From an uncultured Acidobacteriota bacterium (GTDB lineage Bacteria > Acidobacteriota > Terriglobia > Terriglobales > Acidobacteriaceae): a stretch of 64,000 nt of DNA. The first letter of the stretch is position 1. Each line of letters begins with the position of its first letter. The position numbers were made by a program, and so were the translations under genes. Under the pieces are notes generated by a model that did no database searches, was not told where the DNA came from, and saw only the letters and a program-made list of their open reading frames with translations. Location: the NCBI GenBank assembly GCA_903832055.1, contig CAILAC010000010.1:434001-498000 (forward strand), written 5' to 3'. Below, piece after piece: positions 1-64,000 of the stretch.

Positions 1-579
1 AACTTTCCATGGGGCAAGTACGTCGGTGGCGGCTCGCACGGCGCTGACGTTTGCATCAGCAGCTGGAACCGCCTGGCACCCAACACGATGCCCGCACTGG
101 CCAAAGCCGGCGCCAACTACATGAATTCACAGCTCATCCGTATGGAAGCCGACATCAATGGCTACGCCGAGGGCATTGCGCTCGACGTGAACGGCCTGGT
201 TTCAGAGGGCTCGGGCGAGAATGTATTTGTGGTGCGGAATGGTGTTCTCTATACACCGCCGCTGGCCAATTCGGCGCTCTCAGGTATTACTCGGGATTCA
301 GTACTGACGATTGCGCGACATTTGGGCCTTGCGGTCATTGAGCAGTCGATGCCCCGCGAAATGCTCTACATTGCTGACGAAGTCTTCTTCTCTGGCACGG
401 CTGCGGAGGTTTCGCCGATTCGCTCGATTGATCGGATTGTGATTGGCGACGGCACTCCCGGACCCATCACAAAGCAGATCGCGGATGAGTTCTTTGGCAT
501 CGCCAACGGTCTCAAGCCTGATCGTTTTGGCTGGCTGACGCCGGTCAAGGTCGATGTGGCGGTCCCTGTAACGGCTTGA
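1..579 (+). CDS. ilvE: Branched-chain amino acid aminotransferase, C-terminal part (cut by window start)
   Basis: Reversible transamination of 2-oxo acids to valine, leucine and isoleucine; a class IV (fold type IV) PLP enzyme of the cytoplasm. The frame is open from base 1, so the N-terminal third lies outside the window; 192 residues remain. Seen: the ADVCISSWNRLAPNT block, then PALAKAGANY (window residues 31-40), whose Lys35 aligns with the PLP lysine of the family (AKAGGNY in E. coli), and later EGSGENVF, GITRDS and FFSGTAAEV, all standard IlvE blocks. The C-terminus LKPDRFGWLTPV is near the usual end. An internal ATG at base 88 is not the start, because conserved sequence continues upstream of it. 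The assignment is secure; substrate range within class IV (D-amino acid or aminodeoxychorismate relatives) is judged from the IlvE-like blocks. Confidence 0.93.
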   Translation, partial: NFPWGKYVGGGSHGADVCISSWNRLAPNTMPALAKAGANYMNSQLIRMEADINGYAEGIALDVNGLVSEGSGENVFVVRNGVLYTPPLANSALSGITRDSVLTIARHLGLAVIEQSMPREMLYIADEVFFSGTAAEVSPIRSIDRIVIGDGTPGPITKQIADEFFGIANGLKPDRFGWLTPVKVDVAVPVTA

Positions 580-731
580 AGCAATGATTGCCGGCGAATC
601 CGCTCCTGTGAAATCTGGAATGGATTTGCCGGCGACAAGCACAGAAGGCATTCTTGCTGCCGAACGGCGCGGCCACTTGTCTGGTCAATCGCCCGATGTC
701 TATCACTGAAAAAGCAGTCCACGGGAGGCGA

Positions 732-1193
732 ATGCGATTGCCAAATCGTTGTTTCTGGTTTGCCTGTGTGATTGCCTTCTGCTTGTCTGCGCAGATTACG
801 AACGCGGCGTCAGCCGGGACGCCAGCGCATTTGACACAAGAGTCGTTGCGAGCCATCCTCGCACGGCAGATGCAGGCATGGCAGAAGCAGGATTTCAGCA
901 TCGCCGCTGGGGATTGGCTGCCGGACGGCAAGCTGTTATCGCCTGGAGGCGAAGTCAAAGTCAGCGAAATGCAATCGGTGATCACTGACTACGCTCGGCA
1001 TTTTGGCAACCTGCATGTGACCATCGATCGAGCCATTTTGTCGCAGGACGGAAAGACAGCAACCATCGTTTGGGACTGGGATGTGACGCGCATGCGCGAC
1101 GGCAAGCGCGGTGTGACACATGACGCAATCATTGTTGACTTTGAAGGCAGCAAGATCAAGACATGGCACGAGTACTTTGATCTGGGCAATTAG
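732..1193 (+). CDS. Exported SnoaL/NTF2-like protein
   Basis: 153-residue protein with an N-terminal signal peptide (MRLPNRC, then a hydrophobic stretch ending near ITNAASA), so probably periplasmic. The rest resembles the NTF2/SnoaL-like cone fold used as small-molecule binding or accessory domains: a helix with repeated W and Q residues (RQMQAWQKQDF), then TIVWDWDVTRMRDGKRG and a terminal KIKTWHEYFDLGN. I chose the ATG at 732 because GGGAGG lies 7 bases before it and the signal peptide begins there; ATG 696 and a start at 654 are upstream alternatives without a good ribosome site. No catalytic residues can be assigned. It stands alone between ilvE and the acetyltransferase gene. Confidence 0.7.
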   Translation: MRLPNRCFWFACVIAFCLSAQITNAASAGTPAHLTQESLRAILARQMQAWQKQDFSIAAGDWLPDGKLLSPGGEVKVSEMQSVITDYARHFGNLHVTIDRAILSQDGKTATIVWDWDVTRMRDGKRGVTHDAIIVDFEGSKIKTWHEYFDLGN

Positions 1194-1250
1194 GTCGACG
1201 CCAATCCTTAACCGCTAAACTGATTGTGACGACAGCAAACGGGAATACTG

Positions 1251-1847
1251 ATGGCCAGGCAGCTCCACTACAACGCGGCTGACCACATCTCTGCCGACAC
1301 GGCCGAAGATCCTTACCTTCGACCGGCTTTTTCGATGCAAAACAAGCTGATGCGCCTGGTGTGGAATATCACCTGGCTCCTCTTGTATCGCATTTCGCCG
1401 CGCCCATTTCATGGATGGAGGTCGATGCTGCTGCGTATTTTTGGCGCAACCATGGGCCCCAACTGCCACTTCTATCCTGGTTCAAAGATCTGGGCACCGT
1501 GGAACCTTATCTGCGCTGACCAAGTCACCGCTGGAGACGGGGCAGAGATCTACAATCCTGCGCCCATGCACTTCGGTTCGCACGCCATCGTCTCGCAGGG
1601 CGCTTACATTTGCGGAGCCACACACGACTTCGACGACCCGGCATTCCCGCTTTTGGCTTATGCGATGGAGATTGGCGCATACGCCTGGATATGTGCGCGG
1701 GCGTCCGTTGGACCGGGCGTGAAGGTGGGCGAGGGAGCTGTGCTTGGACTGGCGTCAGTGGCTTCACGCGACCTTGAACCTTGGAGTGTTTACGCCGGTG
1801 CACCGGCAGTCAAGGTCAAAGAGCGCAAGAATATCAAGCCCCAATAA
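1251..1847 (+). CDS. WcaF-like hexapeptide-repeat acetyltransferase
   Basis: 198-residue left-handed beta-helix acetyltransferase of the WcaF/NodL/LacA group, which moves acetyl from acetyl-CoA to a sugar hydroxyl. Seen: an N-terminal helical part (WNITWLLLYRISPRP), the GATMGPNCHFYPGSKIW block at about residues 65-80, imperfect hexapeptide repeats in the middle (ADQVTAGDGAEIYN, HAIVSQGAYICGATHD with the likely catalytic His of the THDF motif), ARASVGPGVKVGEGAVLGLASVASRDLEPWSVYAGAPAVKVKER, and a typical C-terminus. Family members decorate colanic acid or other exopolysaccharides, which fits the nucleotide-sugar genes at 3.4-10.7 kb. A strong shared hairpin follows at 1850-1885. The actual acceptor sugar cannot be told from sequence. 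Confidence 0.85.
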   Translation: MARQLHYNAADHISADTAEDPYLRPAFSMQNKLMRLVWNITWLLLYRISPRPFHGWRSMLLRIFGATMGPNCHFYPGSKIWAPWNLICADQVTAGDGAEIYNPAPMHFGSHAIVSQGAYICGATHDFDDPAFPLLAYAMEIGAYAWICARASVGPGVKVGEGAVLGLASVASRDLEPWSVYAGAPAVKVKERKNIKPQ

Positions 1848-1849
1848 GA

Positions 1850-1885
1850 AATCCGGCCCCGGAAAGAGACTTCCGGGGCCGGATT
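1850..1885. terminator. Bidirectional intrinsic terminator
   Basis: Perfect 15-bp arms (1850-1864 and 1871-1885) around a 6-base loop AGAGAC, GC-rich, followed by a TTGTTT-like run on the plus strand and preceded by A-rich sequence that gives a short T run on the minus strand. It sits between the convergent acetyltransferase and BON-protein genes and can end both. Confidence 0.85.
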
Positions 1886-1902
1886 TGTTTCGCTCGCTTA
1901 CC

Positions 1903-3162
1903 TTAATAAGGACGGTAGTAACCCGGCGGTGGCGGGGGTGGCGGGTAACCGTATTGCCCGCGGCGATAGAGCGTCGGGCGCTCTGGCCTGAGGGGTGCGG
2001 CGTTCGCTGCCAGTCTCTGGGCCTCTTGTGCGCTCACCGGGGTGACAGTCAGATCGGAATTCAGATGAAAATCCATCAGCGCTTCTGAGGGAATCCAAAC
2101 ACGCGGACCCGGCGTGGCCGCAGAGGCAGCCGTGCCACCGACTGCTCCTGCGCCGGCACCGATAGCCGCTCCCTGACCACCGCCAACGACACCGCCGATG
2201 ATGGCACCCAGAATGGCCCCGCCAAATGCATTGTTGACGGTCTGGCCGGCCTTATTCGGGCCCCTGATTTGGAAGACGTCTGTGTCCAGAGGGTAGCTCT
2301 GACCGCCCAGTTCGAGCGCTTGCAGTCTGAGCACCAACTCGGGTCTGCCGCCCAATGCGCCGGCCTTCCTGGCATCGACTACCTGCCCGTGAATTGTTGC
2401 GCCGCGTGGGATGGCGAGAATGCCGGCAGAGTAGACGTCGCGCACGACCGTGAATTCGATTGGTGTGCCATCTTTTGCATTCTTGCTGTCAAGCGCCTCA
2501 CTGGACCGAACCTTGATCAAAGCTCCCTGTGCCACCGTTACCGGAGCCAGAGGAAACTCAGGATCAATGGGTGGACGAAGTGGGGCTGGTCGATAGTTGG
2601 GACGTGGGCCGGATTGAGCCATTGGGCGCGATTCCAGTTGTGGCGCGGCTGAATCTGGTTTCGCTTGGGGCTGAGGCTGTTCGGCGGACTGTGCAAGGGG
2701 CTGTTCAATGCCAGCAATCTGATCGTTCTGCGATGAGGCGGGCGCTGGAGACTGATCCTGCGGTTCGGCGGCGCTCTGCGCGTCCTCGGCTGCCTTGGGA
2801 TCACCTACCTTCAGGTTATTCACAACCTTGGTCACACCAGCAACTTTTGCGGCTATCGACTCGGCAAGTTTGCGGTTTTCCTCGGAAGTAGAGGTACCGG
2901 AGAGCGTGACTTCACCCTGCACAGTGCCCGCGGTAATCCAATCTGGCTTCAAAGCAGCCTCTGCATCCAGGGAATGCACAACGTCCATCTCAATTTGACC
3001 GTCGGTTCGCTGAGAAGCATTTGCGGTTTCTGCGCTATTTGCTGCTTCCTGGCCAAATGCAGTCGAGCCGCTCAAGGCCACGGCCCCGCCTGCAACGAGC
3101 ATTGCCGTGAGAGTGGCCGACAATAATCCATGAAAAGGCTTTTTTGTTGCAATGGCTTTCAT
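1903..3162 (-). CDS. Exported BON-domain protein with glycine-zipper C-terminal half
   Basis: 419 residues. Layout: signal peptide (residues 1-37, cut near AFGQEA); BON domain about 55-120 (GQIEMDVVHSL ... VTLSGTSTS ... VAGVTKVVNNLKV); a Gln/Pro-rich linker about 125-205; a beta-rich part 205-305; a glycine zipper about 313-347 (AFGGAILGAIIGGVVGGGQGA); and a Tyr/Pro tail ending in PPPPPPPGYYRPY. BON domains bind phospholipid or peptidoglycan-associated structures and glycine zippers insert in membranes, so an envelope-stability or osmotic-shock role is inferred. The ATG at 3162 is preferred over a TTG at 3204 because the signal peptide begins there and an AGG-type ribosome site precedes it. 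It converges on the acetyltransferase at the shared terminator. Confidence 0.8.
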   Translation of the reverse strand: MKAIATKKPFHGLLSATLTAMLVAGGAVALSGSTAFGQEAANSAETANASQRTDGQIEMDVVHSLDAEAALKPDWITAGTVQGEVTLSGTSTSEENRKLAESIAAKVAGVTKVVNNLKVGDPKAAEDAQSAAEPQDQSPAPASSQNDQIAGIEQPLAQSAEQPQPQAKPDSAAPQLESRPMAQSGPRPNYRPAPLRPPIDPEFPLAPVTVAQGALIKVRSSEALDSKNAKDGTPIEFTVVRDVYSAGILAIPRGATIHGQVVDARKAGALGGRPELVLRLQALELGGQSYPLDTDVFQIRGPNKAGQTVNNAFGGAILGAIIGGVVGGGQGAAIGAGAGAVGGTAASAATPGPRVWIPSEALMDFHLNSDLTVTPVSAQEAQRLAANAAPLRPERPTLYRRGQYGYPPPPPPPGYYRPY

Positions 3163-3325
3163 TTCGATTAACCTGCCCTTCAGCAAATTCGAACTCAAGT
3201 TCAATCAATTCATTCCCATCGCTGGAGGAGCGAACGGGCTTTACTGGGTTAGACCCATGTCTTCAGAAAAAGTTCCGTTGAAAATCAGAAGGCCCCGACA
3301 CTCCAGTTTGCGTAAACAAACCAAA

Positions 3326-3351
3326 GGGCAGCCCCTATTCAGAGGCTGCCC
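3326..3351 (-). terminator. Intrinsic terminator after the WecG/GME operon
   Basis: Arms GGGCAGCC (3326-3333) and GGCTGCCC (3344-3351) form an 8-bp hairpin. On the minus strand it is followed by TTTGGTTTGTTT, a good T-rich tail, just after the stop of the glycosyltransferase gene at 3386. Confidence 0.7.
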
Positions 3352-3385
3352 GGTTGTTTGGAGCGTATAAGGACGTAAAAGACGG

Positions 3386-4141
3386 TTAGAGGCTTGCTAC
3401 AGGAAGGCGATCTCTATACTTGAGCAGCAGCGGTGCGAGGTGTCGCGCGTCCCAGTAGCGAGGGAAGAATCGCTTTGGGTCGGCCATGGTGCGATAGAGC
3501 CAGCCGAGGCCCAGCGTATCGGCCCATACAGGAATGTGGACCTGATCGCCGCTCAAGAAAGCAATTGCTGCGCCGATGCAGTGAATCGCAGGCCGGTAGC
3601 TCAGCTTCTGTTTAAGGTACAGGCCTAGACGTTCCTGGGTTCCGCCACCCACACCCAGCACAATGTGTTTTGGCCGTCGTTCTTCTAACTGCGCCAGCAA
3701 TTCTTCGTCTGAAATGACCTGCCCGTAGAGCGGGGCCAGATAGACGTTCTCGTTGGCCACATTGACACTGTTTTCTCTGAGCCAACGCATACCGCGTTGT
3801 GCACTGGCGGCAGTCGGCATCACCCAGAACGTGTTGCCAAGTTGCTGAAATTCCGGCTCCTCAATCAAAGCGCGAAGATATTTGAGACCAGAGAGTTTGG
3901 GGATGCGGTTGCGATCGATCAAATTCCAGAGCAAGACCATGAAGGCGCTGTCGGCAATGGCAAAATCTGCCCCCAACAGCGCCTCACGGTATCCTTTATC
4001 GGCGGCCAGGTTCTTCAATGCAGGGGCAGCAGGGACAACCACCAGTCCGCCCGTTTGCGACACTTCATCGATCGCACCCTGAGCATCGCCAACGAAAAAG
4101 CGAACGCCGAGGATTTGCTGGAACCGAGGACTTGAACTCAT
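3386..4141 (-). CDS. WecG/TagA/CpsF family glycosyltransferase
   Basis: 251 residues, GT26 family. Relatives add N-acetylmannosaminuronic acid, ManNAc or similar sugars to a lipid-linked acceptor at the inner face of the membrane. Seen: VVVPAAPALKNLAADKGY followed by ADFAIADSAF, where Asp64 matches the family catalytic aspartate position; FWVMPTAASAQRGMRWL; VLGVGGGTQE at about 161-170, the family G-x-x-x-Q-E motif; IAFLSGDQ; and the C-terminal WLYRTMADPKRFFPRYW. The ATG at 4141 lies 9 bases downstream of the epimerase-like gene's stop (4151), so the two are co-transcribed. The donor sugar is unknown; the partner gene suggests a GDP-sugar-linked polysaccharide pathway. Confidence 0.88.
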   Translation of the reverse strand: MSSSPRFQQILGVRFFVGDAQGAIDEVSQTGGLVVVPAAPALKNLAADKGYREALLGADFAIADSAFMVLLWNLIDRNRIPKLSGLKYLRALIEEPEFQQLGNTFWVMPTAASAQRGMRWLRENSVNVANENVYLAPLYGQVISDEELLAQLEERRPKHIVLGVGGGTQERLGLYLKQKLSYRPAIHCIGAAIAFLSGDQVHIPVWADTLGLGWLYRTMADPKRFFPRYWDARHLAPLLLKYRDRLPVASL

Positions 4142-4150
4142 GCAAGACTC

Positions 4151-5146
4151 CTACCTGGTTGTGGTGACGTTTGCAAGCATCTGCTGCTCGATCCACGTCA
4201 TCGTTCGTGCCAGCCCGTCACGGAGTTTGATACTGGGCTCCCAGCCCAGGTATTGCTGAATCAATGTGTTGTCACTGTTGCGCCCGTTCACGCCTTTGGG
4301 AGCACTCAGATTGTAGTTCCTCTTCAGCTTTACGCCGGCAATTTCTTCAGCGATATCGACGAGCTGATTGATCGTCACCAACTCGCTTGAACCAAGATTG
4401 ATGGGCTCAAGAATATCACTGTGATAGATATCGACAACGCCTTTAGTGCAATCATCGACATACATGAAGCTGCGGGTCTGGTGTCCGTCGCCCCATATCT
4501 CGATCTCATGTTTGCCCGACATTTTAGCTTCCAGGACCTTGCGGCAAACCGCTGCAGGAGCCTTTTCGCGGCCGCCTGTCCAGGTGCCCAACGGACCGTA
4601 GACATTGTGGAAACGGGCTACGCGCGTTTCCACACCGTAATCTTCGCGGAAGTGGCGACACATACGCTCACTGAAGAGCTTTTCCCACCCGTATCCGTCT
4701 TCTGGCAACGCAGGGTACGCGTCTTCTTCCTTGAGTGCAACAACGTCCGGATTGGTCTGCTTTTCGCCGTTGTACACGCACGCGGAGGATGAGTAGAAGA
4801 ACCGCTTGACTCCCTGAGTCCGCGCCGCCATCAGCATGTGGGTGTTGGTGAGAACGCTCAACATGCAGAGAGCCTTGTTGTTCTCAATGAACCCCATACC
4901 GCCCATATCGGCAGCCAACTGAAAAACTGCATCAACGCCTTCTGCAGCCTCAAGGCAGGCATCCTTTTCCTGAAGGTCCAGAACAAGACTTTGGGCCGAG
5001 GGATTCTGCTGATACCACTCGTCGAGGGGCTTGACGTCTACTGCACGAACACTGGCAGCTCCCTCTTCATAGAGCTTATTCACCAGATGACCGCCAATAA
5101 AGCCGCCAGCACCGCAGACCAAGGCGTGCGCGCCACGAATTTGCAT
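4151..5146 (-). CDS. NAD-dependent epimerase, GDP-mannose 3,5-epimerase-like
   Basis: 331-residue extended short-chain dehydrogenase. Rossmann motif GAGGFIGG at 12-19; catalytic Tyr152-x-x-x-Lys156. It carries the marks of the plant-type GDP-mannose 3,5-epimerase subgroup: ADMGGMGFI (79-87), SSACVYNGEKQ with Cys123, and the VYGPLGTWTGGREKAPAAVCRK block with Lys195. In the plant enzyme a cysteine and a lysine at these positions do the C3/C5 acid-base chemistry; this is known for the family, not shown here. The product would be GDP-L-galactose or GDP-L-gulose for a surface glycan. It leads a two-gene minus-strand operon with the WecG-like gene. An alternative is another GDP- or TDP-sugar epimerase of the same clade. 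Confidence 0.82.
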   Translation of the reverse strand: MQIRGAHALVCGAGGFIGGHLVNKLYEEGAASVRAVDVKPLDEWYQQNPSAQSLVLDLQEKDACLEAAEGVDAVFQLAADMGGMGFIENNKALCMLSVLTNTHMLMAARTQGVKRFFYSSSACVYNGEKQTNPDVVALKEEDAYPALPEDGYGWEKLFSERMCRHFREDYGVETRVARFHNVYGPLGTWTGGREKAPAAVCRKVLEAKMSGKHEIEIWGDGHQTRSFMYVDDCTKGVVDIYHSDILEPINLGSSELVTINQLVDIAEEIAGVKLKRNYNLSAPKGVNGRNSDNTLIQQYLGWEPSIKLRDGLARTMTWIEQQMLANVTTTR

Positions 5147-5411
5147 AGACTTGAGATTTCCTTTCCCTGTTTAAATGCGCAAGTTACGGTGAGTGAATGC
5201 CGAGATTAGAAAGTTCTCATCATAGGCATCAGTTTGCCCGAATTGAGCAGGGGAAAAGCGACAGGTTCCGACCCTTAATGATTGGAGTATACCAAGAGTC
5301 TGGCTGCATGGATAGACAACTTACGTACCGCACACACCTTTGAAGTCCGGCAATCCTGTCCGGTAATGGGCCGTCTAATTGGACGACCTATCCCGATGCC
5401 CCTACTTTCGA

Positions 5412-5984
5412 TCAATAATGCCGATGAATGCCGCGAAGGTAGTAGGTCGCGCCAATGGTCACGCCGCTCGGCTCCAATGTGTGTTTACCGTGGAAATTAG
5501 ACCAGAATTGATATTCGTAGTCCCCACGCACATAAATCGTGTTCCAGACGCGGTATTCGAGTCCGCCTCCGGCCGCAAACATGCTGTAGGTGTCGTGCGT
5601 GTACAGAGGATTGTGGGACGGAAAGTCAATGCTCCCCAGGCCGACAAGGCCCTTGACGTAGGGGTGAAGGTGATAGATTTCATGTGGTTTGTAAATCAAG
5701 CCACCTTTGATCGTATCCTGCTTCATGCGCGTCAGGGATGAAGGTTTGGCGGCAAAAATAGAGGTCCCTTCTGCCGCAATTCCCAAACCGTGCCATACGG
5801 TGTAATCAGCCCATGCCGAAATGCCGATCATGCGACGGCCTTGGCCATAATCCAAGCCATAGTCGCTTATGCCGACGCCGACACCCAAAGGAATACCGCT
5901 GATCTTTGCCGCTGGCGCAACTTGAGCGAACACGGGCAAGGTTGAGAGGACAATAAGTGCTGCCAGGACAAGCTTCGATCGCAT
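5412..5984 (-). CDS. Small outer-membrane beta-barrel protein
   Basis: 190 residues with a clear signal peptide (MRSKLVLAALIVLSTLPVFAQ, then VAPAAK). The rest is alternating beta sequence with many Tyr and Gly (GISAWADYTVWHGLGIAAEG, GGGLEYRVWNTIYVRGDYEYQFW) ending in TIGATYYLRGIHRHY, the pattern of an OmpA-type or OmpW-like 8-stranded barrel. The ATG at 5984 has a perfect AAGGAG six bases upstream, so the longer reading to 6068 is rejected. It is transcribed alone; no peptidoglycan-binding domain follows the barrel. Function unknown, perhaps structural or adhesion-related. Confidence 0.75.
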   Translation of the reverse strand: MRSKLVLAALIVLSTLPVFAQVAPAAKISGIPLGVGVGISDYGLDYGQGRRMIGISAWADYTVWHGLGIAAEGTSIFAAKPSSLTRMKQDTIKGGLIYKPHEIYHLHPYVKGLVGLGSIDFPSHNPLYTHDTYSMFAAGGGLEYRVWNTIYVRGDYEYQFWSNFHGKHTLEPSGVTIGATYYLRGIHRHY

Positions 5985-6205
5985 CCGATTTCTCCTTGTG
6001 ATTGCAGACCTCCTCCCCCGAGGCCGATCTTTAGATTTGAGTGTACAACGGTCTTCCCGAATTTCCATGCAAGAAATTGCGCAGAGTTGAAACGAAAGCG
6101 ACCAGCCCGCTGATCTTTACGCGTTATTCACGTTTTCAGGCCAGCGGGAGTCTGCCTAAACAGCAGAATTTTCGGCTTTGGCTTACCGCACGAGGAAATT
6201 TCCCA

Positions 6206-6814
6206 TCAGTACAGCAATCCACCGGCTTCAGCCCGAATGGCGTCCAAAAGCGAGTGCAGCGCGGCAATGCGTGGGATGGCGAGTTCCCGGGCGCGAGGCA
6301 GTTGCAGTTTCCCGGGCAACTCATCGAGAGCGCGCTGCAACACAGGAATCGCGTCAGAATACGTGGCGTAGCGTGTGTCCCTGCCCACCTTGACCAGGGT
6401 TCGCAGGGCTCCGATGGCACCCAATTGCTCCAGGATGTCTGCGTCCCTGAGGACGATTGCCTCCGGAAGAACGGCTTTGTCTTTGGCCTGATGTGTGCGC
6501 ATTGCCTCTGCGACAAGGTCCAATTTTGCTTGCGGGAAGCCCCATTCGCTGAGCAATTCCTGACTTCGGGCGATGGTATAGGGCACATGATCCCAGCCGG
6601 CAAGCAGGGCAGGATCTGCCGGTCGGTGACCGATAAACACCCCAAGATCGTGCATCCAGGCCGAGGCGAACAAGACGTCATCGTCATAGGCACCGCCCTC
6701 GGCTATCTCGCGAGTCAGAGCGTACAGCCGGGGCTGATGGCCAAATTTGTCTACTGGCTGTGCTTCTGCGCGAATGTAGGCAACCACGGATTCGCGCCAG
6801 GATGGACTTGTCAT
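6206..6814 (-). CDS. HD-domain metal-dependent phosphohydrolase
   Basis: 202 residues. The HD superfamily metal-binding set is visible: His26 (FGHQPRLY), His55-Asp56 (WMHDLGVF) and Asp124 (LRDADILEQLG), with further histidines at 63, 76 and 108. The family hydrolyses phosphate esters of nucleotides or related molecules; the substrate here is not predictable. Its ATG overlaps the stop of the mannose-6-phosphate isomerase gene by ATGA (6811-6814), so the two are translationally coupled. This suggests, without proving, a housekeeping link to sugar-phosphate metabolism. Confidence 0.8.
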   Translation of the reverse strand: MTSPSWRESVVAYIRAEAQPVDKFGHQPRLYALTREIAEGGAYDDDVLFASAWMHDLGVFIGHRPADPALLAGWDHVPYTIARSQELLSEWGFPQAKLDLVAEAMRTHQAKDKAVLPEAIVLRDADILEQLGAIGALRTLVKVGRDTRYATYSDAIPVLQRALDELPGKLQLPRARELAIPRIAALHSLLDAIRAEAGGLLY

Positions 6815-7824
6815 GCGTTTCCTTTCGGCTGCTGGGACGGGAAACGGGGCGTGATACGGATCAATTCCAACCCGCCTGCATCTTCAATTGTCCATGCTGG
6901 TGAGGTGGCGGGGACAACGACAACTCCTCGTGGCTCCAACGCAACCGATTCGAAAGCCCCATCCGACTCGCTCTGAATCAAGCCGCGTCCGCTTGCTGCG
7001 AACAAGTACTGCATTCCCGCATCTTCCGGGCCGGCAATCGAGGCACCTGTTCTGCAGCCGTTAACGATAATCTTTTCAACGCAGAAGTAGTCGCTGTCGA
7101 CGAGGATCGTTCTGTCTGCCAGGAGCTCCGGGGCCACTTTTCCGGCCGATGTGACTAAACGAATCGCTTCGAGCGCTTTGGCGACGTGCAATTCACGTGG
7201 GCGGCCATAATCGTACAGTCGATACGTCAGATCGCAGTTCTGTTGGGTCTCAAGCAGTACGGAACCGGGCCATATGGCGTGGACTGTACCGGCATCGACA
7301 AAAATCATTTCTCCGGCGACGACCGGCAGTATTTGAAGATGCTCTTCAAGCGTTCCATCGGAGACACCTTTCTCAAGCTGATCGAGGGTTACTCCTGGCT
7401 GGAGACCGACCGCAACCTGGGCGCCGTCTCTAGCAGCCAGGGCATACCAGCACTCGGTCTTGCCACGCGGTTGCCCGTATTTCTGGGCGAGGCGATCGTC
7501 CGGATGGACCTGCACACTGAGTTTTTCACGCGCGAAGATCACCTTGAGGAGCAAGGGTGAGGCCCCTGAATCATTTTGTGGGCCCAGCAAAGCGCGGGAA
7601 TGCTGAGTGAATGCCGCACCCAGGGTTTTGCCGGCGAGGGGTCCGGTGGCCACCTGGCAATCGTCTCCGGTGAGCCATACTTCGCCAATCGGATCGTGTC
7701 CGGTATTCGCCTCTGCAACATGGTCGTACCAGGGGCGCAGATCTGGCGTTCCCCAAATGCGTTTTACAAACAGGGGTTCCAGTCGGAATGGTGCCAGGGA
7801 AGTTGCTTCGAGATTTGAACTCAT
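6811..7824 (-). CDS. manA: Mannose-6-phosphate isomerase, class I
   Basis: Zinc-dependent interconversion of fructose-6-phosphate and mannose-6-phosphate, the entry to GDP-mannose. 337 residues, shorter than E. coli ManA (391) and like the short bacterial form. Zinc ligands are visible: Gln105 and His107 (SVQVHPDD), Glu124 (KTECWYAL) and His182 (GTVHAIWPG). The ATG at 7824 begins the conserved protein; a TTG at 7938 upstream would add 38 unconserved residues. It supplies mannose for the GDP-mannose epimerase-like enzyme at 4151-5146. It is transcribed away from ugd across a 413-base gap and coupled to the HD gene by ATGA. Confidence 0.93.
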   Translation of the reverse strand: MSSNLEATSLAPFRLEPLFVKRIWGTPDLRPWYDHVAEANTGHDPIGEVWLTGDDCQVATGPLAGKTLGAAFTQHSRALLGPQNDSGASPLLLKVIFAREKLSVQVHPDDRLAQKYGQPRGKTECWYALAARDGAQVAVGLQPGVTLDQLEKGVSDGTLEEHLQILPVVAGEMIFVDAGTVHAIWPGSVLLETQQNCDLTYRLYDYGRPRELHVAKALEAIRLVTSAGKVAPELLADRTILVDSDYFCVEKIIVNGCRTGASIAGPEDAGMQYLFAASGRGLIQSESDGAFESVALEPRGVVVVPATSPAWTIEDAGGLELIRITPRFPSQQPKGNA

Positions 7825-8237
7825 CCGGTGGTCTCTCTCATGCTGCTTTCTCTTCAGTTCAGTTCCCCTCACTTTAGCAAATGTGCAGACTGATTTCAGA
7901 TTTGGCAGCTTCAGGATCGGTGGTCGTGAAGTGGCCAAAAAGAATTCAAGGACGATTCACAATGGGCATAAGAGACGGCGAAAAGCCAGATGCAATCGAT
8001 TCAATTGGGAACGCCATCGCAGCGAAAGTGGGACCTTGATGCTTGAAAACATTGCCCCGAAGGGCAAAATGCAGATACCCTTAGAAAGACGGGCAATTGT
8101 CGAGGTTCATCACTCGGCTATTGCAGACGAACAAATTTACTCCCCGGCAGAATCTACCTGGCTGCCCTGTTCCGGATACCGCCGCCGGAAATTGCCGCTG
8201 TATTCCGACTCGCATTCCGATAAGGAGAACTGTACGC
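7825..8237. other. Divergent intergenic region manA / ugd
   Basis: 413 bases between divergently transcribed manA and ugd. It must hold promoters for both, but I do not see a hexamer pair good enough to call on either strand. No hairpin, tRNA or repeat copy was recognised. The frames running through it lack ribosome sites and conserved sequence. Confidence 0.5.
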
Positions 8238-9656
8238 ATGTCAAAGCAAGTTTCCATCTGTGTTCTTGGATCAGGGTATGTAGGACTGGTCGCCGCCGTA
8301 TGCTTCGCTGAAATCGGCCATCGCGTCATTTGTGTCGATAACAACGAAGCCAAGGTCAAGATGTTGAATGAGGGCGGGGTGCCAATTTACGAAGAGCACC
8401 TGGAGGCCATGCTGGCCAAGCACCTCAATCGGGGTGTGGAATTCACCACTGACCTGGCGTACGGCGTGTCAGAATGCGAAGCGGTCTTCATCGCGGTTGG
8501 AACGCCGCAGGGCAGTACGGGTTCTGCTGATCTCTCGTATGTCGAGGCCGTGGTCAGCGAAATCGCCCGGGCGGTCAATTCCTATAAGGTCATCGTCGAA
8601 AAGAGCACAGTTCCCGTTTACACCAACGAGTGGATCAGCCGCGTGATGCACCGCCACGGCGTCGATCCTCAGCACTTTGATGTTGTCTCGAATCCTGAGT
8701 TTCTGCGCGAAGGCACGGCGATTGAAGACTTTCTTCATCCGGACCGCATCGTCGTGGGCGCCAACAACGAGCGCGCCGCCGAAGTGCTGCGCCGCATCTA
8801 CGCACCGCTGACCGATGGTAGCTACTACTCGCAGAGTGATGCGCTGCCAGGCATGCTGAGCACGGAGAATCCAGCCAAGCTGCTGGTTACGTCTGCCCAG
8901 AGCTCGGAAATCATCAAGCACGCCTCGAATGCATTCCTTGCACTCAAAATCTCCTTTATCAACGCAGTGGCCAACCTGGCCGAGTCTGTCGATGCCGATA
9001 TTGAAGACATCGCTGCCGGTATGGGTCTGGATTCGCGTATCGGACCGAAGTTTCTGCGCGCGGGCCTTGGCTACGGCGGATCCTGCTTCCCGAAGGACGT
9101 TGCGGCTTTCTACTACGTGGCCCAGCAGCAGGGTATCGACTTCCAGATTCTTGAGGAGGTTCGCAAGGTCAATGCGACTCAGCAGGAAGTTTTCTTCAAC
9201 AAGGTGCGCACGGCGCTTTGGACGCTGCGCGGGAAGAAGCTGGCCGCGCTCGGCCTTTCATTCAAGGGAGATACGGACGATATTCGCGACTCTCCGGCGA
9301 TTGAGATTATTCGCAAACTGATCGATGCAGGCGTCACGATTACCGCATACGACCCGGCCGCGATGGACAAGGCGAAGGCCGTGTTGCCGCCCTCGGAGAC
9401 GATGAAGTATGCGTCGAGCGCCTATGAAGCTGCAGCGGGCGCTGATGCTGCGCTGATTCTGACCGACTGGAAGGAGTTTGCCAAGCTCGATCTGCCCAAG
9501 CTCAACAGCGCTCTCCAGTTCCCGATCATCATTGACGGGCGTAACCTGTACAAGCCGGCTTACATGCAGGAGCAGGGATTCACCTACGTGAGCGTGGGGC
9601 GTCCTGCGACCTACACGGCGCAGCAGGGCAAGCCGCGCAAGCTGGTGCTTTCGTAA
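8238..9656 (+). CDS. ugd: UDP-glucose 6-dehydrogenase
   Basis: Oxidises UDP-glucose to UDP-glucuronate with two NAD+, feeding acidic exopolysaccharide and, through decarboxylation, UDP-xylose. 472 residues. Rossmann motif VLGSGYVGLVAAVCFAE at the N-terminus; VNPEFLREG-type block at 151-159 (SNPEFLREG); catalytic Cys283 in GYGGSCFPKD; C-terminal domain with GLSFKGDTDDIRDSPA and ILTDWKEF. It is about 30 residues longer than many bacterial forms, mainly from an insert around 195-222 (YYSQSDALPGM ... TSAQSSE). The ATG at 8238 has AAGGAG upstream; the longer reading to 8097 is not conserved. The next gene downstream uses its product. Confidence 0.95.
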   Translation: MSKQVSICVLGSGYVGLVAAVCFAEIGHRVICVDNNEAKVKMLNEGGVPIYEEHLEAMLAKHLNRGVEFTTDLAYGVSECEAVFIAVGTPQGSTGSADLSYVEAVVSEIARAVNSYKVIVEKSTVPVYTNEWISRVMHRHGVDPQHFDVVSNPEFLREGTAIEDFLHPDRIVVGANNERAAEVLRRIYAPLTDGSYYSQSDALPGMLSTENPAKLLVTSAQSSEIIKHASNAFLALKISFINAVANLAESVDADIEDIAAGMGLDSRIGPKFLRAGLGYGGSCFPKDVAAFYYVAQQQGIDFQILEEVRKVNATQQEVFFNKVRTALWTLRGKKLAALGLSFKGDTDDIRDSPAIEIIRKLIDAGVTITAYDPAAMDKAKAVLPPSETMKYASSAYEAAAGADAALILTDWKEFAKLDLPKLNSALQFPIIIDGRNLYKPAYMQEQGFTYVSVGRPATYTAQQGKPRKLVLS

Positions 9657-9737
9657 GATTCGATTGCGCTTCTGGCTGGGAAGTTCGCTTCCCGGCCGGA
9701 AGTCTTATCTATCATTGGTCATCAAGAATTTGTTGCA

Positions 9738-10685
9738 GTGGAGCGTAAAGTCTTGAGTCAGCGTGTACTTGTCACCGGCGCCGCCGGATTCCTTGGTTCT
9801 CACCTTACGGATCGCCTGTTGGGCGAGGGCCACTCCGTCATTGGCGTTGACAACCTCTCGACGGGCGACATGGGCAACATTGCCCATCTGAAAGGCGAGT
9901 CGCGCTATGCGTTTGAAGAGCGCGATATCTGCGTGCCGTTTGATGTGGGCAAGGTGGATGCGGTGTTCAATATGGCTTCGCCGGCGAGCCCGCCGGAGTA
10001 TTTGAAGCTGGCGCTGGAGACGCTGCGCGTGGGTTCGGTGGGGACGGAAAACACGCTGGAGATTGCGCATCGTTACGGCGCGGCTTTTCTGCATGCTTCG
10101 ACATCGGAGTGCTACGGCGATCCGCTGGAGCATCCGCAGACGGAGAACTATTGGGGCAATGTCAATCCGGTTGGGCCGCGCTCGGTGTATGACGAGGCGA
10201 AGCGCTATGCTGAGTCGCTGACGATGGCTTACAACCGCTACAAGGGCGTGAATACGCACCTGGTGCGGATATTCAATACCTACGGACCAAGGCTGCATCC
10301 GAGCGATGGGCGCGTGATCTCGAACTTCATGATGCAGGCGCTGCGCGGCGAGCGGCTGACGGTTTACGGCGATGGACAGCAGACGCGGAGCTTCTGCTTT
10401 GTGGCGGACCTGATTGAAGGCATTCTGCGGCTGTCGCGGTCGGATGAGCATATGCCGACGAATATCGGGAATCCGGTTGAGTTCACGATTCTGGAGTGCG
10501 CGCAGGCGGTGCTTGAGGTGACTGGTTCAAAGAGCGAACTGGTCTTTGAGCCGCTGCCGCAGGATGATCCGACGCGGCGGAAGCCGGATATTTCAAAGGC
10601 CAAGCGCGTGCTCGACTGGGAGCCGAAGATCAGTTTGCGCGAAGGGTTGAAGCTTTCGCTCGACTTCTTCAAGTCGAAGGTTTAG
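9738..10685 (+). CDS. UDP-glucuronate decarboxylase (UDP-xylose synthase)-like
   Basis: 315-residue extended SDR. NAD motif GAAGFLGSH at 14-22; catalytic Tyr151-x-x-x-Lys155 (SVYDEAKR); STSECYGDP with Glu124, the acid residue that marks UDP-xylose synthases; and [12 protein letters not shown] and NVNPVGPRS, both typical of the UXS clade rather than dTDP-glucose dehydratases. It converts UDP-glucuronate to UDP-xylose, so it follows ugd as the next pathway step, 81 bases downstream on the same strand. The start is GTG at 9738. The C-terminus is usual length. A close alternative is UDP-apiose or UDP-4-keto-pentose synthesis. Confidence 0.88.
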
Positions 10686-10736
10686 GGCCTGGTTCCTGGC
10701 TGGCCTGGGTGCTCGAAAACGTACATTTTGGGAGGA

Positions 10737-10777
10737 AAAGGGGTGGGGGGGGTGCTGTTTTTCCCCTATCCCTTTTT
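10737..10777 (+). terminator. Probable intrinsic terminator after ugd-uxs
   Basis: A G-rich arm (AAAGGGGTGGGG, 10737-10748) can pair imperfectly with CCCCTATCCCTTT (10763-10775), ending in a TTTTT run. The G8 tract in the loop side is unusual. It is placed about 50 bases after the uxs stop. Confidence 0.45.
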
Positions 10778-10851
10778 GCTTCATGGGGTTAAATCTGATT
10801 TTTGTGCGCATTTTGCGTGTATTTGCGCGCATTTTCGCAGTTCAAAACAGA

Positions 10852-10950
10852 GTTCCTCCGGCATGACAGACAAAAACAAGGACAACGACAGGTAGACTTT
10901 TGCTCTTCCCACCCTTCCGACAAACAACGTCGCAAGGATGGGGCACCCGA
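10852..10950. repeat. Dispersed palindromic repeat, copy 1
   Basis: A leader (TTCCTCCGGCATGACAGACA, then CAAGGACAACGACAGG) precedes an imperfect palindrome: CCCACCCTTCCGAC at 10908-10921 and GTCGCAAGGATGGGG at 10929-10943, ending GCACCC. The same plan recurs at 12320-12423 and 19700-19752. It is intergenic and has no plausible gene of its own. Confidence 0.7.
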
Positions 10951-11157
10951 GGACTTTTTGAGGACGCCTGGGGGGAGAGTCAAGGAATGCTGGATGATTT
11001 GTCTCCAGTATGCGCCTTTTGGGGCTAATTCTCTGCAAATGGTTTTTGGAAATGCCCGCGGCTGAAGCCGATTATTCCTGCTGACTATCTTTTCAAGGGC
11101 ATGAATGCCCCTGCTTCCTCGGGGACGGGCCTGTTTGGCCCGGCTATACTCGCAGCC

Positions 11158-12291
11158 ATGAGACTTTTAGGACAAATTCGAGTGGCGGCCATTGTGGCTT
11201 TGGGTGGGGTGCTGGGTGCTTGCGTGTTGGCGCAGAAGCCTGGGGGAAAGGCTCCGGCTTTGTCGTGGACGATGCAGGAGTCGGGGACGACGGCGGGGCT
11301 GCGCGGAATTTACTCGGTGGATGGGAAGGTGGCGTGGGCCAGCGGGACCGAGGGCACGGTGCTGCGCACGGTGGATGGCGGGGCGCATTGGGCGAAGTGC
11401 GCTGTGCCGGATGGGGATAAGGATGGGGCTACGCTCGATTTTCGCGGGGTGCAGGCTTGGGATGAGAAGACGGCTGTTGTGATGGCGAGCGGGCCGGGGG
11501 AGAAGAGCCGGCTTTATAAGACGGTGGATGGATGTAGAAGCTGGGAATTGTTATTGAAAAACGAAAAGAAGGATGGCTTCTGGGATGCGTTGCGGATGTG
11601 GGATCAGAAGGACGGATTTTTAGCGGGTGATCCTGAAAGCAATCCAGATCTTGATGATCCAACGAGCAAGCGACTTTATCTTTCTGAATTCACCTCTTGG
11701 AATGGATTTAGTGATGATTCAACTCTCTATTCCACAAGGGCCAAGTCTGGGGAATCAGCATTTGCTGCGAGCAATTCAAGCATTACTCTGGCTCCGTTCC
11801 GAACAAAAGAAGGAGAGTCGAGAGAGGTTTGGTTTGCAACAGGTGGGTCCAGCGGATCGCGGGTGATTAACTTTCAGCACTTTAACGGTGGCGAACCTGA
11901 GAGAGAAGTGGTCACGGTTGTTGATGTGCCTACCTTTCCTCGTTCAGAGAGTAGTGGCATATTTTCGATTGCTTTGAAAAATGAAATCAGTCTTATCGTG
12001 GTTGGAGGCGACTATACCAAGCCGAATGAAAGCGTGAGTACCGCTGCTTGGACGAGTGATGGCGGTAGGACCTGGACAGCAGCGAGAAGGCCGCCGCACG
12101 GGTATCGGTCTTCTGTGGCTTGGAGTGACGAGTTAAAAGCTTGGATTGCTGCTGGGACGAATGGTTCTGACATTAGCCGGGATGATGGGAAAACCTGGGC
12201 ATCGCTGGATGATGGAAATTGGAATGCGCTTTCGCTGCCGTTTGTGGTGGGGCCGAAGGGGCGGATTGGGAAGCTGGGGACGAGGGAGTAG
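11158..12291 (+). CDS. Exported YCF48/BNR-like beta-propeller protein
   Basis: 377 residues with a signal peptide (MRLLGQIRVAAIVALGGVLGA, then CVLAQ; a lipobox-like LGAC is possible). Three Asp-box motifs S/T-x-D-x-G-x-x-W are visible: RTVDGGAHW near residues 62-70, TSDGGRTW near 300 and SRDDGKTW near 343. These mark a sialidase-type or YCF48-type six- or seven-bladed propeller. Relatives include photosystem II assembly factor YCF48 and many acidobacterial exported proteins of unknown role. ATG 11158 is chosen because the signal peptide starts there. The middle (about 11540-12170) is much richer in A+T than the first 380 bases, which is odd and listed as a finding. Confidence 0.72.
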   Translation: MRLLGQIRVAAIVALGGVLGACVLAQKPGGKAPALSWTMQESGTTAGLRGIYSVDGKVAWASGTEGTVLRTVDGGAHWAKCAVPDGDKDGATLDFRGVQAWDEKTAVVMASGPGEKSRLYKTVDGCRSWELLLKNEKKDGFWDALRMWDQKDGFLAGDPESNPDLDDPTSKRLYLSEFTSWNGFSDDSTLYSTRAKSGESAFAASNSSITLAPFRTKEGESREVWFATGGSSGSRVINFQHFNGGEPEREVVTVVDVPTFPRSESSGIFSIALKNEISLIVVGGDYTKPNESVSTAAWTSDGGRTWTAARRPPHGYRSSVAWSDELKAWIAAGTNGSDISRDDGKTWASLDDGNWNALSLPFVVGPKGRIGKLGTRE

Positions 12292-12746
12292 GGATTAGGG
12301 AATAGGAAAGGCGACACCATATTCCCTTTGGGAATTACGACCAAAAAGGCAAAGACAACGACAGGCTGGCGTTTGTTACTCCCACCCATTTCGCAAACGC
12401 GGCGAAATGGATGGGGCACCCGGCACACGGCCAAGGATACGCTGTCATCCCCGGTCCCCAAAGGCTAGGGACCGGGGGCACCCGACACCCGACACCCGGC
12501 ACGACAGCAGATTCCCTGCGGGAATGACAGACAGAAAAGCTGGTTTGAGTGTGAAGTGTGAGTGTGAACGGCTGATCCTTCGCCTGGCTTGGGATGAAAG
12601 ATCCCATTTTGTGGGAGGTGAAGCTGGTTTGGGGGTGGGATTGCTTCCGAACGGCTTTGGGTTGCATCCAATTGATGGGAAGCAAATGTGAATGCGGAAG
12701 AGTTGCGGTCACATGAATCTGCCGCGATAGGATATGAGTCACAGGA
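12292..12746. other. Intergenic region YCF48-like gene / lolD-like gene, repeat-rich
   Basis: 455 bases without a supported gene. Besides repeat copy 2 it has a partial copy of the repeat leader at 12509-12536 (ATTCCCTGCGGGAATGACAG), a hairpin GGTCCC...GGGACC near 12452-12471, and a short tandem of CACCCGA units near 12478-12500. No promoter could be called for the ATPase gene. Confidence 0.55.
12320..12423. repeat. Dispersed palindromic repeat, copy 2
   Basis: It begins with a small hairpin (ATTCCCTTTGGGAAT), then CAAAGACAACGACAGG as in copy 1, then a palindrome with arms CCCACCCATTTCGC (12381-12394) and GCGAAATGGATGGGG (12402-12416), ending CACCCGG. The arms differ in sequence from copy 1 but keep complementarity, so the fold is conserved rather than the bases. 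Confidence 0.7.
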
Positions 12747-13574
12747 ATGAAACAATTTCAGCCCAGTTCGGAGCTCTCGGGGGATGCCGTCGGCGGCGGT
12801 GTATCAGCGGTGCTGGTCGAGTCGGCTTTGCGCGAATTGGGCGCTGCTCGGTTGGGTGAGGTGTTGCTGCGGGTGGAGGGGCTGCGCAAGGAGTATGTGC
12901 GGGCTGGCCGGACGCCGCTTTGCCTTTTTGATGGGCTCGATTTGACGGTGCGGCGTGGCGAAATGGTAGCCATTGTGGGCCAGTCTGGCAGTGGAAAAAG
13001 CACGCTTTTGCACATGCTGGGTGCCCTTGATGCTCCCTCGGCGGGGGCGATATACTGCGCCTCAACCGAGGTGAATCGATTAGGCACTCGGGAGGCGGCC
13101 CGCTTTCGCAATGAGCAGGTGGGTTACGTCTGGCAGTTTCACTATTTGCTGCCTGAATTTACGGCACAGGAAAATGTAGCGATGCCGCTGCTGGCCCGGG
13201 GAGTTTCCAGGCGGGAAGCGATGGAAAAGGCGGCGCACTGGCTGGCGGAAACGGGCTTGGCTGACCGGGCGAGCCACAGGCCGGGCGAATTGAGTGGCGG
13301 CGAGCAGCAGCGTGTGGCTTTGGCGAGGGCGCTGGTGACGGGTCCGCAGTTATTATTGGCAGATGAGCCGACAGGGGATTTGGACGGGGCGTCGGCGGAT
13401 CTGGTGTTTGGTTTAATCGAACGGCTGCATGAGGCGCACGGACTGACCTCCGTGCTGGTAACGCACAATCTGGAACTGGCCGGGCGGTGTACCCGGACTT
13501 TGAGATTAGTGGGGGGCAGGTTAGAGGAGGCTTCCCAGACTGAGGCGTTCACAACTCAACCGAAATCGCGGTAA
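12747..13574 (+). CDS. ABC transporter ATP-binding protein, LolD/MacB type
   Basis: 275 residues. Walker A GQSGSGKST, Q-loop in VWQFHYLLPEF (the FQ-x-HHLLPEF-like block typical of LolD), signature LSGGEQQRVALARAL, Walker B LLLADEPTGDLD and H-loop VTHN are all present, so the ATPase should be active. LolD works with LolC/LolE to release lipoproteins from the inner membrane; MacB and FtsE are close relatives. No permease gene is adjacent, so its partner must be encoded elsewhere. About 40 residues precede the usual LolD start (near LLRVEGLRKEY), so a later start is possible, though ATG 12747 has an AGGA four bases upstream. Confidence 0.83.
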   Translation: MKQFQPSSELSGDAVGGGVSAVLVESALRELGAARLGEVLLRVEGLRKEYVRAGRTPLCLFDGLDLTVRRGEMVAIVGQSGSGKSTLLHMLGALDAPSAGAIYCASTEVNRLGTREAARFRNEQVGYVWQFHYLLPEFTAQENVAMPLLARGVSRREAMEKAAHWLAETGLADRASHRPGELSGGEQQRVALARALVTGPQLLLADEPTGDLDGASADLVFGLIERLHEAHGLTSVLVTHNLELAGRCTRTLRLVGGRLEEASQTEAFTTQPKSR

Positions 13575-13649
13575 CCCCGATCTGTTGGCCCGTCGCAGGA
13601 GTTGAGGGCAGCAGCCACCGCAGCCGAAAGTGAAGACGAAAGGAACCCC

Positions 13650-16106
13650 ATGTTTGAACGCTATACAGAGAAAGCGCGGCGCGTCATCTTTTTTGCTCGA
13701 TACGAGGCCAGCCAGTTTGGTTCGCCGTATATCGAAACGGAGCACCTGCTGCTGGGGTTGCTGCGGGAAGACAAGGCGCTGACGAACCGATTCCTGCGGT
13801 CGCATGCGTCGGTGGAGTCGATTCGCAAGCAGATTGAGGCGCACACGACGATTCGAGAGAAGGTTTCGACCTCGGTGGACCTGCCGCTCTCGAACGAGTG
13901 CAAGCGGGTGCTGGCGTATGCGGCAGAAGAGGCGGAGCGGCTGGGGCACAAGCATATTGGGACCGAGCATCTGCTGCTGGGCCTGCTGCGCGAGGAAAAA
14001 TGCTTTGCCGCAGAGATTTTGCAGGAGCGCGGGCTGAAGCTGGCGGCGATTCGCGATGAGCTGTCGCGGGTAACGCAGGAGAAGGCTCCGACGCAGGCGC
14101 GGCAGCGGGAGAGCAGCCTGCTGACGGAGTTTAGCCGCGATTTGACGCAGTCAGCGATGGACAACCAGCTTGATCCGCTCGTTGGGCGGGATGGCGAGCT
14201 GGAGCGGGTGATTCAGATTTTGTGCCGCCGGACGAAGAACAATCCGGTGCTGATTGGCGAGCCGGGCGTGGGCAAGACGGCGATTGTCGAGGGGCTGGCG
14301 CAGCGGATTGCCGACGGCGAGGTGCCGAGTTTTCTGGCGGACAAGAAGGTGCTGGCGCTGGATCTTTCGCTGATTGTGGCGGGAACGAAGTACCGCGGGC
14401 AGTTTGAAGAACGGCTGAAGACGATTATGAAGGAGCTGATGGAGAATCAGAACTCCATTGTGTTCATTGACGAGCTGCATACGCTGGTGGGCGCGGGGTC
14501 GGCGGAGGGTTCGCTCGATGCGGCGAACATTCTGAAGCCGGCGCTTTCGCGGGGCGAGATTCAGTGCATTGGGGCGACGACGCCGGCGGAGTTTCGCAAG
14601 TCGATTGAGAAGGACCGGTCGTTGGAACGGCGATTCCAGGCGGTGAAAGTGCCGCCGCCGAATGAGGCGGACGCCATCAAGATCATCATGGGCATCAAGG
14701 ACCGCTATGAGAAGTTTCACGCGGTGAGCTATACGGATGCTGCGATTGAATTTGCGGTTTCGCACTCGAATCGCTACATTCCTGACCGCTTTTTGCCGGA
14801 CAAGGCGATTGATTTGATCGACGAGGCAGGAGCGCGCGTAAAGCTGCGCCAGACTTCGCTGCCGGAGGAGATCACCGAGGTGCAGAAGCGGATCAAGTTC
14901 ATTGTGCACCGGATGGATTCGGCGATTGCGAATCATGAATTTGAAAAGGCGCGTTTTTATTCGGACGAGGAGCGCAAGGAGCGCGAAAACCTGCGGACGC
15001 TGCGGGAGAAGTATCACCTGGATGATTCGACGGCGGGTATCGTGGGCCGCGAAGACATTGAGGATGTGGTAAGCCGCTGGACGGGCGTGCCGATTACTTC
15101 GATCAAGGAAGAAGAGACGCAGAAGCTGCTGCGGGTGGAAGAAGAGCTGCATCGGCGGGTGATTTCGCAGGACAAGGCGATTTCGGCGCTGGCGCGTGCG
15201 ATTCGGCGTTCGCGGGCGGGGCTTAAGTCGCCGCTGCGGCCGATTGGCAGCTTCCTCTTCCTGGGGCCGACGGGCGTCGGAAAGACGGAAGTGGCGCGGA
15301 CGCTGGCGCAGTTCCTGTTTGGGAGCGAGAAGGCGCTGATTCGGTTTGATATGTCGGAGTTCATGGAGAAGCACTCGGTATCGAAGCTGATTGGTTCGCC
15401 TCCGGGCTATGTGGGCTACGAGGAAGGCGGTCAGTTGACGGAGCGCGTGAAGCGGTCGCCATACTCTGTGGTGCTGCTGGACGAAGTGGAGAAGGCGCAT
15501 CCGGATGTCTTTAACCTGCTGTTGCAAGTGTTTGAAGACGGGCAGTTGACGGATGGGCTGGGCAACACGGTTGACTTCAAGAACACGATCATCATCATGA
15601 CGTCGAATATTGGCGCGCGGCACTTGCAGAAGAACAAGGGACTCGGCTTCTCAAGCGATCGCGAAGATTTGGTGATGGAGAAAATTGAGGAGCTGGTGAA
15701 GGGCGAGGTCAAGCGCACCTTCAATCCTGAGTTCCTGAATCGTATCGACGAAGTCATCCTGTTCCAGTCGCTCTCGGATGCGGATTTGATCCAGATTGTG
15801 GACCTGCTGGTGGCTCAACTGAACGCGAACCTGGCGCAGAAGTCGATTACGATTTCAGTGGATGGGGATGCGAAGAAGTGGATTCTCGACAAGACGCTGG
15901 GCGACCGCAGCTATGGGGCACGGCCGCTGCGGCGCGCGCTGCAACGCTATATCGAGGACCCGCTTTCGGAGGCACTGATTGGTGGCCTGATTATGGACCG
16001 GCCGGCGTTCCTTGAGGTGTATCTCGAAAACAATCAACTCTTCTACCGGTCGGTTTCGAACCTGACCGAGGAGAAGACGGAAGGTATTGTGCTGTATAGC
16101 GCGTAG
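13650..16106 (+). CDS. clpC: ATP-dependent Clp protease ATPase subunit ClpC
   Basis: 818-residue class I Hsp100 unfoldase that feeds proteins to ClpP. Layout: two N-terminal Clp-N repeats ([16 protein letters not shown] and [16 protein letters not shown], residues 1-145); AAA+ domain 1 with Walker [10 protein letters not shown] and Walker B IVFIDELH; a short UVR/M domain ([18 protein letters not shown]) as in ClpC rather than the long ClpB middle domain; AAA+ domain 2 with [22 protein letters not shown] and TSNIGAR; a ClpP-docking loop GLGFSSD; and the C-terminal D2-small domain. ATG 13650 has AAGGA upstream. The mcsA/mcsB partners are not nearby. It is probably stress induced, but no CIRCE-like site is seen before it. 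Confidence 0.95.
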
Positions 16107-16128
16107 GGTTGAACGATGGCAATACGAA

Positions 16129-16168
16129 GGGCTTTGGCATTCCTGAAACGGGGGCCAGAGCCCTTTTT
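16129..16168 (+). terminator. Intrinsic terminator of clpC
   Basis: Arms GGGCTTTGGC (16129-16138) and GCCAGAGCCC (16154-16163) pair at nine of ten positions and are followed directly by TTTTTCTT. It is placed 22 bases after the clpC stop. Confidence 0.85.
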
Positions 16169-16232
16169 CTTGCGCTGGCGGTGATAGGATGTGGAGACAA
16201 ACCGTCAATTGCAAAGCCCGGAGAGTAGCGCT

Positions 16233-17597
16233 ATGAGCGAATTCGTAGAACTGGAAACAGCCCCTATGACCACAGAGCAGGTCGTCAGCATTACGCGCGC
16301 CAACAATTACGGCACGTGGCGGATGCAGAAGACGTGGAAGCCGCTGCATGTGGTCGATGCGGAGGGGTGCTATTTCATTGATGTGACGGGCAAGCGGTAT
16401 CTGGATTTCTCTTCGCAGCTGATGTGTGTGAACCTGGGGCACAAGAATCCGCGGGTGATTGAGGCGATTGCGGAGCAGGCCCGTGAGTTGCCGTACATTG
16501 CTCCGGGATATGCGACGACGGCGCGGGCCAGGCTGAGCCAGAAGCTGCTGGAGGTGCTGCCGGAGGGGCTGGAGAAGTTCTTCTTTGCGACTTCGGGGAC
16601 GGAGGCGAACGAGGCTGCATTCAAGATTGCGCGGATGTATACGGGCAAGACGAAGATTATTTCGCGCTATCGGAGTTATCACGGTTCGACGATGGCTTCG
16701 ATTGCGGCGACGGGCGACCCGCGACGGTGGGCGATGGAGCCGGGCGGCAAGGGGCAGGGTTTCATTTTTGCGCCGGAGACGAACTGTTACAAGTGCCCTA
16801 TCAAGCATAGTTATCCTAGCTGCGATGTGGCTTGTGTGGATTACATCGAACATATGATTCGCAATGAGTCGGATGTGGCGGCAATTATTGTGGAACCTAT
16901 TGTTGGCACGAATGGCGTGTTAGTTCCGCCGAAGGAATATATGCCGCGGCTGCGAGCTATTTGCGATGCCTATGGCGTGCTGATGATTGCGGATGAAGTG
17001 ATGACTGGGTGGGGACGCACTGGTAAGTGGTTTTGCGTGGATCACTGGGGCGTGAAGCCGGACATTCTGGTGACCGCGAAGGGTATCACTTCAGCGTATG
17101 TGCCGCTGGGTTTGTGCGCTACGACGAAGAAGATTGCGGATTACTTTGAAGAGCATTACTTCGCGCATGGGCATACGTATGAAGCGCATCCGATGACGAC
17201 GGGCCCTGCGGTGGCGACGATTGAAGAGATGCACCGGCTGGGGTTGGTGGAGCGGGCGGCGGCGCTGGAGCCGTATGTTCGCGCAAAGCTAGAGGCGCTG
17301 AAGGAGAAGCATGTGTCGGTGGGGGATGTGCGGGGGATGGGGCTTTTCTGGGCGGTTGAGTTAGTCAAGAACCGCGAGACAAAGGAGCCCTTTAACACGA
17401 TGCGCGACAAGGTTGAGGGCAAGCTGCTGGTGGTGGACCAGGTGGCGGCCAAGATGATGGGCGTGGGGGTGGCGCAGCAGGCGTGGGTGAGCCACTTTGT
17501 GATTGCTCCGCCGCTGATTGTGACTGAGGCTGAGCTGGATTTTGGCATTGGTGCGCTGGATGAGGCGCTGGCAATTGCGGATGCGCTGGTGGAGTAG
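16233..17597 (+). CDS. Class III PLP aminotransferase (beta-alanine/omega-amino acid type candidate)
   Basis: 454 residues, fold type I subgroup II (omega-transaminases). Seen: YFIDVTGKRYLDFSSQ, FFATSGTEANEAAFKIAR, SRYRSYHGSTMA, the PLP-binding aspartate in MIADEVMTGWGRTGK, and the PLP lysine in LVTAKGITSAYVPLG. A cysteine cluster (CYKCP ... SCDVAC, around residues 185-205) is shared by a subgroup usually annotated only as aspartate aminotransferase family. ATG 16233 has GGAGAG eight bases upstream. Being beside the preT-preA-NCS1 genes suggests transamination of beta-alanine, the end product of reductive pyrimidine breakdown; taurine, GABA or alanine-glyoxylate transamination are alternatives. 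It is preceded by the clpC terminator, so it has its own promoter. Confidence 0.8.
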   Translation: MSEFVELETAPMTTEQVVSITRANNYGTWRMQKTWKPLHVVDAEGCYFIDVTGKRYLDFSSQLMCVNLGHKNPRVIEAIAEQARELPYIAPGYATTARARLSQKLLEVLPEGLEKFFFATSGTEANEAAFKIARMYTGKTKIISRYRSYHGSTMASIAATGDPRRWAMEPGGKGQGFIFAPETNCYKCPIKHSYPSCDVACVDYIEHMIRNESDVAAIIVEPIVGTNGVLVPPKEYMPRLRAICDAYGVLMIADEVMTGWGRTGKWFCVDHWGVKPDILVTAKGITSAYVPLGLCATTKKIADYFEEHYFAHGHTYEAHPMTTGPAVATIEEMHRLGLVERAAALEPYVRAKLEALKEKHVSVGDVRGMGLFWAVELVKNRETKEPFNTMRDKVEGKLLVVDQVAAKMMGVGVAQQAWVSHFVIAPPLIVTEAELDFGIGALDEALAIADALVE

Positions 17598-17624
17598 TGC
17601 ATAAGTGCGATGCGAATTGCGAAT

Positions 17625-17921
17625 CTAAATCAGAAACTTCTGCGCGTCGCGACTACGGTGAAAGATACGGTAAATCTCAACCAGATCGGCATAGACGCGG
17701 TAGTAGATGACGTACCTGCCGGTAGGAATGCTTCGCAATCGCGGATTGAACGTATTGGCTCGGCTTCGACCGAGGAGTGGATTTCGCCTCAGTTTGATAA
17801 GTGTTAGCGTGATCGAGTCGAGCACACGGTCGGCGATTTCAGCATTTCCGGATTTGTTGGCGAGATAGACCCAGATTTCATCGAGGTCGGTCAGAGCTCG
17901 CCTGGAGTACCTAAGCCGCAT
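17625..17921 (-). CDS. RelE/ParE-family toxin
   Basis: 98-residue basic protein. It starts with MRLRYSRRALTDLDEIWVYL, the ParE-type opening, followed by the RIADRVLDSI-like helix, the RNPLLGRSR turn, and the C-terminal beta strands RYVIYYRVYADLVEIYRIFHRSRD. ParE relatives poison gyrase and RelE relatives cleave mRNA on the ribosome; ParE is more likely from this opening and from its partner. Its ATG lies 11 bases inside the upstream antitoxin gene (17911-17921 overlap), the classic antitoxin-then-toxin order. A start 14 codons earlier is possible but lies within the antitoxin frame and is less likely. Confidence 0.85.
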   Translation of the reverse strand: MRLRYSRRALTDLDEIWVYLANKSGNAEIADRVLDSITLTLIKLRRNPLLGRSRANTFNPRLRSIPTGRYVIYYRVYADLVEIYRIFHRSRDAQKFLI

Positions 17922-18189
17922 GAGAGGCGGCGAGTGTCGCCCGGCCGCGCTGCTTGACACCATCCATCATTGCCGTGATTGCCTCATCGGAGTCGAGATC
18001 GATGTATTCGCCGGCTTCAATATCGCTTTCGCCTTCCTCAATTGCGGCGATCAACTCCATGCGAGCGCGTTCCCGTTCAACCCAAAGATCGATCGCACAG
18101 TTAACTGCCTCAGCAGGACTCTGATAGCGGCCTGTTTCGACGAGGTGCTGGACGAAGGAATTCTGTTCGGGAGTGAGTTCAATCTGCAT
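17911..18189 (-). CDS. ParD-like antitoxin
   Basis: 92 residues, ribbon-helix-helix N-terminus (MQIELTPEQNSFVQHLVETGRYQSPAEAVNCAIDL), the pattern of CC2985/ParD antitoxins, then an acidic Glu/Asp-rich middle (IEEGESDIEAGEYIDLDSDE) that would wrap the toxin. It should neutralise the downstream toxin and repress its own promoter. The short upstream gap to the permease gene (18190-18248) must hold that promoter. The pair sits between two catabolic genes, as a small mobile-like insertion might, but no direct repeats are seen. Confidence 0.85.
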   Translation of the reverse strand: MQIELTPEQNSFVQHLVETGRYQSPAEAVNCAIDLWVERERARMELIAAIEEGESDIEAGEYIDLDSDEAITAMMDGVKQRGRATLAASHAA

Positions 18190-18248
18190 GGCTTAAGGCT
18201 AGGACTCTGGGGATGGCTTGTCAAGACAGCAATCAGTCTTCTCAAAGA

Positions 18249-19664
18249 CTAAGCCTGCGCTTGTTCCTCGATTGCGACCGGCGAGAGGCGCATCAGGGCA
18301 GCATAGACAAAGCCAGCAAGGAAAAAGCCTACGAACCAGCTGTAGTCATAGAGGAAATGGAGCGACGGGACGAAAAGTCCGATAAGTGCTACGACCACGC
18401 CTGTTACCAGCGCTGCGATAGCTCGCGGGTTGATGCCTTTGGTGTAGTGATAGATGCCTTCGCGATGATAGAGAGAGTTTACAGACAGCTTGGTTTTGCG
18501 GATGAAGAAGTAATCGCAGACCATGATGCCTGCTACAGGGCCTAAGAGGCCGGAGTAACCTTCGAGCCAGCCGAAGATATAGGCGTCGGGGGTGGCCAGC
18601 AGTTTCCAGGGCTGCATGGCGAGGCCGAGGAAGCCGGTAATCATACCGCCGGTGCGGTAGCTGATGAGTCGCGGATAAACATTCGAAAAGTCGTTGGAGG
18701 GGCTAACTACGTTGGCGCCGATGTTGACGTTGAGCGTGGCGATGAGGATGGCGATGAGGGCAATGAAGGCCACGACGGGCTGGTGGAAGCGGCCGATGAG
18801 GAGGATGGGGTTCCAGATTGGTTCGCCGAAGAGGACGACCGAGGCCGAGGTGCAGGCGATGCCGACGAAGGTGTAGAGGGTCATGGCGACGGGCAGGCCA
18901 AAGCCCTGGCCGACGATCTGCGCGCCCTGGGACTTGGAGTAGCGGGTGAAATCGGGGATATTCAAAGCGAGCGTGGCCCAGTAGCCGACCATGCCGGTGA
19001 GCGCGGGGAAGAAGACGGGCAGGAATTCGTGCCAGTTGTGGAACTTGCTGGGGGTTTCGAGCATGGCACCGAAGCTGCCCGCCTTGACGCGCACCCAGAT
19101 GAGCAGGGCTGCGGCCATGACGAACATGAAGGGCGCACCGAAGCCCTGGAGGAAGCGGATGGATTCGACGCCACGCCAGACGACGGCCATATTCAAAAGC
19201 CAGAAGCCGAGGAAGCAGGCCCAGACGGCCCAATCAACGTGTGCGACGGAGGGCCAGACGACGAGCAGCATGGAGTGGATGGCGGTGCCGCCGATCCAGG
19301 ACTGGATCCCGAACCAGCCGCAGGCAACGAGGGCGCGCAGAATTGCGGGGATGTTTGCGCCACGGACGCCGAAGGGCGCGCGAATGAAGACGGGAAAGGG
19401 GATACCGTATTTGGCGCCGGCGTGGGCATTGAGCAGCATGGGGATGAGCACGATGAGGTTGCCGATGAGCACGGTGCCGACGGCCTGCTTCCAATCCATG
19501 CCTTTGGCGATGAGCGAGGAAGCGAGCTGGTAGGTGGTGATCTCCATGGACATGGAGAACCAGAGGGCGATGTAGTTATAGGTGCCCCAGGTGCGGTGGG
19601 CGGGGGTGGTGGGGGCGAGGTCGTCGTTGATGAGAGAGGGGTCGATTTGGGGCGATTTGTTCAA
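18249..19664 (-). CDS. NCS1-family nucleobase/hydantoin/allantoin permease
   Basis: 471-residue integral membrane protein of the nucleobase:cation symporter-1 family, with about 12 transmembrane helices. The N-terminal LAPTTPAHRTWGTYNYIALW and the IPAILRALVACGWFGIQSWIGG and NIPDFTRYSKSQ blocks are family hallmarks. Substrates include uracil, allantoin, hydantoins and cytosine; with preT-preA upstream on the same strand uracil or thymine is likely, though the allantoin genes at 27-32 kb make allantoin possible. The start is taken as TTG 19664, which has GAGGAG five bases upstream; a GTG at 19718 lies inside the palindromic repeat and is rejected. An 89-base gap containing the repeat separates it from preA. 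Confidence 0.88.
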   Translation of the reverse strand: MNKSPQIDPSLINDDLAPTTPAHRTWGTYNYIALWFSMSMEITTYQLASSLIAKGMDWKQAVGTVLIGNLIVLIPMLLNAHAGAKYGIPFPVFIRAPFGVRGANIPAILRALVACGWFGIQSWIGGTAIHSMLLVVWPSVAHVDWAVWACFLGFWLLNMAVVWRGVESIRFLQGFGAPFMFVMAAALLIWVRVKAGSFGAMLETPSKFHNWHEFLPVFFPALTGMVGYWATLALNIPDFTRYSKSQGAQIVGQGFGLPVAMTLYTFVGIACTSASVVLFGEPIWNPILLIGRFHQPVVAFIALIAILIATLNVNIGANVVSPSNDFSNVYPRLISYRTGGMITGFLGLAMQPWKLLATPDAYIFGWLEGYSGLLGPVAGIMVCDYFFIRKTKLSVNSLYHREGIYHYTKGINPRAIAALVTGVVVALIGLFVPSLHFLYDYSWFVGFFLAGFVYAALMRLSPVAIEEQAQA

Positions 19665-19699
19665 TGCGGCTCCTCGGAATGTGAGTGTTTGGCTAAGAG

Positions 19700-19752
19700 T
19701 CGCTCCCACCCTGGCCACAAAAACAAAAGCGTGGCGAGGGTGGGGTACCCGG
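19700..19752. repeat. Dispersed palindromic repeat, copy 3
   Basis: Palindrome with arms CCCACCCTGGCCAC (19705-19718) and GTGGCGAGGGTGGGG (19731-19745), loop of 12 A-rich bases, ending TACCCGG. It is the same plan as copies at 10908 and 12381 but without the leader. It lies between preA and the permease gene, inside what should be one transcript. Confidence 0.7.
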
Positions 19753-19753
19753 C

Positions 19754-21220
19754 TTAGAGTATCGGAGGCTCTGTGGCGCAGTTTGCTCCCCTGGTGCGTT
19801 CATCCCAGGTTTCGGGGGGAAGGCCGGTCGGGACTTCGACCATGGTGATGCAGTTGTCTACCGGGCAGACGCAGGAGCAGAGGTTGCAGCCGACGCATTC
19901 GGTCTGGTCAACGCGGGGAATGCGGGCGAGGGGGGTGGGGTAGGGGCCGTGTGCGGGCGAGTGGAGGCCTGCGCCCTGGGTGCGTTCGCGGCGGGTGACG
20001 GAGGTGACGGTGATGCGGTTGTGGCTGGCGGCCTCATGGCTAGTGGGGATGGGGTGCAGTTCGACGTGGCCGTCAACAGGCCCTGAAACGCGGTCGAGAT
20101 GAATGCACTGGTGTGCGCCATCCCAGCAGGCAATGTGGCAGAGGTCGCAGCCGATGCACTTTTGCTCGTCGATCTGGGCGACGATTTTGAAGTTGAGATT
20201 GAGGTGCTTCCACTCCGTGACGCGGTTGACGGAGAGGCCGCGGAAGTCTTCGAGGGTGCGGAAGCCTTTGCCGCGCATCCAGTTGCTGAGGCCGTCGGCC
20301 ATGTCTTCAACGATGCGATAGCCGTAATGCATGGCGGCGGTGCAGACCTGGACGGTGCCGCAGCCGAGGAGGATGAATTCTGCAGCGTCGGACCAGGTAG
20401 CGATGCCGCCGATGCCTGAGAGCGGGAGGGCCGAGGCAGGGTCGGCCATGACGGATTGGACCATGTTGAGCGCGATGGGCTTGACGGCGGGGCCGCAGTA
20501 GCCTCCGTGGGAGCTTTTGCCGCCGACGTTGGGGCGTGGAACAAGGGTGTCGAGATCGATGCCGGTGATGGAGTTGATGGTGTTGATTGCGCTCAAGCCA
20601 TCTGCGCCGCCGAGTTTTGCAGCGCGGGCGACGGTGCGGATGTCGGCGATGTTGGGCGTGAGTTTGACGAGGACGGGGGTGCGGGCGACTTCCTTGACCC
20701 ACTCGGTGATCATCTGTGCGTACTCGGGGACCTGGCCGACGGCGGAGCCCATGCCGCGCTCGCTCATGCCGTGGGGGCAGCCGAAGTTGAGTTCAAGGCC
20801 ATCGGCGCCGGCGTCTTCTGAGCGCTGGACGATGTCGTGCCAGGCCTCTCGGGTGGATTCAACCATGAGGGAGGCGATGACGGCGTGGGCGGGGTAGCGC
20901 TTTTTGACTTCGGTGAGCTCGCGCAGGTTGGTTTCGATGGGGCGGTCCGAGATGAGTTCAATGTTGTTGAAGCCCATCATGCGCTGGCCCATCCAGTCGA
21001 TAGAGGAGTAGCGCGAGGAGACATTGGTGATGGGTGCGCCGATGGTTTTCCAGACAGCGCCGCCCCAGCCAGCGTCAAAGGCGCGCATGATCTGTTCGCC
21101 GCAGTTGGTGGGGGGTGCAGAGGCGAGCCAGAAGGGGTTGGGGCAGTTGATGCCGCCGGCAAAGTTGCGGACAGCGAGGTCGGGGGTGAAGTGCGGAGAG
21201 CCGGACTTAATGCTTGACAT
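19754..21220 (-). CDS. preA: NAD-dependent dihydropyrimidine dehydrogenase, catalytic subunit
   Basis: 488 residues. FMN-binding TIM barrel (DHOD-like; residues about 10-320: GGINCPNPFWLASAP, GADGLELNFGCPHGMSERGMG, LVKLTPNIADI, INTINSITGIDLD, GIGGIATWSDAAEFILLG) followed by a C-terminal double [4Fe-4S] ferredoxin domain (KCIGCDLCHIAC and ECVGCNLCSCVCP). With PreT it reduces uracil and thymine to dihydro forms using NADH. Where mammalian enzyme has its catalytic Cys (GLACGQ), this protein has Val161 (GSAVGQ); see findings. Start ATG 21220 overlaps the end of preT by 14 bases, so the subunits are coupled. The longer frame to 21541 is antisense-like to nothing and simply overlaps preT. Confidence 0.9.
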   Translation of the reverse strand: MSSIKSGSPHFTPDLAVRNFAGGINCPNPFWLASAPPTNCGEQIMRAFDAGWGGAVWKTIGAPITNVSSRYSSIDWMGQRMMGFNNIELISDRPIETNLRELTEVKKRYPAHAVIASLMVESTREAWHDIVQRSEDAGADGLELNFGCPHGMSERGMGSAVGQVPEYAQMITEWVKEVARTPVLVKLTPNIADIRTVARAAKLGGADGLSAINTINSITGIDLDTLVPRPNVGGKSSHGGYCGPAVKPIALNMVQSVMADPASALPLSGIGGIATWSDAAEFILLGCGTVQVCTAAMHYGYRIVEDMADGLSNWMRGKGFRTLEDFRGLSVNRVTEWKHLNLNFKIVAQIDEQKCIGCDLCHIACWDGAHQCIHLDRVSGPVDGHVELHPIPTSHEAASHNRITVTSVTRRERTQGAGLHSPAHGPYPTPLARIPRVDQTECVGCNLCSCVCPVDNCITMVEVPTGLPPETWDERTRGANCATEPPIL

Positions 21221-22634
21221 GTGCGACCTCGGCAGCCGAGTTGAATTTGGCCAAGATGCCATGGGCGGCGCGTTTGCCGTCGGCAATGGCGTCCACGACT
21301 TCGCGGCCGCCGTTGGCGCAGTCACCGCCGGCAAAGAAGCGGGGATGGGTGGTTTGGCCGGTGGCGCGCTCGATGGCGATGCGGCCTTGCTCGACGGTGA
21401 TGTGGCGGAACTCAGCGAGAAGCTGGGTGAGCGGCGATTGGCCGATGGCGGGGATGACGGTGCGGCACTCCATGGTGAAGAGCGAATGCGGGACGGGTTC
21501 AAAACGATCGGATTTGCGATTGTCAGCCGGATGATTGCCAATGGGCTGGACGGCCTCTATATCGAGCAGCAGACTCCCGTCCTGAGCCTTGCGAATTGCT
21601 ACGGGCAGGCGATGCCAGAGGAAACTGATGCCCTCACGACGGGCGTGGTCAAATTCGAAGTCGAAGGCTGAGACGTCGTTTGGCCCGCGTCGGTAGAGCA
21701 TCGTGACGGGGTCTGCGCCGAGGCGGCGGGCGGCTACGGCGGCGTCGATGGCGGTGTTCCCTGCCCCTACGACAACCACTGCGCCGGACATCTTTGTGAT
21801 GTGTCCGGTCTTGTAGGCGGAGATGAGTTGGAGGGCGTTGAGGATGCCGTGCGTCTCATGGTCGGCGCCGCCCTGGATCGATTCGGACTCGCCGGGGATG
21901 CCGAGGCTTTGCATCGCGCCGAGGCCAACGCCCAGGAATACGTAGTCGAATTCTGCTTCGAGGGCTTCGAGCTGGGCGGTGGTTTCGATAGCCTCTGAGA
22001 GGCGGAATTCGACGCCGGTCTGGCGGATGAGCTCGACCTCGCGGAGGCTGTCGGCGGTGGGCAGCTTGTATTCGGCGACGCCGTAGGTGTTGAGGCCGCC
22101 GGGGAGAGGGCGGCGTTCGATGACGGTGACTTGCGCTCCGGCGCGGCGGAGCTCAGCGGCGCAGGCGAGCGAGGCCGGACCGCTGCCGACGCAGGCGACT
22201 CGCAGCGGAATCGCTGGGGGCGGAACTGGAATCAGGGGCTCGCCCGAGGCGTGGAAGGCGTCCATGGCGTGGCGCTGCAACTGGGCAATCTGAATGGGCG
22301 GGCGATCGTAGCGGTGCATGACGCAGGCGCCCTCGCAGAGTACCTCGACGGGGCAAACGCGGGAACAACTGCCGGCGAGGACGTTGGCGTCGAGAATCTT
22401 GCGGCCGGAACCGCGGAGATTACCGCTGGCGATGCGCTTGATGAAGCCGGGTACGTCAATATGCGTGGGGCAGGCGACCATGCAGGGCGCGTCAAAGCAA
22501 TGCAGGCAGCGGTTGGACTCAACGACTGCGGCCTGGGCTGAAAGCGGCGGATGCAGTTCTGCAAAGCGCTGCCGAATCTCAGGATGCTCACTGAAAGGAC
22601 TGCTGACAGTTGTTAGCAAAAGCGTTTCCTTCAA
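21207..22634 (-). CDS. preT: Dihydropyrimidine dehydrogenase, electron-transfer subunit
   Basis: 475 residues, GltD-like. N-terminal Fe-S region with CLHCFDAPCMVACP (about 43-56) and SCSRVCPVEVLCEGAC; FAD motif VACVGSGPASLACAAEL (about 147); NAD(P)H motif VVVVGAGNTAIDAAVAARRLG (about 289); C-terminal FAD block FFAGGDCANGG. It takes electrons from NADH and passes them through Fe-S clusters to PreA. It heads a minus-strand operon preT-preA-NCS1. The start is uncertain: TTG 22634 is the first possible codon, and TTG 22619 has AAGGA seven bases upstream and may be the real one. Confidence 0.9.
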   Translation of the reverse strand: MKETLLLTTVSSPFSEHPEIRQRFAELHPPLSAQAAVVESNRCLHCFDAPCMVACPTHIDVPGFIKRIASGNLRGSGRKILDANVLAGSCSRVCPVEVLCEGACVMHRYDRPPIQIAQLQRHAMDAFHASGEPLIPVPPPAIPLRVACVGSGPASLACAAELRRAGAQVTVIERRPLPGGLNTYGVAEYKLPTADSLREVELIRQTGVEFRLSEAIETTAQLEALEAEFDYVFLGVGLGAMQSLGIPGESESIQGGADHETHGILNALQLISAYKTGHITKMSGAVVVVGAGNTAIDAAVAARRLGADPVTMLYRRGPNDVSAFDFEFDHARREGISFLWHRLPVAIRKAQDGSLLLDIEAVQPIGNHPADNRKSDRFEPVPHSLFTMECRTVIPAIGQSPLTQLLAEFRHITVEQGRIAIERATGQTTHPRFFAGGDCANGGREVVDAIADGKRAAHGILAKFNSAAEVAHVKH

Positions 22635-22998
22635 GAGTGCGATTGATTGGTGTACCCATATCGAGTTTCAGAGGCCCGAAAGAAAGCGGCCCGTGGCCCA
22701 GATCAAAAATTGCAGGATGAGACTCTGAAGGTATCGCAAAGCCGTTGGAACGGCAACGGAATTGTTGTGGGTTGAACTCAGGAAATGAACATCTGCCAGC
22801 GACGGCATTGATTTAGATAGATACTCCTAAAATTTCATGGAAAGAATTGATTGCAGCCAACAAAAGTTGGAACTATACTGCTCGGTTAATAATTTCGCAG
22901 TTTGACTTGAAGCCAACTTCCCTAGCCGCGACTTGGGCCAGACTACGACGAACCGATGAACGAGTTCATCAGGAGATCGAGAAACTGAGAGGATTGGT
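22635..22998. other. Divergent intergenic region preT / single-TM protein
   Basis: 364 bases between divergent genes. The right side contains a strong sigma-70-like promoter at 22851-22879 for the plus-strand gene. The left side must contain the preT promoter, but no convincing hexamers were found. No riboswitch-like structure was recognised. Confidence 0.55.
22851..22879 (+). promoter_or_regulatory. Sigma-70-type promoter with inverted repeat in the spacer
   Basis: TTGCAG (22851-22856), a 17-base spacer, and TATACT (22874-22879). The spacer holds CCAAC-AAAA-GTTGG (22857-22870), a perfect 5-bp inverted repeat in the position where a repressor would block polymerase. The start of transcription would be near 22886, leaving about 110 bases of leader before ATG 22999. 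Confidence 0.6.
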
Positions 22999-23685
22999 AT
23001 GGCGAACGTTACAGATAAGTCATCCGGATCAACTGAACCGGTGCCGCAGGACAATGCCCATTCGCCCGTAGACGACGTCTTGCGGGCCTTTGAACACGTA
23101 ACTGAGGATGAATCCGACAACCGCGGATTTTTCTCCTGGCCGCCGACAGCTGCCATGGTCAGCACAGTGCTGGTGGTTGTGGTGCTTGGCGCTTTCATCG
23201 CGTACGTCATGATGTCAAAGCGTGATGCGCAGAATGCGGCAAGCGCGCCCGTTGCGACAGCCCCGGCTGCACCTGTGGCCCGGGTGAGGAGCACTGCCCC
23301 CGCGCCGCCGATGAATGCGACGGAACTCAAGGAAACACAGGCCCGCGACACGTACGCAGCCAACATGGCCAAATCCTTCCCTGCCCGGATGCCGGAGTAC
23401 AAGAAAGTACTGATTTTCGCGGATAACTGGGCGGGCACGAAGCCCCCCTATGCAACTCCGCTGACCGATATCAAGCAGAGAACGGGTGACAATCTGATGC
23501 TGGTCTTCTGGTCACCGGATCCGGGGACAGCAAAAGCTCTTGCAGAATTCACCAAGTCGCGGGCAGTTACCGAGGCCGTCAGCGCCGGGTTTGCTGAGTT
23601 CCAATTTGTGGACCCGACTACGTATTGCTACGCGTCGGTCGTTCCGGTGAACAGCGTCGGACCGGTCAACTGTGGTGTGCGGTAG
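22999..23685 (+). CDS. Single-pass membrane protein of unknown function
   Basis: 228 residues; I do not recognise the family. Layout: an acidic cytoplasmic N-terminus (1-45), one transmembrane segment at about 51-72 (AAMVSTVLVVVVLGAFIAYVMM), an Ala/Pro-rich linker (80-105), then a periplasmic domain of about 120 residues with VLIFADNWAGTKPPYATPL, NLMLVFWSPDPGTAKALAEF and FQFVDPTTYCYASV. Orientation is inferred from the linker and positive MSKR after the segment, so an inside-out assignment could be reversed. ATG 22999 has GAGAGG upstream. It is monocistronic, with its own promoter at 22851-22879 and a strong bidirectional terminator at 23742-23778. Confidence 0.75.
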   Translation: MANVTDKSSGSTEPVPQDNAHSPVDDVLRAFEHVTEDESDNRGFFSWPPTAAMVSTVLVVVVLGAFIAYVMMSKRDAQNAASAPVATAPAAPVARVRSTAPAPPMNATELKETQARDTYAANMAKSFPARMPEYKKVLIFADNWAGTKPPYATPLTDIKQRTGDNLMLVFWSPDPGTAKALAEFTKSRAVTEAVSAGFAEFQFVDPTTYCYASVVPVNSVGPVNCGVR

Positions 23686-23741
23686 GCGGCGAGTCGGCAA
23701 AGCTATCGCAATTGGGCATTGATTTCTTCTCTCACAGAGGC

Positions 23742-23778
23742 AAGCGCCCAGCGTTCAGAGGATGAACGCTGGGCGCTT
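23742..23778. terminator. Bidirectional intrinsic terminator
   Basis: A perfect 15-bp hairpin (23743-23757 with 23763-23777, loop GAGGA), extendable by one A-T pair, followed by TTTG on the plus strand. It separates the convergent single-TM gene and the AhpD-like gene. Confidence 0.85.
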
Positions 23779-23811
23779 TGACCTTTGGGGCGATCGGAAC
23801 TGATTCTCTCT

Positions 23812-24408
23812 TCAGGCGTGAACAGCCTGAGCCACATCTGCGGCGGGCGCGCCAGCCGGGCTGTTTGCATTGATTGAAGAGGTGCGGTAGCCGTGCGCTG
23901 CCAGGTGCTTGCCCATGGGCGCGTACATGGCTTCGTCATGTGGCTGCCAGGTGGCCAGACCGTCGACGTAGCGGTTGTACATGCAAAAAGCTGCGGCGAT
24001 GAGCACTGTATCGTGGATTTCGATATCGGTAGCGCCCAGTGCGCGTGCGGCCTGCACGTCAGCTTCGGTGACGAGTTTGCCGCCTTGCTGCACCTTGCCC
24101 GCGATTACCAGCAGGCTTTTCAACTTCTGGGAGATCGGGGCCTGCGTGAAGTCGCTTGCGACCTGTGTGACTATTTCGCTGTTGCCGAGGTGGCAAGCGG
24201 CGGCGGCTCCGTGGCTGGTCTGGCAAAAATAGCAGTTGTTCAGCGACGAGACATAGGTCGCAATCAACTCTCGCTCGCCTGGCTCCAGGCTGTTGGGTTC
24301 ATGGAGCAGCACATGGGCCAGTTCGCGCATGGGTTTGGCCGTTTCAGGGCGGAAGGCGAAGGCAGCGCTGATTCCGGGCAATTCCTGGGGAAGATTGATG
24401 TGGGGCAT
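23812..24408 (-). CDS. AhpD-like (carboxymuconolactone decarboxylase family) protein, copy 2
   Basis: 198-residue all-helical protein of the AhpD/CMD family (peroxidase-related enzymes). The AhpD catalytic set is complete: Glu, eleven residues, Cys-Tyr-Phe-Cys, three residues, His (RELIATYVSSLNN then CYFCQTSH). AhpD uses these cysteines to reduce peroxiredoxin or peroxide. ATG 24408 is clear. It is the last gene of a likely minus-strand operon guaD, permease, AhpD-like 1, AhpD-like 2, only 23 bases after its paralogue. The two proteins share long identical stretches (DTVLIAAAFCMYNRYVDGLATWQP), so they arose by tandem duplication. A role in the purine cluster is unknown. Confidence 0.82.
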   Translation of the reverse strand: MPHINLPQELPGISAAFAFRPETAKPMRELAHVLLHEPNSLEPGERELIATYVSSLNNCYFCQTSHGAAAACHLGNSEIVTQVASDFTQAPISQKLKSLLVIAGKVQQGGKLVTEADVQAARALGATDIEIHDTVLIAAAFCMYNRYVDGLATWQPHDEAMYAPMGKHLAAHGYRTSSINANSPAGAPAADVAQAVHA

Positions 24409-24431
24409 ATTTGGTGTCCTTCTCGATGGGG

Positions 24432-25013
24432 CTATGGGTGAACTTTATCTGACGTTGCCTGCGGCACGTAGTCGCGGCTGACGGTGACATAGCCTTCCTT
24501 TGCTGTGCGCTTGCCCCGTTCGCGGTAAAGCTCTTCATCCTGGGGCTGCCAGGTGGCGAGGCCGTCGACATAGCGGTTGTACATGCAAAAAGCGGCGGCA
24601 ATGAGCACCGTATCGTGGATTTCAACGTCGGTGGCACCAGCCGCGCGCGCCTCTTCGACGTCGGCCGCTGTCACATACTTGCCTCCGCGCTGCACCTTGC
24701 CAGCAATGACGAGGAGGGTCTTGAGTTTGGCGGAAATATCGGCATGCTGGAAGTCTGCCTTGACGCGTCGCACCAGTTCTTCGTCTTCGTTGAGATGGGC
24801 AGACGCAATGAAGCCGTGAACGGTCTGGCAGAAGTAGCAGTCATTGAGGTACGAAACGTAGGTGGCGATCAGTTCGCGCTCGCCGGGGGTGAGGGAGTTT
24901 GGCCCGCGCAGCAGGACTTCAACTAACTCGTTGAGTGGCTTCGCGGTTTCGGGGCGAAAGGCCATCGGTCCGCGAATGCCCTGAAGGCCTGGGGGAAGTT
25001 CAATGTGAGGCAT
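24432..25013 (-). CDS. AhpD-like (carboxymuconolactone decarboxylase family) protein, copy 1
   Basis: 193 residues, paralogue of the next gene. It has the same E-x11-C-x2-C-x3-H arrangement (GERELIATYVSYLND then CYFCQTVH) and the same C-terminal motif NRYVDGLATWQP. ATG 25013 lies 8 bases after the permease stop, so it is translated in the same operon. The reading to 25214 would overlap the permease and is rejected. Possible roles are peroxide or disulfide reduction for an oxidative step (xanthine or urate oxidation yields peroxide), but that is only a guess; the family also includes enzymes with non-redox activity. Confidence 0.82.
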   Translation of the reverse strand: MPHIELPPGLQGIRGPMAFRPETAKPLNELVEVLLRGPNSLTPGERELIATYVSYLNDCYFCQTVHGFIASAHLNEDEELVRRVKADFQHADISAKLKTLLVIAGKVQRGGKYVTAADVEEARAAGATDVEIHDTVLIAAAFCMYNRYVDGLATWQPQDEELYRERGKRTAKEGYVTVSRDYVPQATSDKVHP

Positions 25014-25021
25014 GGGAGGGT

Positions 25022-26350
25022 TCAGTTCCTTTCCGAGGGAAGTGGCGTGGCCGGCGCTGGAATCTGCTGGCTGAGGAAGAGTCGGCGCAGTGGCAGGCCG
25101 CAGAGCACAATCGCAACGCCAACGAGCGCAGGCATGGGATCGTGCATCAGGATAAGGAAGGCGACCAGGCTGCTTAGGACAATGAACAGGATTGGCGCAA
25201 CCGGAAACCACCACGCCCTCACCGGATCCGTTGTGCGGAAAAGCGTTGAGGCGGCCAGCGCTAGAAACAGTACAGCCGAAAAAATGATGAAAGCCAGTAC
25301 GCGGTCAAACGCGCCCAGCAGCAGTACTGCAACGGCGAGCGCGGTTTGCAGCAGGATTGCATTTGCGGGCGTGCCCCAGCGCGGGTGGAGCCTGCCGAAT
25401 GCGGGCAGAAACGCGCCTTTCTGTGCCATTGCATAGGAGACGCGGGGGGCGGCCATCGAGAGGGCGGCGATTCCAGAACAGACACAAACCAGCACGCTCA
25501 GCGAAAGGACGCGCGCGCCTGCCTCTCCAAACAACGCCAAACCAAACTGGGCGACGAATGCCGTATTCGACGAGATTTGCTCAATCGGGACGACGGCGAG
25601 AAAGGCCGCGCTGATGAGCAGGTAAACCAGCGTGACCAGGCTAACGCCACCGAGGAAAGCCAATGGAAGTGTGCGGCGCGGATTGCGCACTTCACCGGCA
25701 ATTTTGCTCGCCTCCCACCAGCCTCCAAAGCTGAAGAAGGCGCTGACTACGCCGCCGGCGATGGCCGGAAACAGAGCGTCAGAGCCCGGCCGACGCGCGG
25801 TCAGCGGCAACAGATTGCCCAGATGCGCGTGGCCTGAGACAACTGCCCATGCCACGAGTCCAAAGAGCACGACCAGTTTGAGAATGTTCACCGAACTCAT
25901 GATGCCGCCGCTGAGGCGGGTTCCGAGCAGATTGATGGCGCCGAACAGCACCAGGATTAACACCGGGGCGAATGCCAGATATTTCGCGCCGACGGGAAGC
26001 ACCTGTGCCAGATACGGCACTGAGCCGACGGCCAGCGCGGCAGCCACACCGGGATACATGACAATCGAGCTCATCCAGCCGTAGAGAAATGCGACTGTTT
26101 CGCCGTATCCAGCGCGCAGATAGACGTATTCGCCGCCTGACTCTGGAAACCGGATGGCGAGTTCTGAGTAGCATAGGGCGCCGCACATCGCCATCAGCGC
26201 CATGCCCAGCCAGACCGCAGCCAGCAAGAGCGGAGAACCCAGCGACTTGGCCATCGCCGCAGGAGTGAGAAAGATGCCCAGGGCGATGGATTCGCCCGTG
26301 ACGACGGCAATGGCCGCAGCCAGCCCAAGTTGTCTTTGTTGGAGAGCCAT
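25022..26350 (-). CDS. APC-superfamily amino acid/base permease
   Basis: 442 residues, about 12 transmembrane helices, amino acid-polyamine-organocation family. The N-terminal LGLAAAIAVVTGESIALGIFLTPAAMAKSLGSP and the ELAIRFPESGGEYVYLRAGYGE block are typical of APC exchangers (the GS/AG-G-E-Y motif). It follows guaD by 71 bases and precedes two AhpD-like genes. It may carry a base, ureide or amino acid; its place suggests a nitrogen compound connected with guanine deamination. Its start is ATG 26350. Confidence 0.83.
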   Translation of the reverse strand: MALQQRQLGLAAAIAVVTGESIALGIFLTPAAMAKSLGSPLLLAAVWLGMALMAMCGALCYSELAIRFPESGGEYVYLRAGYGETVAFLYGWMSSIVMYPGVAAALAVGSVPYLAQVLPVGAKYLAFAPVLILVLFGAINLLGTRLSGGIMSSVNILKLVVLFGLVAWAVVSGHAHLGNLLPLTARRPGSDALFPAIAGGVVSAFFSFGGWWEASKIAGEVRNPRRTLPLAFLGGVSLVTLVYLLISAAFLAVVPIEQISSNTAFVAQFGLALFGEAGARVLSLSVLVCVCSGIAALSMAAPRVSYAMAQKGAFLPAFGRLHPRWGTPANAILLQTALAVAVLLLGAFDRVLAFIIFSAVLFLALAASTLFRTTDPVRAWWFPVAPILFIVLSSLVAFLILMHDPMPALVGVAIVLCGLPLRRLFLSQQIPAPATPLPSERN

Positions 26351-26421
26351 TTGCGGAATGGTACGGGTTACTGAAAACTCTCCGCATCCACCGAAAGGTT
26401 TAGCTGGAGTGAATTGAGAAG

Positions 26422-26901
26422 CTAGTAATCAACCTTTGCCGGTAGCGTCTGCCACGCAGCAAATGTCTGGTTGGCTTCGTTCTGCAGTAATTGTGCTGAC
26501 GGAATCATCCGCGCATCGCGACTCTTGCGAAACTCCTCGTAGAGAAAGGCGTCATCAAAGCCCGCTGAAGCGGCATCCTGCTGGTTGCTGCCAAAGTAAC
26601 ATGCCTCCAGACGCGCCCAGTAAATGGCAGCCAGGCACATGGGGCATGGTTCGCAACTGGTATAAATTTCACAGCCGGCCAACGAAAACGTACCGAGGGT
26701 CCGGCAGGCATTTCGAATTGCGTTTACCTCGCCGTGGGCCGTCGGGTCGTTGGTGGTGGTCACAGAATTAGCGCCCTCGGCAATAATCTCCCCATCGCGC
26801 ACAATCACGGCAGCAAAGGGCCCCCCCTTGCCTGCCAGAATATTTTCCGTCGCGAGCGCAATGGCGCGACGCATGTGCTCAGGATTGGGCGAAAGCGGCA
26901 T
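26422..26901 (-). CDS. Guanine deaminase-like zinc deaminase
   Basis: 159 residues, cytidine deaminase fold, most like the small bacterial guanine deaminase (GuaD). It hydrolyses guanine to xanthine and ammonia. Zinc ligands: His56 in the H-G-E motif (PTAHGEVNAIR), with Glu58 as proton shuttle, and Cys86/Cys89 in PCPMC. The NSVTTTNDPTAH and TSCEPCPMCLAAIYWAR blocks and the C-terminal domain-swapped tail (LQNEANQTFAAW) match GuaD. The H-G-E in place of the more usual H-A-E is also found in yeast cytosine deaminase, so cytosine cannot be excluded. It is divergent from allantoinase with only 48 bases between the start codons. Confidence 0.85.
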   Translation of the reverse strand: MPLSPNPEHMRRAIALATENILAGKGGPFAAVIVRDGEIIAEGANSVTTTNDPTAHGEVNAIRNACRTLGTFSLAGCEIYTSCEPCPMCLAAIYWARLEACYFGSNQQDAASAGFDDAFLYEEFRKSRDARMIPSAQLLQNEANQTFAAWQTLPAKVDY

Positions 26902-26949
26902 GAATGGAAAAGCCTCCGATACACTGGGATTTCGGGGAACAAGGACAGT

Positions 26950-28449
26950 ATGGCACAGGAGACAAATCAGGCAAGCGGCGCGGCCAGCGAAGAAACAGCC
27001 ATTGGAAGCTGGAAGACCTCGGTGACATGGGCTTTCCGTTCCACGCGGGTTGTAACGGCTGAGGGACTGCGCCCGGCGACATTGCTGGTGCGGTCAGGCC
27101 GTATTGAAGAGGTGACCTCGTGGGAAGCTGTTCCGACTGACGCGCATCTGCGCGACTACGGCGATCTGGCGATTCTGCCAGGGCTGGTCGATACCCACGT
27201 GCACATCAATGATCCTGGCCGCACCCACTGGGAGGGCTTTGAGACCGCTACACAGGCTGCCGCAGCCGGTGGAGTAACAACCGTGGTTGATATGCCGCTT
27301 AATTCTGAGCCGGAAACCATTACCGTGGCGGCACTCGAAGCCAAGCGTGGGGCTGCGGCAGGCAAAGCCTGGGTCGATTGGATGGCCTGGGGAGGCGTCG
27401 TAGGCAACCATGACCAGGGCGGAAACGAAGCTGAAATTGCAGCGCTGATCGAGGCGGGCGTCGCGGGATTCAAATGCTTCCTCGTCAACTCTGGCATCGA
27501 CGGCTTTACCTGGGTAGACGAGGCGCAGCTGCGCAAGGCCCTCTCAGTGCTGGTGGGGACGGGACTGCCGCTGCTGGCGCATGCCGAGGTTGCCGCACCC
27601 ATCGATTGGGCAACTGGCGAAATTAACGCGGGTGTTTTATGTAGCTACGATGGCCGGGTCGACTGGCGACGCTACTGGACCTACCTTGCTTCACGCCCGG
27701 ACAAGGCAGAAATGGAGGCAGTCTCTCTGCTGATCCGTCTCGCCAGGGAGTTTCCCACTCCTTTGCATATCGTCCACCTATCGAGCGCTGAAGCGCTGCC
27801 GATGATCCGCAAGGCGCGCAAAGCCGGGCTGCCGCTGACGGTGGAAACATGCCCGCAGTACCTATGGTTTGCGGCAGAGGACATTCCAGATGGCGCGACG
27901 GAATGCAAATGCGCGCCGCCGATTCGCGACAAGGCAAACCGCGATGCTCTGTGGAAGGGATTGATTGATGGCACGATCGACATGATCGCTACCGACCATT
28001 CGCCGTGCCCGCCGGAGATGAAGAATCGGGAGGCCGGCCGCTTTGATGACGCCTGGGGCGGTATTGCCAGCCTCGGCCTGGCCTTGCCCATCGTTTGGAC
28101 CGGCGTAACCCGGCGGCTGAAGGATCGTTCGCGCAGTCTGGAGCTGCTGGCCAAGTGGCTGGCGACTGAACCGGCCCGTCTGGCTGGCCTGGCTGGACGC
28201 AAAGGCGCGCTTGCCGCTGGGTACGATGCCGACCTGGTCGTCATGGACCCGGATGCGGAATGGACGGTGGCCGAGGCGGATTTGCGCTTTCGCCACAAGG
28301 TATCTCCCTACCGGGGCGCACAGTTGCACGGGCGCGTGCTCGAAACCTATCTGCGCGGCGAATGCATCTACTGGGGTCGAGGTGAGGGCGGCGTGCGCGG
28401 TGTGATCGATCCAAAAGCCCACGGGCGAGAACTGCGGCGGACAGTATGA
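26950..28449 (+). CDS. allB: Allantoinase
   Basis: Opens the hydantoin ring of allantoin to give allantoate. 499 residues, amidohydrolase superfamily. Metal ligands in family order: His83 and His85 (DTHVHIND), Lys175 (GFKCFL, the lysine that becomes carboxylated), His211 (LLAHAE), His276 (VHLSS) and Asp349 (ATDHSPCP). GRTHWEGFETATQAAAAGGVTT after the first motif is specific to allantoinases; dihydropyrimidinases have a different block. Start ATG 26950 has AAGGA five bases upstream. It overlaps the next gene by ATGA and starts a four-gene operon. The N-terminal 20 residues are a short extension. Confidence 0.93.
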   Translation: MAQETNQASGAASEETAIGSWKTSVTWAFRSTRVVTAEGLRPATLLVRSGRIEEVTSWEAVPTDAHLRDYGDLAILPGLVDTHVHINDPGRTHWEGFETATQAAAAGGVTTVVDMPLNSEPETITVAALEAKRGAAAGKAWVDWMAWGGVVGNHDQGGNEAEIAALIEAGVAGFKCFLVNSGIDGFTWVDEAQLRKALSVLVGTGLPLLAHAEVAAPIDWATGEINAGVLCSYDGRVDWRRYWTYLASRPDKAEMEAVSLLIRLAREFPTPLHIVHLSSAEALPMIRKARKAGLPLTVETCPQYLWFAAEDIPDGATECKCAPPIRDKANRDALWKGLIDGTIDMIATDHSPCPPEMKNREAGRFDDAWGGIASLGLALPIVWTGVTRRLKDRSRSLELLAKWLATEPARLAGLAGRKGALAAGYDADLVVMDPDAEWTVAEADLRFRHKVSPYRGAQLHGRVLETYLRGECIYWGRGEGGVRGVIDPKAHGRELRRTV

Positions 28450-29681
28450 CCGATCTACCCAGGGCAGACCGCATCATCGCAGAGTGCCGCATGCTGGCCG
28501 GGATGAGTGAGGAGCACGGCCGGACGACGCGGCGATTTCTTACTCCTGCGGTCGCGGCAGTGCACGGCCACCTGCGGAACCGCATGCTGGCCCTCGGCAT
28601 GACGGTAACTCTGGATGCTGCCGGAAACCTGCGCGGCCTATGGCGGCCTGACGAAGCCGGCGCGCGGCGACTGGTGATGGGCTCACATATCGATACGGTT
28701 CCCGATGCCGGAGCTTTTGACGGCGTGCTGGGCGTGGTGATGGCGCTCGAACTGGTCACGTCCGCGAAGGCCAATTCCCTGCCGCTTGCAGTTGAAGTCA
28801 TCGCCTTTTCTGAGGAGGAAGGCGTTCGCTTTGGCCTGCCTTTTATCGGGAGCCGCGCCGTCGCTGGCCGGTTTGATTCGAAGCTGCTCGCCCTTGAGGA
28901 TGCAGAAGGGATTTCGCTGGAGGACGCGATTCGCAACTTTGGTCTCGACCCGGCCCGCCTGGACGAAGCCCTGGTCGATGATGAGGCCATCGGCTTTCTG
29001 GAAATTCACATCGAACAGGGTCCGGTGCTCGAAGCAGAAGAGCTTCCGCTGGGCATTGTGACCGGAATCGTCGGCCAGACCCGCTGCGAACTCACTTTCA
29101 ACGGCCATGCCAACCACGCCGGGACCACCCCGATGAGCCTGCGGCGCGATGCGCTGGCTGCTGCGGCTGAGTGGATTCTCGCGGTTGAGACCGCCGCCAA
29201 CGAATCAGAGGGCACCTTGGTTGCGACAGTTGGCAAGGTCAAGGCTGAACCAAACGCCGGAAACGTGATTGCCGGCAGCGTCCGGTTGAGCCTTGATCTG
29301 CGATCCGAGCGTGACCAGGTTCGCGAGGAGGCCGTTGTCGGACTGCTGGATCGCGCAAACGCGATTGCAGCACGGCGCAAGTTGACCTGCCATACCAAGA
29401 CACAAATGCAGCAACCGGCTGTACCCATGGATGAACAGCTCACGGCCGTCCTCGCCGAGTCGGTCGAAGCCGCGGGTTTTACGGTACGCAGGCTGCCCAG
29501 CGGAGCAGGCCACGACGCCATGGTGATGGCCACGCGCCTGCCGACAGCGATGCTTTTTGTGCGCAGCCCTGGCGGCATCAGCCATCATCCGGACGAATCG
29601 GTAATCGCTGAAGACCTGGAGGCGGCGTTGGCGGCCGGAGAACTTTTCCTCAGCCGCGCTGCCGGAACCTTAAAGCTGTAA
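28446..29681 (+). CDS. Allantoate amidohydrolase (M20 family)
   Basis: Splits allantoate to (S)-ureidoglycine, ammonia and CO2; needs manganese. 411 residues. Metal residues: His81 and Asp92 (MGSHIDTVPDAGAFDG), the SEEEG glutamates at 123-125 and His188 (FLEIHIEQGPVLE), plus a histidine in GISHHPDE near the end. The dimerisation lid is intact (AGHDAMVMA, GNVIAGSVRLSLDLR). Blocks such as VEVIAFSEEEGVRF and GIVGQTRCELTFNGHANHAGTTPM match allantoate amidohydrolases of plants and bacteria. It overlaps allB by four bases. N-carbamoyl-amino acid hydrolases are near relatives, but order with allB and the cupin favours allantoate. Confidence 0.9.
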   Translation: MTDLPRADRIIAECRMLAGMSEEHGRTTRRFLTPAVAAVHGHLRNRMLALGMTVTLDAAGNLRGLWRPDEAGARRLVMGSHIDTVPDAGAFDGVLGVVMALELVTSAKANSLPLAVEVIAFSEEEGVRFGLPFIGSRAVAGRFDSKLLALEDAEGISLEDAIRNFGLDPARLDEALVDDEAIGFLEIHIEQGPVLEAEELPLGIVTGIVGQTRCELTFNGHANHAGTTPMSLRRDALAAAAEWILAVETAANESEGTLVATVGKVKAEPNAGNVIAGSVRLSLDLRSERDQVREEAVVGLLDRANAIAARRKLTCHTKTQMQQPAVPMDEQLTAVLAESVEAAGFTVRRLPSGAGHDAMVMATRLPTAMLFVRSPGGISHHPDESVIAEDLEAALAAGELFLSRAAGTLKL

Positions 29682-29728
29682 GTCATTTCAATTGAGCTGC
29701 AAGCAGTCGATAGTGAAAGAGGAACATC

Positions 29729-30490
29729 ATGTTGCATTTCCTGGGAGAAAGCCGAAGCAGCCTGAAGTCTGACCACCTGTTGCAGACACCCGACACGTTC
29801 ATTCGAACGCCGCTTCCGGGGGCCACCGGGGTTGAATTCATCGTCCACGCAGCGCCGCGCCTTGGTGCCGCCTTCTGCTGGATGACTGCGGAATTCAAGG
29901 AAGGGGGAATCCTGCCCCCAGCTCTGCCCGGAATCCAGCGCTTCGTCTACGTGCTCGAGGGTGAGTTGGCGCTTGCGGAAGCAGGAGAAGGCCAGTCGGA
30001 GAGCTTGTCAGTGGGGAGGTTCGCTTTCATGCCTGCCGGCATTGCGCGGCAGTTGTGCGCACGCACGGCCTCAAGGGCGGTGGTGATCGAGAAGCGCTAC
30101 GAAGCGATGAGCGGAACCTCTCAGGATGCCGCGCAAAGCGTGATCGTAGGTGACGAAGCCTCAATTGGCGCCGAGCCGCTGGGCGGCGACGATGCACTGC
30201 GGGTTAGGAGACTGATGCCCGACGGACCTGGTTGGGATTTTGCGGTGAACACCATGACCTACGATCCTGGCGCGGCGCTGGCCATGGTCGAGATCCACGT
30301 CATGGAACACGGCTTGCTCATGCTTGAGGGCGGCGGTATTTACCGGCTTGGCGACAACTGGTATCCGGTGACGGCGGGCGACTTCATCTGGATGGCCCCT
30401 TACTGCCCGCAATGGTTCGGAGCATTGGGCAAGACTCCGGCCAAATACCTCATTTACAAAGACTGGTACCGCCATCCTCTGGGAGCATAA
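29729..30490 (+). CDS. allE: (S)-ureidoglycine aminohydrolase (bicupin)
   Basis: Deaminates (S)-ureidoglycine to (S)-ureidoglycolate and ammonia with manganese. 253 residues, two cupin barrels. The metal set of the active C-terminal cupin is present: Glu188, His190, His194 and Gln228 (VEIHVMEHGLLMLEGGGIY, then WMAPYCPQWF). HGLLMLEGGGIYRLGDNWYPV is the signature of the family. The N-terminal cupin is degenerate, as in relatives. ATG 29729 has GAGGA upstream. It lies 47 bases after the amidohydrolase and 5 bases before the second amidohydrolase. Confidence 0.92.
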   Translation: MLHFLGESRSSLKSDHLLQTPDTFIRTPLPGATGVEFIVHAAPRLGAAFCWMTAEFKEGGILPPALPGIQRFVYVLEGELALAEAGEGQSESLSVGRFAFMPAGIARQLCARTASRAVVIEKRYEAMSGTSQDAAQSVIVGDEASIGAEPLGGDDALRVRRLMPDGPGWDFAVNTMTYDPGAALAMVEIHVMEHGLLMLEGGGIYRLGDNWYPVTAGDFIWMAPYCPQWFGALGKTPAKYLIYKDWYRHPLGA

Positions 30491-30495
30491 AAACC

Positions 30496-31794
30496 ATGGC
30501 AAAATCGAGAACTCCTGTGGAAAAAGCTTTGGAAAACGGTGCTGAAACCCGTGTGGAAATTTCTGTGGATATCGCGGGGTTAATGTCTGAAATCGAGGCT
30601 CTTGCGCAAATTTCCGAGGGCGATCCACCGGTTGTGACGCGGGTCGTCTTCAGCGAGGCTGACTCGCGGGCGCGGGCCTATGTAAAGGAACTCTGCCAGG
30701 CTGCGGGGCTCGCCATCCGCGAAGATGCCGTCGGCAACACCTTTGCCCGATGGGAAGGCCGTGACCCGGCTCTGGCCCCGGTGGCGACCGGCTCGCACAT
30801 CGACGCAATCCCCAATGCCGGAGCCTACGACGGAGTGGTCGGTGTGCTGGGCGGCCTTGAAGCGATCCGAACTCTGCAGCGATCCGGGTTCCGGCCGAAT
30901 CGCTCAATCGAACTGATCATTTTTACTTCAGAAGAGCCGACCCGATTTGGTATCGGTTGCCTGGGCAGCCGGATGATGGCCGGAGCGATCTCCCCGGAGC
31001 AGGCTCTGGTTTTGCAGGATAAGACGGGCCGCGGGCTCGATGAACTGCGGCATTCGGCTGGATTTACTGGAGATCTGGCTGCTGTAAAGCTGGCAGCAGG
31101 AGACTACAACTCCTTTGTTGAGTTGCATATCGAGCAGGGACCTCTACTGGAACGTGAAGGGCTGGGGCTTGGTGTTGTGACGCATATCGCTGCGCCGGCT
31201 TCGCTGCGCATTCTCATCGAGGGTGAGGGCGGGCATGCTGGAGCGATGCTGATGCCCGACCGGCATGATGCCCTTGCAGCAGGTGCCGAGTTGATTCTAG
31301 CGCTCGAAACAGCCGCCAAAACGACAGGCGCTATCGATACCGTCGCGACAGTGGGAGTCTGCGAAGTCTTCCCTGGGGCGGTCAACTCTGTACCCTCGCG
31401 TGTGCGGCTTGAGACGGATGTGCGCGACACAGATAGCGCCCGGCGCGATGGAGTACTGACAGCGCTGAAGGGTGCCGCCACCGAAGTTGCTGCCCGACGG
31501 GGCGTTCGAATCAGCTTCGAGACGGTCAATGCCGACCCACCTGCAACCTGCGATCCGGCAATACTGGCGGCGCTTGATGCCTCAATCGTTGCGGCAGGGC
31601 GGAGTGCCCGGCGGATGGTGAGCCGTGCGTATCACGATTCGCTCTTCATGGCGCGCATTGCGCCAGTGGCGATGCTCTTCATTCCCTGTCGTGGAGGGGT
31701 GAGCCACCGGCCAGACGAGTACGCGAGTCCGCACTGGATTGAAGCCGGGGTAGACGTGCTTGCGCGCACGCTGGCGCGGCTTGCCTGCCAATAG
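30496..31794 (+). CDS. Ureidoglycolate amidohydrolase (M20 family, plant UAH-like)
   Basis: Splits ureidoglycolate to glyoxylate, two ammonia and CO2, the last ureide step. 432 residues, paralogue of the allantoate enzyme. Metal region His101 and Asp112 (TGSHIDAIPNAGAYDG), Glu146/147 (FTSEEPTRFGIGCLGS), His in ELHIEQGP. Long blocks are near those I recall from Arabidopsis UAH: FTSEEPTRFGI, VTHIAAPASL, GGHAGAMLMPDRHDA, and SRAYHDSLFMARIAP with the SHRPDEYASP tail. ATG 30496 is 5 bases after the allE stop; the longer reading to 30412 overlaps allE and is rejected. Allantoate amidohydrolase is the alternative, but a second dedicated copy would be redundant beside the first. Confidence 0.87.
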   Translation: MAKSRTPVEKALENGAETRVEISVDIAGLMSEIEALAQISEGDPPVVTRVVFSEADSRARAYVKELCQAAGLAIREDAVGNTFARWEGRDPALAPVATGSHIDAIPNAGAYDGVVGVLGGLEAIRTLQRSGFRPNRSIELIIFTSEEPTRFGIGCLGSRMMAGAISPEQALVLQDKTGRGLDELRHSAGFTGDLAAVKLAAGDYNSFVELHIEQGPLLEREGLGLGVVTHIAAPASLRILIEGEGGHAGAMLMPDRHDALAAGAELILALETAAKTTGAIDTVATVGVCEVFPGAVNSVPSRVRLETDVRDTDSARRDGVLTALKGAATEVAARRGVRISFETVNADPPATCDPAILAALDASIVAAGRSARRMVSRAYHDSLFMARIAPVAMLFIPCRGGVSHRPDEYASPHWIEAGVDVLARTLARLACQ

Positions 31795-31852
31795 TCAAGA
31801 TTAAGAAACGCCTGTAAGTGCAACTCAACAATTGGCATACAGAAAGAGAAGA

Positions 31853-31876
31853 GCACTCTCTTATCGGTGAGAGTGC
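31853..31876 (+). terminator. Possible terminator of the ureide operon
   Basis: GCACTCTC (31853-31860) and GAGAGTGC (31869-31876) form a perfect 8-bp hairpin 60 bases after the operon's last stop. There is no T run on either side, so it is weak; it may instead be part of the lon terminator region. Confidence 0.35.
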
Positions 31877-31896
31877 GTCACCGTAACGGGCAAAAA

Positions 31897-31923
31897 ATCA
31901 CCCGGCTCTGGGAGCCGGGTGAT
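31897..31923 (-). terminator. Intrinsic terminator of lon
   Basis: ATCACCCGGCTC (31897-31908) and GAGCCGGGTGAT (31912-31923) form a perfect 12-bp hairpin with a 3-base loop. On the minus strand it is followed by TTTTTTG, directly after the lon stop at 31964. Confidence 0.9.
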
Positions 31924-31963
31924 CGCAATTGGAACGTTGAAAGCGATAGAGGGAGGGAATGGA

Positions 31964-34408
31964 TCAGGCAAGAGAGCTATACGCCACCGCTGATTCGCCA
32001 TCCGTCTCTGGTTTGCGGTCCTGCTGGTGAGGGTGCAGGAGCGGCAGGGCTGCGGCCAGCACCTCTTCGACACGGCTTGCGTAGTAGATGGTGACGCCCT
32101 CCATCTGGGCTGGGGTCAGATCTTCCTCGACGTTTTGACGATTATCGGCCGGCAAGATGATGTGCTGTACTCCCGCACGGCGAGCAGCAAGGAATTTCTC
32201 CTTGATGCCCCCGACCGGCAGCACATTTCCGCTCAGCGTCACTTCGCCGGTCATTGCCGTGAAGGGCCTTACCGGCGTGTTGGTCATGAGCGAAACCAGG
32301 GTGGTGACCATGGTGACGCCCGCCGAAGGGCCATCCTTGGGAATCGCCCCGGCCGGCACATGGATGTGCAGGTCAACCTGCGAGTTGAAGTCCTCTTCCA
32401 GTCCAAGCGAGGCGGCATTGGATCGCACCCAGGTCAACGCGGCCTGCATGGATTCCTGCATCACTTCGCCGATCTGGCCGGTCATCGTGAATCCACCCTT
32501 GCCCTTCATGCGGTTGGCCTCGATGAAGAGAATGTCGCCGCCAGCGGGAGTCCAGGCCAAGCCGACTGCCACGCCAGGCCGACGGGTCCGCTCGAAGACT
32601 TCCATATCGACCCGAACCTGGATGCCGCCCAGAAATTCCTGAAGCAGATCCTTGTCGATGACCAATTTTTCCTTGTTCCCCTCGACGTAGCGCCGGGCGG
32701 CCTTGCGGCAAACTGTGCCCAGCACCTGCTCAAGTTTGCGCACGCCCGCCTCACGCGTGTAGTGACGCACGAGGTGATGAACTGCGGCCTCAGGGAATTC
32801 GATCAACTCCCCGGGAATACCGTTGGCCTCGATCTGACGAGGAATCAGGTAGCGATATGCGATATGAACTTTCTCTTCTTCGCTGTAGCCTTGCAGGTGG
32901 ATGATCTCCATTCGATCGAGCAGCGGCTCGGGAATGGGATCGAGCATGTTTGCGGTGCAAATGAAGAGCACCTTGGAGAGATCAAAGGGCACGTCAAGGT
33001 AATTGTCGCGGAAGGTGTTGTTCTGCTCCGGGTCGAGCGTTTCGAGCAGAGCAGCGGCCGGGTCTCCGCGGAAATCGCGGCCGAGTTTGTCCAATTCATC
33101 AAGCATGATGACCGGGTCGTTGGTGTCGGCGCGGCGGATGCTCTGCATGATCTGGCCCGGCAACGCGCCGACGTATGTGCGACGATGACCGCGAATCTCG
33201 GCCTCATCATGCATGCCGCCCAGGGAGACCCGCTGGAATTTGCGGCCGAGGGCTCGGGCAATCGAACGGCCCAGCGAAGTTTTGCCTACACCCGGAGGCC
33301 CGACGAAGCACAGAATTGGCCCCTTCATGTCAGGCTTCAGCTCCAGAACGCTCAGATAATCGAGGATGCGGTCCTTCACCTTTTTCAGGCCGTAGTGATC
33401 CTCGTTGAGGATTTCGTGGGCCTTTCCAAGGTCCACCTTGGTGCCAGAACTGCGCGCCCAGGGCAGGGCAGCCAGCCACTCAACGTAGTTGCGAACCAGC
33501 GAAGAGTCAGAAGCCATTGGCGACATCCGGGAAAGCCGATTGAGCTCCTTGAGGGCTTCCTTCTTCACGTCGTCGGGCATTCCGGCTTCTTCAATTTTCT
33601 GGCGCAGCTCGTCGATATCTCTCTGCCCTTCATCAACTTCGCCCAGCTCCTTTTGAATTGCCTTTAACTGTTCGCGAAGGTAGTAATCACGCTGCGACTG
33701 CTGTACCTGGTCCTGCACTTCGGTCTGAATCTTGGTGCGGAGCTGCTGCACCTCGATCTCCTTTGCGAGGCACTGGTTGATCTTTTCCAGACGCGTGGCC
33801 ACGTCTGAAGACTCAAGCAAGCCTTGCTTGTCGGCCGTAGTCAGGAAAGGCAACGAGGACGCAATAAAGTCGGCAGCGCGGCCCGCCTCATGAATGTTGG
33901 CGGCAATCGTCTGCAGTTCATCGGAGAGAGTAGGCGAATTGCTGACAATCTGCTGGAACTGCTGGATGACATTCCGCTGCAACGCTTCGATCGCCGCAGC
34001 CGAAGTCGAGTCAGCCTCTTCTGTATCAGCAACTACCTCGACTTCAGCGACCAAGAAGGGCTCAGTCTGGCTGAATCGGGTCAGGCGCACACGCGCCGTG
34101 CCTTCAGTAAAGACAAAGCGGCTCTGGTTGGGCATCTTGACGACCTTATGCACGGTGGCCATGGTGCCATATTCATGCAGTTGGTCGGGCGTAGGTGCAT
34201 CCTGACGTGCATCGCGTTGAGCGACCACCACAATTGTGCGCTGGTCGCCGAGGGACTCAATAAGCTGGATTGAGCTCTCGCGCCCGACGGTCAACGGCAG
34301 AACAGCATGAGGGAAGAGGACAGTGTCCCGCACTGGAAGCACTGGAAAGACTTTTGCGGGGTTGGTCTGCAACGCATTGGGCTTGGAACCGGGAGATGAG
34401 TTAGACAT
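31964..34408 (-). CDS. lon: ATP-dependent Lon protease
   Basis: 814 residues, LonA. Layout: LON N-domain (about 20-220, [19 protein letters not shown]), coiled linker (230-300, [22 protein letters not shown]), AAA+ with Walker [16 protein letters not shown] and Walker [12 protein letters not shown], and the C-terminal Ser-Lys protease domain with Ser695 ([10 protein letters not shown]) and Lys738 ([14 protein letters not shown]). It degrades damaged and regulatory proteins. ATG 34408 has GAGGA upstream, so the start at 34426 is less likely. It is alone in its unit, with a strong terminator at 31897-31923 and an inverted repeat upstream at 34495-34517 that may bear on its control. Confidence 0.96.
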
Positions 34409-34494
34409 TGAGCATCCTCGTATCAACTTTCCTTATTAGACACCACACAACCCTTGAAAGTTGCACGGAATGACTTTCGCGGCAAAAATCCCTT

Positions 34495-34517
34495 GTTGCC
34501 CCAATCAAGGGGGCAAC
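34495..34517. promoter_or_regulatory. Inverted repeat upstream of lon
   Basis: GTTGCCCC (34495-34502), 7-base loop AATCAAG, GGGGCAAC (34510-34517): perfect 8-bp arms 87-109 bases upstream of the lon ATG. It may be an operator or a leader hairpin. It does not match CIRCE or HAIR sequences. Confidence 0.4.
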
Positions 34518-34767
34518 TGCACCACAACTTCCGAGCTCTGCTTTCTGCGCACACGAAGCTCTGAAAATTCGCGAATACGCGGCGCGGCCCACTCCTATCC
34601 ACTCAGTCGGGAACTCATCAGGCAAACCCTCTGATTTGGTTTTCATATCGGCCCAGGACTCTGAAACCTGAGATTTCCACACGAAGAAATAGGCGATAAG
34701 CTATTCAAAAATAGATATTTACGGTTAGCCGTTCCTAATTACTTGAGGGCGTTTGATCCATGCAAAA

Positions 34768-34795
34768 GGGGAGACTGGCAATCGCCAATCTCCCC
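34768..34795 (-). terminator. Terminator of pheA
   Basis: GGGGAGA ... TCTCCCC with an inner TGGC/GCCA pair and one mismatch; on the minus strand it is followed by TTTTGC. It lies 35 bases after the pheA stop. Confidence 0.7.
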
Positions 34796-34829
34796 AATAT
34801 CTGATGCGCGCAATCGCCGATGGAATGGC

Positions 34830-35651
34830 TCAGCGAATCGCTTCCTGATAGCGCCCGAGCTCCTTGACCATTGAGCAGTGCTGCTTGAGCGCTGCAATGG
34901 CCCTCGTGCCGTCTTCAGGTGAATGGAGCTGACAGTCTACGTAGAAGACATATTCCCAGGGCCGGCCATGCACGGGGCGGGACTCGATCTTGGTCAGATT
35001 AGTGCCCTCTTTTGCGAGTTCAGAGAGAGCGTCAACAAGGGTTCCAACCCTGTTCTCGACGGTGAAGGCGAGGCTCAACTTGTTGGCAGCGGGGTCGGGC
35101 GTGACTTCCGGGGTCCGGCGCAGATAAAAGAACCGGGTATAGTTCTCTTCGTTGTCTTCAATGCCGGCCTGCAGAATCTGGGCTCCGTAGTAGCTTGCCG
35201 CCTGTGAACTGGCAATGGCGGCAGCGTGGCGGTCGCGAAGCTCAACCAGCTGCTTGACGCTGCCGGCGGTATCGTAAAAGGCAAAGGCTTCCATCTTGGG
35301 GTGCTCGCCAAGAAAGCGGCGGCACTGCGCCAGCGCTACTGGATGCGAGAAAACCCGGTCAATCTGGTTGATCTGAGCGCCGGAGATGGCGATCAAATTG
35401 TGCCGGATACGCAGCAGGGTCTCTCGCACAATGGTGACCGGATGGGTGAGCATCAGGTCAAAGTGCTCTGTAACTGAGCCAGCCAGTGAGTTTTCAATGG
35501 GAATTACTGCGGCGTCCACGTCACCACGCACCAGGGCGTCGAAGGCCTCAGCGGAAAGACTAAACGGAACAATACGAGCGTCAGCGGCCAGCTTTGTGGC
35601 AGCCTCATGACTGAAGGAACCGGGTTCCCCCTGGATAGCAATCTTGATCAA
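34830..35651 (-). CDS. pheA: Prephenate dehydratase
   Basis: Converts prephenate to phenylpyruvate in phenylalanine synthesis. 273 residues, monofunctional (no chorismate mutase domain). Prephenate dehydratase domain about 1-180 with IAIQGEPGSFSHEAA, the IPIENSLAGSV block and the catalytic NYTRFFYL (T-R-F) motif; C-terminal ACT domain about 190-270 with ESRPVHGRPWEYVFYVD, the phenylalanine-binding regulatory ESRP motif. The start is TTG 35651 (reading MIKIAIQGE) with AGGAG twelve bases upstream; no ATG is available near the conserved opening. It has its own terminator. Confidence 0.94.
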   Translation of the reverse strand: MIKIAIQGEPGSFSHEAATKLAADARIVPFSLSAEAFDALVRGDVDAAVIPIENSLAGSVTEHFDLMLTHPVTIVRETLLRIRHNLIAISGAQINQIDRVFSHPVALAQCRRFLGEHPKMEAFAFYDTAGSVKQLVELRDRHAAAIASSQAASYYGAQILQAGIEDNEENYTRFFYLRRTPEVTPDPAANKLSLAFTVENRVGTLVDALSELAKEGTNLTKIESRPVHGRPWEYVFYVDCQLHSPEDGTRAIAALKQHCSMVKELGRYQEAIR

Positions 35652-35791
35652 GGTTTAAGGACGCTCCTGCGCGGGATTGTGCTTTATGCCCCTCGCGGGG
35701 AGAATAATGCCTGTAATCGAAAAGTATCATATAGCCGGCCCTCGTAGACTCCTGTTACGAGAAAACTAAGTGAACTCGGATTAAAAGTGAT

Positions 35792-36667
35792 CTAGTGAGC
35801 CAGCCAGAGATCGAGGGAAACGAAGCCGAGAAAGACCATCGCAATGACGCCATTCATGGTGAAAAAAGCGGCATTGAGCTTGCGCAGATCGCGGGGAGAA
35901 ACGATCAGGTGCTCGTACAGCAGCAGCAATGCGACGATAGCAATGCCGACGCGTCCTGCGACTCCAAACTGAAACAGCACAGAAAACCAGGCCAGCAGGC
36001 CTACCACGGCCAGATGCAGCGACCGCGCGACCCAGAAAGCGCGTTCAATTCCCAGCGCCTGCGGCACGCTGAAGAGGCCAGCCTGGCGGTCGTGCTCCAT
36101 GTCCTGACAGGCGTAGAGGATGTCGAATCCGGCAACCCAGCAGGTGACGATCAGCGTGAGGAGCGAAATCCGCGCGTCCAGCGAACCGCGTACCGCGATC
36201 CAGGCAGCGGAGGGGGCAATGCCAAGCGCCAGGCCCAGCACGAGGTGCGACCAGCGCGTCACTCGCTTCATATAGGAGTAGCCAAGCAGCACGGCGAGCA
36301 CGACCGGGGAAAGCATCAGCGTCAGGCGATTGAGCTCAGCGCACGCCACCACGAACACGGCGCTCATGAGCAGGGTAAAGCCCAGCACAAACCCCCGCGA
36401 AAGCTGCCCGGCAGGGATGGCACGCGTCGCCGTGCGCGGATTGGCTGCGTCGAGCGCGGCATCTGCCCAGCGATTAAAGGCCATTGCCGCCGAGCGTGCG
36501 GTGACCATTGCCACCAGTATCCAGCCCAACGTGCGCAGGGCCGGGAGACCATGCGCCGCCAGTAACGCCCCGGTGAGAGCAAACGGAAGCGCAAAAATCG
36601 AGTGTTCCCACTTGATCATTTCAAGCGTGATGCGAATGCGGCTGCCGAGGGTGATGGAGGATGTCAT
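35792..36667 (-). CDS. UbiA-family prenyltransferase
   Basis: 291-residue integral membrane prenyltransferase, about nine helices. It carries both aspartate-rich motifs of the family: N-R-x-x-D-A-x-x-D (FNRWADAALDAANPRT) and the second in YACQDMEHD. TRAIPAGQLS is the usual block for 4-hydroxybenzoate/1,4-dihydroxy-6-naphthoate prenyltransferases. It attaches a polyprenyl chain to the head group of a quinone; in this kind of organism menaquinone by the futalosine route (MqnP) is likely, but ubiquinone-type UbiA cannot be excluded. ATG 36667. Confidence 0.85.
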   Translation of the reverse strand: MTSSITLGSRIRITLEMIKWEHSIFALPFALTGALLAAHGLPALRTLGWILVAMVTARSAAMAFNRWADAALDAANPRTATRAIPAGQLSRGFVLGFTLLMSAVFVVACAELNRLTLMLSPVVLAVLLGYSYMKRVTRWSHLVLGLALGIAPSAAWIAVRGSLDARISLLTLIVTCWVAGFDILYACQDMEHDRQAGLFSVPQALGIERAFWVARSLHLAVVGLLAWFSVLFQFGVAGRVGIAIVALLLLYEHLIVSPRDLRKLNAAFFTMNGVIAMVFLGFVSLDLWLAH

Positions 36668-36804
36668 GATGGCTCTCTACTCCAGTTTAACGTCTGGCTC
36701 CCCTGCCCTGCTGACATCCGGGTTGAGTCGTTGATGGTGCTGAAAATGCAAGATTCATCGCCGTCCGATTGATGACGATGCCAATTTGCGTTTAATGTTG
36801 CACG

Positions 36805-37782
36805 ATGGCAGAGAATTGGATTCATCAGCGGCCAATTGCCGAAGGCAAAACTGCGCAGGCAGAGGCACCTTCCCTGCTCCTCCGCGGCCTGCGCAAAGCT
36901 TTCACGGATGTCGTCGCCGTTGATGGGCTCGATCTTGAAGTTACCCGCGGCGAGTGCTTTGGATTGCTTGGGCCGAACGGCGCCGGCAAGACTACAACTA
37001 TCGAGATCTGCGAAGGCCTCACCGACCCCGATGCGGGTACAGTCGAACTGCTTGGCCTCAACTGGAAAGCCGGCGCCAACGAGCTGCGCCAGCGGATCGG
37101 CATCCAGCTTCAGGAAACGCAATTTCCGGACAAGATGACGGTCGAGGAAACCCTGTATCTGTTTCGCAGCTTCTTCAAACACGGCATCTCTGTCGATGAA
37201 TCCATCAAGACGGCCCAGCTGGAGGAAAAGCGAACGTCCCGCGTAGGGGGTCTCTCGGGCGGACAGAAGCAGCGCCTCGCCATGGCCTGTGCCCTGGTCG
37301 GAGACCCGGAGCTTCTCTTTCTGGACGAACCCACCACCGGCCTCGACCCGCAGGCAAGGCGGCATCTATGGGACCTGGTCGATGAGCTGAAGCGCGCTGG
37401 CCGCACGATCATCCTGACCACACACTACATGGATGAAGCCGAGCGCCTCTGCGACCGCGTGGCCATCATGGACCACGGCAAGATCATCGCCCTCGGTACA
37501 CCACAACAGCTGATCGGCAGCATTGGCGGTGAGCACATTGTTGAGTTTGCCCTGAATGGCGACGTGGATGTCGCGCCGCTTCTCGCAGTCCCGGGCGTGC
37601 AGTCGCACCGCGTTGATGCTGGCTTGCACCAGCTTTCGGTTTCCCATCTGCATACGGCAGTGCCGGCGATCTTTGCCGCGCTGGCCGGGCAAAACCTCAA
37701 TCTCAGCGAATTCCGCACCCACTCAGCCACCCTCGAAGATGTCTTCGTGGGCCTTACCGGAAGGAACCTGCGCGATGAGTAG
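36805..37782 (+). CDS. ABC exporter ATP-binding protein
   Basis: 325 residues. Walker A LLGPNGAGKTTT, signature GLSGGQKQRLAMACAL, Walker B LLFLDEPTTGLDP and the H-loop TTHYMDEAERLCDRV are complete, so it is an active DrrA/CcmA-type ATPase. A C-terminal regulatory part (about 245-325) follows, as in drug and polysaccharide exporters. It overlaps the permease gene by 8 bases (37775-37782), so the pair is coupled. The substrate is unknown. ATG 36805. Confidence 0.88.
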   Translation: MAENWIHQRPIAEGKTAQAEAPSLLLRGLRKAFTDVVAVDGLDLEVTRGECFGLLGPNGAGKTTTIEICEGLTDPDAGTVELLGLNWKAGANELRQRIGIQLQETQFPDKMTVEETLYLFRSFFKHGISVDESIKTAQLEEKRTSRVGGLSGGQKQRLAMACALVGDPELLFLDEPTTGLDPQARRHLWDLVDELKRAGRTIILTTHYMDEAERLCDRVAIMDHGKIIALGTPQQLIGSIGGEHIVEFALNGDVDVAPLLAVPGVQSHRVDAGLHQLSVSHLHTAVPAIFAALAGQNLNLSEFRTHSATLEDVFVGLTGRNLRDE

Positions 37783-38806
37783 TCTCGAACAGAGCAGCCT
37801 TTACCAGTTGACGCTCACGCGCTTTCGCCTCTTTCTGCGGGAACCGGAAGCGATCTTCTGGATTTTCATCTTCCCGATTCTGCTGGCCGTGGGGCTGGGC
37901 ATCGCATTTCGCAATCGTCCCGCAGATGTGCTGCAGGTGGCTGCGACGACCACTCAGCTCACCCGGGCGCTCTCCTCCGACAAGGGCCTGACTGCATCCA
38001 CAATGGACGAGCCTCAGGGCACCCACGCGCTTGCAACGGGCGGCATTCTGCTGCTGGCAATCAAGACGCCCGAAGGCGTGCAGTACAAGTACGACGACAC
38101 CAATCCAGATGCGCGAACGGCGCGCCTGCTCGCCGACCGAGCGATCCAGACCGAAGCGGGACGCCGCGATACGGTAGCGGCAGGCAACCAGCTGGTGCAT
38201 GAAACAGGCGCGCGCTACATCGACTTTGTGGTTCCGGGCCTGCTCGGTATGAACCTGATGAGCTCGGCCATCTGGGGGCTTGGCTTTGCCATTGTGGAGG
38301 CGCGCCAGAAAAAGCTGCTCAAGCGCCTGGTCGCGTCACCCATGCCGCGCTGGCAGTATCTGGCGTCTTATCTGCTGTCGCGGCTGGTCATGCTGGTCAT
38401 CGAGGTGGGGGCGTTCCTGGGCTTTGCCCGATTTGTCTTTGGCGTGCCCTTTCGCGGCTCGTTCTTGGAACTGGCATTCCTGTGCGTACTGACTTCGCTG
38501 AGCTTTTCGGCGCTGGGTCTGCTGGTGGCTTCACGGGCGCGCACCATGGAGGCTGCGTCGGGTCTGATGAACCTGGTCATGCTCCCGATGTGGATTTTGA
38601 GCGGCGTTTTCTTCTCCGCGTCGCGCTTTCCGGCCATCATTCAGCCAGTCGTGCGAGCGCTGCCCCTGACGGCCGCAATCGATGCTCTACGCGGCAACAT
38701 GCTGCAGGGACTGAATCTCGGCCAGATGATGATGCCGGTCGGGACATTGTTGATTTGGCTGATCGTGCCGTTCGCCGTCTCGCTGCGGATTTTTCGTTGG
38801 CGATAG
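37775..38806 (+). CDS. ABC-2 type exporter permease
   Basis: 343 residues. One N-terminal transmembrane helix (AIFWIFIFPILLAVGLGIAF), a large extracytoplasmic loop, then five helices, including FVVPGLLGMNLMSSAIWGLGFAIVE, and the AASGLMNLVMLPMWILSGVFFSASRFP block of the ABC-2 family. It partners with the preceding ATPase to export a drug, lipid or glycan. Start ATG 37775 is inside the end of the ATPase gene (ATGAGTAG). The larger frame to 37556 is not real. Confidence 0.87.
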   Translation: MSSLEQSSLYQLTLTRFRLFLREPEAIFWIFIFPILLAVGLGIAFRNRPADVLQVAATTTQLTRALSSDKGLTASTMDEPQGTHALATGGILLLAIKTPEGVQYKYDDTNPDARTARLLADRAIQTEAGRRDTVAAGNQLVHETGARYIDFVVPGLLGMNLMSSAIWGLGFAIVEARQKKLLKRLVASPMPRWQYLASYLLSRLVMLVIEVGAFLGFARFVFGVPFRGSFLELAFLCVLTSLSFSALGLLVASRARTMEAASGLMNLVMLPMWILSGVFFSASRFPAIIQPVVRALPLTAAIDALRGNMLQGLNLGQMMMPVGTLLIWLIVPFAVSLRIFRWR

Positions 38807-38857
38807 GCGCTGGAGGTCGGCTGTTGGGTGGCCGGAGCCCTTACCCGGCGGAACGAC

Positions 38858-39202
38858 TCAGGCTTCGGCAGCTTCCACCGACGGCTTCTGGGGAATGACC
38901 CCATCCACCTTTGTGATCTTGAAGAGATCAAGCACCCGCTGATTGACGCCGACCACGAAGAACTTCACGCCGTTGCTCTGGCAGTGGACATAGTGGTTCA
39001 CGACCAGCCCCATGCCGGCTGAATCCATGTAGGGCACGCCGCTAAGGTCAATGATCGAGAGCTTGGGAGCTTCGCCGCTGCGTAGCATCGATTGCAACTC
39101 GAACATGTTGCGCAGGGTCAATGGGCCATTGAGGGTCACAATGCGGGTTCCGAGTGCGGAGCCGACTTTGATGTCGATGAGGAGCGGAGCGTCGAAGGCC
39201 AT
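38858..39202 (-). CDS. STAS-domain anti-sigma factor antagonist
   Basis: 114 residues, one STAS domain (IDIKVGSALGTRIVTLNGPLTL ... LSIIDLSGVPYMDSAGMGLV). Ser61 in MDSAGMG is the site phosphorylated by anti-sigma kinases in SpoIIAA/RsbV-like proteins. It would bind a partner anti-sigma kinase and release a sigma factor, or act in another phospho-switch. No kinase or sigma gene lies beside it. ATG 39202. Confidence 0.85.
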   Translation of the reverse strand: MAFDAPLLIDIKVGSALGTRIVTLNGPLTLRNMFELQSMLRSGEAPKLSIIDLSGVPYMDSAGMGLVVNHYVHCQSNGVKFFVVGVNQRVLDLFKITKVDGVIPQKPSVEAAEA

Positions 39203-39330
39203 ATCGAATTAAGTGTATGAAACAACCCTCAGAATTTTGTTACAGTTGCGTGAATCAGAGAATGAGAGACGAGAACAAAGCCTTTTATTCCACGGTCTTG
39301 AGCAGAATCTCAGCCTTGGCCTGCAAAAAG

Positions 39331-39361
39331 CCGTCAGCCCGCCGGTTAAGCGGGCTGACGG
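39331..39361 (-). terminator. Intrinsic terminator of the triple-BON gene
   Basis: CCGTCAGCCCG (39331-39341) and CGGGCTGACGG (39351-39361) form a perfect 11-bp hairpin; on the minus strand it is followed by CTTTTTGC, right after the stop at 39387. Confidence 0.85.
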
Positions 39362-39386
39362 TCGACTGAAGCGCTACGGGGTGCAC

Positions 39387-40205
39387 TTATTTGTTCGGCT
39401 TTTCAGGAGCTTCGTTGGCTACCTGGAGGAAGTTCTTTACGCTGAAAACACCAGGAACCGAATTAGCGCGCAGATAGGCAACATCCCGGTCTGCTTTGCT
39501 GTCGACGACTCCATAGAGTTCGACGTTTCCGTTCTGCACTGAAATGCGGATTGGCTTGGCCGGGTCAACGGCGTATTTATTGAGCATCGAGTAGCCGTAG
39601 ACAGAACGCGCTACCTGCATCCGGATCTGGTCATCCATGATCGAAACCGGATCGACTTCGATTTCCTCAATGACATCTTTTACACCGGGATAGGTGCTGA
39701 CCAGCGCCATTGCAGAATCCTTGTCTACGTCGGTGCGGGCATGTCCCCCCAGGGTTACTGTGCTGCCCTGTACATCAACCGAGATGGCATTGAATGTGTT
39801 GCCATAACCAACACGGTCATACTGCAACTTTTCCAGCAACTTTTCCTTCAGCTGGGCGTCTGAGTAAGTCGGTCCTCCGACTTCAATCATGTTACGAACT
39901 GCCGAGATACCTTTTGTCTTCTGGGCGCGTCTGGCGGCGTCGGCTTTGTATTCATACAGGTCGACGGTGCCAGTCAGAGTTACGATTCCATTCTCCGTTG
40001 AGACTTTTACATTCTGAAATTGTTTCTTGTTGAGCCTGGCGTTGACAGCAGCAGTAGCAGCATTCTCATCTTCCATGAATGCAGGCGGCATTGCGGGCGA
40101 AGCGCTTGCGCGCGGTGCTGCAAATGATACCTGAGGGAGCATGAGGAGGGCCCCAACTACGAGTCCGGCGAGTGCGAATTTGCCAGTGGTGCGAGTGGAA
40201 ATCAT
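39387..40205 (-). CDS. Exported protein with three BON domains
   Basis: 272 residues: signal peptide (1-30, cut near SFAAPRA), then three BON domains at about 47-110, 115-185 and 191-263, each with the central glycine-turn strand (VTLTGTVD, VTLGGHAR, VELYGVVD). Tandem BON proteins such as OsmY protect the envelope in stress or bind outer-membrane lipids. ATG 40205 has AGGAGG eight bases upstream. It is downstream of the bamA-surA-tamB operon but separated by 149 bases, so perhaps read from its own promoter. Confidence 0.85.
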   Translation of the reverse strand: MISTRTTGKFALAGLVVGALLMLPQVSFAAPRASASPAMPPAFMEDENAATAAVNARLNKKQFQNVKVSTENGIVTLTGTVDLYEYKADAARRAQKTKGISAVRNMIEVGGPTYSDAQLKEKLLEKLQYDRVGYGNTFNAISVDVQGSTVTLGGHARTDVDKDSAMALVSTYPGVKDVIEEIEVDPVSIMDDQIRMQVARSVYGYSMLNKYAVDPAKPIRISVQNGNVELYGVVDSKADRDVAYLRANSVPGVFSVKNFLQVANEAPEKPNK

Positions 40206-40354
40206 ACTTAAATCCTCCTGTCCTGTGAACGTTTGGCCGACGCCTCCGGATTGCCACCGGTTTGGCATTCCTGCCTCATTCACTCATTAAGACGCAGTTG
40301 CGCGGAGAATGTTGTGTGATATCGGTCACGTCTATCAGATTTTCAAGTTCATGG

Positions 40355-43300
40355 CTATTTGAAGCGGCGGCGGGCTTTGACAACCATCGAAAAAATCCCC
40401 GACTCATCCTGAGTCAGCAGCAGGGATACGTGCAGGTTAATTGCAATCTCAGCCTGGATAAGTTGCTGCGCTGTCGTATTTACGTTGCTGGCATAAGTAA
40501 AAGTAAGATTCTTGCCAATTTGCTCAACCACCGTGACCCTGGCGCTTGAGTTGCCCAATGAGCCGATGAAGTTTGGATCCACTTTAATTGCGCCAGAGCC
40601 AAACAGCCGCTGCACTCGATTGGAGACAGTGGCATTGAAGGCTCCGCCGAGCAGAGCGTCGGTCATCGGATTGTCGCCGGCCTGCTGTTGCTGCGCGGAG
40701 TAGAGCCGCTGCTCATCCTGGGTGCGCCCCAGGGCCAGCAAGGCCAGGACATCTGCTTCCGGCAAAGGCGGTTCAGAACGATAGGAGACATTGAGCTTTT
40801 CCGGAGTCCCATGCAGGCCCAGCGTGATGTCGTAGTCCTCTACGCGGGCGGTTGCGTCGAGGTCAATGTTGGGCTGGATGCGGACCGGATTGTTGAAGTT
40901 GATGTCACCGCGTTCCAGCTCGTATTTTGTGCCGCCGATTGAAGCGCTGCCCTCGGTCAACGAAATCCGGCCGAGTAAAGAGGGGTTGGCGAGCGTACCA
41001 CGCAGATGGAGATCAACATCGCCGGCAAGTTTCGCAAAAGCATTTTGAAAGTTCAACTGGGGCGCAGAAGTCAGGTGAACGTCGAGCCGGAGATGATTGG
41101 ACGGGGCGTCAGGCGAGATGATGGGCTGCACAGCCTTGGATTGTGCCGCGAGCGATGCCATGTCCAAGTCAGAGTTGATTGCAAATCGCGTCACCTCAAC
41201 CGTGCCGCCAAGCAGAAGATTGTTCTGCGGCCCTTGCAGCCGCAGATTCGCGTCGGCCAGGGAACTGACCCCTTGTGGATAGCGGATTCGTATCGACTTG
41301 CCGGTTGCGGTCAGATCGGCGTAAATGCCGTGTTGGAATCCCAGATAACCAGAAACACTCAGAAGGCCGCCACCGGTCATCGCCGTCAGATTGCGCACGG
41401 CCAGGCGGTTCTGAATGAACTCCAACGTCCCTTTGATCTGACTCAGGCCGTTGGGGAAATCCTGCAGCGCAATGGCAGCATTCTGGAACTCGACCTTACC
41501 CTGCAAGATTGGATTGAAGAGCGGACCGTGGGCTTCCATTTGAAAATTTGTCACGCCTGAAGCGATCAGGTCCTGGTCAAGAGACTCGGCCAGCCGCAGG
41601 TTGATGGAACCGTTGGCAGCAAGATCCAACTGCTGCTTGCCGGTGACCCCCAGAGTGCCACCTATCTTGAGATCGGTGTCTTCTCCAGTAATTTCAACCG
41701 GGTCAAGGCGAGCGAGGCCATTGTTCAGCGTCGCATGCACTGCACCTTTGCTGGCCAGGTGCACGCCCTGCAATACCAGCGCCAACTGGCGCAGGCTGGC
41801 TTCGCCTGAGAGCTTTTCAGGATGTGCGAGCGGGCCTGAGACCTTTGCGGTGCCTTCCAGGTCAGACTGTCCGCTGATACCGGTCACGTGCAGCAGTTTG
41901 AGCAGTGCGCCGATATCAAACCGGGCAAACTGCAGCGTTGCCTGTGTGGTGTACTCAGCGTCCAGGCGTGTCTCCCCATGCGCGGAGAATTCCCCGGCTG
42001 GCTGGTGGGAGCTGAGGTCGTAAATCGCCGCATGCTGGCTCGTGTGAGCCGAAACCAACAGGTCTGAAATTGGCTCCCCGGCAATTTTCATTTCGCTGAA
42101 AGTAGCCTTGGCCTCTACACGCGGATCATCCAGCGTACCCTGGCCTAAAATCGTCATCCCGAGCTTGCCGGTTACCGCAGAGCTCGATGTTGTCGACGAA
42201 GACACAGCGGCCTGCAGGTTGGCCAGGTCGAGCGCTGCGGCTCGCGCGTCAAGCTTGAAGCTGCGATGGGCGAGGTTGTAGGTGCCGCTCGCCGTCACCT
42301 GTCCGCCACCTTTTTGACCCTGCTGAGCCGTCAGACTGGCGACGGTAAGCGTCTGGTCTCCGCCGTCGTTACTGATCGAACCGCGGGCGCGCAGATCATC
42401 AATCGAGACACCGTATGCCTTGGCGTTCGTCACCTCTACATTGCCAGAGCCGGCAAGGCCTTTGATCTGGCCTGAAAAATCCAACTGCGCGTTGAGCTGT
42501 CCGGTGATGGGCGCTGCTACGCCCGCCAGCGAGAATAGATCAGTCAGCGGATAGCCATGTGCCGTCGCCTTGACGTTGACGACAGAATTTTCATCGAACT
42601 CAAGGGCAGTATCGGAGAGCTTGTAGGCCGGATTGGGCGAATCGATTTGCCCCTGTAAAGACAGCGTCGTCGGGCCGCGGCGCATGACGCTATGGCGCAA
42701 CAGGATGCTTGCAGGTGTGTAGACCCCGTCGGCATCCACCGTATCCCAGTAGACAAAAACGGGCGGAGCATTCGGGTTTGGCACTGAAGTATTGGCCTTT
42801 GCGCCGCTCAGGGGAGGTAAACCGCCCGCACTGGACCCAGCAAGTGGAATTTCGATTCCAATATTGCTCGCCGTTACATGACCTTCAACTCGCGGAGTCA
42901 GCCATGAACTGGTCAACTGGCCGTGAAATTGCGCCTGTCCCTGCAACCGCACTGGCAGGGCATCGGTTCCGAGACGGTCTCCCGACTGGAAGGACAGCGT
43001 CTTAAGAATCGAGTCGAACTCCGAAAGGTCGCTCGACTGAAAATCAAGATCCATGCCGGAAGCCTTTTCAATCGGGAAGACACCGACCAAGCCCTTGCCC
43101 TCAACCAAACTGTGCGGAGTGCGCACTTCAAGCCTGTTGACTTTCACCGCACCAGTAGACACTGGGTAGAGACCATCGACCACACCCGTGACCGGCGCTT
43201 CGCCAGGAACCGGGACTGCCGACGGAGCCATCGCCAGTTCGCCGCCAATTTGAAGGTCGTCGCCGAAGCTCGTCCACTTTGCCGTAGCCGGGCCCGAGAT

Positions 43301-44773
43301 CACCGCATCGAGTCCGAGGTGGCGATAGGGTGGGGCCGCCAACATGATCAGCAACGTGTCGAGCGAAACTCCGTTGAGGTTGGCGTGCACAATTCCGGTC
43401 GGAATCGGCCAGCTCTTGTGCGCCTTTTCAAGGGCTCGTCTGGCAGCCAGGGTCGGCGTGCTGTCCAGCCAGTTATCAAACTGAAAATCTGCGTTGACCT
43501 CTCCTCCCTGTCCCAACCTCGTATGGATTTCCGAAACCATCAACTGCCTGGCGTCGGCGCGGAAACGCGCTGAGAAGCCAACAGCGTGGCCATCGACAAT
43601 CGTGTCCTGGTAGTGAATCGCATCGGACGCCAGGTCACCCGTCGCCTGAAACTGGCCGCCATGACCTTTGACCGAAGTGTTCAGGCTTACGATGCCGCTA
43701 TGAATTGCCGCAAATGAAGTGGTCGGGGCCAGCAACCGAAGGTCGACCCGTCCGCTTGCCTGGGCCGTCCAGACCGGGTTTGCAAAGCTGTCGAGTGTCC
43801 CCTTCAACGTCAAGGTTTGGTCAAGCGCAGAAAGTCGAAACAAATCCAGATGAGCGCTGTCGTGAAACAACTCAATCGAGGCATCAACCTGGCTGGGAAC
43901 CGGTTCAAACTTCGCGAGAGCATAGGTCAGATCTGCCAGCCCTACATGGATGCGGTAGCTGCCGCTTACGTTGCGTTCCGGGTTCATCGTTGCGGTGGAA
44001 TCCGGAACCCAGCTGAGTTGGAGATTCGCATCGTTGGCCTGGAACCCGAATGGGACCACATGATTTGCGATGTTGGCTGTTCCCTGCTCCACGGTGAGCT
44101 TGCCAACCTTAAGGTCAAACAGCGTATCCATTACCGGCTTGCCCGGTTTCGAGGGTGAGCGAGGCTGCGGCTGATTCGTCGATCCGTCGGGATAGACGAT
44201 GAGATGAAATGCTGGCTTCTCGACTTCCAACATGCGCAACATGACCCGCGTTGGCGCGTGAAGCGTGAATAAATTCAGAATGGAAACCTGTGCACTTAGC
44301 CGGTCAGCATGCGCGTAGGGGGCTTCCGTCGCCGCTTCCAGTCCGTGGATGGTAATGCCGGTAGCCTCAGCCCGCAGATGGAGCAAGTCCCAGTGAAACG
44401 ACGCTATCTCAACCCGGCCGCCGGTAGCCTCTTCCAGGGCCAAAACCATCCGATACCGCAGCCCATTTTCAAAAGCAGCTGAACTGGCAAAGTAGTACAG
44501 CGCCACCAGCAAACCCGCGAGGAAAAGCAACGTAATTCCCCAGGAGAGTCCAAGCCTACGCAGCCATCGCGATGGCATACGGGGCAAGGGAGGCAAGTGC
44601 CGATGCAACAGAAAATGAGGGACCGCCTCTTCGTATTCGGGCTCATCGCATTCGGACTCATCAAGCGCCGCTTCCCGCTCCAGCGCTTCTGCCTGGTTGC
44701 CCTCGGCTGCAATGTCGCGGTTCCCATCACGATCACCGGCGTGCGGCGATTTTTGCTCCTCCTGCTCGCTCAC
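40355..44773 (-). CDS. TamB-family (DUF490) envelope assembly protein
   Basis: 1472 residues. A long acidic cytoplasmic N-terminus (about 1-70), one transmembrane anchor (near LSWGITLLFLAGLLVALYYF), then a very long beta-rich periplasmic shaft of repeated amphipathic strands, and the conserved TamB C-terminal domain (LLGRISLTEGSASIGGTKYELERGDINFNNP, DITLGLHGTPEKLNVSYRSEPPLPEADVLALLALG) that interacts with an Omp85 barrel. It is thought to carry lipids or outer-membrane proteins between membranes. Start GTG 44773 overlaps the preceding stop by GTGA. The long N-terminal extension is more than most TamB proteins have. Confidence 0.9.
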   Translation of the reverse strand: MSEQEEQKSPHAGDRDGNRDIAAEGNQAEALEREAALDESECDEPEYEEAVPHFLLHRHLPPLPRMPSRWLRRLGLSWGITLLFLAGLLVALYYFASSAAFENGLRYRMVLALEEATGGRVEIASFHWDLLHLRAEATGITIHGLEAATEAPYAHADRLSAQVSILNLFTLHAPTRVMLRMLEVEKPAFHLIVYPDGSTNQPQPRSPSKPGKPVMDTLFDLKVGKLTVEQGTANIANHVVPFGFQANDANLQLSWVPDSTATMNPERNVSGSYRIHVGLADLTYALAKFEPVPSQVDASIELFHDSAHLDLFRLSALDQTLTLKGTLDSFANPVWTAQASGRVDLRLLAPTTSFAAIHSGIVSLNTSVKGHGGQFQATGDLASDAIHYQDTIVDGHAVGFSARFRADARQLMVSEIHTRLGQGGEVNADFQFDNWLDSTPTLAARRALEKAHKSWPIPTGIVHANLNGVSLDTLLIMLAAPPYRHLGLDAVISGPATAKWTSFGDDLQIGGELAMAPSAVPVPGEAPVTGVVDGLYPVSTGAVKVNRLEVRTPHSLVEGKGLVGVFPIEKASGMDLDFQSSDLSEFDSILKTLSFQSGDRLGTDALPVRLQGQAQFHGQLTSSWLTPRVEGHVTASNIGIEIPLAGSSAGGLPPLSGAKANTSVPNPNAPPVFVYWDTVDADGVYTPASILLRHSVMRRGPTTLSLQGQIDSPNPAYKLSDTALEFDENSVVNVKATAHGYPLTDLFSLAGVAAPITGQLNAQLDFSGQIKGLAGSGNVEVTNAKAYGVSIDDLRARGSISNDGGDQTLTVASLTAQQGQKGGGQVTASGTYNLAHRSFKLDARAAALDLANLQAAVSSSTTSSSAVTGKLGMTILGQGTLDDPRVEAKATFSEMKIAGEPISDLLVSAHTSQHAAIYDLSSHQPAGEFSAHGETRLDAEYTTQATLQFARFDIGALLKLLHVTGISGQSDLEGTAKVSGPLAHPEKLSGEASLRQLALVLQGVHLASKGAVHATLNNGLARLDPVEITGEDTDLKIGGTLGVTGKQQLDLAANGSINLRLAESLDQDLIASGVTNFQMEAHGPLFNPILQGKVEFQNAAIALQDFPNGLSQIKGTLEFIQNRLAVRNLTAMTGGGLLSVSGYLGFQHGIYADLTATGKSIRIRYPQGVSSLADANLRLQGPQNNLLLGGTVEVTRFAINSDLDMASLAAQSKAVQPIISPDAPSNHLRLDVHLTSAPQLNFQNAFAKLAGDVDLHLRGTLANPSLLGRISLTEGSASIGGTKYELERGDINFNNPVRIQPNIDLDATARVEDYDITLGLHGTPEKLNVSYRSEPPLPEADVLALLALGRTQDEQRLYSAQQQQAGDNPMTDALLGGAFNATVSNRVQRLFGSGAIKVDPNFIGSLGNSSARVTVVEQIGKNLTFTYASNVNTTAQQLIQAEIAINLHVSLLLTQDESGIFSMVVKARRRFK

Positions 44774-45636
44774 AGTTTGCCTCCGGTTCCCGCGAGAGGC
44801 TGTGTGGGCGCATTCGTCGCAGCTTCAGAACTTGCAGCTACAGGATCTGGAGCCAATGCAGGGTCCAGTATCTCCACCCGCCCCTGGCTTTGGAGGCTTT
44901 TCAGCCATTCATCGAAGAGCGCATTGACCTGCGCCTGCAAGAGGATTTCCTGAATGCGGGCCGAGACTCGCTCGAGCGGCGGCACATCCTCCGGCTTGGC
45001 ATATTTCGGCGCGACAGACTCTTTGTAGTACTTTTGAATTTCTTCCGGTGCGATGCGAATTCCGCTTCGGAAGCGCTGCTCGATAAAGCGCAGCACGGCA
45101 ATGCGATTCTTCCAGTAATCCGCAACAGGATCAGGCGCGAGACCGAGCGTGGCCAGATAGTCCGACCAACCGGCTGGAGTTGCACATTCGCGACTCTTGC
45201 ATGCAGGCAGATTCTGCCTCAACTCAGCGAGTGAGTCTTCAAGTTCTTTGGTGCTGACTTCCAGGCCCTGCGGATCTTCCTGCGTAATCTGCTGGACGAT
45301 CAATGCGCGCGTCGTCAGCCGTTCAAGCGCCTTCACTGGGGCTGCATCTCCCGGCTCGCTGATGGGCAAAAGCCGAAAGATACGAATCTCAATTTCCAGG
45401 TCGCTCTGCAGGATCACCTGGTTATTCACGACAGCTACGACGCGATCGAGTTGCGTCGACTGGACGGCGTCGGCTGCGGCACTTTTTGCTGGCTGAGGCG
45501 GGGTCTCTTGTCCGGCGCACACGATGCAGCAGGCGAGCAGAAGCATGGTCAGGCCGGAAGCGCGGTGGCCAGACTGCGACCGCAAATGCGAGGCTGCGCC
45601 ATCTCCAAAGCTCGGTTTGTTGGCCAAATCTGCCAT
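44770..45636 (-). CDS. SurA-like periplasmic chaperone (no PPIase domain seen)
   Basis: 288 residues with a signal peptide that ends near LLLACCIVCAGQE (a lipobox-like cysteine is possible). The core VVAVVNNQVILQSDLEIEIRIFR and the RFIEQRFRSGIRIAPEEIQKYYKE blocks match the SurA N-terminal helical domain; no parvulin domain follows, so it is a chaperone rather than an isomerase. It sits between the Omp85 and TamB genes: its ATG shares one base with the bamA-like stop and its stop overlaps the tamB start. Its role is probably to guide outer-membrane proteins. Confidence 0.85.
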   Translation of the reverse strand: MADLANKPSFGDGAASHLRSQSGHRASGLTMLLLACCIVCAGQETPPQPAKSAAADAVQSTQLDRVVAVVNNQVILQSDLEIEIRIFRLLPISEPGDAAPVKALERLTTRALIVQQITQEDPQGLEVSTKELEDSLAELRQNLPACKSRECATPAGWSDYLATLGLAPDPVADYWKNRIAVLRFIEQRFRSGIRIAPEEIQKYYKESVAPKYAKPEDVPPLERVSARIQEILLQAQVNALFDEWLKSLQSQGRVEILDPALAPDPVAASSEAATNAPTQPLAGTGGKL

Positions 45637-48600
45637 CAGAAGCTCTGCCCCAGGCTGAAGAAGAAGTTGAAATGAGCGCCTTCGCCGACATGCGGAACCA
45701 GCTTTGGATTGAGCTTGTCAAAGACGACCGGATAAATGGGCGGGTTCAGGTTGTAGCTGAAATCCACACGAATGGGCCCAACCGGCGTATGGTAGCGCAT
45801 GCCGACACCGGGAGCATGCGAGAAGTAGTTGAAACTGCAGGTGCCCTGCTGTCCGGTAGAAGTAACCGGGCCCACGATTGGCGGACCGCCAACGCTCCCG
45901 TTCACCAGGTTTCTGCAGCCTTCACGATTCTGTTGCCGGAATCGAATTGCGCTCGCCCATATATCCGAAGCATTGGTAAAGACGTTGCCCATGTCATGAA
46001 AGACAACAAAGCTCAGACTGTCGCCAAGCCACGGCAGCTTTGGCGGTGGCAGGCGAAACTCCGTTGTATTGATGAATGCGCCGGCACCACCGATGGGGAA
46101 CCCTGTCTGCGGGTCACGCGGACCGGCCGAGTTAATCCCAAAGCCGCGATGCGAGCTGCCGCCGCCGCCATAGAGTCGTTCAGGGAGCGGGATGAACTCA
46201 AGCCCTGGCGCTCCATAGGCTCGCTCTTGCCCGTAACGCGTGTTCCGTGCCAGCACGATGCGCCCTTTATTCAGCGGATAGTAGCTGGAGTTCGAAATAT
46301 CCAGCTGATTGAAGTTCGCCTGGGAAGCAAAAGTGCCCGACGAAAGAAACTCCTGAAAACTTGTATATGTGCCGCGATGAGCGTCAAGGGGAGCATCCCT
46401 GGTATCGCGAATCCAGGTAAAGCTTGGTCCACCCACCTTGACCGCCTGGAAGAGCAAAGGGATCGAACTTTCCTCAACCTGGGCGCTGTTCTTGTCTACT
46501 TTCACCCGCCTGTAGATGAACTGGTAAAGAAAAGTATTGGCCTTGCTCAGCCACTGGCCTTCCCCGTTGAAGCGCTGCGTCAGGCGGACACTTCCCTCGA
46601 GCTTTGAGGCAGAGTAAGTCGTGACATCCTGGCTATTGTTGTACCCCAGCGACACGCTGAGGCCAAAATTGCGGCTGCCGCGCACGCGAGGATACTGGTA
46701 GAGCATGCTCAGCCGCTGTTCGAGGAGGCCGTAGGTGCCGCGCAAACTGGCTGACTGCTCACGCCCGAAGAGGTTGATGCGGCTTAATTCCATCAAGACG
46801 CGAGGGCTGGCCCCCGCACTGCCATTGGGACTTGTGCTGGTGGAGCCGTTGACCGTGCCGGTCTGAACCTCAAATCCGCCACCGTAACTCAGGTCCCAGC
46901 GCCGGGCTTCAGTCGTCTGCAGCAAAACAGTCTTGTACAGCTCCTGGCCTGTCGGGTTTTGAATGACTGGATTGACCTCGTTGAACAAAGCGAGATCGTA
47001 GAGATTTCGCTGGGTATCCAACAAAGCTGATTCGTCCAGCGGTTCGCCTTCCTTGAGTGTTACGCCATGGGCAATCGTCTCAGGGCGCGTGTAGAGCAGC
47101 CCGGAGGTCACTACCCGCCGCAGAAGGACCTGTTCTCCTTCTGTCACGTGAAAGGTTACGTCCACCTGCCCGGGCTCTGCCTTGTTACTCACCGGCGCGG
47201 CAGCAGTGGTGACCTCAACGTGAGCCTGGTCAAAGCCGCGGCTCAGGTAATAGGCCAGCAGAGTGTCGCGATCACTGACCAGGTTCTCTGGAGAAAGCGG
47301 TTGCCCTGCAGACGTGTTGAGCATCGCAGCCAAGGGAGCTGCTGCAAGCTTGTTCGTGCCCGCCAGTTCCACTGCGTGCACTCTCTGCTGCTCACCTTCT
47401 TCAATGTGGTAAATCACATTGAGGGGAACTTCCTTCTTGCGGCTGTGAAGCGCGGATGAAAGTTGCGTATCGGCGTCCTGCACCTCGGGTGTCACCTTCA
47501 CCTGAGAAAAGCCGTTGTTCTGATAAATCGCCTGCAGCGCACCCACATCCGAGGTCAGCAAAGACTGGTTATAGACCCCCTGGCGATCAAAAGCATCGTG
47601 GGCGTGAACACTCAACCGCTCCTGGAGTGTTGGCAAATCAAAATACTTGGCTCCGGTGATGGTCACCGATCCAACCCGATGCCGCCCTCCCAATCTCACG
47701 TGAAATACGATCTCTACCAGCGAGGCTGTCGGCGGCTTCTGCTCATGGCTCACTTTTGCGTCAAAGTAGCCAAGGCGCTGGTAGTAGTTCACGAGGCGCC
47801 GGTTGCCTTCGTTCAAGAGATCTTCGTCAACGCTGCCCTCCTGATAGATCGGGAGGAGCTTGCGGATACGCCCAGGGCTCAGCTTCACGCCGTCCACGGT
47901 GACCTCCACGACTGGCCCTTGATTGGCGCTGAAGTGAAAATCAACCGTCTTCTTCTCCGACACATAGGTCTGTGATTCCAGCTTCACTTCGGCTTCCAGG
48001 CGGTTGTCTTTCCGGTAGCGCTGACCGACTCCATTGAGTGCCTGCCCTGTGGTCTCTCGATTGACGACGCGCCCTTCCTTGAGTTTGCCGTAGTGCTTGA
48101 ACTGCTCCGTCGTCAGACCGCTTTCACCGGAAAGCTCTATTTTGCCCGTCCGGGCCTGCGGACCTGAGTCAACCTGATAAGCAATATCCACGAGCTGATC
48201 GTCGGGATGTGTCGTCAGCGAATGCGTGAATTTGGGCTCATGAAAGCCGCTCTCCAGCAGTGAACGGCTCATCGCCGCCTCAGCCTGCGTGAGGCTCGTC
48301 GGGGTAAATCGTGTTCCGGGCCCGAGGCGGCTGGATCTTACGAGCAAGGCATTGGTGTTTGCACCCCTGGCGCCCTCCACCGACACCACGCCAATAAACA
48401 TGCGCGGCTTGCCTGAGAAGGTCAGTACAACCGAGTCACCTTCCAGGCGTCCCTCAACTGAGATCGAATCGTAGAGGCCGGTAGCGTAGAGGCGGCGCAG
48501 GCTGCTTCGCACTGCCTCCGCATGAAGCGGTTGCCCCGGCTGCTGCAGCAACTGCGCCGGCAGCGGAGCCAGCCGCGTGGCCGTGACGCCCGCAAAATCC

Positions 48601-48869
48601 ACCCGCAGCACGGTCTTGCCTTCCCATCGGCTGAACTTGTCGTCCGGCAACGGAGCCTCCGCAATTGCAGATGCTCGCTTCCCCGCGTCCTTGCCTTCGA
48701 TATCAAACTGCAATTCGGGGGCAATCGGAAGTGATGTTTGCCCCACGGCCACTAATCCTGCAAGCCCTGCGAAGCCGATGAGCAGCAAGCCCGTCTGGAG
48801 ACTTGAACAGAGCGGTCTGCACCAGCGGATTTTCGTCCGCTGCACAGGCCCTTTGATCGCTCTCAACAT
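45636..48869 (-). CDS. BamA/TamA-like Omp85 outer-membrane protein
   Basis: 1077 residues. Signal peptide with a long basic n-region, then about five POTRA repeats (VVSVEGARGANT, KIELSGESGL, EVTVDGVKLSPGRIR, SVTITGAKYFD, AVELAGTNKL), then a 16-stranded barrel from about residue 700 (LSYGGGFEVQTG) containing the Omp85 loop-6-type HRGFGINSAGPRD and ending in FNFFFSLGQSF, with the terminal Phe of outer-membrane barrels. It inserts proteins into the outer membrane. It leads an operon with surA-like and tamB genes, which suggests a TAM-like complex. ATG 48869 is chosen for the signal sequence; a start at 49070 is unlikely. Confidence 0.88.
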   Translation of the reverse strand: MLRAIKGPVQRTKIRWCRPLCSSLQTGLLLIGFAGLAGLVAVGQTSLPIAPELQFDIEGKDAGKRASAIAEAPLPDDKFSRWEGKTVLRVDFAGVTATRLAPLPAQLLQQPGQPLHAEAVRSSLRRLYATGLYDSISVEGRLEGDSVVLTFSGKPRMFIGVVSVEGARGANTNALLVRSSRLGPGTRFTPTSLTQAEAAMSRSLLESGFHEPKFTHSLTTHPDDQLVDIAYQVDSGPQARTGKIELSGESGLTTEQFKHYGKLKEGRVVNRETTGQALNGVGQRYRKDNRLEAEVKLESQTYVSEKKTVDFHFSANQGPVVEVTVDGVKLSPGRIRKLLPIYQEGSVDEDLLNEGNRRLVNYYQRLGYFDAKVSHEQKPPTASLVEIVFHVRLGGRHRVGSVTITGAKYFDLPTLQERLSVHAHDAFDRQGVYNQSLLTSDVGALQAIYQNNGFSQVKVTPEVQDADTQLSSALHSRKKEVPLNVIYHIEEGEQQRVHAVELAGTNKLAAAPLAAMLNTSAGQPLSPENLVSDRDTLLAYYLSRGFDQAHVEVTTAAAPVSNKAEPGQVDVTFHVTEGEQVLLRRVVTSGLLYTRPETIAHGVTLKEGEPLDESALLDTQRNLYDLALFNEVNPVIQNPTGQELYKTVLLQTTEARRWDLSYGGGFEVQTGTVNGSTSTSPNGSAGASPRVLMELSRINLFGREQSASLRGTYGLLEQRLSMLYQYPRVRGSRNFGLSVSLGYNNSQDVTTYSASKLEGSVRLTQRFNGEGQWLSKANTFLYQFIYRRVKVDKNSAQVEESSIPLLFQAVKVGGPSFTWIRDTRDAPLDAHRGTYTSFQEFLSSGTFASQANFNQLDISNSSYYPLNKGRIVLARNTRYGQERAYGAPGLEFIPLPERLYGGGGSSHRGFGINSAGPRDPQTGFPIGGAGAFINTTEFRLPPPKLPWLGDSLSFVVFHDMGNVFTNASDIWASAIRFRQQNREGCRNLVNGSVGGPPIVGPVTSTGQQGTCSFNYFSHAPGVGMRYHTPVGPIRVDFSYNLNPPIYPVVFDKLNPKLVPHVGEGAHFNFFFSLGQSF

Positions 48870-49373
48870 GAACAGACTGACTCCCAATTCACAATACACA
48901 TTCACCAAGCCACGCAACCCGATTGCGCAACACAGCCGTCCGATGCTGCCGGTTACGGTTTTCTGCAGTGTGCTTCGCTGCGTGCGAAGCGATTGTTCAG
49001 CTGCGCCATACAGGTGGCACCCACCCAGGACCACGCTTTCATAATCGCCCGGCCCTTTTGCACTTTGCACCTGCTCCCTATACTAATAACCAGAAGCAGG
49101 TTGCGCCCGAGCAAATGAACTCACAAATCTTTGAGGCCATTGCATGATTCGGTTCACGGGCAAGTACGGCGACCAGCGTACACATGGTTTATTCGACTCA
49201 CCATTAGACTGACCAGGATGGTATTTTGGTTGTCAGCCAAGTTCAAGAAGCGGCAATGGCGACGCATACAACCAAATCAGATCGCTTCCCAGGTCGCTTT
49301 CGTTTGCAATCAGGCCAGTTGGCACTATTCCGACCCGGCATCCGAAATTGCGCGTTCAACAAATGGAGGTCCA
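48870..49373. other. Divergent intergenic region bamA-like / sigma factor
   Basis: 504 bases holding the promoters of both units. Frames run through it, but none has a ribosome site or conserved sequence. A CTACTAATAA-type A+T stretch lies near 49080. No hairpin or repeat was recognised. Confidence 0.5.
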
Positions 49374-50072
49374 ATGGAATCCGCATCATCAGAGGCCCTC
49401 GATACTGGATGTAAAGTCGAAAGCGGGCCCATGAACGGCATTGATCTCACCGCTGCCGTCGCCGTCACCCCGCAGCCGCCGACTCTGCCAGCAGCCGAGT
49501 CCCCGAGTTCAGAGGCTGAAACACTCGCACTCGCCCAGGCCGGGAACCATGCGGCTTTTGCCTTGCTTTACTCCGCACACAAGCGGCGGGTGTACTCCCT
49601 CTGCCTGCGCATGTTGGGCAATGTCGCAGAGGCTGAGGACCTTACCCAGGAATCGTTCCTCCAGCTGCACAGGAAAATCGCGTCCTTCCGAGGCGATTCA
49701 GCCTTCTCCACATGGCTTCACCGCCTCACGATCAACGTCGTCCTCATGCACCTTCGCCGTAAAGGGCTCAATCTCATTTCACTGGATGAGGCTCAGGATG
49801 CGACCGCGGAGCGGGGGCCAGCCCGAAGCTTTGGCGCACCCGACCTGCGTCTAAACGGTACAATCGATCGCCTGACCCTCGAAAAGGCCCTTGAAGATCT
49901 CCCCCTTGGCTATCGCACAATCTTTGTCCTGCACGATATCGAGGGCCTTGAGCATAACGAAATTGCCGCCCAATTGGAGTGCTCTGTCGGCAACTCCAAG
50001 TCTCAATTGCACAAGGCACGCATGAAGCTACGGGAAGCTCTCCGTGCCCCTGCCCACGAGGTAGCCCTGTGA
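49374..50072 (+). CDS. ECF-type RNA polymerase sigma factor
   Basis: 232 residues. An unusual Ala/Pro-rich N-terminal extension (1-55) precedes region 2 (about 60-130: LLYSAHKRRVYSLCLRMLGNVAEAEDLTQESFLQLHRKIASF) and region 4 (about 175-225: LEDLPLGYRTIFVLHDIEGLEHNEIAAQL, a helix-turn-helix). It is a RpoE/SigW-like group IV sigma factor. ATG 49374 has GGAGGT four bases upstream, a strong site that fixes the start; longer readings to 49131 are rejected. The zinc-finger gene 85 bases downstream is a likely partner. Confidence 0.9.
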   Translation: MESASSEALDTGCKVESGPMNGIDLTAAVAVTPQPPTLPAAESPSSEAETLALAQAGNHAAFALLYSAHKRRVYSLCLRMLGNVAEAEDLTQESFLQLHRKIASFRGDSAFSTWLHRLTINVVLMHLRRKGLNLISLDEAQDATAERGPARSFGAPDLRLNGTIDRLTLEKALEDLPLGYRTIFVLHDIEGLEHNEIAAQLECSVGNSKSQLHKARMKLREALRAPAHEVAL

Positions 50073-50157
50073 TTAGACCGACAATGAAACCGGTGACGAC
50101 AATATTGACCGCAGCCAATTCCGGAACGGACCAAACCGGAAGTCGGGGGAGTGAAAA

Positions 50158-50472
50158 ATGATGGACTTCAAACCAGTTCATGCGGTTAAGCCCGCAACCA
50201 TCGATGTCCAGGTTGATTCGGCAATGGAAATAGCAGTCAACGCCGCACAAGACGCATGCGCCGACTTTCAGTCACTGATGCCAGAACGGATCGGAGCCGG
50301 CGAAGACCTGGGTGAATACGCACATCTGCAATCCTGTGATCGATGCCGTGCCCTGGTGCGAGACCTCCAATACATCGCTGAAGCCGCTGCAGAGCTTATG
50401 CGCGTCGAAGAAGAACCGCGCGATGAACTATGGTTCCAGATTCAATGGGCAATCGAGCAGGGCGAGGCCTGA
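50158..50472 (+). CDS. Soluble zinc-binding protein, probable anti-sigma factor
   Basis: 104 residues with the zinc anti-sigma (ZAS) motif H-x3-C-x2-C: His56, Cys60, Cys63 (AHLQSCDRCRALVRDL). Unlike most such anti-sigma factors it has no transmembrane helix; it ends in an acidic helical tail (EAAAELMRVEEEPRDELWFQIQW). It follows the sigma gene, so it probably binds that sigma factor and may respond to oxidation of the cysteines, by analogy with RsrA and ChrR. It is called on motif and context only. Confidence 0.7.
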   Translation: MMDFKPVHAVKPATIDVQVDSAMEIAVNAAQDACADFQSLMPERIGAGEDLGEYAHLQSCDRCRALVRDLQYIAEAAAELMRVEEEPRDELWFQIQWAIEQGEA

Positions 50473-50506
50473 ACATGGCAAGCTGTAATCATGGCAAAGC
50501 ATAGAC

Positions 50507-51079
50507 ATGGATAGTTCTGCACTCCAACCGGACCGCGAGGCCCCCGCCCTCCCCCAGCGCCTCGTTCTCACCGGATTCATGGGCTCCGGCAAGAGCACGG
50601 TCGGACGGCTGCTCGCCCGCCAGCTTCGCTGGCGCTTTGCCGACGCCGACGCAGCCATCGAAGCCGCCGCCGGCACATCCATAGCACGCATCTTCGCTGA
50701 ACGGGGTGAGGTCTGGTTTCGCCAGCTTGAGCATGAAACCATCCGCGAACTCGCCGCGCAGGACCGGCTTGTCCTCGCACTCGGCGGTGGCGCTATTGAA
50801 GATGAACGCACCCGATCCCTGCTGCTCAACTCCCCGGGAACCCGGCTCATCCATCTCAGCGTCACGCTTGACACAGTCCTGCTGCGTTGCCGCGGGAGCG
50901 AATCAGTGCGTCCACTCATGCAGGACAAAGAGAACCTCGAAGCACGCTACGTGCGTCGCCTGCCACTGTATTCCCAGGCTCACCTCAACCTCAACGTGGA
51001 CCAGTTGCGCCCCCCGGCCGTTGTCGATGCAGTGCTTGAACACTTCGGTATGCTTTCCTCCTCATCCGGATCCTTTTGA
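50507..51079 (+). CDS. aroK: Shikimate kinase
   Basis: Phosphorylates shikimate in the chorismate pathway. 190 residues. Walker A GFMGSGKST, the shikimate-binding DADAAIE (Asp in DAD), GEVWFRQLE with the substrate arginine, the LALGGGAIED glycine triplet, and the lid-type SESVRPLMQ. An extra 15-residue N-terminal tail precedes RLVLTGFMGSGK. ATG 50507 follows the zinc-finger gene by 34 bases. This strengthens the aromatic amino acid theme with pheA at 34.8 kb, though they are not linked. Confidence 0.93.
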   Translation: MDSSALQPDREAPALPQRLVLTGFMGSGKSTVGRLLARQLRWRFADADAAIEAAAGTSIARIFAERGEVWFRQLEHETIRELAAQDRLVLALGGGAIEDERTRSLLLNSPGTRLIHLSVTLDTVLLRCRGSESVRPLMQDKENLEARYVRRLPLYSQAHLNLNVDQLRPPAVVDAVLEHFGMLSSSSGSF

Positions 51080-51204
51080 CCCTGCAAGAGGAATCTCTAC
51101 CGCAGTGCGGAAATTAAAGAGCGAAGCCTTGGTATCATCAAGCTAGCTCCCCGGTGCAAACCTGCCGGACCGCACCATTCTGCATCGAGGTCTGACTCCT
51201 TTTC

Positions 51205-52221
51205 ATGTCCACCGCCCACCCTGCCACTGCAAAAGACGGTCTTGTGCTTCCCCTGGCTGGGAGTGCGGAAGAATCCATCAGCAGTCACGGCCCCGCTTCG
51301 ACTGAGCTTCATCCCGCTCCCGGCGCTACCGCCACACTCATTGGCGACCTTCGCGAACTCTTCAAGGTAAAAGTCACCACCATGGTGCTGATCACCACCT
51401 GGGCAGGCTTCTACCTCGGCTCGGTCAACTCCGGTATCTCCAGTGTCCAGCGCGGCCTGGTTGAAACCCTCGTCGGCGTGGCCCTTGTCTCTGCAGGAGC
51501 GAGCGCGCTCAACGAAGCCATCGAGCGCAAGACCGACGCCAAGATGATCCGAACGTCCCGGAGGCCGATCGCCTCTGGTCGCATCTCGCTCTTTCAGGGC
51601 CTCGTGCTTGGTCTGGGAGCGGTGGTTCTCGGCGGGTTCTGGTTGCTCTTTACCACCAACCTGCTCACGGTGAGCCTGGCACTTCTCACTGTCTTCACGT
51701 ACGTCGCTATTTACACACCGCTCAAGCGGGTTACGACCCTCGCGACATTTCTCGGAGCATTCCCCGGTGCTGCCGGTCCCATGCTTGGCTGGACAGCCGC
51801 GAGGGGCCAGATCGAGTGGCCCGGCGTTGCCTTGTTCGCCATCCTCTTTGTCTGGCAATTTCCGCACTTCATGGCCATCTCGTGGCTCTATCGTCACGAC
51901 TATGCGCGCGCCGGAATCAAGATGCTCCCCGTCGTTCAGCCGGATGGTCTCTCCACGGTTATCGAGGCGCTCTTCTACGCGGTGGTGATGATACCTGTCA
52001 GCCTGGCGCCCTACTGGCTGGGAATGGCCGGCCTGCCTTATGCCGTTATCGCCACAGTACTTGGCCTCTTTTACCTTGGCTACACCATCCGCTTCAGCCG
52101 GATACTGCATGCGACTGGCGAAACCCAGAGCCGCATGTTTGCCCGCGACCTGCTGAAAGTGAGTGTCATCTACCTGCCGCTGCTGCTCACCGCGCTGATG
52201 CTTGCAGCCTCAGTGAAATAG
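51205..52221 (+). CDS. ctaB: Protoheme IX farnesyltransferase
   Basis: Adds a farnesyl group to heme b to make heme O for cytochrome oxidases. 338 residues, UbiA superfamily, about nine helices. The family motif N-x-x-x-E-x-x-x-D-A-x-M-x-R-T-x-x-R-P is seen as NEAIERKTDAKMIRTSRRP, with a second aspartate block IPFFWQFPHF-like (LFVWQFPHFMAISWLYRHDYARAG). An N-terminal extension of 50 residues precedes the first helix. ATG 51205. The next gene (DUF420) is a common neighbour in cytochrome oxidase assembly operons. Confidence 0.93.
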   Translation: MSTAHPATAKDGLVLPLAGSAEESISSHGPASTELHPAPGATATLIGDLRELFKVKVTTMVLITTWAGFYLGSVNSGISSVQRGLVETLVGVALVSAGASALNEAIERKTDAKMIRTSRRPIASGRISLFQGLVLGLGAVVLGGFWLLFTTNLLTVSLALLTVFTYVAIYTPLKRVTTLATFLGAFPGAAGPMLGWTAARGQIEWPGVALFAILFVWQFPHFMAISWLYRHDYARAGIKMLPVVQPDGLSTVIEALFYAVVMIPVSLAPYWLGMAGLPYAVIATVLGLFYLGYTIRFSRILHATGETQSRMFARDLLKVSVIYLPLLLTALMLAASVK

Positions 52222-52265
52222 GGCGCGCCAATCACCAGAGAATCGTTCACCGGAAAATTGGACTC

Positions 52266-52826
52266 ATGACCACGCAGACCAAAACGCAACCGCCCGCAGC
52301 CGCCAGTCCTGCCCCGTTCATTGCCGCCATCATCGGCATCAGTATCGCGGCCACGCTCTTCCTGCTCTGGCTCATCTACATCCATCCAGCGGCCGACGCG
52401 GCCAGCGTCAAGCTCACTTTCCTTCCTGCTCTCAATGCACTTTTCAACGGACTAAGCGCGAGTGCCCTTCTCATCGGATTCACTTTCATCAGGGCGCGCA
52501 AAATCTCTGCCCACCGTTCATCCATGATCACGGCGTTTGCCTTCTCCTCGCTTTTCCTGGTCAGCTACATCGTCAATCACGCGCTGCATGGCGAGAGCCA
52601 CTACCCCGGCAGCGGCACGATTAAAGTGGTCTATCTGATCATCCTTGCCAGTCACGTCCTGCTCAGTGTTGTTGCACTGCCGCTGGTGCTGACAACTTTC
52701 TTTTTCTCCCTCAGCGGGCGCATTCCAATGCACCGCAAGGTCGCCCGGTGGACATTCCCCATCTGGCTCTATGTCTCCGTTACAGGCGTTGTTGTCTATG
52801 CCATGCTGGCTGCGGCACGCGCTTGA
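52266..52826 (+). CDS. DUF420 membrane protein
   Basis: 186 residues, five transmembrane helices, with LTFLPALNALFNGLSASALLIGFTFIRARKISAHRSSM and LVSYIVNHALHGESHYPGSGTIKVVYLIILASHVLLS, the DUF420 pattern with its conserved histidines. DUF420 genes travel with ctaB/coxABCD, so a role in heme-copper oxidase assembly is inferred. It lies 44 bases after ctaB, and ATG 52266 is the start; upstream readings overlap ctaB. Confidence 0.88.
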   Translation: MTTQTKTQPPAAASPAPFIAAIIGISIAATLFLLWLIYIHPAADAASVKLTFLPALNALFNGLSASALLIGFTFIRARKISAHRSSMITAFAFSSLFLVSYIVNHALHGESHYPGSGTIKVVYLIILASHVLLSVVALPLVLTTFFFSLSGRIPMHRKVARWTFPIWLYVSVTGVVVYAMLAAARA

Positions 52827-52853
52827 AACCAACCCAATCAGATCGGGGCTTGC

Positions 52854-53129
52854 GTGCCTGAAGACACACAATCCGCTCAAAACAAACCGCTTCCTGACGA
52901 CGGCACCACCGGGCTACTGCGTGGCGGCTCGCTCATCATGCTTGTCGGGGCAGTTGCGTTTGGCCTGCTCATGACGGTGCTCGGCGGGGTTGGCGTCGAG
53001 GGCGCGCATAACAACGCGGCATGGCTCGCGCTCATCACTGGAGCCATGTGCCTGCCCTTTGGCCTGCTCCTCACCACTCTCGGCGTGGCCAAGTGGTTTC
53101 GCCGACGCAGCATCTCGCGCCGCCCCTGA
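52854..53129 (+). CDS. Small two-helix membrane protein
   Basis: 91 residues, start GTG 52854. Two hydrophobic helices (SLIMLVGAVAFGLLMTVLGGVGV and AALITGAMCLPFGLLLTTLGVA) and a basic tail (KWFRRRSISRRP). It follows DUF420 by 27 bases and looks like part of the same transcript. I do not recognise a family; small membrane proteins of this kind are common in cytochrome oxidase operons. Confidence 0.6.
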   Translation: MPEDTQSAQNKPLPDDGTTGLLRGGSLIMLVGAVAFGLLMTVLGGVGVEGAHNNAAWLALITGAMCLPFGLLLTTLGVAKWFRRRSISRRP

Positions 53130-53197
53130 CCTGCGGTCCCGCGGCCTCTGCTATTCTTTTTCCTTAACTCGCACAGCTAGAACACGGAGCGGATTCC

Positions 53198-53671
53198 ATG
53201 GCAAAAAGCGTTAACAAAGTTATTCTCCTCGGCAACGTGGGCAAAGAGCCCGAAATCAAAGTCCTCCCCAGCGGCCAGCCCGTCGCCAACTTTTCCATTG
53301 CCACCAGCGACCGCTACAAAGACCAGCAGGGTAATTTCCAGGACCGTACCGAGTGGCACAACATCACCGCCTACGGCAAGCTCGCTGAAATCGTCCGCGA
53401 CTACGTCAAGAAGGGCAACAAGCTCTACGTCGAAGGTCGCCTCACCACCCGCAGCTGGGACGATAAAGACAGCGGCAAGAAAGTCTACCGGACTGAAATC
53501 GTCGTCGCAGACCTCTCACTGCTCTCAGGACGCGGCGAAGAAGGCGGCCAGTCCTCGGGCGGCTATGCTCAGAATCGCACCAGCAATACTGCCAGCTTTG
53601 ACCAGCGGCCTTCTGGCGGCGACGACTACGCCCACTCTACAGAAATCACCGACGACGACATCCCCTTCTAA
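53198..53671 (+). CDS. ssb: Single-stranded DNA-binding protein
   Basis: 157 residues. OB-fold domain about 1-115 (KVILLGNVGKEPEIK, VANFSIATSDRYKD, EWHNITAYGKLAEIVRDYVKKGNKLYVEGRL), a Gly/Ser-rich linker, and the acidic C-terminal tip DDDIPF that recruits partners. It binds ssDNA in replication, recombination and repair. ATG 53198 has GGAG upstream. Confidence 0.95.
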   Translation: MAKSVNKVILLGNVGKEPEIKVLPSGQPVANFSIATSDRYKDQQGNFQDRTEWHNITAYGKLAEIVRDYVKKGNKLYVEGRLTTRSWDDKDSGKKVYRTEIVVADLSLLSGRGEEGGQSSGGYAQNRTSNTASFDQRPSGGDDYAHSTEITDDDIPF

Positions 53672-53737
53672 GCTGCCCCCGAATGCGCGTGGCTCAGATC
53701 TCAGAGTTCAGACCTGGGCCACACATGCCGATTGGAT

Positions 53738-54100
53738 TCATGCGATTTCCGACCTTTCTCTGGCCGCCATCGAACGCACACTGAGCCCACTCAGCAGCAG
53801 CGTGATCACAGAAAAGACGATCACCCGGAAGTCGCTCATATTCCCAATCATGTGCCCAAACTGCAGGCAGGCCACAAACCAGGCCAGGTTGAAAACCACG
53901 GTAATCCACCCCAGCGACCTGTCCCCGGCGCGGCTTGCCCGCAGATAGTTCACCGCCCCCAGCAGAAACACAAAAAGAGACGTGCACAGCGACCAGAGCA
54001 TGAGTTCAGGCTTGTCTTTGTAGCCAACCAACGTGCCTGCGGTGTGTCCAACGCCGCCGAGTATCAATAGGACGCTAAAAACGCGGTCCAGAGTCTTCAT
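53738..54100 (-). CDS. Small four-helix membrane protein
   Basis: 120 residues with four hydrophobic segments (FSVLLILGGVGHTAGTLVGY, LWSLCTSLFVFLLGAVNYL, WITVVFNLAWFVACLQFGHMI, FRVIVFSVITLLLSGLSV). No family is recognised beyond a small inner-membrane protein. ATG 54100. It converges on ssb and stands alone. Confidence 0.65.
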   Translation of the reverse strand: MKTLDRVFSVLLILGGVGHTAGTLVGYKDKPELMLWSLCTSLFVFLLGAVNYLRASRAGDRSLGWITVVFNLAWFVACLQFGHMIGNMSDFRVIVFSVITLLLSGLSVRSMAARERSEIA

Positions 54101-54204
54101 AAGCCGGGGTCCTTTCCATCCATGCAGAAAAACGCGTCAGCCAATCCTAAACCCAACACGCATTTCTTCCCAAAAAGACTCTGCATTGCTCCGCTGCGCT
54201 GACT

Positions 54205-55152
54205 TTACCGGGACACCAGGAGTGCTACCGGCAGTGCGACTGCCGCCGGCTGACGAATCAGTTCAGCCGCCTGCTCAAGGCTTAGCCCGGCCGGTACCGG
54301 CGTAAATCCCCCGCGCGCCTCACTCGTCTCATGGGCAATCGTCTTGAAAAGCATTGCCCGGCCCAGCATGTGGACCTCAAGCCGCTGGGTCTTCCAGTCC
54401 GTCTGCCCGCCACCGTTCGTGGCAGATGTGCGCTCCAGACGGAACCACCCATCCTTGTACAGCCGCCCCAGAATCCCAAATCCGAAATCGACATTCTCTT
54501 GCAGCTTTCCGTCCAGCCTGACCAGATGCTTGCTCTGCACGCTCACCCATAAGTCCCCGGCCATGGCATGAAATATCCGCGACTCAATCGAATGCGTCGG
54601 ATAATCCGGATTCGGATGAAAGCGCAGGTGGTAGCAGGCCCCCTCCGGCATGGTCTGCACCTGCGCCGGCTCATACGAGAATGCATCCGGCAGCAGCGCA
54701 AGAATCCGCCCGATCCGCCTCTCGTCCTCGGCATATTCCCGGCGATGCTGTGCCTGCTCGCCTGGGGAACTCAAAAGATGCTGCAAGCGCCGGTCTTCAT
54801 CCCGGCTCGCTTCCGTCGGCAGCGGATGACCGTCCGTCAGTTCCAGCCGGTTAATCGGGCCTTCCGGAGTCTCAATCTGTTCCTGCACCTGCGTCTGGTT
54901 GCCCGCGTGCCGCGCCACCCAATAGCGCCAATAGCCGTGGGTCGAGTGGTCATGCAGCTCGTTATAAACCACCTCGCGCACCAGTTGCGCTGCATCAGGC
55001 AAAGTCCCCTGCGCCCGCGAGGGCGTCAAGACGGCGGCATTGACGGTGACATTGACGGTGGCACTGCCAGACTCAGCCCCAGCTCCCTGCCCTGCCAAAA
55101 TCAATAAAGCGAAAACAGCCCAACTACTACAGAATCCGATCAGCTTGCGCAT
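54205..55152 (-). CDS. Exported protein of unknown function
   Basis: 315 residues; not recognised. It has a signal peptide (MRKLIGFCSSWAVFALLILAG, cut near GAGAES). The middle has LVREVVYNELHDHSTHGYWRYWVARHAGNQTQVQEQIETPEG and a helical, charged part (DEDRRLQHLLSSPGEQAQHRREYAEDERRIGRIL), then a beta part (YHLRFHPNPDYPTH, GDLWVSVQSKHLVRLDGKLQENVDFGFGILGRLYKDGWFRLERT) recalling outer-membrane lipoprotein carriers (LolA-like sheets). ATG 55152 is taken for the signal peptide; ATG 55212 is upstream. No partners are nearby. Confidence 0.65.
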   Translation of the reverse strand: MRKLIGFCSSWAVFALLILAGQGAGAESGSATVNVTVNAAVLTPSRAQGTLPDAAQLVREVVYNELHDHSTHGYWRYWVARHAGNQTQVQEQIETPEGPINRLELTDGHPLPTEASRDEDRRLQHLLSSPGEQAQHRREYAEDERRIGRILALLPDAFSYEPAQVQTMPEGACYHLRFHPNPDYPTHSIESRIFHAMAGDLWVSVQSKHLVRLDGKLQENVDFGFGILGRLYKDGWFRLERTSATNGGGQTDWKTQRLEVHMLGRAMLFKTIAHETSEARGGFTPVPAGLSLEQAAELIRQPAAVALPVALLVSR

Positions 55153-55375
55153 GGTCACGATTGCCTCCAGTCGAGTGTTGATTGCCCAACCAGAGTGTGC
55201 CCCGCCTTCCATGACGAACAGGCAAGACCCGTGTAAATTGACAGAGAAAACCTACCCAAATTCCCGAAAAAGCCAATAAAAACCGGAATGCGGGAGTTTT
55301 AGCCACACCTGCTCCCCAATTGGTACACTTGCCTCAGGTTTCAACGCTTGCAACAGGGAAATCCGGAGCAAAACC

Positions 55376-55690
55376 ATGATTGACGAAGCAGAGTTTCGCC
55401 GCGAAGCCGATGCGGCCATTGAAGAGCTCACCCAGGAGCTGTACGCCGCCGAAGACGACGGTGGCTTTGAGGTCGAAACCCAGGCCGGCGCCCTTTACGT
55501 GATCTTCGAAAAGCCTGCGGGTAAATTCGTCATCACCCCCAACGCGCCGGTCCAGCAAATCTGGATCTCGGCGCGCAACACCAGCTTCAAACTCGACCTC
55601 ACCACGGACGGATTCGTCCTCGCCAAGACCGGCGAGACGCTCAGCCCGCTGGTCAAGCGCCTCATCGAAGCTCACTTGAGCTACTCCTGA
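55376..55690 (+). CDS. CyaY-like frataxin protein
   Basis: 104 residues, the frataxin alpha-beta sandwich: an acidic first helix (IDEAEFRREADAAIEELTQEL), then GGFEVETQAGALYVIFEKPAGKFVITPNAPVQQIWISARNTSFKLDLT, with the family Gln-x-Trp-Ile motif. It binds iron and regulates Fe-S cluster assembly by IscS/IscU. ATG 55376. It lies 29 bases before the glycosyltransferase and may share its transcript. Confidence 0.85.
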   Translation: MIDEAEFRREADAAIEELTQELYAAEDDGGFEVETQAGALYVIFEKPAGKFVITPNAPVQQIWISARNTSFKLDLTTDGFVLAKTGETLSPLVKRLIEAHLSYS

Positions 55691-55719
55691 CCCGCTCTTC
55701 ATCCTCACACGGCATTCCC

Positions 55720-56481
55720 ATGAAGCTCTCGATCGCCATCCTCGCCTGCAACGAAGCTGCAAACCTTCGCCGCATCCTCCCCAGCGTTGCCTGGGCAGAC
55801 GAGTTAGTGTTGGTTGATTCAGGTTCCACTGACGATACCGTCGCCATCGCGCGGGAATTCGGTGCAACCGTCTTCGTCGAGCCATGGAAGGGCTACGGCC
55901 CGCAGATGAACTCTGCAATCGACAAATGCACCTCTCCCTGGGTCTTCTCGCTCGACGCCGACGAAGAATTCACCCCGGAGTTGCAGGCGGAAATCCAAAC
56001 CCTGCTTCAGGGTGAACCTAGGTTCGATGCCTACTGGGTCCCGCGCCGCAACCAGATCTTCGGCCGCTGGATGCGCTTTGGCGGGCAGTATCCCGACTAC
56101 AAGCTCCGACTCTTCCGCCAGGGCACCGCCCGGCTTCCTGAAGACACCGAGCCCCACGCAACCCCCAAGTGGGCTGGCCCCAAGGGCAAGCTTCGCGGCG
56201 ACCTGCTCCACTACCAGTACCCGACCGTCCAGCTCTACGTCGAGCACATGAATCGCTATAGCTCAGCCAGTGTGCCGCTCGTCCTGCGCAAGGGTCGTGA
56301 CTGCCGCGGCCTGATCGAATTCGTCGCGATGACGGTCATCAATCCCATACTGACCTTCGTTAAAAACTACATCTTCCGCGGGGGATTTCTCGACGGGCGC
56401 GAAGGCCTGCTCTTTCATCTCTACCACTCCTCTTACACCAGCTGGAAGTATGCCAAAGCTTGGGAAACCACCAGGAAGTAA
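55720..56481 (+). CDS. GT2 family glycosyltransferase (WaaE/KdtX-like)
   Basis: 253 residues. GT-A fold: MKLSIAILACNEAANLRRILPSV, VLVDSGSTDDTVAIAREFGA, the D-x-D in FSLDADEEFTPEL, and the QMNSAID block. C-terminal PDYKLRLFRQG and LLHYQYPT as in LPS core glucosyl/heptosyltransferases of the WaaE type. It probably adds a sugar to lipopolysaccharide core or another surface glycan. ATG 55720. Confidence 0.88.
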   Translation: MKLSIAILACNEAANLRRILPSVAWADELVLVDSGSTDDTVAIAREFGATVFVEPWKGYGPQMNSAIDKCTSPWVFSLDADEEFTPELQAEIQTLLQGEPRFDAYWVPRRNQIFGRWMRFGGQYPDYKLRLFRQGTARLPEDTEPHATPKWAGPKGKLRGDLLHYQYPTVQLYVEHMNRYSSASVPLVLRKGRDCRGLIEFVAMTVINPILTFVKNYIFRGGFLDGREGLLFHLYHSSYTSWKYAKAWETTRK

Positions 56482-56507
56482 TTCCCGGCTATCTCTGAAG
56501 AAAATAA

Positions 56508-56519
56508 GAAAACGGTTTC
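56508..56519. promoter_or_regulatory. LacI-type operator candidate
   Basis: GAAAACGGTTTC reads as GAAA-n-CG-n-TTTC, the usual CpG-centred half-site pair of LacI-family repressors, 127 bases upstream of the LacI-family gene. It may serve as its autoregulatory site. Confidence 0.45.
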
Positions 56520-56557
56520 CGCCCGAGTCTTTGATATTTCAATCAATTACGTCACGT

Positions 56558-56571
56558 ATTTGTTTACAAAT
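56558..56571. promoter_or_regulatory. A+T-rich palindrome upstream of the LacI-family gene
   Basis: ATTTGT-TT-ACAAAT: 6-bp arms around a 2-base centre. Another half-site GTTACAAAT occurs at about 56631-56639, close to the ATG. It may be a second operator or promoter element. Confidence 0.35.
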
Positions 56572-56645
56572 ATTGGAGTGAAGGCGGTATTCACCCAGAT
56601 AAAAAGCCTTTTACTCGCAGCCTAAATTCTGTTACAAATCATTGG

Positions 56646-57719
56646 ATGGCCAAGACAAAGTCCGACCCCAAGCCCGGGCATGTCAATCTGAAGATGCTTG
56701 CCGAGCACCTTCAGTTATCCCAGACCACCGTCTCTCTGGTGCTCAACGACTCACCGTCCGCAAAATCCATCCCCCAGGAAACCCGTCAGCGGGTGATGGA
56801 TGCGGCTGAAAAGCTCAATTACCGGCCCAATTACTTCGCCCGCTCCCTGCGCCAGAGCCGCAGCATGAGCGTCGGCGTCCTCGCCCCCGACCTCAGCGAA
56901 GGCTACTTCACCCGCGTCATGAGCGGCGTCGTCGAAGAACTTACCCAGGCGAAATACTTCTACTTCACCGCATGCCACGACTGGAAGCGCGAGTTGATGC
57001 AGGAGTATCCCCGCATGCTGGTCGAGCGCGCCGTCGACGGCTTTTTGCTGCTCAATACTCCAGCTGAGATCGAGGTGCCTGTCCCCGTAGTCGCCATTTC
57101 TGCCCACGGCACTGAACCCGGCGTGACGCACATTGTTCTTGATCACGAGAAGGCCGTCACCATGGCCCTCACCCACCTCTATTCGCTCGGCCACCGCCGC
57201 ATCGCGTTCATGCGCGGGCCCAAAGTCATTCCCGATTCCGATTTCCGCTGGGAAGGCATCCAAATCGCCGCAAAGTCGCTCGGACTCAAGCTCGACCCCG
57301 CGCTCATTACCCGCATCGACTCTGGCGCGTGGAGCGAAAAAACCGGGCACCACCCGATGTCGCCCGAAATCGGCTACGAACCCATGCGCGCCCTGCTTGA
57401 GAAGACCCGCGACTTCACTGCCATCTTCTGCTTCAACGACATAGCCGCCATTGGGGCCATCCGCGCCTTGTCCGAGGCAGGCCTCAGCGTGCCCGGCGAC
57501 GTATCTGTCGTAGGATTTGACGACATTCAGTCCGCCGCCTTCTGCACACCGAGCCTCACCACGGTTCGCCAGCCGCTCAACGAAATGGGCAAACTCGGCG
57601 CGCGCATCCTGCTCGCACGCATCGCGCACCCTGAAAACACCGCTCTCACCGCCGAAGTCGTCGTGCAGCCTGAATTAGTCATCAGAGAATCCACCGGCCC
57701 GGTCAAGGCTTCCGCTTAA
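56646..57719 (+). CDS. LacI-family transcriptional regulator
   Basis: 357 residues. N-terminal helix-turn-helix (12-35: [23 protein letters not shown]) and hinge helix (62-70, YFARSLR), then a periplasmic-binding-protein-like sensor ([57 protein letters not shown]-type motif, [11 protein letters not shown]). It binds a sugar or other metabolite and controls target genes; the effector is unknown. The TTV-S-LVLN recognition helix is typical. ATG 56646. Confidence 0.92.
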   Translation: [357 protein letters not shown]

Positions 57720-57736
57720 CCTCTAAAGCAAAGAAA

Positions 57737-57760
57737 AGGCCGGGGAGAATCTCCCGGCCT
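57737..57760 (-). terminator. Intrinsic terminator of hom
   Basis: AGGCCGGG-type arms: AGGCCGGGGA (57737-57746) and CTCCCGGCCT (57751-57760) pair with one bulge; on the minus strand it is followed by TTTTCTTTGC. Confidence 0.75.
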
Positions 57761-57864
57761 GGCATCACTTGCCCGCAAGGATTGATCTGGCAAAGCAAGC
57801 TCTTAGCCAGGTCTGATTACCCAGGACTGATAGCCTGGGACTGATCGCCCGGGTCACGCCCGCC

Positions 57865-59172
57865 CTATTTCTCCAAAATCTGCAAATCCAGGGGCTTCTC
57901 AAGCAATGCAGGCATGCGTCCAATCTCTACCAGCGCCCGCTTCAGCGCAGAAGTACGGCAAGGCTCCACCGTCACCACAAATGGCAGTTCATCCAGCGGA
58001 TACCCCGGCTTCTGCAAAATTGCATTGAGATTAATCTTCTCGTGCGCCAGAGCGCCCGCAATCCCAGCCACGATGCCGGGGCGGTCATTGACCAGGAAGC
58101 GGATATAGTGCGGCACCTCCAGTTCGGTGCCCACCTTGGTCGGCGTTGAAGGAATCGAAATCCGGCACGATCCATGTGCGAGGCCGAGCAGGTCGCTCAC
58201 CACCGCCACCGCTGTCGGATTGCCACCCGCGCCATGTCCTGAGAAAACCACGTCACCGCCATAGTGGCCAGTTGTAATCACCATATTTTCCGTACCGCGC
58301 GACCACGCGAGCGGCGAAGACTGCGGCACCAGCATTGGCCTCACAGTTGCTGCCAAATGGCCGTTCACCCGCTCTGCGCGCGCAATCTGGCGAATCGTAC
58401 AGTTCAGGTCTTTGGCATAGCTGAAGTCAATTGCCGTCACAGTCGTAATCGGCGAGGTCTGAATCTCCTCAGGATTGACCTGAGCCCGCAGCGCCAGCCT
58501 CATCAAAATGGCCAGCTTTGCCCGGGCGTCGTAACCTGCCACGTCCTCGGTCGGATCAGCCTCGGCATAGCCCAGCCCCTGGGCTTCCGCCAAAACCGTT
58601 GCATAGTCTGCGCCCGTCTCCATCTTGCTCAAGATGAAGTTGCAGGTCCCGTTCAAAATGCCCTCGATCCGCTCAACGCGATCCCCGGCAAGCCCATGTT
58701 CGAGGCCCGGAATCACCGGAATTCCCCCGGCAACCGCTGCGCCGTAGAGCAGGTGGCAGTTGTGCTTTGCTGCCAGCGCCTCCAGTTCGAGGCCATCATA
58801 GGCGATCAGTTTCTTGTTTGCCGTCACCACGCTCTTGCCCGCAGACAGCGCCTTGCGGGCCCACGATCCGGCCGGCTCAAGACCCCCAGCCAATTCGACG
58901 ACGACATCGACGGCGTTGGCAGAATCCTTTGCCGCCGACAAAATCATCTCCGGGTCGTCGCTCCAGATCACTGAAGACGGCACCCAATCCACACGCTTCC
59001 GCGCCACGTTGCGATTGAAGATATGCGTCAGTTCAAGGCCTGCCGGCGCAGACTCAATCAGGATGCGAGCAACCGACCTGCCTACTGTTCCAAAACCAAA
59101 CAAGGCGATGCGAAGCGGACGTGAACCAGCATTAATCGGCGAAGATGGCGAAGAGGCAGAGATTGGCGGCAC
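57865..59172 (-). CDS. hom: Homoserine dehydrogenase
   Basis: 435 residues, NAD(P)H-dependent reduction of aspartate semialdehyde to homoserine, on the way to threonine and methionine. NAD motif FGFGTVGRSVARIL near 26; catalytic domain with TANKKLIAYDG, YGAAVAGGIPVI, GILNGTCNFILSKM, PTEDVAGYDARAKLAIL; C-terminal ACT domain (YIRFLVNDRPGIVAGIAGAL) for feedback by threonine. Start GTG 59172 with AAGGA upstream; no ATG is available. Confidence 0.95.
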   Translation of the reverse strand: MPPISASSPSSPINAGSRPLRIALFGFGTVGRSVARILIESAPAGLELTHIFNRNVARKRVDWVPSSVIWSDDPEMILSAAKDSANAVDVVVELAGGLEPAGSWARKALSAGKSVVTANKKLIAYDGLELEALAAKHNCHLLYGAAVAGGIPVIPGLEHGLAGDRVERIEGILNGTCNFILSKMETGADYATVLAEAQGLGYAEADPTEDVAGYDARAKLAILMRLALRAQVNPEEIQTSPITTVTAIDFSYAKDLNCTIRQIARAERVNGHLAATVRPMLVPQSSPLAWSRGTENMVITTGHYGGDVVFSGHGAGGNPTAVAVVSDLLGLAHGSCRISIPSTPTKVGTELEVPHYIRFLVNDRPGIVAGIAGALAHEKINLNAILQKPGYPLDELPFVVTVEPCRTSALKRALVEIGRMPALLEKPLDLQILEK

Positions 59173-59307
59173 GAAGGATTCCTTTTTCAGTTGATTCGAA
59201 TGTCACAGCCAGACCGATTTGGAATTGCGCTTTTTTCGAAACTACCTCTGGATGATACCTGACGCAGACAACCTTTCTCGACGGCCGGTGGTGTAGCATC
59301 AAGCTCA

Positions 59308-59721
59308 ATGCGTCGGTTTCTTGCCATCTTGCTGATTCTGGTTCTGGGTTTGGGACCTGGAACCGGCGTCGCTTCTGCTACCGAGCTGATGCGGGCATGG
59401 GCCGTTGGCGCGACCACGCAACCGGATGAATCGCATCTTCCAGCATGTTGCCGCAAAACTGGCGTGCACCACTGCGCCATGTCGCATCAGCGCAGCATCA
59501 TGGCGAACCATGAGGCGACCCTCTCGGCCTCCAATTGCTGCCCCTGCTGGCCGTCTACCCTGGCATCTACGCCAGCTCCGGCCACGGCTCTGTTGGAAAC
59601 CACCCCCCATTTGGCCGCAGTGACGCGATTTGAGCCTCTACACAATAGCTCGCTCATCGCCACTCTCCTTGCCCAACACACCTGGCCCAAACGCGGACCT
59701 CCATCCAGTTCCTCGCTCTAG
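59308..59721 (+). CDS. Small secreted Cys/His-rich protein, metal-binding candidate
   Basis: 137 residues: signal peptide (MRRFLAILLILVLGLGPGTG, then VASA), followed by clusters of potential metal ligands: CC at 47-48, HHC at 54-56, His60, and CCPC at 77-80. No enzyme domain. It precedes the TonB-dependent receptor on the same strand, 141 bases away, so it may bind the metal or chelate the receptor takes up, for example copper or iron. The function is inferred from residues and neighbour only. Confidence 0.6.
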   Translation: MRRFLAILLILVLGLGPGTGVASATELMRAWAVGATTQPDESHLPACCRKTGVHHCAMSHQRSIMANHEATLSASNCCPCWPSTLASTPAPATALLETTPHLAAVTRFEPLHNSSLIATLLAQHTWPKRGPPSSSSL

Positions 59722-59862
59722 TTCTATCCCCGTTCATCCTCCAGTCTTTGTATTCGAACAGTGGCTTGCGCTATCGGCGCATCACTATTGGTGTCTGGGT
59801 GCTGCCTGCTCAAGGCTGCTCAGGTTCGTTTTATTGCTGCCTTACTTAACAGGAGCAGATTC

Positions 59863-62178
59863 ATGCGTGTGCGTACTATTTCGTCTTTAGTATGGATATT
59901 CTTCATTTTCGCTATCGTTGCGCGACCCGTGTTGGCTACGGTTTTCTCTACCGTGCGCGGTGTCGTCCATGACTCACAGCATTTTCCATTGGCAGGTGCT
60001 GAGATTAGCCTCAATGCGAACGAATCAAGCCTCGCCTTCAAGACAACCACCGACAAAGACGGTGCATTTGAACTTCCAAACGTGCCCCTGGGTGTTTACC
60101 GGATCCATGTCGAAGCCAAAGGTTTTGCGACCGCCGAAGAAGTAATAACCCTGCAATCAGGAACACACCCAGTCGTGCACTTTGCGTTGGCCGTCGCTTC
60201 CGTCCAATCCAGCGTCTCAGTGAACGCACCCCTCGTTGACTCCGATACCGTCACCCCGACTACCCTGCTCACCCGCGTAGAAATTGACCAGACCCCCGGC
60301 GCCCTCCGCTCTGGCTCCTTCGCCGTCGTCACCGACTACGTTCCCGGTGCCTACATCACCCACGACATGCTGCATATGCGCGGCGGCCACCAGACCAGTT
60401 GGCTTATCGATGGCGTCGCCATTCCCAACACCAACATTGGCTCTAATGTCGGCCCCCAGATCGACCCTGCCGACATGGAATCCCTCGAAACCCAGCGCGG
60501 CTCCTACGCCGCTGACGAGGGCGACCGCACCTACGGTGTCTTCAACGTGCTGCCTCGCAGTGGTTTTGAGCGCGCTCGCGAAGCTGAACTCACCCTCACC
60601 GCAGGGAACCAGCAGACCGCCAACGCTCAGATCAGCCTGGGAGACCACAATGCCAACGCCGCCTGGTACGCCTCGCTGGCCGGCTCACGGTCGACTTACG
60701 GACTGCAGACCCCCATCGCCCGCATCCTCCATGACGCTTCCAATAGCCAGAGTGGCTTCGGCTCGGTGCTCGTCAACCGCGGCTCGCAAGACCAGTTCCG
60801 CTTCGTCGGCCAGATGCGGCAAGACTTTTTCCAGGTGCCATACGACCCCAACCCCGCCAGTTGGGAAAACCAAAACTACGATTCCAGTGGACTTCGCGAC
60901 GGGCAGACCGAGCGCGACAGCTTCCTGCTCGCGACCTGGGTCCGCACCCTCAGCCCCAAGGCCAGCATCGAAGTCTCCCCCTTCTATCACCTGAACACCG
61001 CCAACTATGACCCCAAATCCAGCGACCTGCCCGTCGCCAGTACCTGGGATCGAACCAGCAACTACGGCGGCCTCCAGGCCAATTTCCATGGGCAACTGCG
61101 CAGCCACAGCCTGGCAACCGGCCTCTACGCCTGGGCTCAGCATGACTCCAACCTCTTCGGAGCCGTCTTCAACGACCTGAGCGCAACCAATTTCCACAAA
61201 TCGGCTTCCTCTATTGCCGGGCTCACCGAGGCATACGCTTCCGACAACTGGCGCGCAACTTCCTGGCTTACCCTCATCGCCGGCCTGCGCTATCAGAACT
61301 TCCAGGGCGACCTCAGCGAAGACCACATCGATCCCCGCTTTGGCTTGGCCCTCACCCTCCCCAAACTCCGCTGGGTCTTCCGCGGATTCTACGGCCGCTT
61401 CTACCAGGCGCCGCCCCTCATCACCGTCTCTGGCCCCATCGCCGCCTACGCCCAACAGAACAACACCGCATTTGTCCCTCTCCACGGCGAACGCGACGAA
61501 GAATACCAGTTCGGCCTTCAGATTCCCCTGCCCGGCAAAGCCTCAGGCTGGGTCCTCGATGTCGATACCTTCAAGACTCGGATCAACAACTTCCTCGACC
61601 ACTCCAACGTCGGCGAATCCAACATCTACTTTCCTGTCACCGTCGATGGAGCCCTCGTCCGCGCCTGGGAAGCGACCCTACGCTCTCCCCAACTCGGCAA
61701 ACTCGGCCGCTTTCACCTTGCCTACTCCAACCAGATCGCCGAGCAACGCGGCAACATCACCGGTGGACTCATCTGCGCCCCGGCAGGGGACCCCGCCTGC
61801 GACGCGGGATTCACCTATAAGCCCGTCGACCACGACCAGCGCCACACACTCAATACAGGCTTCACCGCCAACCTGCCCCGGCGGTCCTGGTTCTCTTCCA
61901 ACGTCTACTATGGATCAGGATTCACCAACGGACTCGGCGGCGACCCCACGAATGGCAGTCCCTACCAGGGCGCTTACCTGCCTGCCCACACCACCTTTGA
62001 CGTCGCAGCCGGCACTGCTCTGGGAGAAAACTGGAAGGCCTCAGTCAACGTCGTCAACGTTACCAACCACCGCGTTCTCGAAGACAACTCTCTGACCATT
62101 GGCGGCTTCCACTGGAACGACCCGCGACTCATCTCCGCAGAACTTCGTTGGCGCTTCCACTTCCCGGAAGTCCGTTAG
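59863..62178 (+). CDS. TonB-dependent receptor with N-terminal carboxypeptidase-regulatory-like domain
   Basis: 771 residues. Signal peptide (1-27), a CarboxypepD_reg-like beta-sandwich at about 28-110 (TVRGVVHDSQHFPLAGAEISLNANE ... GVYRIHVEAKGF), plug domain about 130-250 (VTDYVPGAYITHDMLHMRGGHQTSWLIDGVAI), and a 22-stranded barrel ending LRWRFHFPEVR. The N-terminal domain is typical of Acidobacteria and Bacteroidetes SusC-like proteins. It takes up an iron, copper, or carbohydrate ligand powered by TonB; no TonB box is obvious. ATG 59863 with AGGAG upstream. Confidence 0.88.
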   Translation: MRVRTISSLVWIFFIFAIVARPVLATVFSTVRGVVHDSQHFPLAGAEISLNANESSLAFKTTTDKDGAFELPNVPLGVYRIHVEAKGFATAEEVITLQSGTHPVVHFALAVASVQSSVSVNAPLVDSDTVTPTTLLTRVEIDQTPGALRSGSFAVVTDYVPGAYITHDMLHMRGGHQTSWLIDGVAIPNTNIGSNVGPQIDPADMESLETQRGSYAADEGDRTYGVFNVLPRSGFERAREAELTLTAGNQQTANAQISLGDHNANAAWYASLAGSRSTYGLQTPIARILHDASNSQSGFGSVLVNRGSQDQFRFVGQMRQDFFQVPYDPNPASWENQNYDSSGLRDGQTERDSFLLATWVRTLSPKASIEVSPFYHLNTANYDPKSSDLPVASTWDRTSNYGGLQANFHGQLRSHSLATGLYAWAQHDSNLFGAVFNDLSATNFHKSASSIAGLTEAYASDNWRATSWLTLIAGLRYQNFQGDLSEDHIDPRFGLALTLPKLRWVFRGFYGRFYQAPPLITVSGPIAAYAQQNNTAFVPLHGERDEEYQFGLQIPLPGKASGWVLDVDTFKTRINNFLDHSNVGESNIYFPVTVDGALVRAWEATLRSPQLGKLGRFHLAYSNQIAEQRGNITGGLICAPAGDPACDAGFTYKPVDHDQRHTLNTGFTANLPRRSWFSSNVYYGSGFTNGLGGDPTNGSPYQGAYLPAHTTFDVAAGTALGENWKASVNVVNVTNHRVLEDNSLTIGGFHWNDPRLISAELRWRFHFPEVR

Positions 62179-62560
62179 CACTCGCTGCTGGGGTGCCGGC
62201 TTGCATCGGAACTTACGAGTTGATCTTTCTCATCGATCTTCCTCAACGAACTTGCTCAACGAACTTCCTCAACGAACTTGCTCAATCGAGTCGTAACTTG
62301 CCGGCTTTTGAAAGACTGCAACTTCGAAAAATGGTTCAACGTTCAGGCAGTTCCACTTGAACAAGGGTGACTTGAACAGTGCTGCTCAATCCTGGCGGAT
62401 GCGGTTCTTCAGGCTCAATGGGGCATTCTTTGAACCCGCTCTAATTTTCTTCCTTTTCTGGCCCTGATTTATGTTGCTCTTCCGGCGGAACCTCATGTAT
62501 GGTTGCGCGAGTTATTCACCCGCTTCATGAGAGCAATCCCAAAACTTCAGGAGAAATCCC
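62179..62560. other. Intergenic region TonB receptor / aqpZ
   Basis: 382 bases without a supported gene. It holds a tandem of four 13-base units at 62237-62289, two ACTTGAACA... repeats near 62352-62385, and, before the TTG start of aqpZ, an AGGAG ribosome site. Confidence 0.55.
62237..62289. repeat. Tandem 13-base repeat
   Basis: Four units: TCTTCCTCAACGA (62237-62249), ACTTGCTCAACGA (62250-62262), ACTTCCTCAACGA (62263-62275) and ACTTGCTCAATCGA (62276-62289). Units alternate C/G at position 5, so the true period is 26 bases twice. It lies downstream of the receptor gene. Confidence 0.8.
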
Positions 62561-63259
62561 TTGTCGCTTACAAAACGATGTGTCGCCGAATTTTTCGGCA
62601 CTTTCTGGCTTGTCTTTGGAGGTTGCGGCAGCGCTATCTTCGCTGCAGCGTACCCGAATCTCGGAATTGGATTCGTCGGCGTCTCACTCGCCTTCGGTCT
62701 GACAGTTCTCACCATGGCTTTTGCCCTCGGACATATCTCCGGCTGCCACCTCAACCCTGCCGTCACCGCCGGTCTGGTTGCAGGCAAGCGCTTCCCTATC
62801 AATGAAGCCCTTCCATACATCGTTGCCCAGGTCATCGGTGCCACGACCGGTGCCGGGGTTCTTCTGGGCATCGCCAACGGGAAGCCAGGCTTCTCCCTCG
62901 CCGGCGGATTCGCCTCCAACGGATACGCCGAACACTCCCCTGACCACTACACGATGCTCTCCTGCTTCATCGCAGAGGTGGTCCTGACGGCCTTCTTCCT
63001 GATCGTCATCATGGGGTCCACGGACGAACGGGCACCCAAAGGCTTTGCTCCCATCGCCATTGGACTCTCACTGACTCTCATCCATCTCATCAGCATTCCA
63101 ATCACCAACACGTCGGTCAACCCCGCCCGCAGTACCGGCCAGGCTATCTTCGTCGGCGGCTGGGCGATCGGCCAACTCTGGCTCTTCTGGTTGGCTCCGA
63201 TCATCGGCGGAGTCCTCGGTGCCAGAAGCTATTCCAATTTGTTTACAGTCAAGAAATAA
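62561..63259 (+). CDS. aqpZ: Aquaporin Z
   Basis: 232-residue major intrinsic protein, a water channel of the inner membrane. Six helices with two NPA half-helices: [11 protein letters not shown] and [10 protein letters not shown]. The [15 protein letters not shown] block, with His and Arg of the selectivity filter, is AqpZ-like rather than glycerol-conducting GlpF. Start TTG 62561 with AGGAG eight bases upstream; the frame to an in-frame ATG is not available nearby. Confidence 0.93.
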
Positions 63260-63448
63260 CGGCTTGCCAACAGTGTTGACACCCCCGGCTCTGCCCAAAA
63301 ATGCAAGGCATGAAGCCGGGGGCGCCACCTTTCCGGCATCACTGGTCCAGCTGCAACAGCAACTCTCCTTGCGATGGGATCAGGCGAATCAAAGGGGCGA
63401 ACGGCTTTTCATTCAGAAGAGCAAATCGTAAATGGATTTCGACTCAAC

Positions 63449-64000
63449 TCAATCAGCCAGCAACCCCGGCAGCACTTCCCCGGCCTTGCCCAGCACCACC
63501 TGTGTAAACGCGGCAGCGTTCAGCGGGGCCTCTGGCCCTACATACACTGTCCGCGCCCCGGCATGCCCAGCCCAGCGCACAAAGTTTGCTGCCGGATAGA
63601 CTGATCCCGAAGTTCCCACCACCAGCATGACCGTCGCCCGGCTCAGCTCCGCCGAAATATGGTCCATACCCATCGGCACCTCGCCAAACCACACAATGTG
63701 CGGCCGCATCAGCGCCCCGCAGTCGCACCGCGCCACGTCTGCCAACGTCGGATAAAGCGCATGATCCCGCCGCGGTGCACGTCCGCACTCCCCGCTGCAA
63801 CGGGAGGCAAAAAGCTCGCCATGCATATGCATCAGGTTGCGCGAGCCAGCCCGCTCATGCAGGTCGTCGACGTTCTGCGTGCAAAGGAAAAACCGCCCCT
63901 CCAGCCGCTTCTCCAATGCAGCCAGGGCAACATGCGCTGCGTTGGGAATCGCCCGCTCCGCGCCTTCCCGCCGCGCCGAATAGAACTGCCAGACCAGCTC
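63449..64000 (-). CDS. cobB: NAD-dependent protein deacylase (sirtuin), C-terminal part cut by window end
   Basis: 184 residues visible; the N-terminal part including the first Rossmann strand lies beyond base 64000, in frame with ELVWQFYSARREG. Seen: TQNVDDLHERAG and MHMHGELF, with the catalytic His; zinc-type cysteines C-x3-C (CSGEC) and C-x-C (CDC); RPHIVWFGEVP; VVGTSGSVYPAANF. It removes acyl groups from lysines using NAD+. The C-terminus ends KAGEVLPGLLAD. It converges on aqpZ. Confidence 0.9.
   Translation of the reverse strand, partial: ELVWQFYSARREGAERAIPNAAHVALAALEKRLEGRFFLCTQNVDDLHERAGSRNLMHMHGELFASRCSGECGRAPRRDHALYPTLADVARCDCGALMRPHIVWFGEVPMGMDHISAELSRATVMLVVGTSGSVYPAANFVRWAGHAGARTVYVGPEAPLNAAAFTQVVLGKAGEVLPGLLAD

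Follow-up and report, generated by a model that had tools for sequence, protein, structure and literature searches.

In plants, the ureide pathway proceeds through allantoinase, allantoate amidohydrolase (AAH), (S)-ureidoglycine aminohydrolase (UGlyAH) and ureidoglycolate amidohydrolase (UAH), and makes no urea. The Arabidopsis UAH (AtUAH, PDB 4pxb/4pxe) is given as EC 3.5.3.19 in PMC3793230, and a binuclear Mn2+ site is described for it in PMC6117287. PMC3793230 also links the UAH gene, with its release of ammonia, to plants, and AllA/DAL3, with release of urea, to bacteria and fungi; according to PMC6320678, UAH occurs in plants and bacteria. A literature search over titles and the beginnings of abstracts, with most subscription papers outside its scope, led to no recognisable assay of a bacterial UAH. 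The all regulon of E. coli (allB, allC, allE) has its first three reactions in common with those predicted here and then continues with AllA, which releases urea, or with AllD.

We analysed a 64,000-nucleotide stretch of DNA from an uncultured Acidobacteriota bacterium, called here the window. Four of its genes very probably form an operon leading from allantoin to glyoxylate without urea; we infer the substrates, the co-transcription and the nitrogen yield from family membership. The four predicted reactions are those of the plant ureide pathway, with the difference that the genes are adjacent in the window and that its UAH, as compared to AtUAH, is bacterial and operon-encoded. The kind of pathway is already known. 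The bacterial operon adds a member to it, and its distribution is wider than the Acidobacteriota.

Operon layout and the first three genes

Four co-directional open reading frames are found on the plus strand, at 26950-28449, 28446-29681, 29729-30490 and 30496-31794. The tight spacing claimed in an earlier sequence-only reading of this DNA was confirmed on the coordinates. The first two frames share an ATGA overlap (28446-28449), and the next two junctions are gaps of 47 bases (29682-29728) and 5 bases (30491-30495). Earlier starts are possible at 26734 in the allB frame and at 30412 in the UAH frame.

The first gene, allB (26950-28449, 499 residues), encodes a predicted allantoinase. Its product scored 507.5 bits with the NCBIfam model TIGR03178 (cut-off 357.9), and only 227.8 bits as a dihydropyrimidinase, below the cut-off of that model. 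The best PDB matches were the allantoinases 8hfd, 3e74 and 3hm7. In addition, the HxH, Lys, His, His and Asp motifs, whose roles we take to be the usual ones, align with those of E. coli AllB. The second gene (28446-29681, 411 residues) encodes an M20 enzyme that reached 533.5 bits with the allantoate amidohydrolase model NF006775 (cut-off 479). In a tree of 74 hand-picked M20 rows (38 bacterial UAH, 20 AAH, plus outgroups), the window AAH and 19 other AAH rows from sister operons formed a separate group supported at 100/100. E. coli AllC, which has a very long branch, was placed outside these rows. As AllC and the window AAH do not fall together, the latter is identified by the NCBIfam model and by context. 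The third gene (29729-30490, 253 residues) encodes a cupin assigned as UGlyAH. It scored 276 bits with TIGR03214 (cut-off 200), 226 bits with PDB 1sfn and 183 bits with the plant ureidoglycine aminohydrolase 4e2q. In the corresponding tree, it was found on the 4e2q side, in another clade than E. coli AllE and 1sef, from which it was separated at 100/100.

Going by the known chemistry of these families, AllB would open allantoin to allantoate, from which the first M20 enzyme would take one carbamoyl group, giving (S)-ureidoglycine, NH3 and CO2; the cupin would deaminate ureidoglycine to (S)-ureidoglycolate and NH3. UAH would then take the last carbamoyl group off ureidoglycolate, giving glyoxylate, two NH3 and CO2. 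Over the whole route, four NH3 and two CO2 would be released without any urea. The operon may be used to predict which soil bacteria recover all four allantoin nitrogens without making urea. Since the curated models name the first three proteins only, the four-gene finding turns on what the fourth gene encodes.

Identity of the fourth gene

The fourth gene (30496-31794, plus strand) encodes a second M20 protein of 432 residues. Among the NCBIfam models, this protein passed only the generic TIGR01879 (351.7 bits, cut-off 204). The best specific model, ErtE NF058540 (N-carbamyl-L-glutamate amidohydrolase), gave 384 bits against a cut-off of 520 and was not passed, and two allantoate amidohydrolase models gave 378 and 342 bits, each below its own cut-off. 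Because only the generic model was passed, the curated models alone do not name the protein. A phmmer search against PDB sequences gave 457 bits for AtUAH (4pxe), as compared to 267 for the L-carbamoylase 3n5f and 154 for E. coli AAH (1z2l). The window protein and AtUAH are 53% identical over 416 residues. The blocks FTSEEPTRFGI, IAAPASL and SRAYHDSLFMARI, which the earlier reading had associated with the Arabidopsis enzyme, are indeed present, and are identical in the AtUAH chain. The numbering of the AtUAH chain runs about 37 residues ahead of that of the window protein; a plant targeting extension would fit this offset.

We then considered M20 open reading frames of more than 350 residues (229 frames, 207 of them distinct, as the scored loci overlap). 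Their AtUAH scores were bimodal: 350-500 bits for 144 frames (125 distinct), and no more than 300 bits for the other 85 (82 distinct). In the tree of 74 M20 rows, the 38 bacterial UAH rows and AtUAH formed one clade of 39 supported at 100/100, apart from AAH and from the carbamoylases. The sequence-only reading had taken the fourth protein for a ureidoglycolate amidohydrolase, a view to be given up if the protein grouped firmly with allantoate or carbamoyl-amino-acid hydrolases and had no ureidoglycolate activity. As to the grouping, the tree places it with AtUAH instead. Eight diagnostic columns, picked without AtUAH, carry a residue that all 38 bacterial UAH rows share and that no more than 5% of the 35 other rows show; AtUAH matches at all eight. 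Similarly, AtUAH agrees at 84 of the 86 columns that are invariant in bacterial UAH, whereas the eight non-UAH rows counted agree at 54-68 of 86.

The metal ligands and the catalytic Glu are conserved at 8 of 8 positions in the fourth protein, the catalytic and metal roles of M20 residues being those that we presume from homology. The metal sites had been described as intact, and this holds for both M20 enzymes. However, the same residues are kept in 74 of the 74 M20 rows compared, so they do not discriminate between substrates. The metal of the window enzyme may be Mn2+, by analogy with AtUAH. An AlphaFold model of the protein, built on a 22-row alignment, reached a pLDDT of 87.2. Its best structural matches were AtUAH 4pxb (Z 51.2, rmsd 2.5 over 416 residues) and 4pxe (Z 51.1), with lower Z values for carbamoylases (48.0) and for E. 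coli AAH with allantoate (44.5). These differences are modest, and the sequence evidence is the stronger part. Overall, the second M20 enzyme is a predicted UAH by every sequence test run. The NCBIfam models scanned name bacterial UAH only generically; the clade, the eight diagnostic columns and a UGlyAH neighbour together provide a family-level criterion for it.

Conservation of gene order and taxonomic spread

The neighbourhood of UAH was surveyed in the best 80 of 323 confirmed relatives. UGlyAH was found upstream of UAH and on the same strand in 76 of these 80 loci; therefore, the adjacency of the two genes is not chance. By a rough estimate, the distance between them is about 230 bases or less in 74 of the 76, the two genes being farther apart in L101 and L080. 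Among the four loci without an upstream UGlyAH, L062 and L068 start at a contig end. L071 and L102 are true exceptions, in which UAH stands without the other three genes nearby and DNA is present on both sides.

The order of the window, AllB-AAH-UGlyAH-UAH, was observed in 32 of the 80 loci, upstream DNA being shorter than 5.2 kb in 12 of them, and also, with split frames, in L054. In 28 loci the order was AAH-UGlyAH-UAH (2 with short upstream DNA), with AllB several kb farther upstream in many of them. AAH-AllB-UGlyAH-UAH was found in 8, including Meiothermus and both Verrucomicrobiota. UGlyAH-UAH stood alone in 5 loci, each with short upstream DNA, and AllB-UGlyAH-UAH with no AAH detected beside it in 2 (L085, L103). 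AllB, AAH and UGlyAH were all absent near UAH in 4 of 80.

Within the Acidobacteriota, 17 of 297 sampled genomes, own included, were positive at E<=1e-100, at most six candidates being scored per genome. Acidicapsa dinghuensis (L036) and Terracidiphilus gabretensis (L046) are cultured relatives in which the operon is present. The locus had been called an acidobacterial version of the plant route, a description that proved too narrow. In the Deinococcota, the phylum of Meiothermus, the operon is also found: 30 of 111 genomes match the UAH profile above 490 bits, the next match being at 297. Two genomes of the Verrucomicrobiota carry the operon as well. Spread of UAH by plasmids was considered and rejected, a tblastn search in plasmids returning 1245 records, none of which reached 60% identity; the top identity among the 30 matches listed was 40.9%. 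Those of the listed plasmid matches that are annotated bear the names Zn-dependent hydrolase, allantoate amidohydrolase or amidohydrolase family protein.

Purine catabolism in the same genome and its relatives

A candidate source of allantoin was found on another contig of the assembly (C13), so that the allantoin-making and allantoin-using genes belong to two different contigs. The C13 row, all on the minus strand, consists of three xanthine dehydrogenase superfamily genes, OHCU decarboxylase, HIU hydrolase, uricase, a dihydropyrimidinase and a third M20 gene. Its xanthine dehydrogenase-like genes, OHCU decarboxylase, HIU hydrolase and uricase would supply the allantoin. The three superfamily genes have Pfam domains over cut-off; the best NCBIfam models are xanthine dehydrogenase subunits D and E for the first two and XdhB for the third, each below cut-off. 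The dihydropyrimidinase scored 510 bits with TIGR02033 (cut-off 393) and 245 bits as an allantoinase (cut-off 358). The third M20 gene passes only TIGR01879 and was named by its neighbour.

In the window, a guanine-deaminase-like gene (26422-26901, minus strand) diverges from allB at a distance of 48 bases. It likely feeds xanthine into purine catabolism, and a gene of this type is found on the minus strand in 29 of the 80 best related loci. It matches PDB 1wkq, which we take to be the Bacillus guanine deaminase, at 185 bits, and 7dbf, presumably the Arabidopsis guanosine deaminase, at 109 bits. As the former score is the higher, the idea that this gene was passed to plants together with AAH and UAH was rejected. 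Farther upstream, an NCS1 permease of nucleobase/allantoin type (18249-19718, minus strand) scored 381.8 bits with TIGR00800 (cut-off 353.1), allantoin permease models being far below cut-off. Its nearness suggests that it may be tied to the operon.

The purine pathway was profiled in 61 genomes (that of the window and 60 relatives), 11 of which have a close UAH (at least 552 bits, the next score being 244). The same 11 genomes and G017 have OHCU decarboxylase; all 12 have HIU hydrolase over cut-off, as does G054. The association of UAH with OHCU decarboxylase gave a Fisher p of 3e-11 over the 61 genomes and of 2e-4 within the genus (both in 7 of 15 genomes, neither in 8), relatedness being uncorrected in both values and some of the 8 genomes with neither being only 84-88% complete. 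Allantoicase was found only in G017, the sole OHCU-positive genome of the 61 without UAH, and in 0 of 14 control genomes. The AllA lyase, by which E. coli makes urea, was found in 0 of 61 genomes, with a positive E. coli control.

Uricase PF01014 was present in 8 of the 11 UAH genomes and in G017. A broken pathway in the three others (G010, G020 and G023) was considered, and was rejected for G020 and G023, whose clusters contain a PuuD-type urate oxidase (PF06181) in place of the PF01014 uricase. For G010, also without PF01014 uricase, the stretch L136 showed xanthine-dehydrogenase-type subunits only. Glyoxylate carboligase was not found over cut-off. Urease alpha (PF00449) matched in 25 of 61 genomes, 20 of them over cut-off, with a single full-length match (196 bits) in G005, which has no close UAH. 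The 24 other matches scored 21-30 bits over part of the model only, and we read them as other amidohydrolases. Those over cut-off (19 genomes) include the UAH genomes G010, G020, G023 and G051, and also G017. The own genome had no PF00449 match. The absence of urease is weak evidence and gives little support to either side: G017, which should make urea through its allantoicase, is also without a full-length urease, so that this test barely discriminates.

Alternative readings

The fourth gene might encode an N-carbamoyl-amino-acid hydrolase (of the ErtE or L-carbamoylase type) or a further allantoate amidohydrolase that resembles the plant enzyme. This would agree with its top NCBIfam scores (ErtE 384, allantoate amidohydrolase 378 and 342) and with its passing the generic model only. 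It would also agree with the structural Z of carbamoylases, just 3 below that of AtUAH, and with the ease with which substrate range shifts among M20 enzymes. However, the separate 100/100 clade with AtUAH, the eight diagnostic residues common to both and the bimodal AtUAH scores argue for UAH, as does a neighbouring UGlyAH that would make ureidoglycolate, and we consider a hydrolase of these other types improbable.

For AllB and the first M20 enzyme, a role in reductive pyrimidine or hydantoin catabolism could be imagined, together with PreTA and the upstream class III aminotransferase, since preT/preA (19754-22634), the NCS1 permease and the aminotransferase are all within 11 kb. AllB, however, scores over cut-off as an allantoinase and below it as a dihydropyrimidinase. 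Moreover, C13 has a dihydropyrimidinase over cut-off and an M20 gene, likely the pyrimidine counterpart; the window AllB and AAH are therefore not needed for pyrimidines. The C13 pair supplies what the window PreTA lacks and leaves AllB and AAH for allantoin, and we rejected the pyrimidine role as very improbable. That the operon was acquired and has decayed or fallen silent, playing no part in allantoin use, is scarcely credible. Its patchy presence in the sampled Acidobacteriota (17 of 297, own included) would fit such a fate, but all four frames are open, the active-site residues are conserved, and within the genus its presence tracks that of OHCU decarboxylase, in 7 of 7 genomes with it and 8 of 8 without. 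The route from allantoin to glyoxylate is thus the reading that we retain.

Relation to the plant enzymes

The operon also offers a point of comparison for studies of the origin of the plant pathway. The one plant UAH and the one plant UGlyAH compared group with enzymes from the UAH-type operons of Acidobacteriota, Deinococcota and Verrucomicrobiota and not with AllC or AllE. From this, we propose tentatively, and without favouring it, that a bacterial ureide operon of this kind was passed to plants and gave rise to their UAH and UGlyAH, and perhaps to their AAH. With one plant sequence in each of the UAH and UGlyAH trees and no other eukaryotes, this relation is a lead. As drawn, AtUAH falls inside the bacterial UAH clade next to L195 and L197, from genomes of the Deinococcota phylum; its place is weak (63/94), so that no donor is named. 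The plant UGlyAH 4e2q, on a very long branch (2.79), joins Meiothermus, 1sfn and Acidobacteriota at a node supported at 98/99. PMC9667741 cites Yue et al. 2012 for the view that the guanine deaminase, AAH and UAH of moss came from bacteria.

Purine genes in related genomes

In genome G051, the gene for the M20 ureidoglycolate amidohydrolase (UAH) stands apart from any purine cluster, even though a uricase and an OHCU decarboxylase are encoded elsewhere in the genome. This UAH gene (locus L144, 9706-10941) has an alanyl-tRNA synthetase gene before it and the gene for a biotin/lipoyl-domain protein after it. The same two neighbours, in the same order, flank UAH at related locus L102, again away from a purine cluster.

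A single relative, G017, was OHCU-positive without a close UAH. This genome carries a fused allantoicase/OHCU decarboxylase, both domains being joined in one 595-aa frame (L143, 7398-9185; G017:C109). Two other genomes, G020 and G023, were without PF01014 uricase and had a PF06181 (PuuD-type) urate oxidase. The corresponding genes, at L146 11683-12543 and L203 643-1455, respectively, each adjoin HIU hydrolase.

At related locus L106, the operon is arranged as on acidobacterial contigs, though the contig title reads Betaproteobacteria; the contig is possibly a mislabelled bin. On a MAG contig (L054, 4900-6500), allantoate amidohydrolase and (S)-ureidoglycine aminohydrolase are each present as two pieces.

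Genes near the ureide operon

Near the operon, the window encodes a class III aminotransferase, an NCS1 permease, preT and preA (16191-22634). A dihydropyrimidinase gene and an M20 gene adjoin the urate genes, on a different contig from preT/preA and the ureide operon. Between preT and an APC permease gene, two AhpD-like genes stand in tandem (23812-25214); one scored above the TIGR01926 cut-off and the other is similar by eye.
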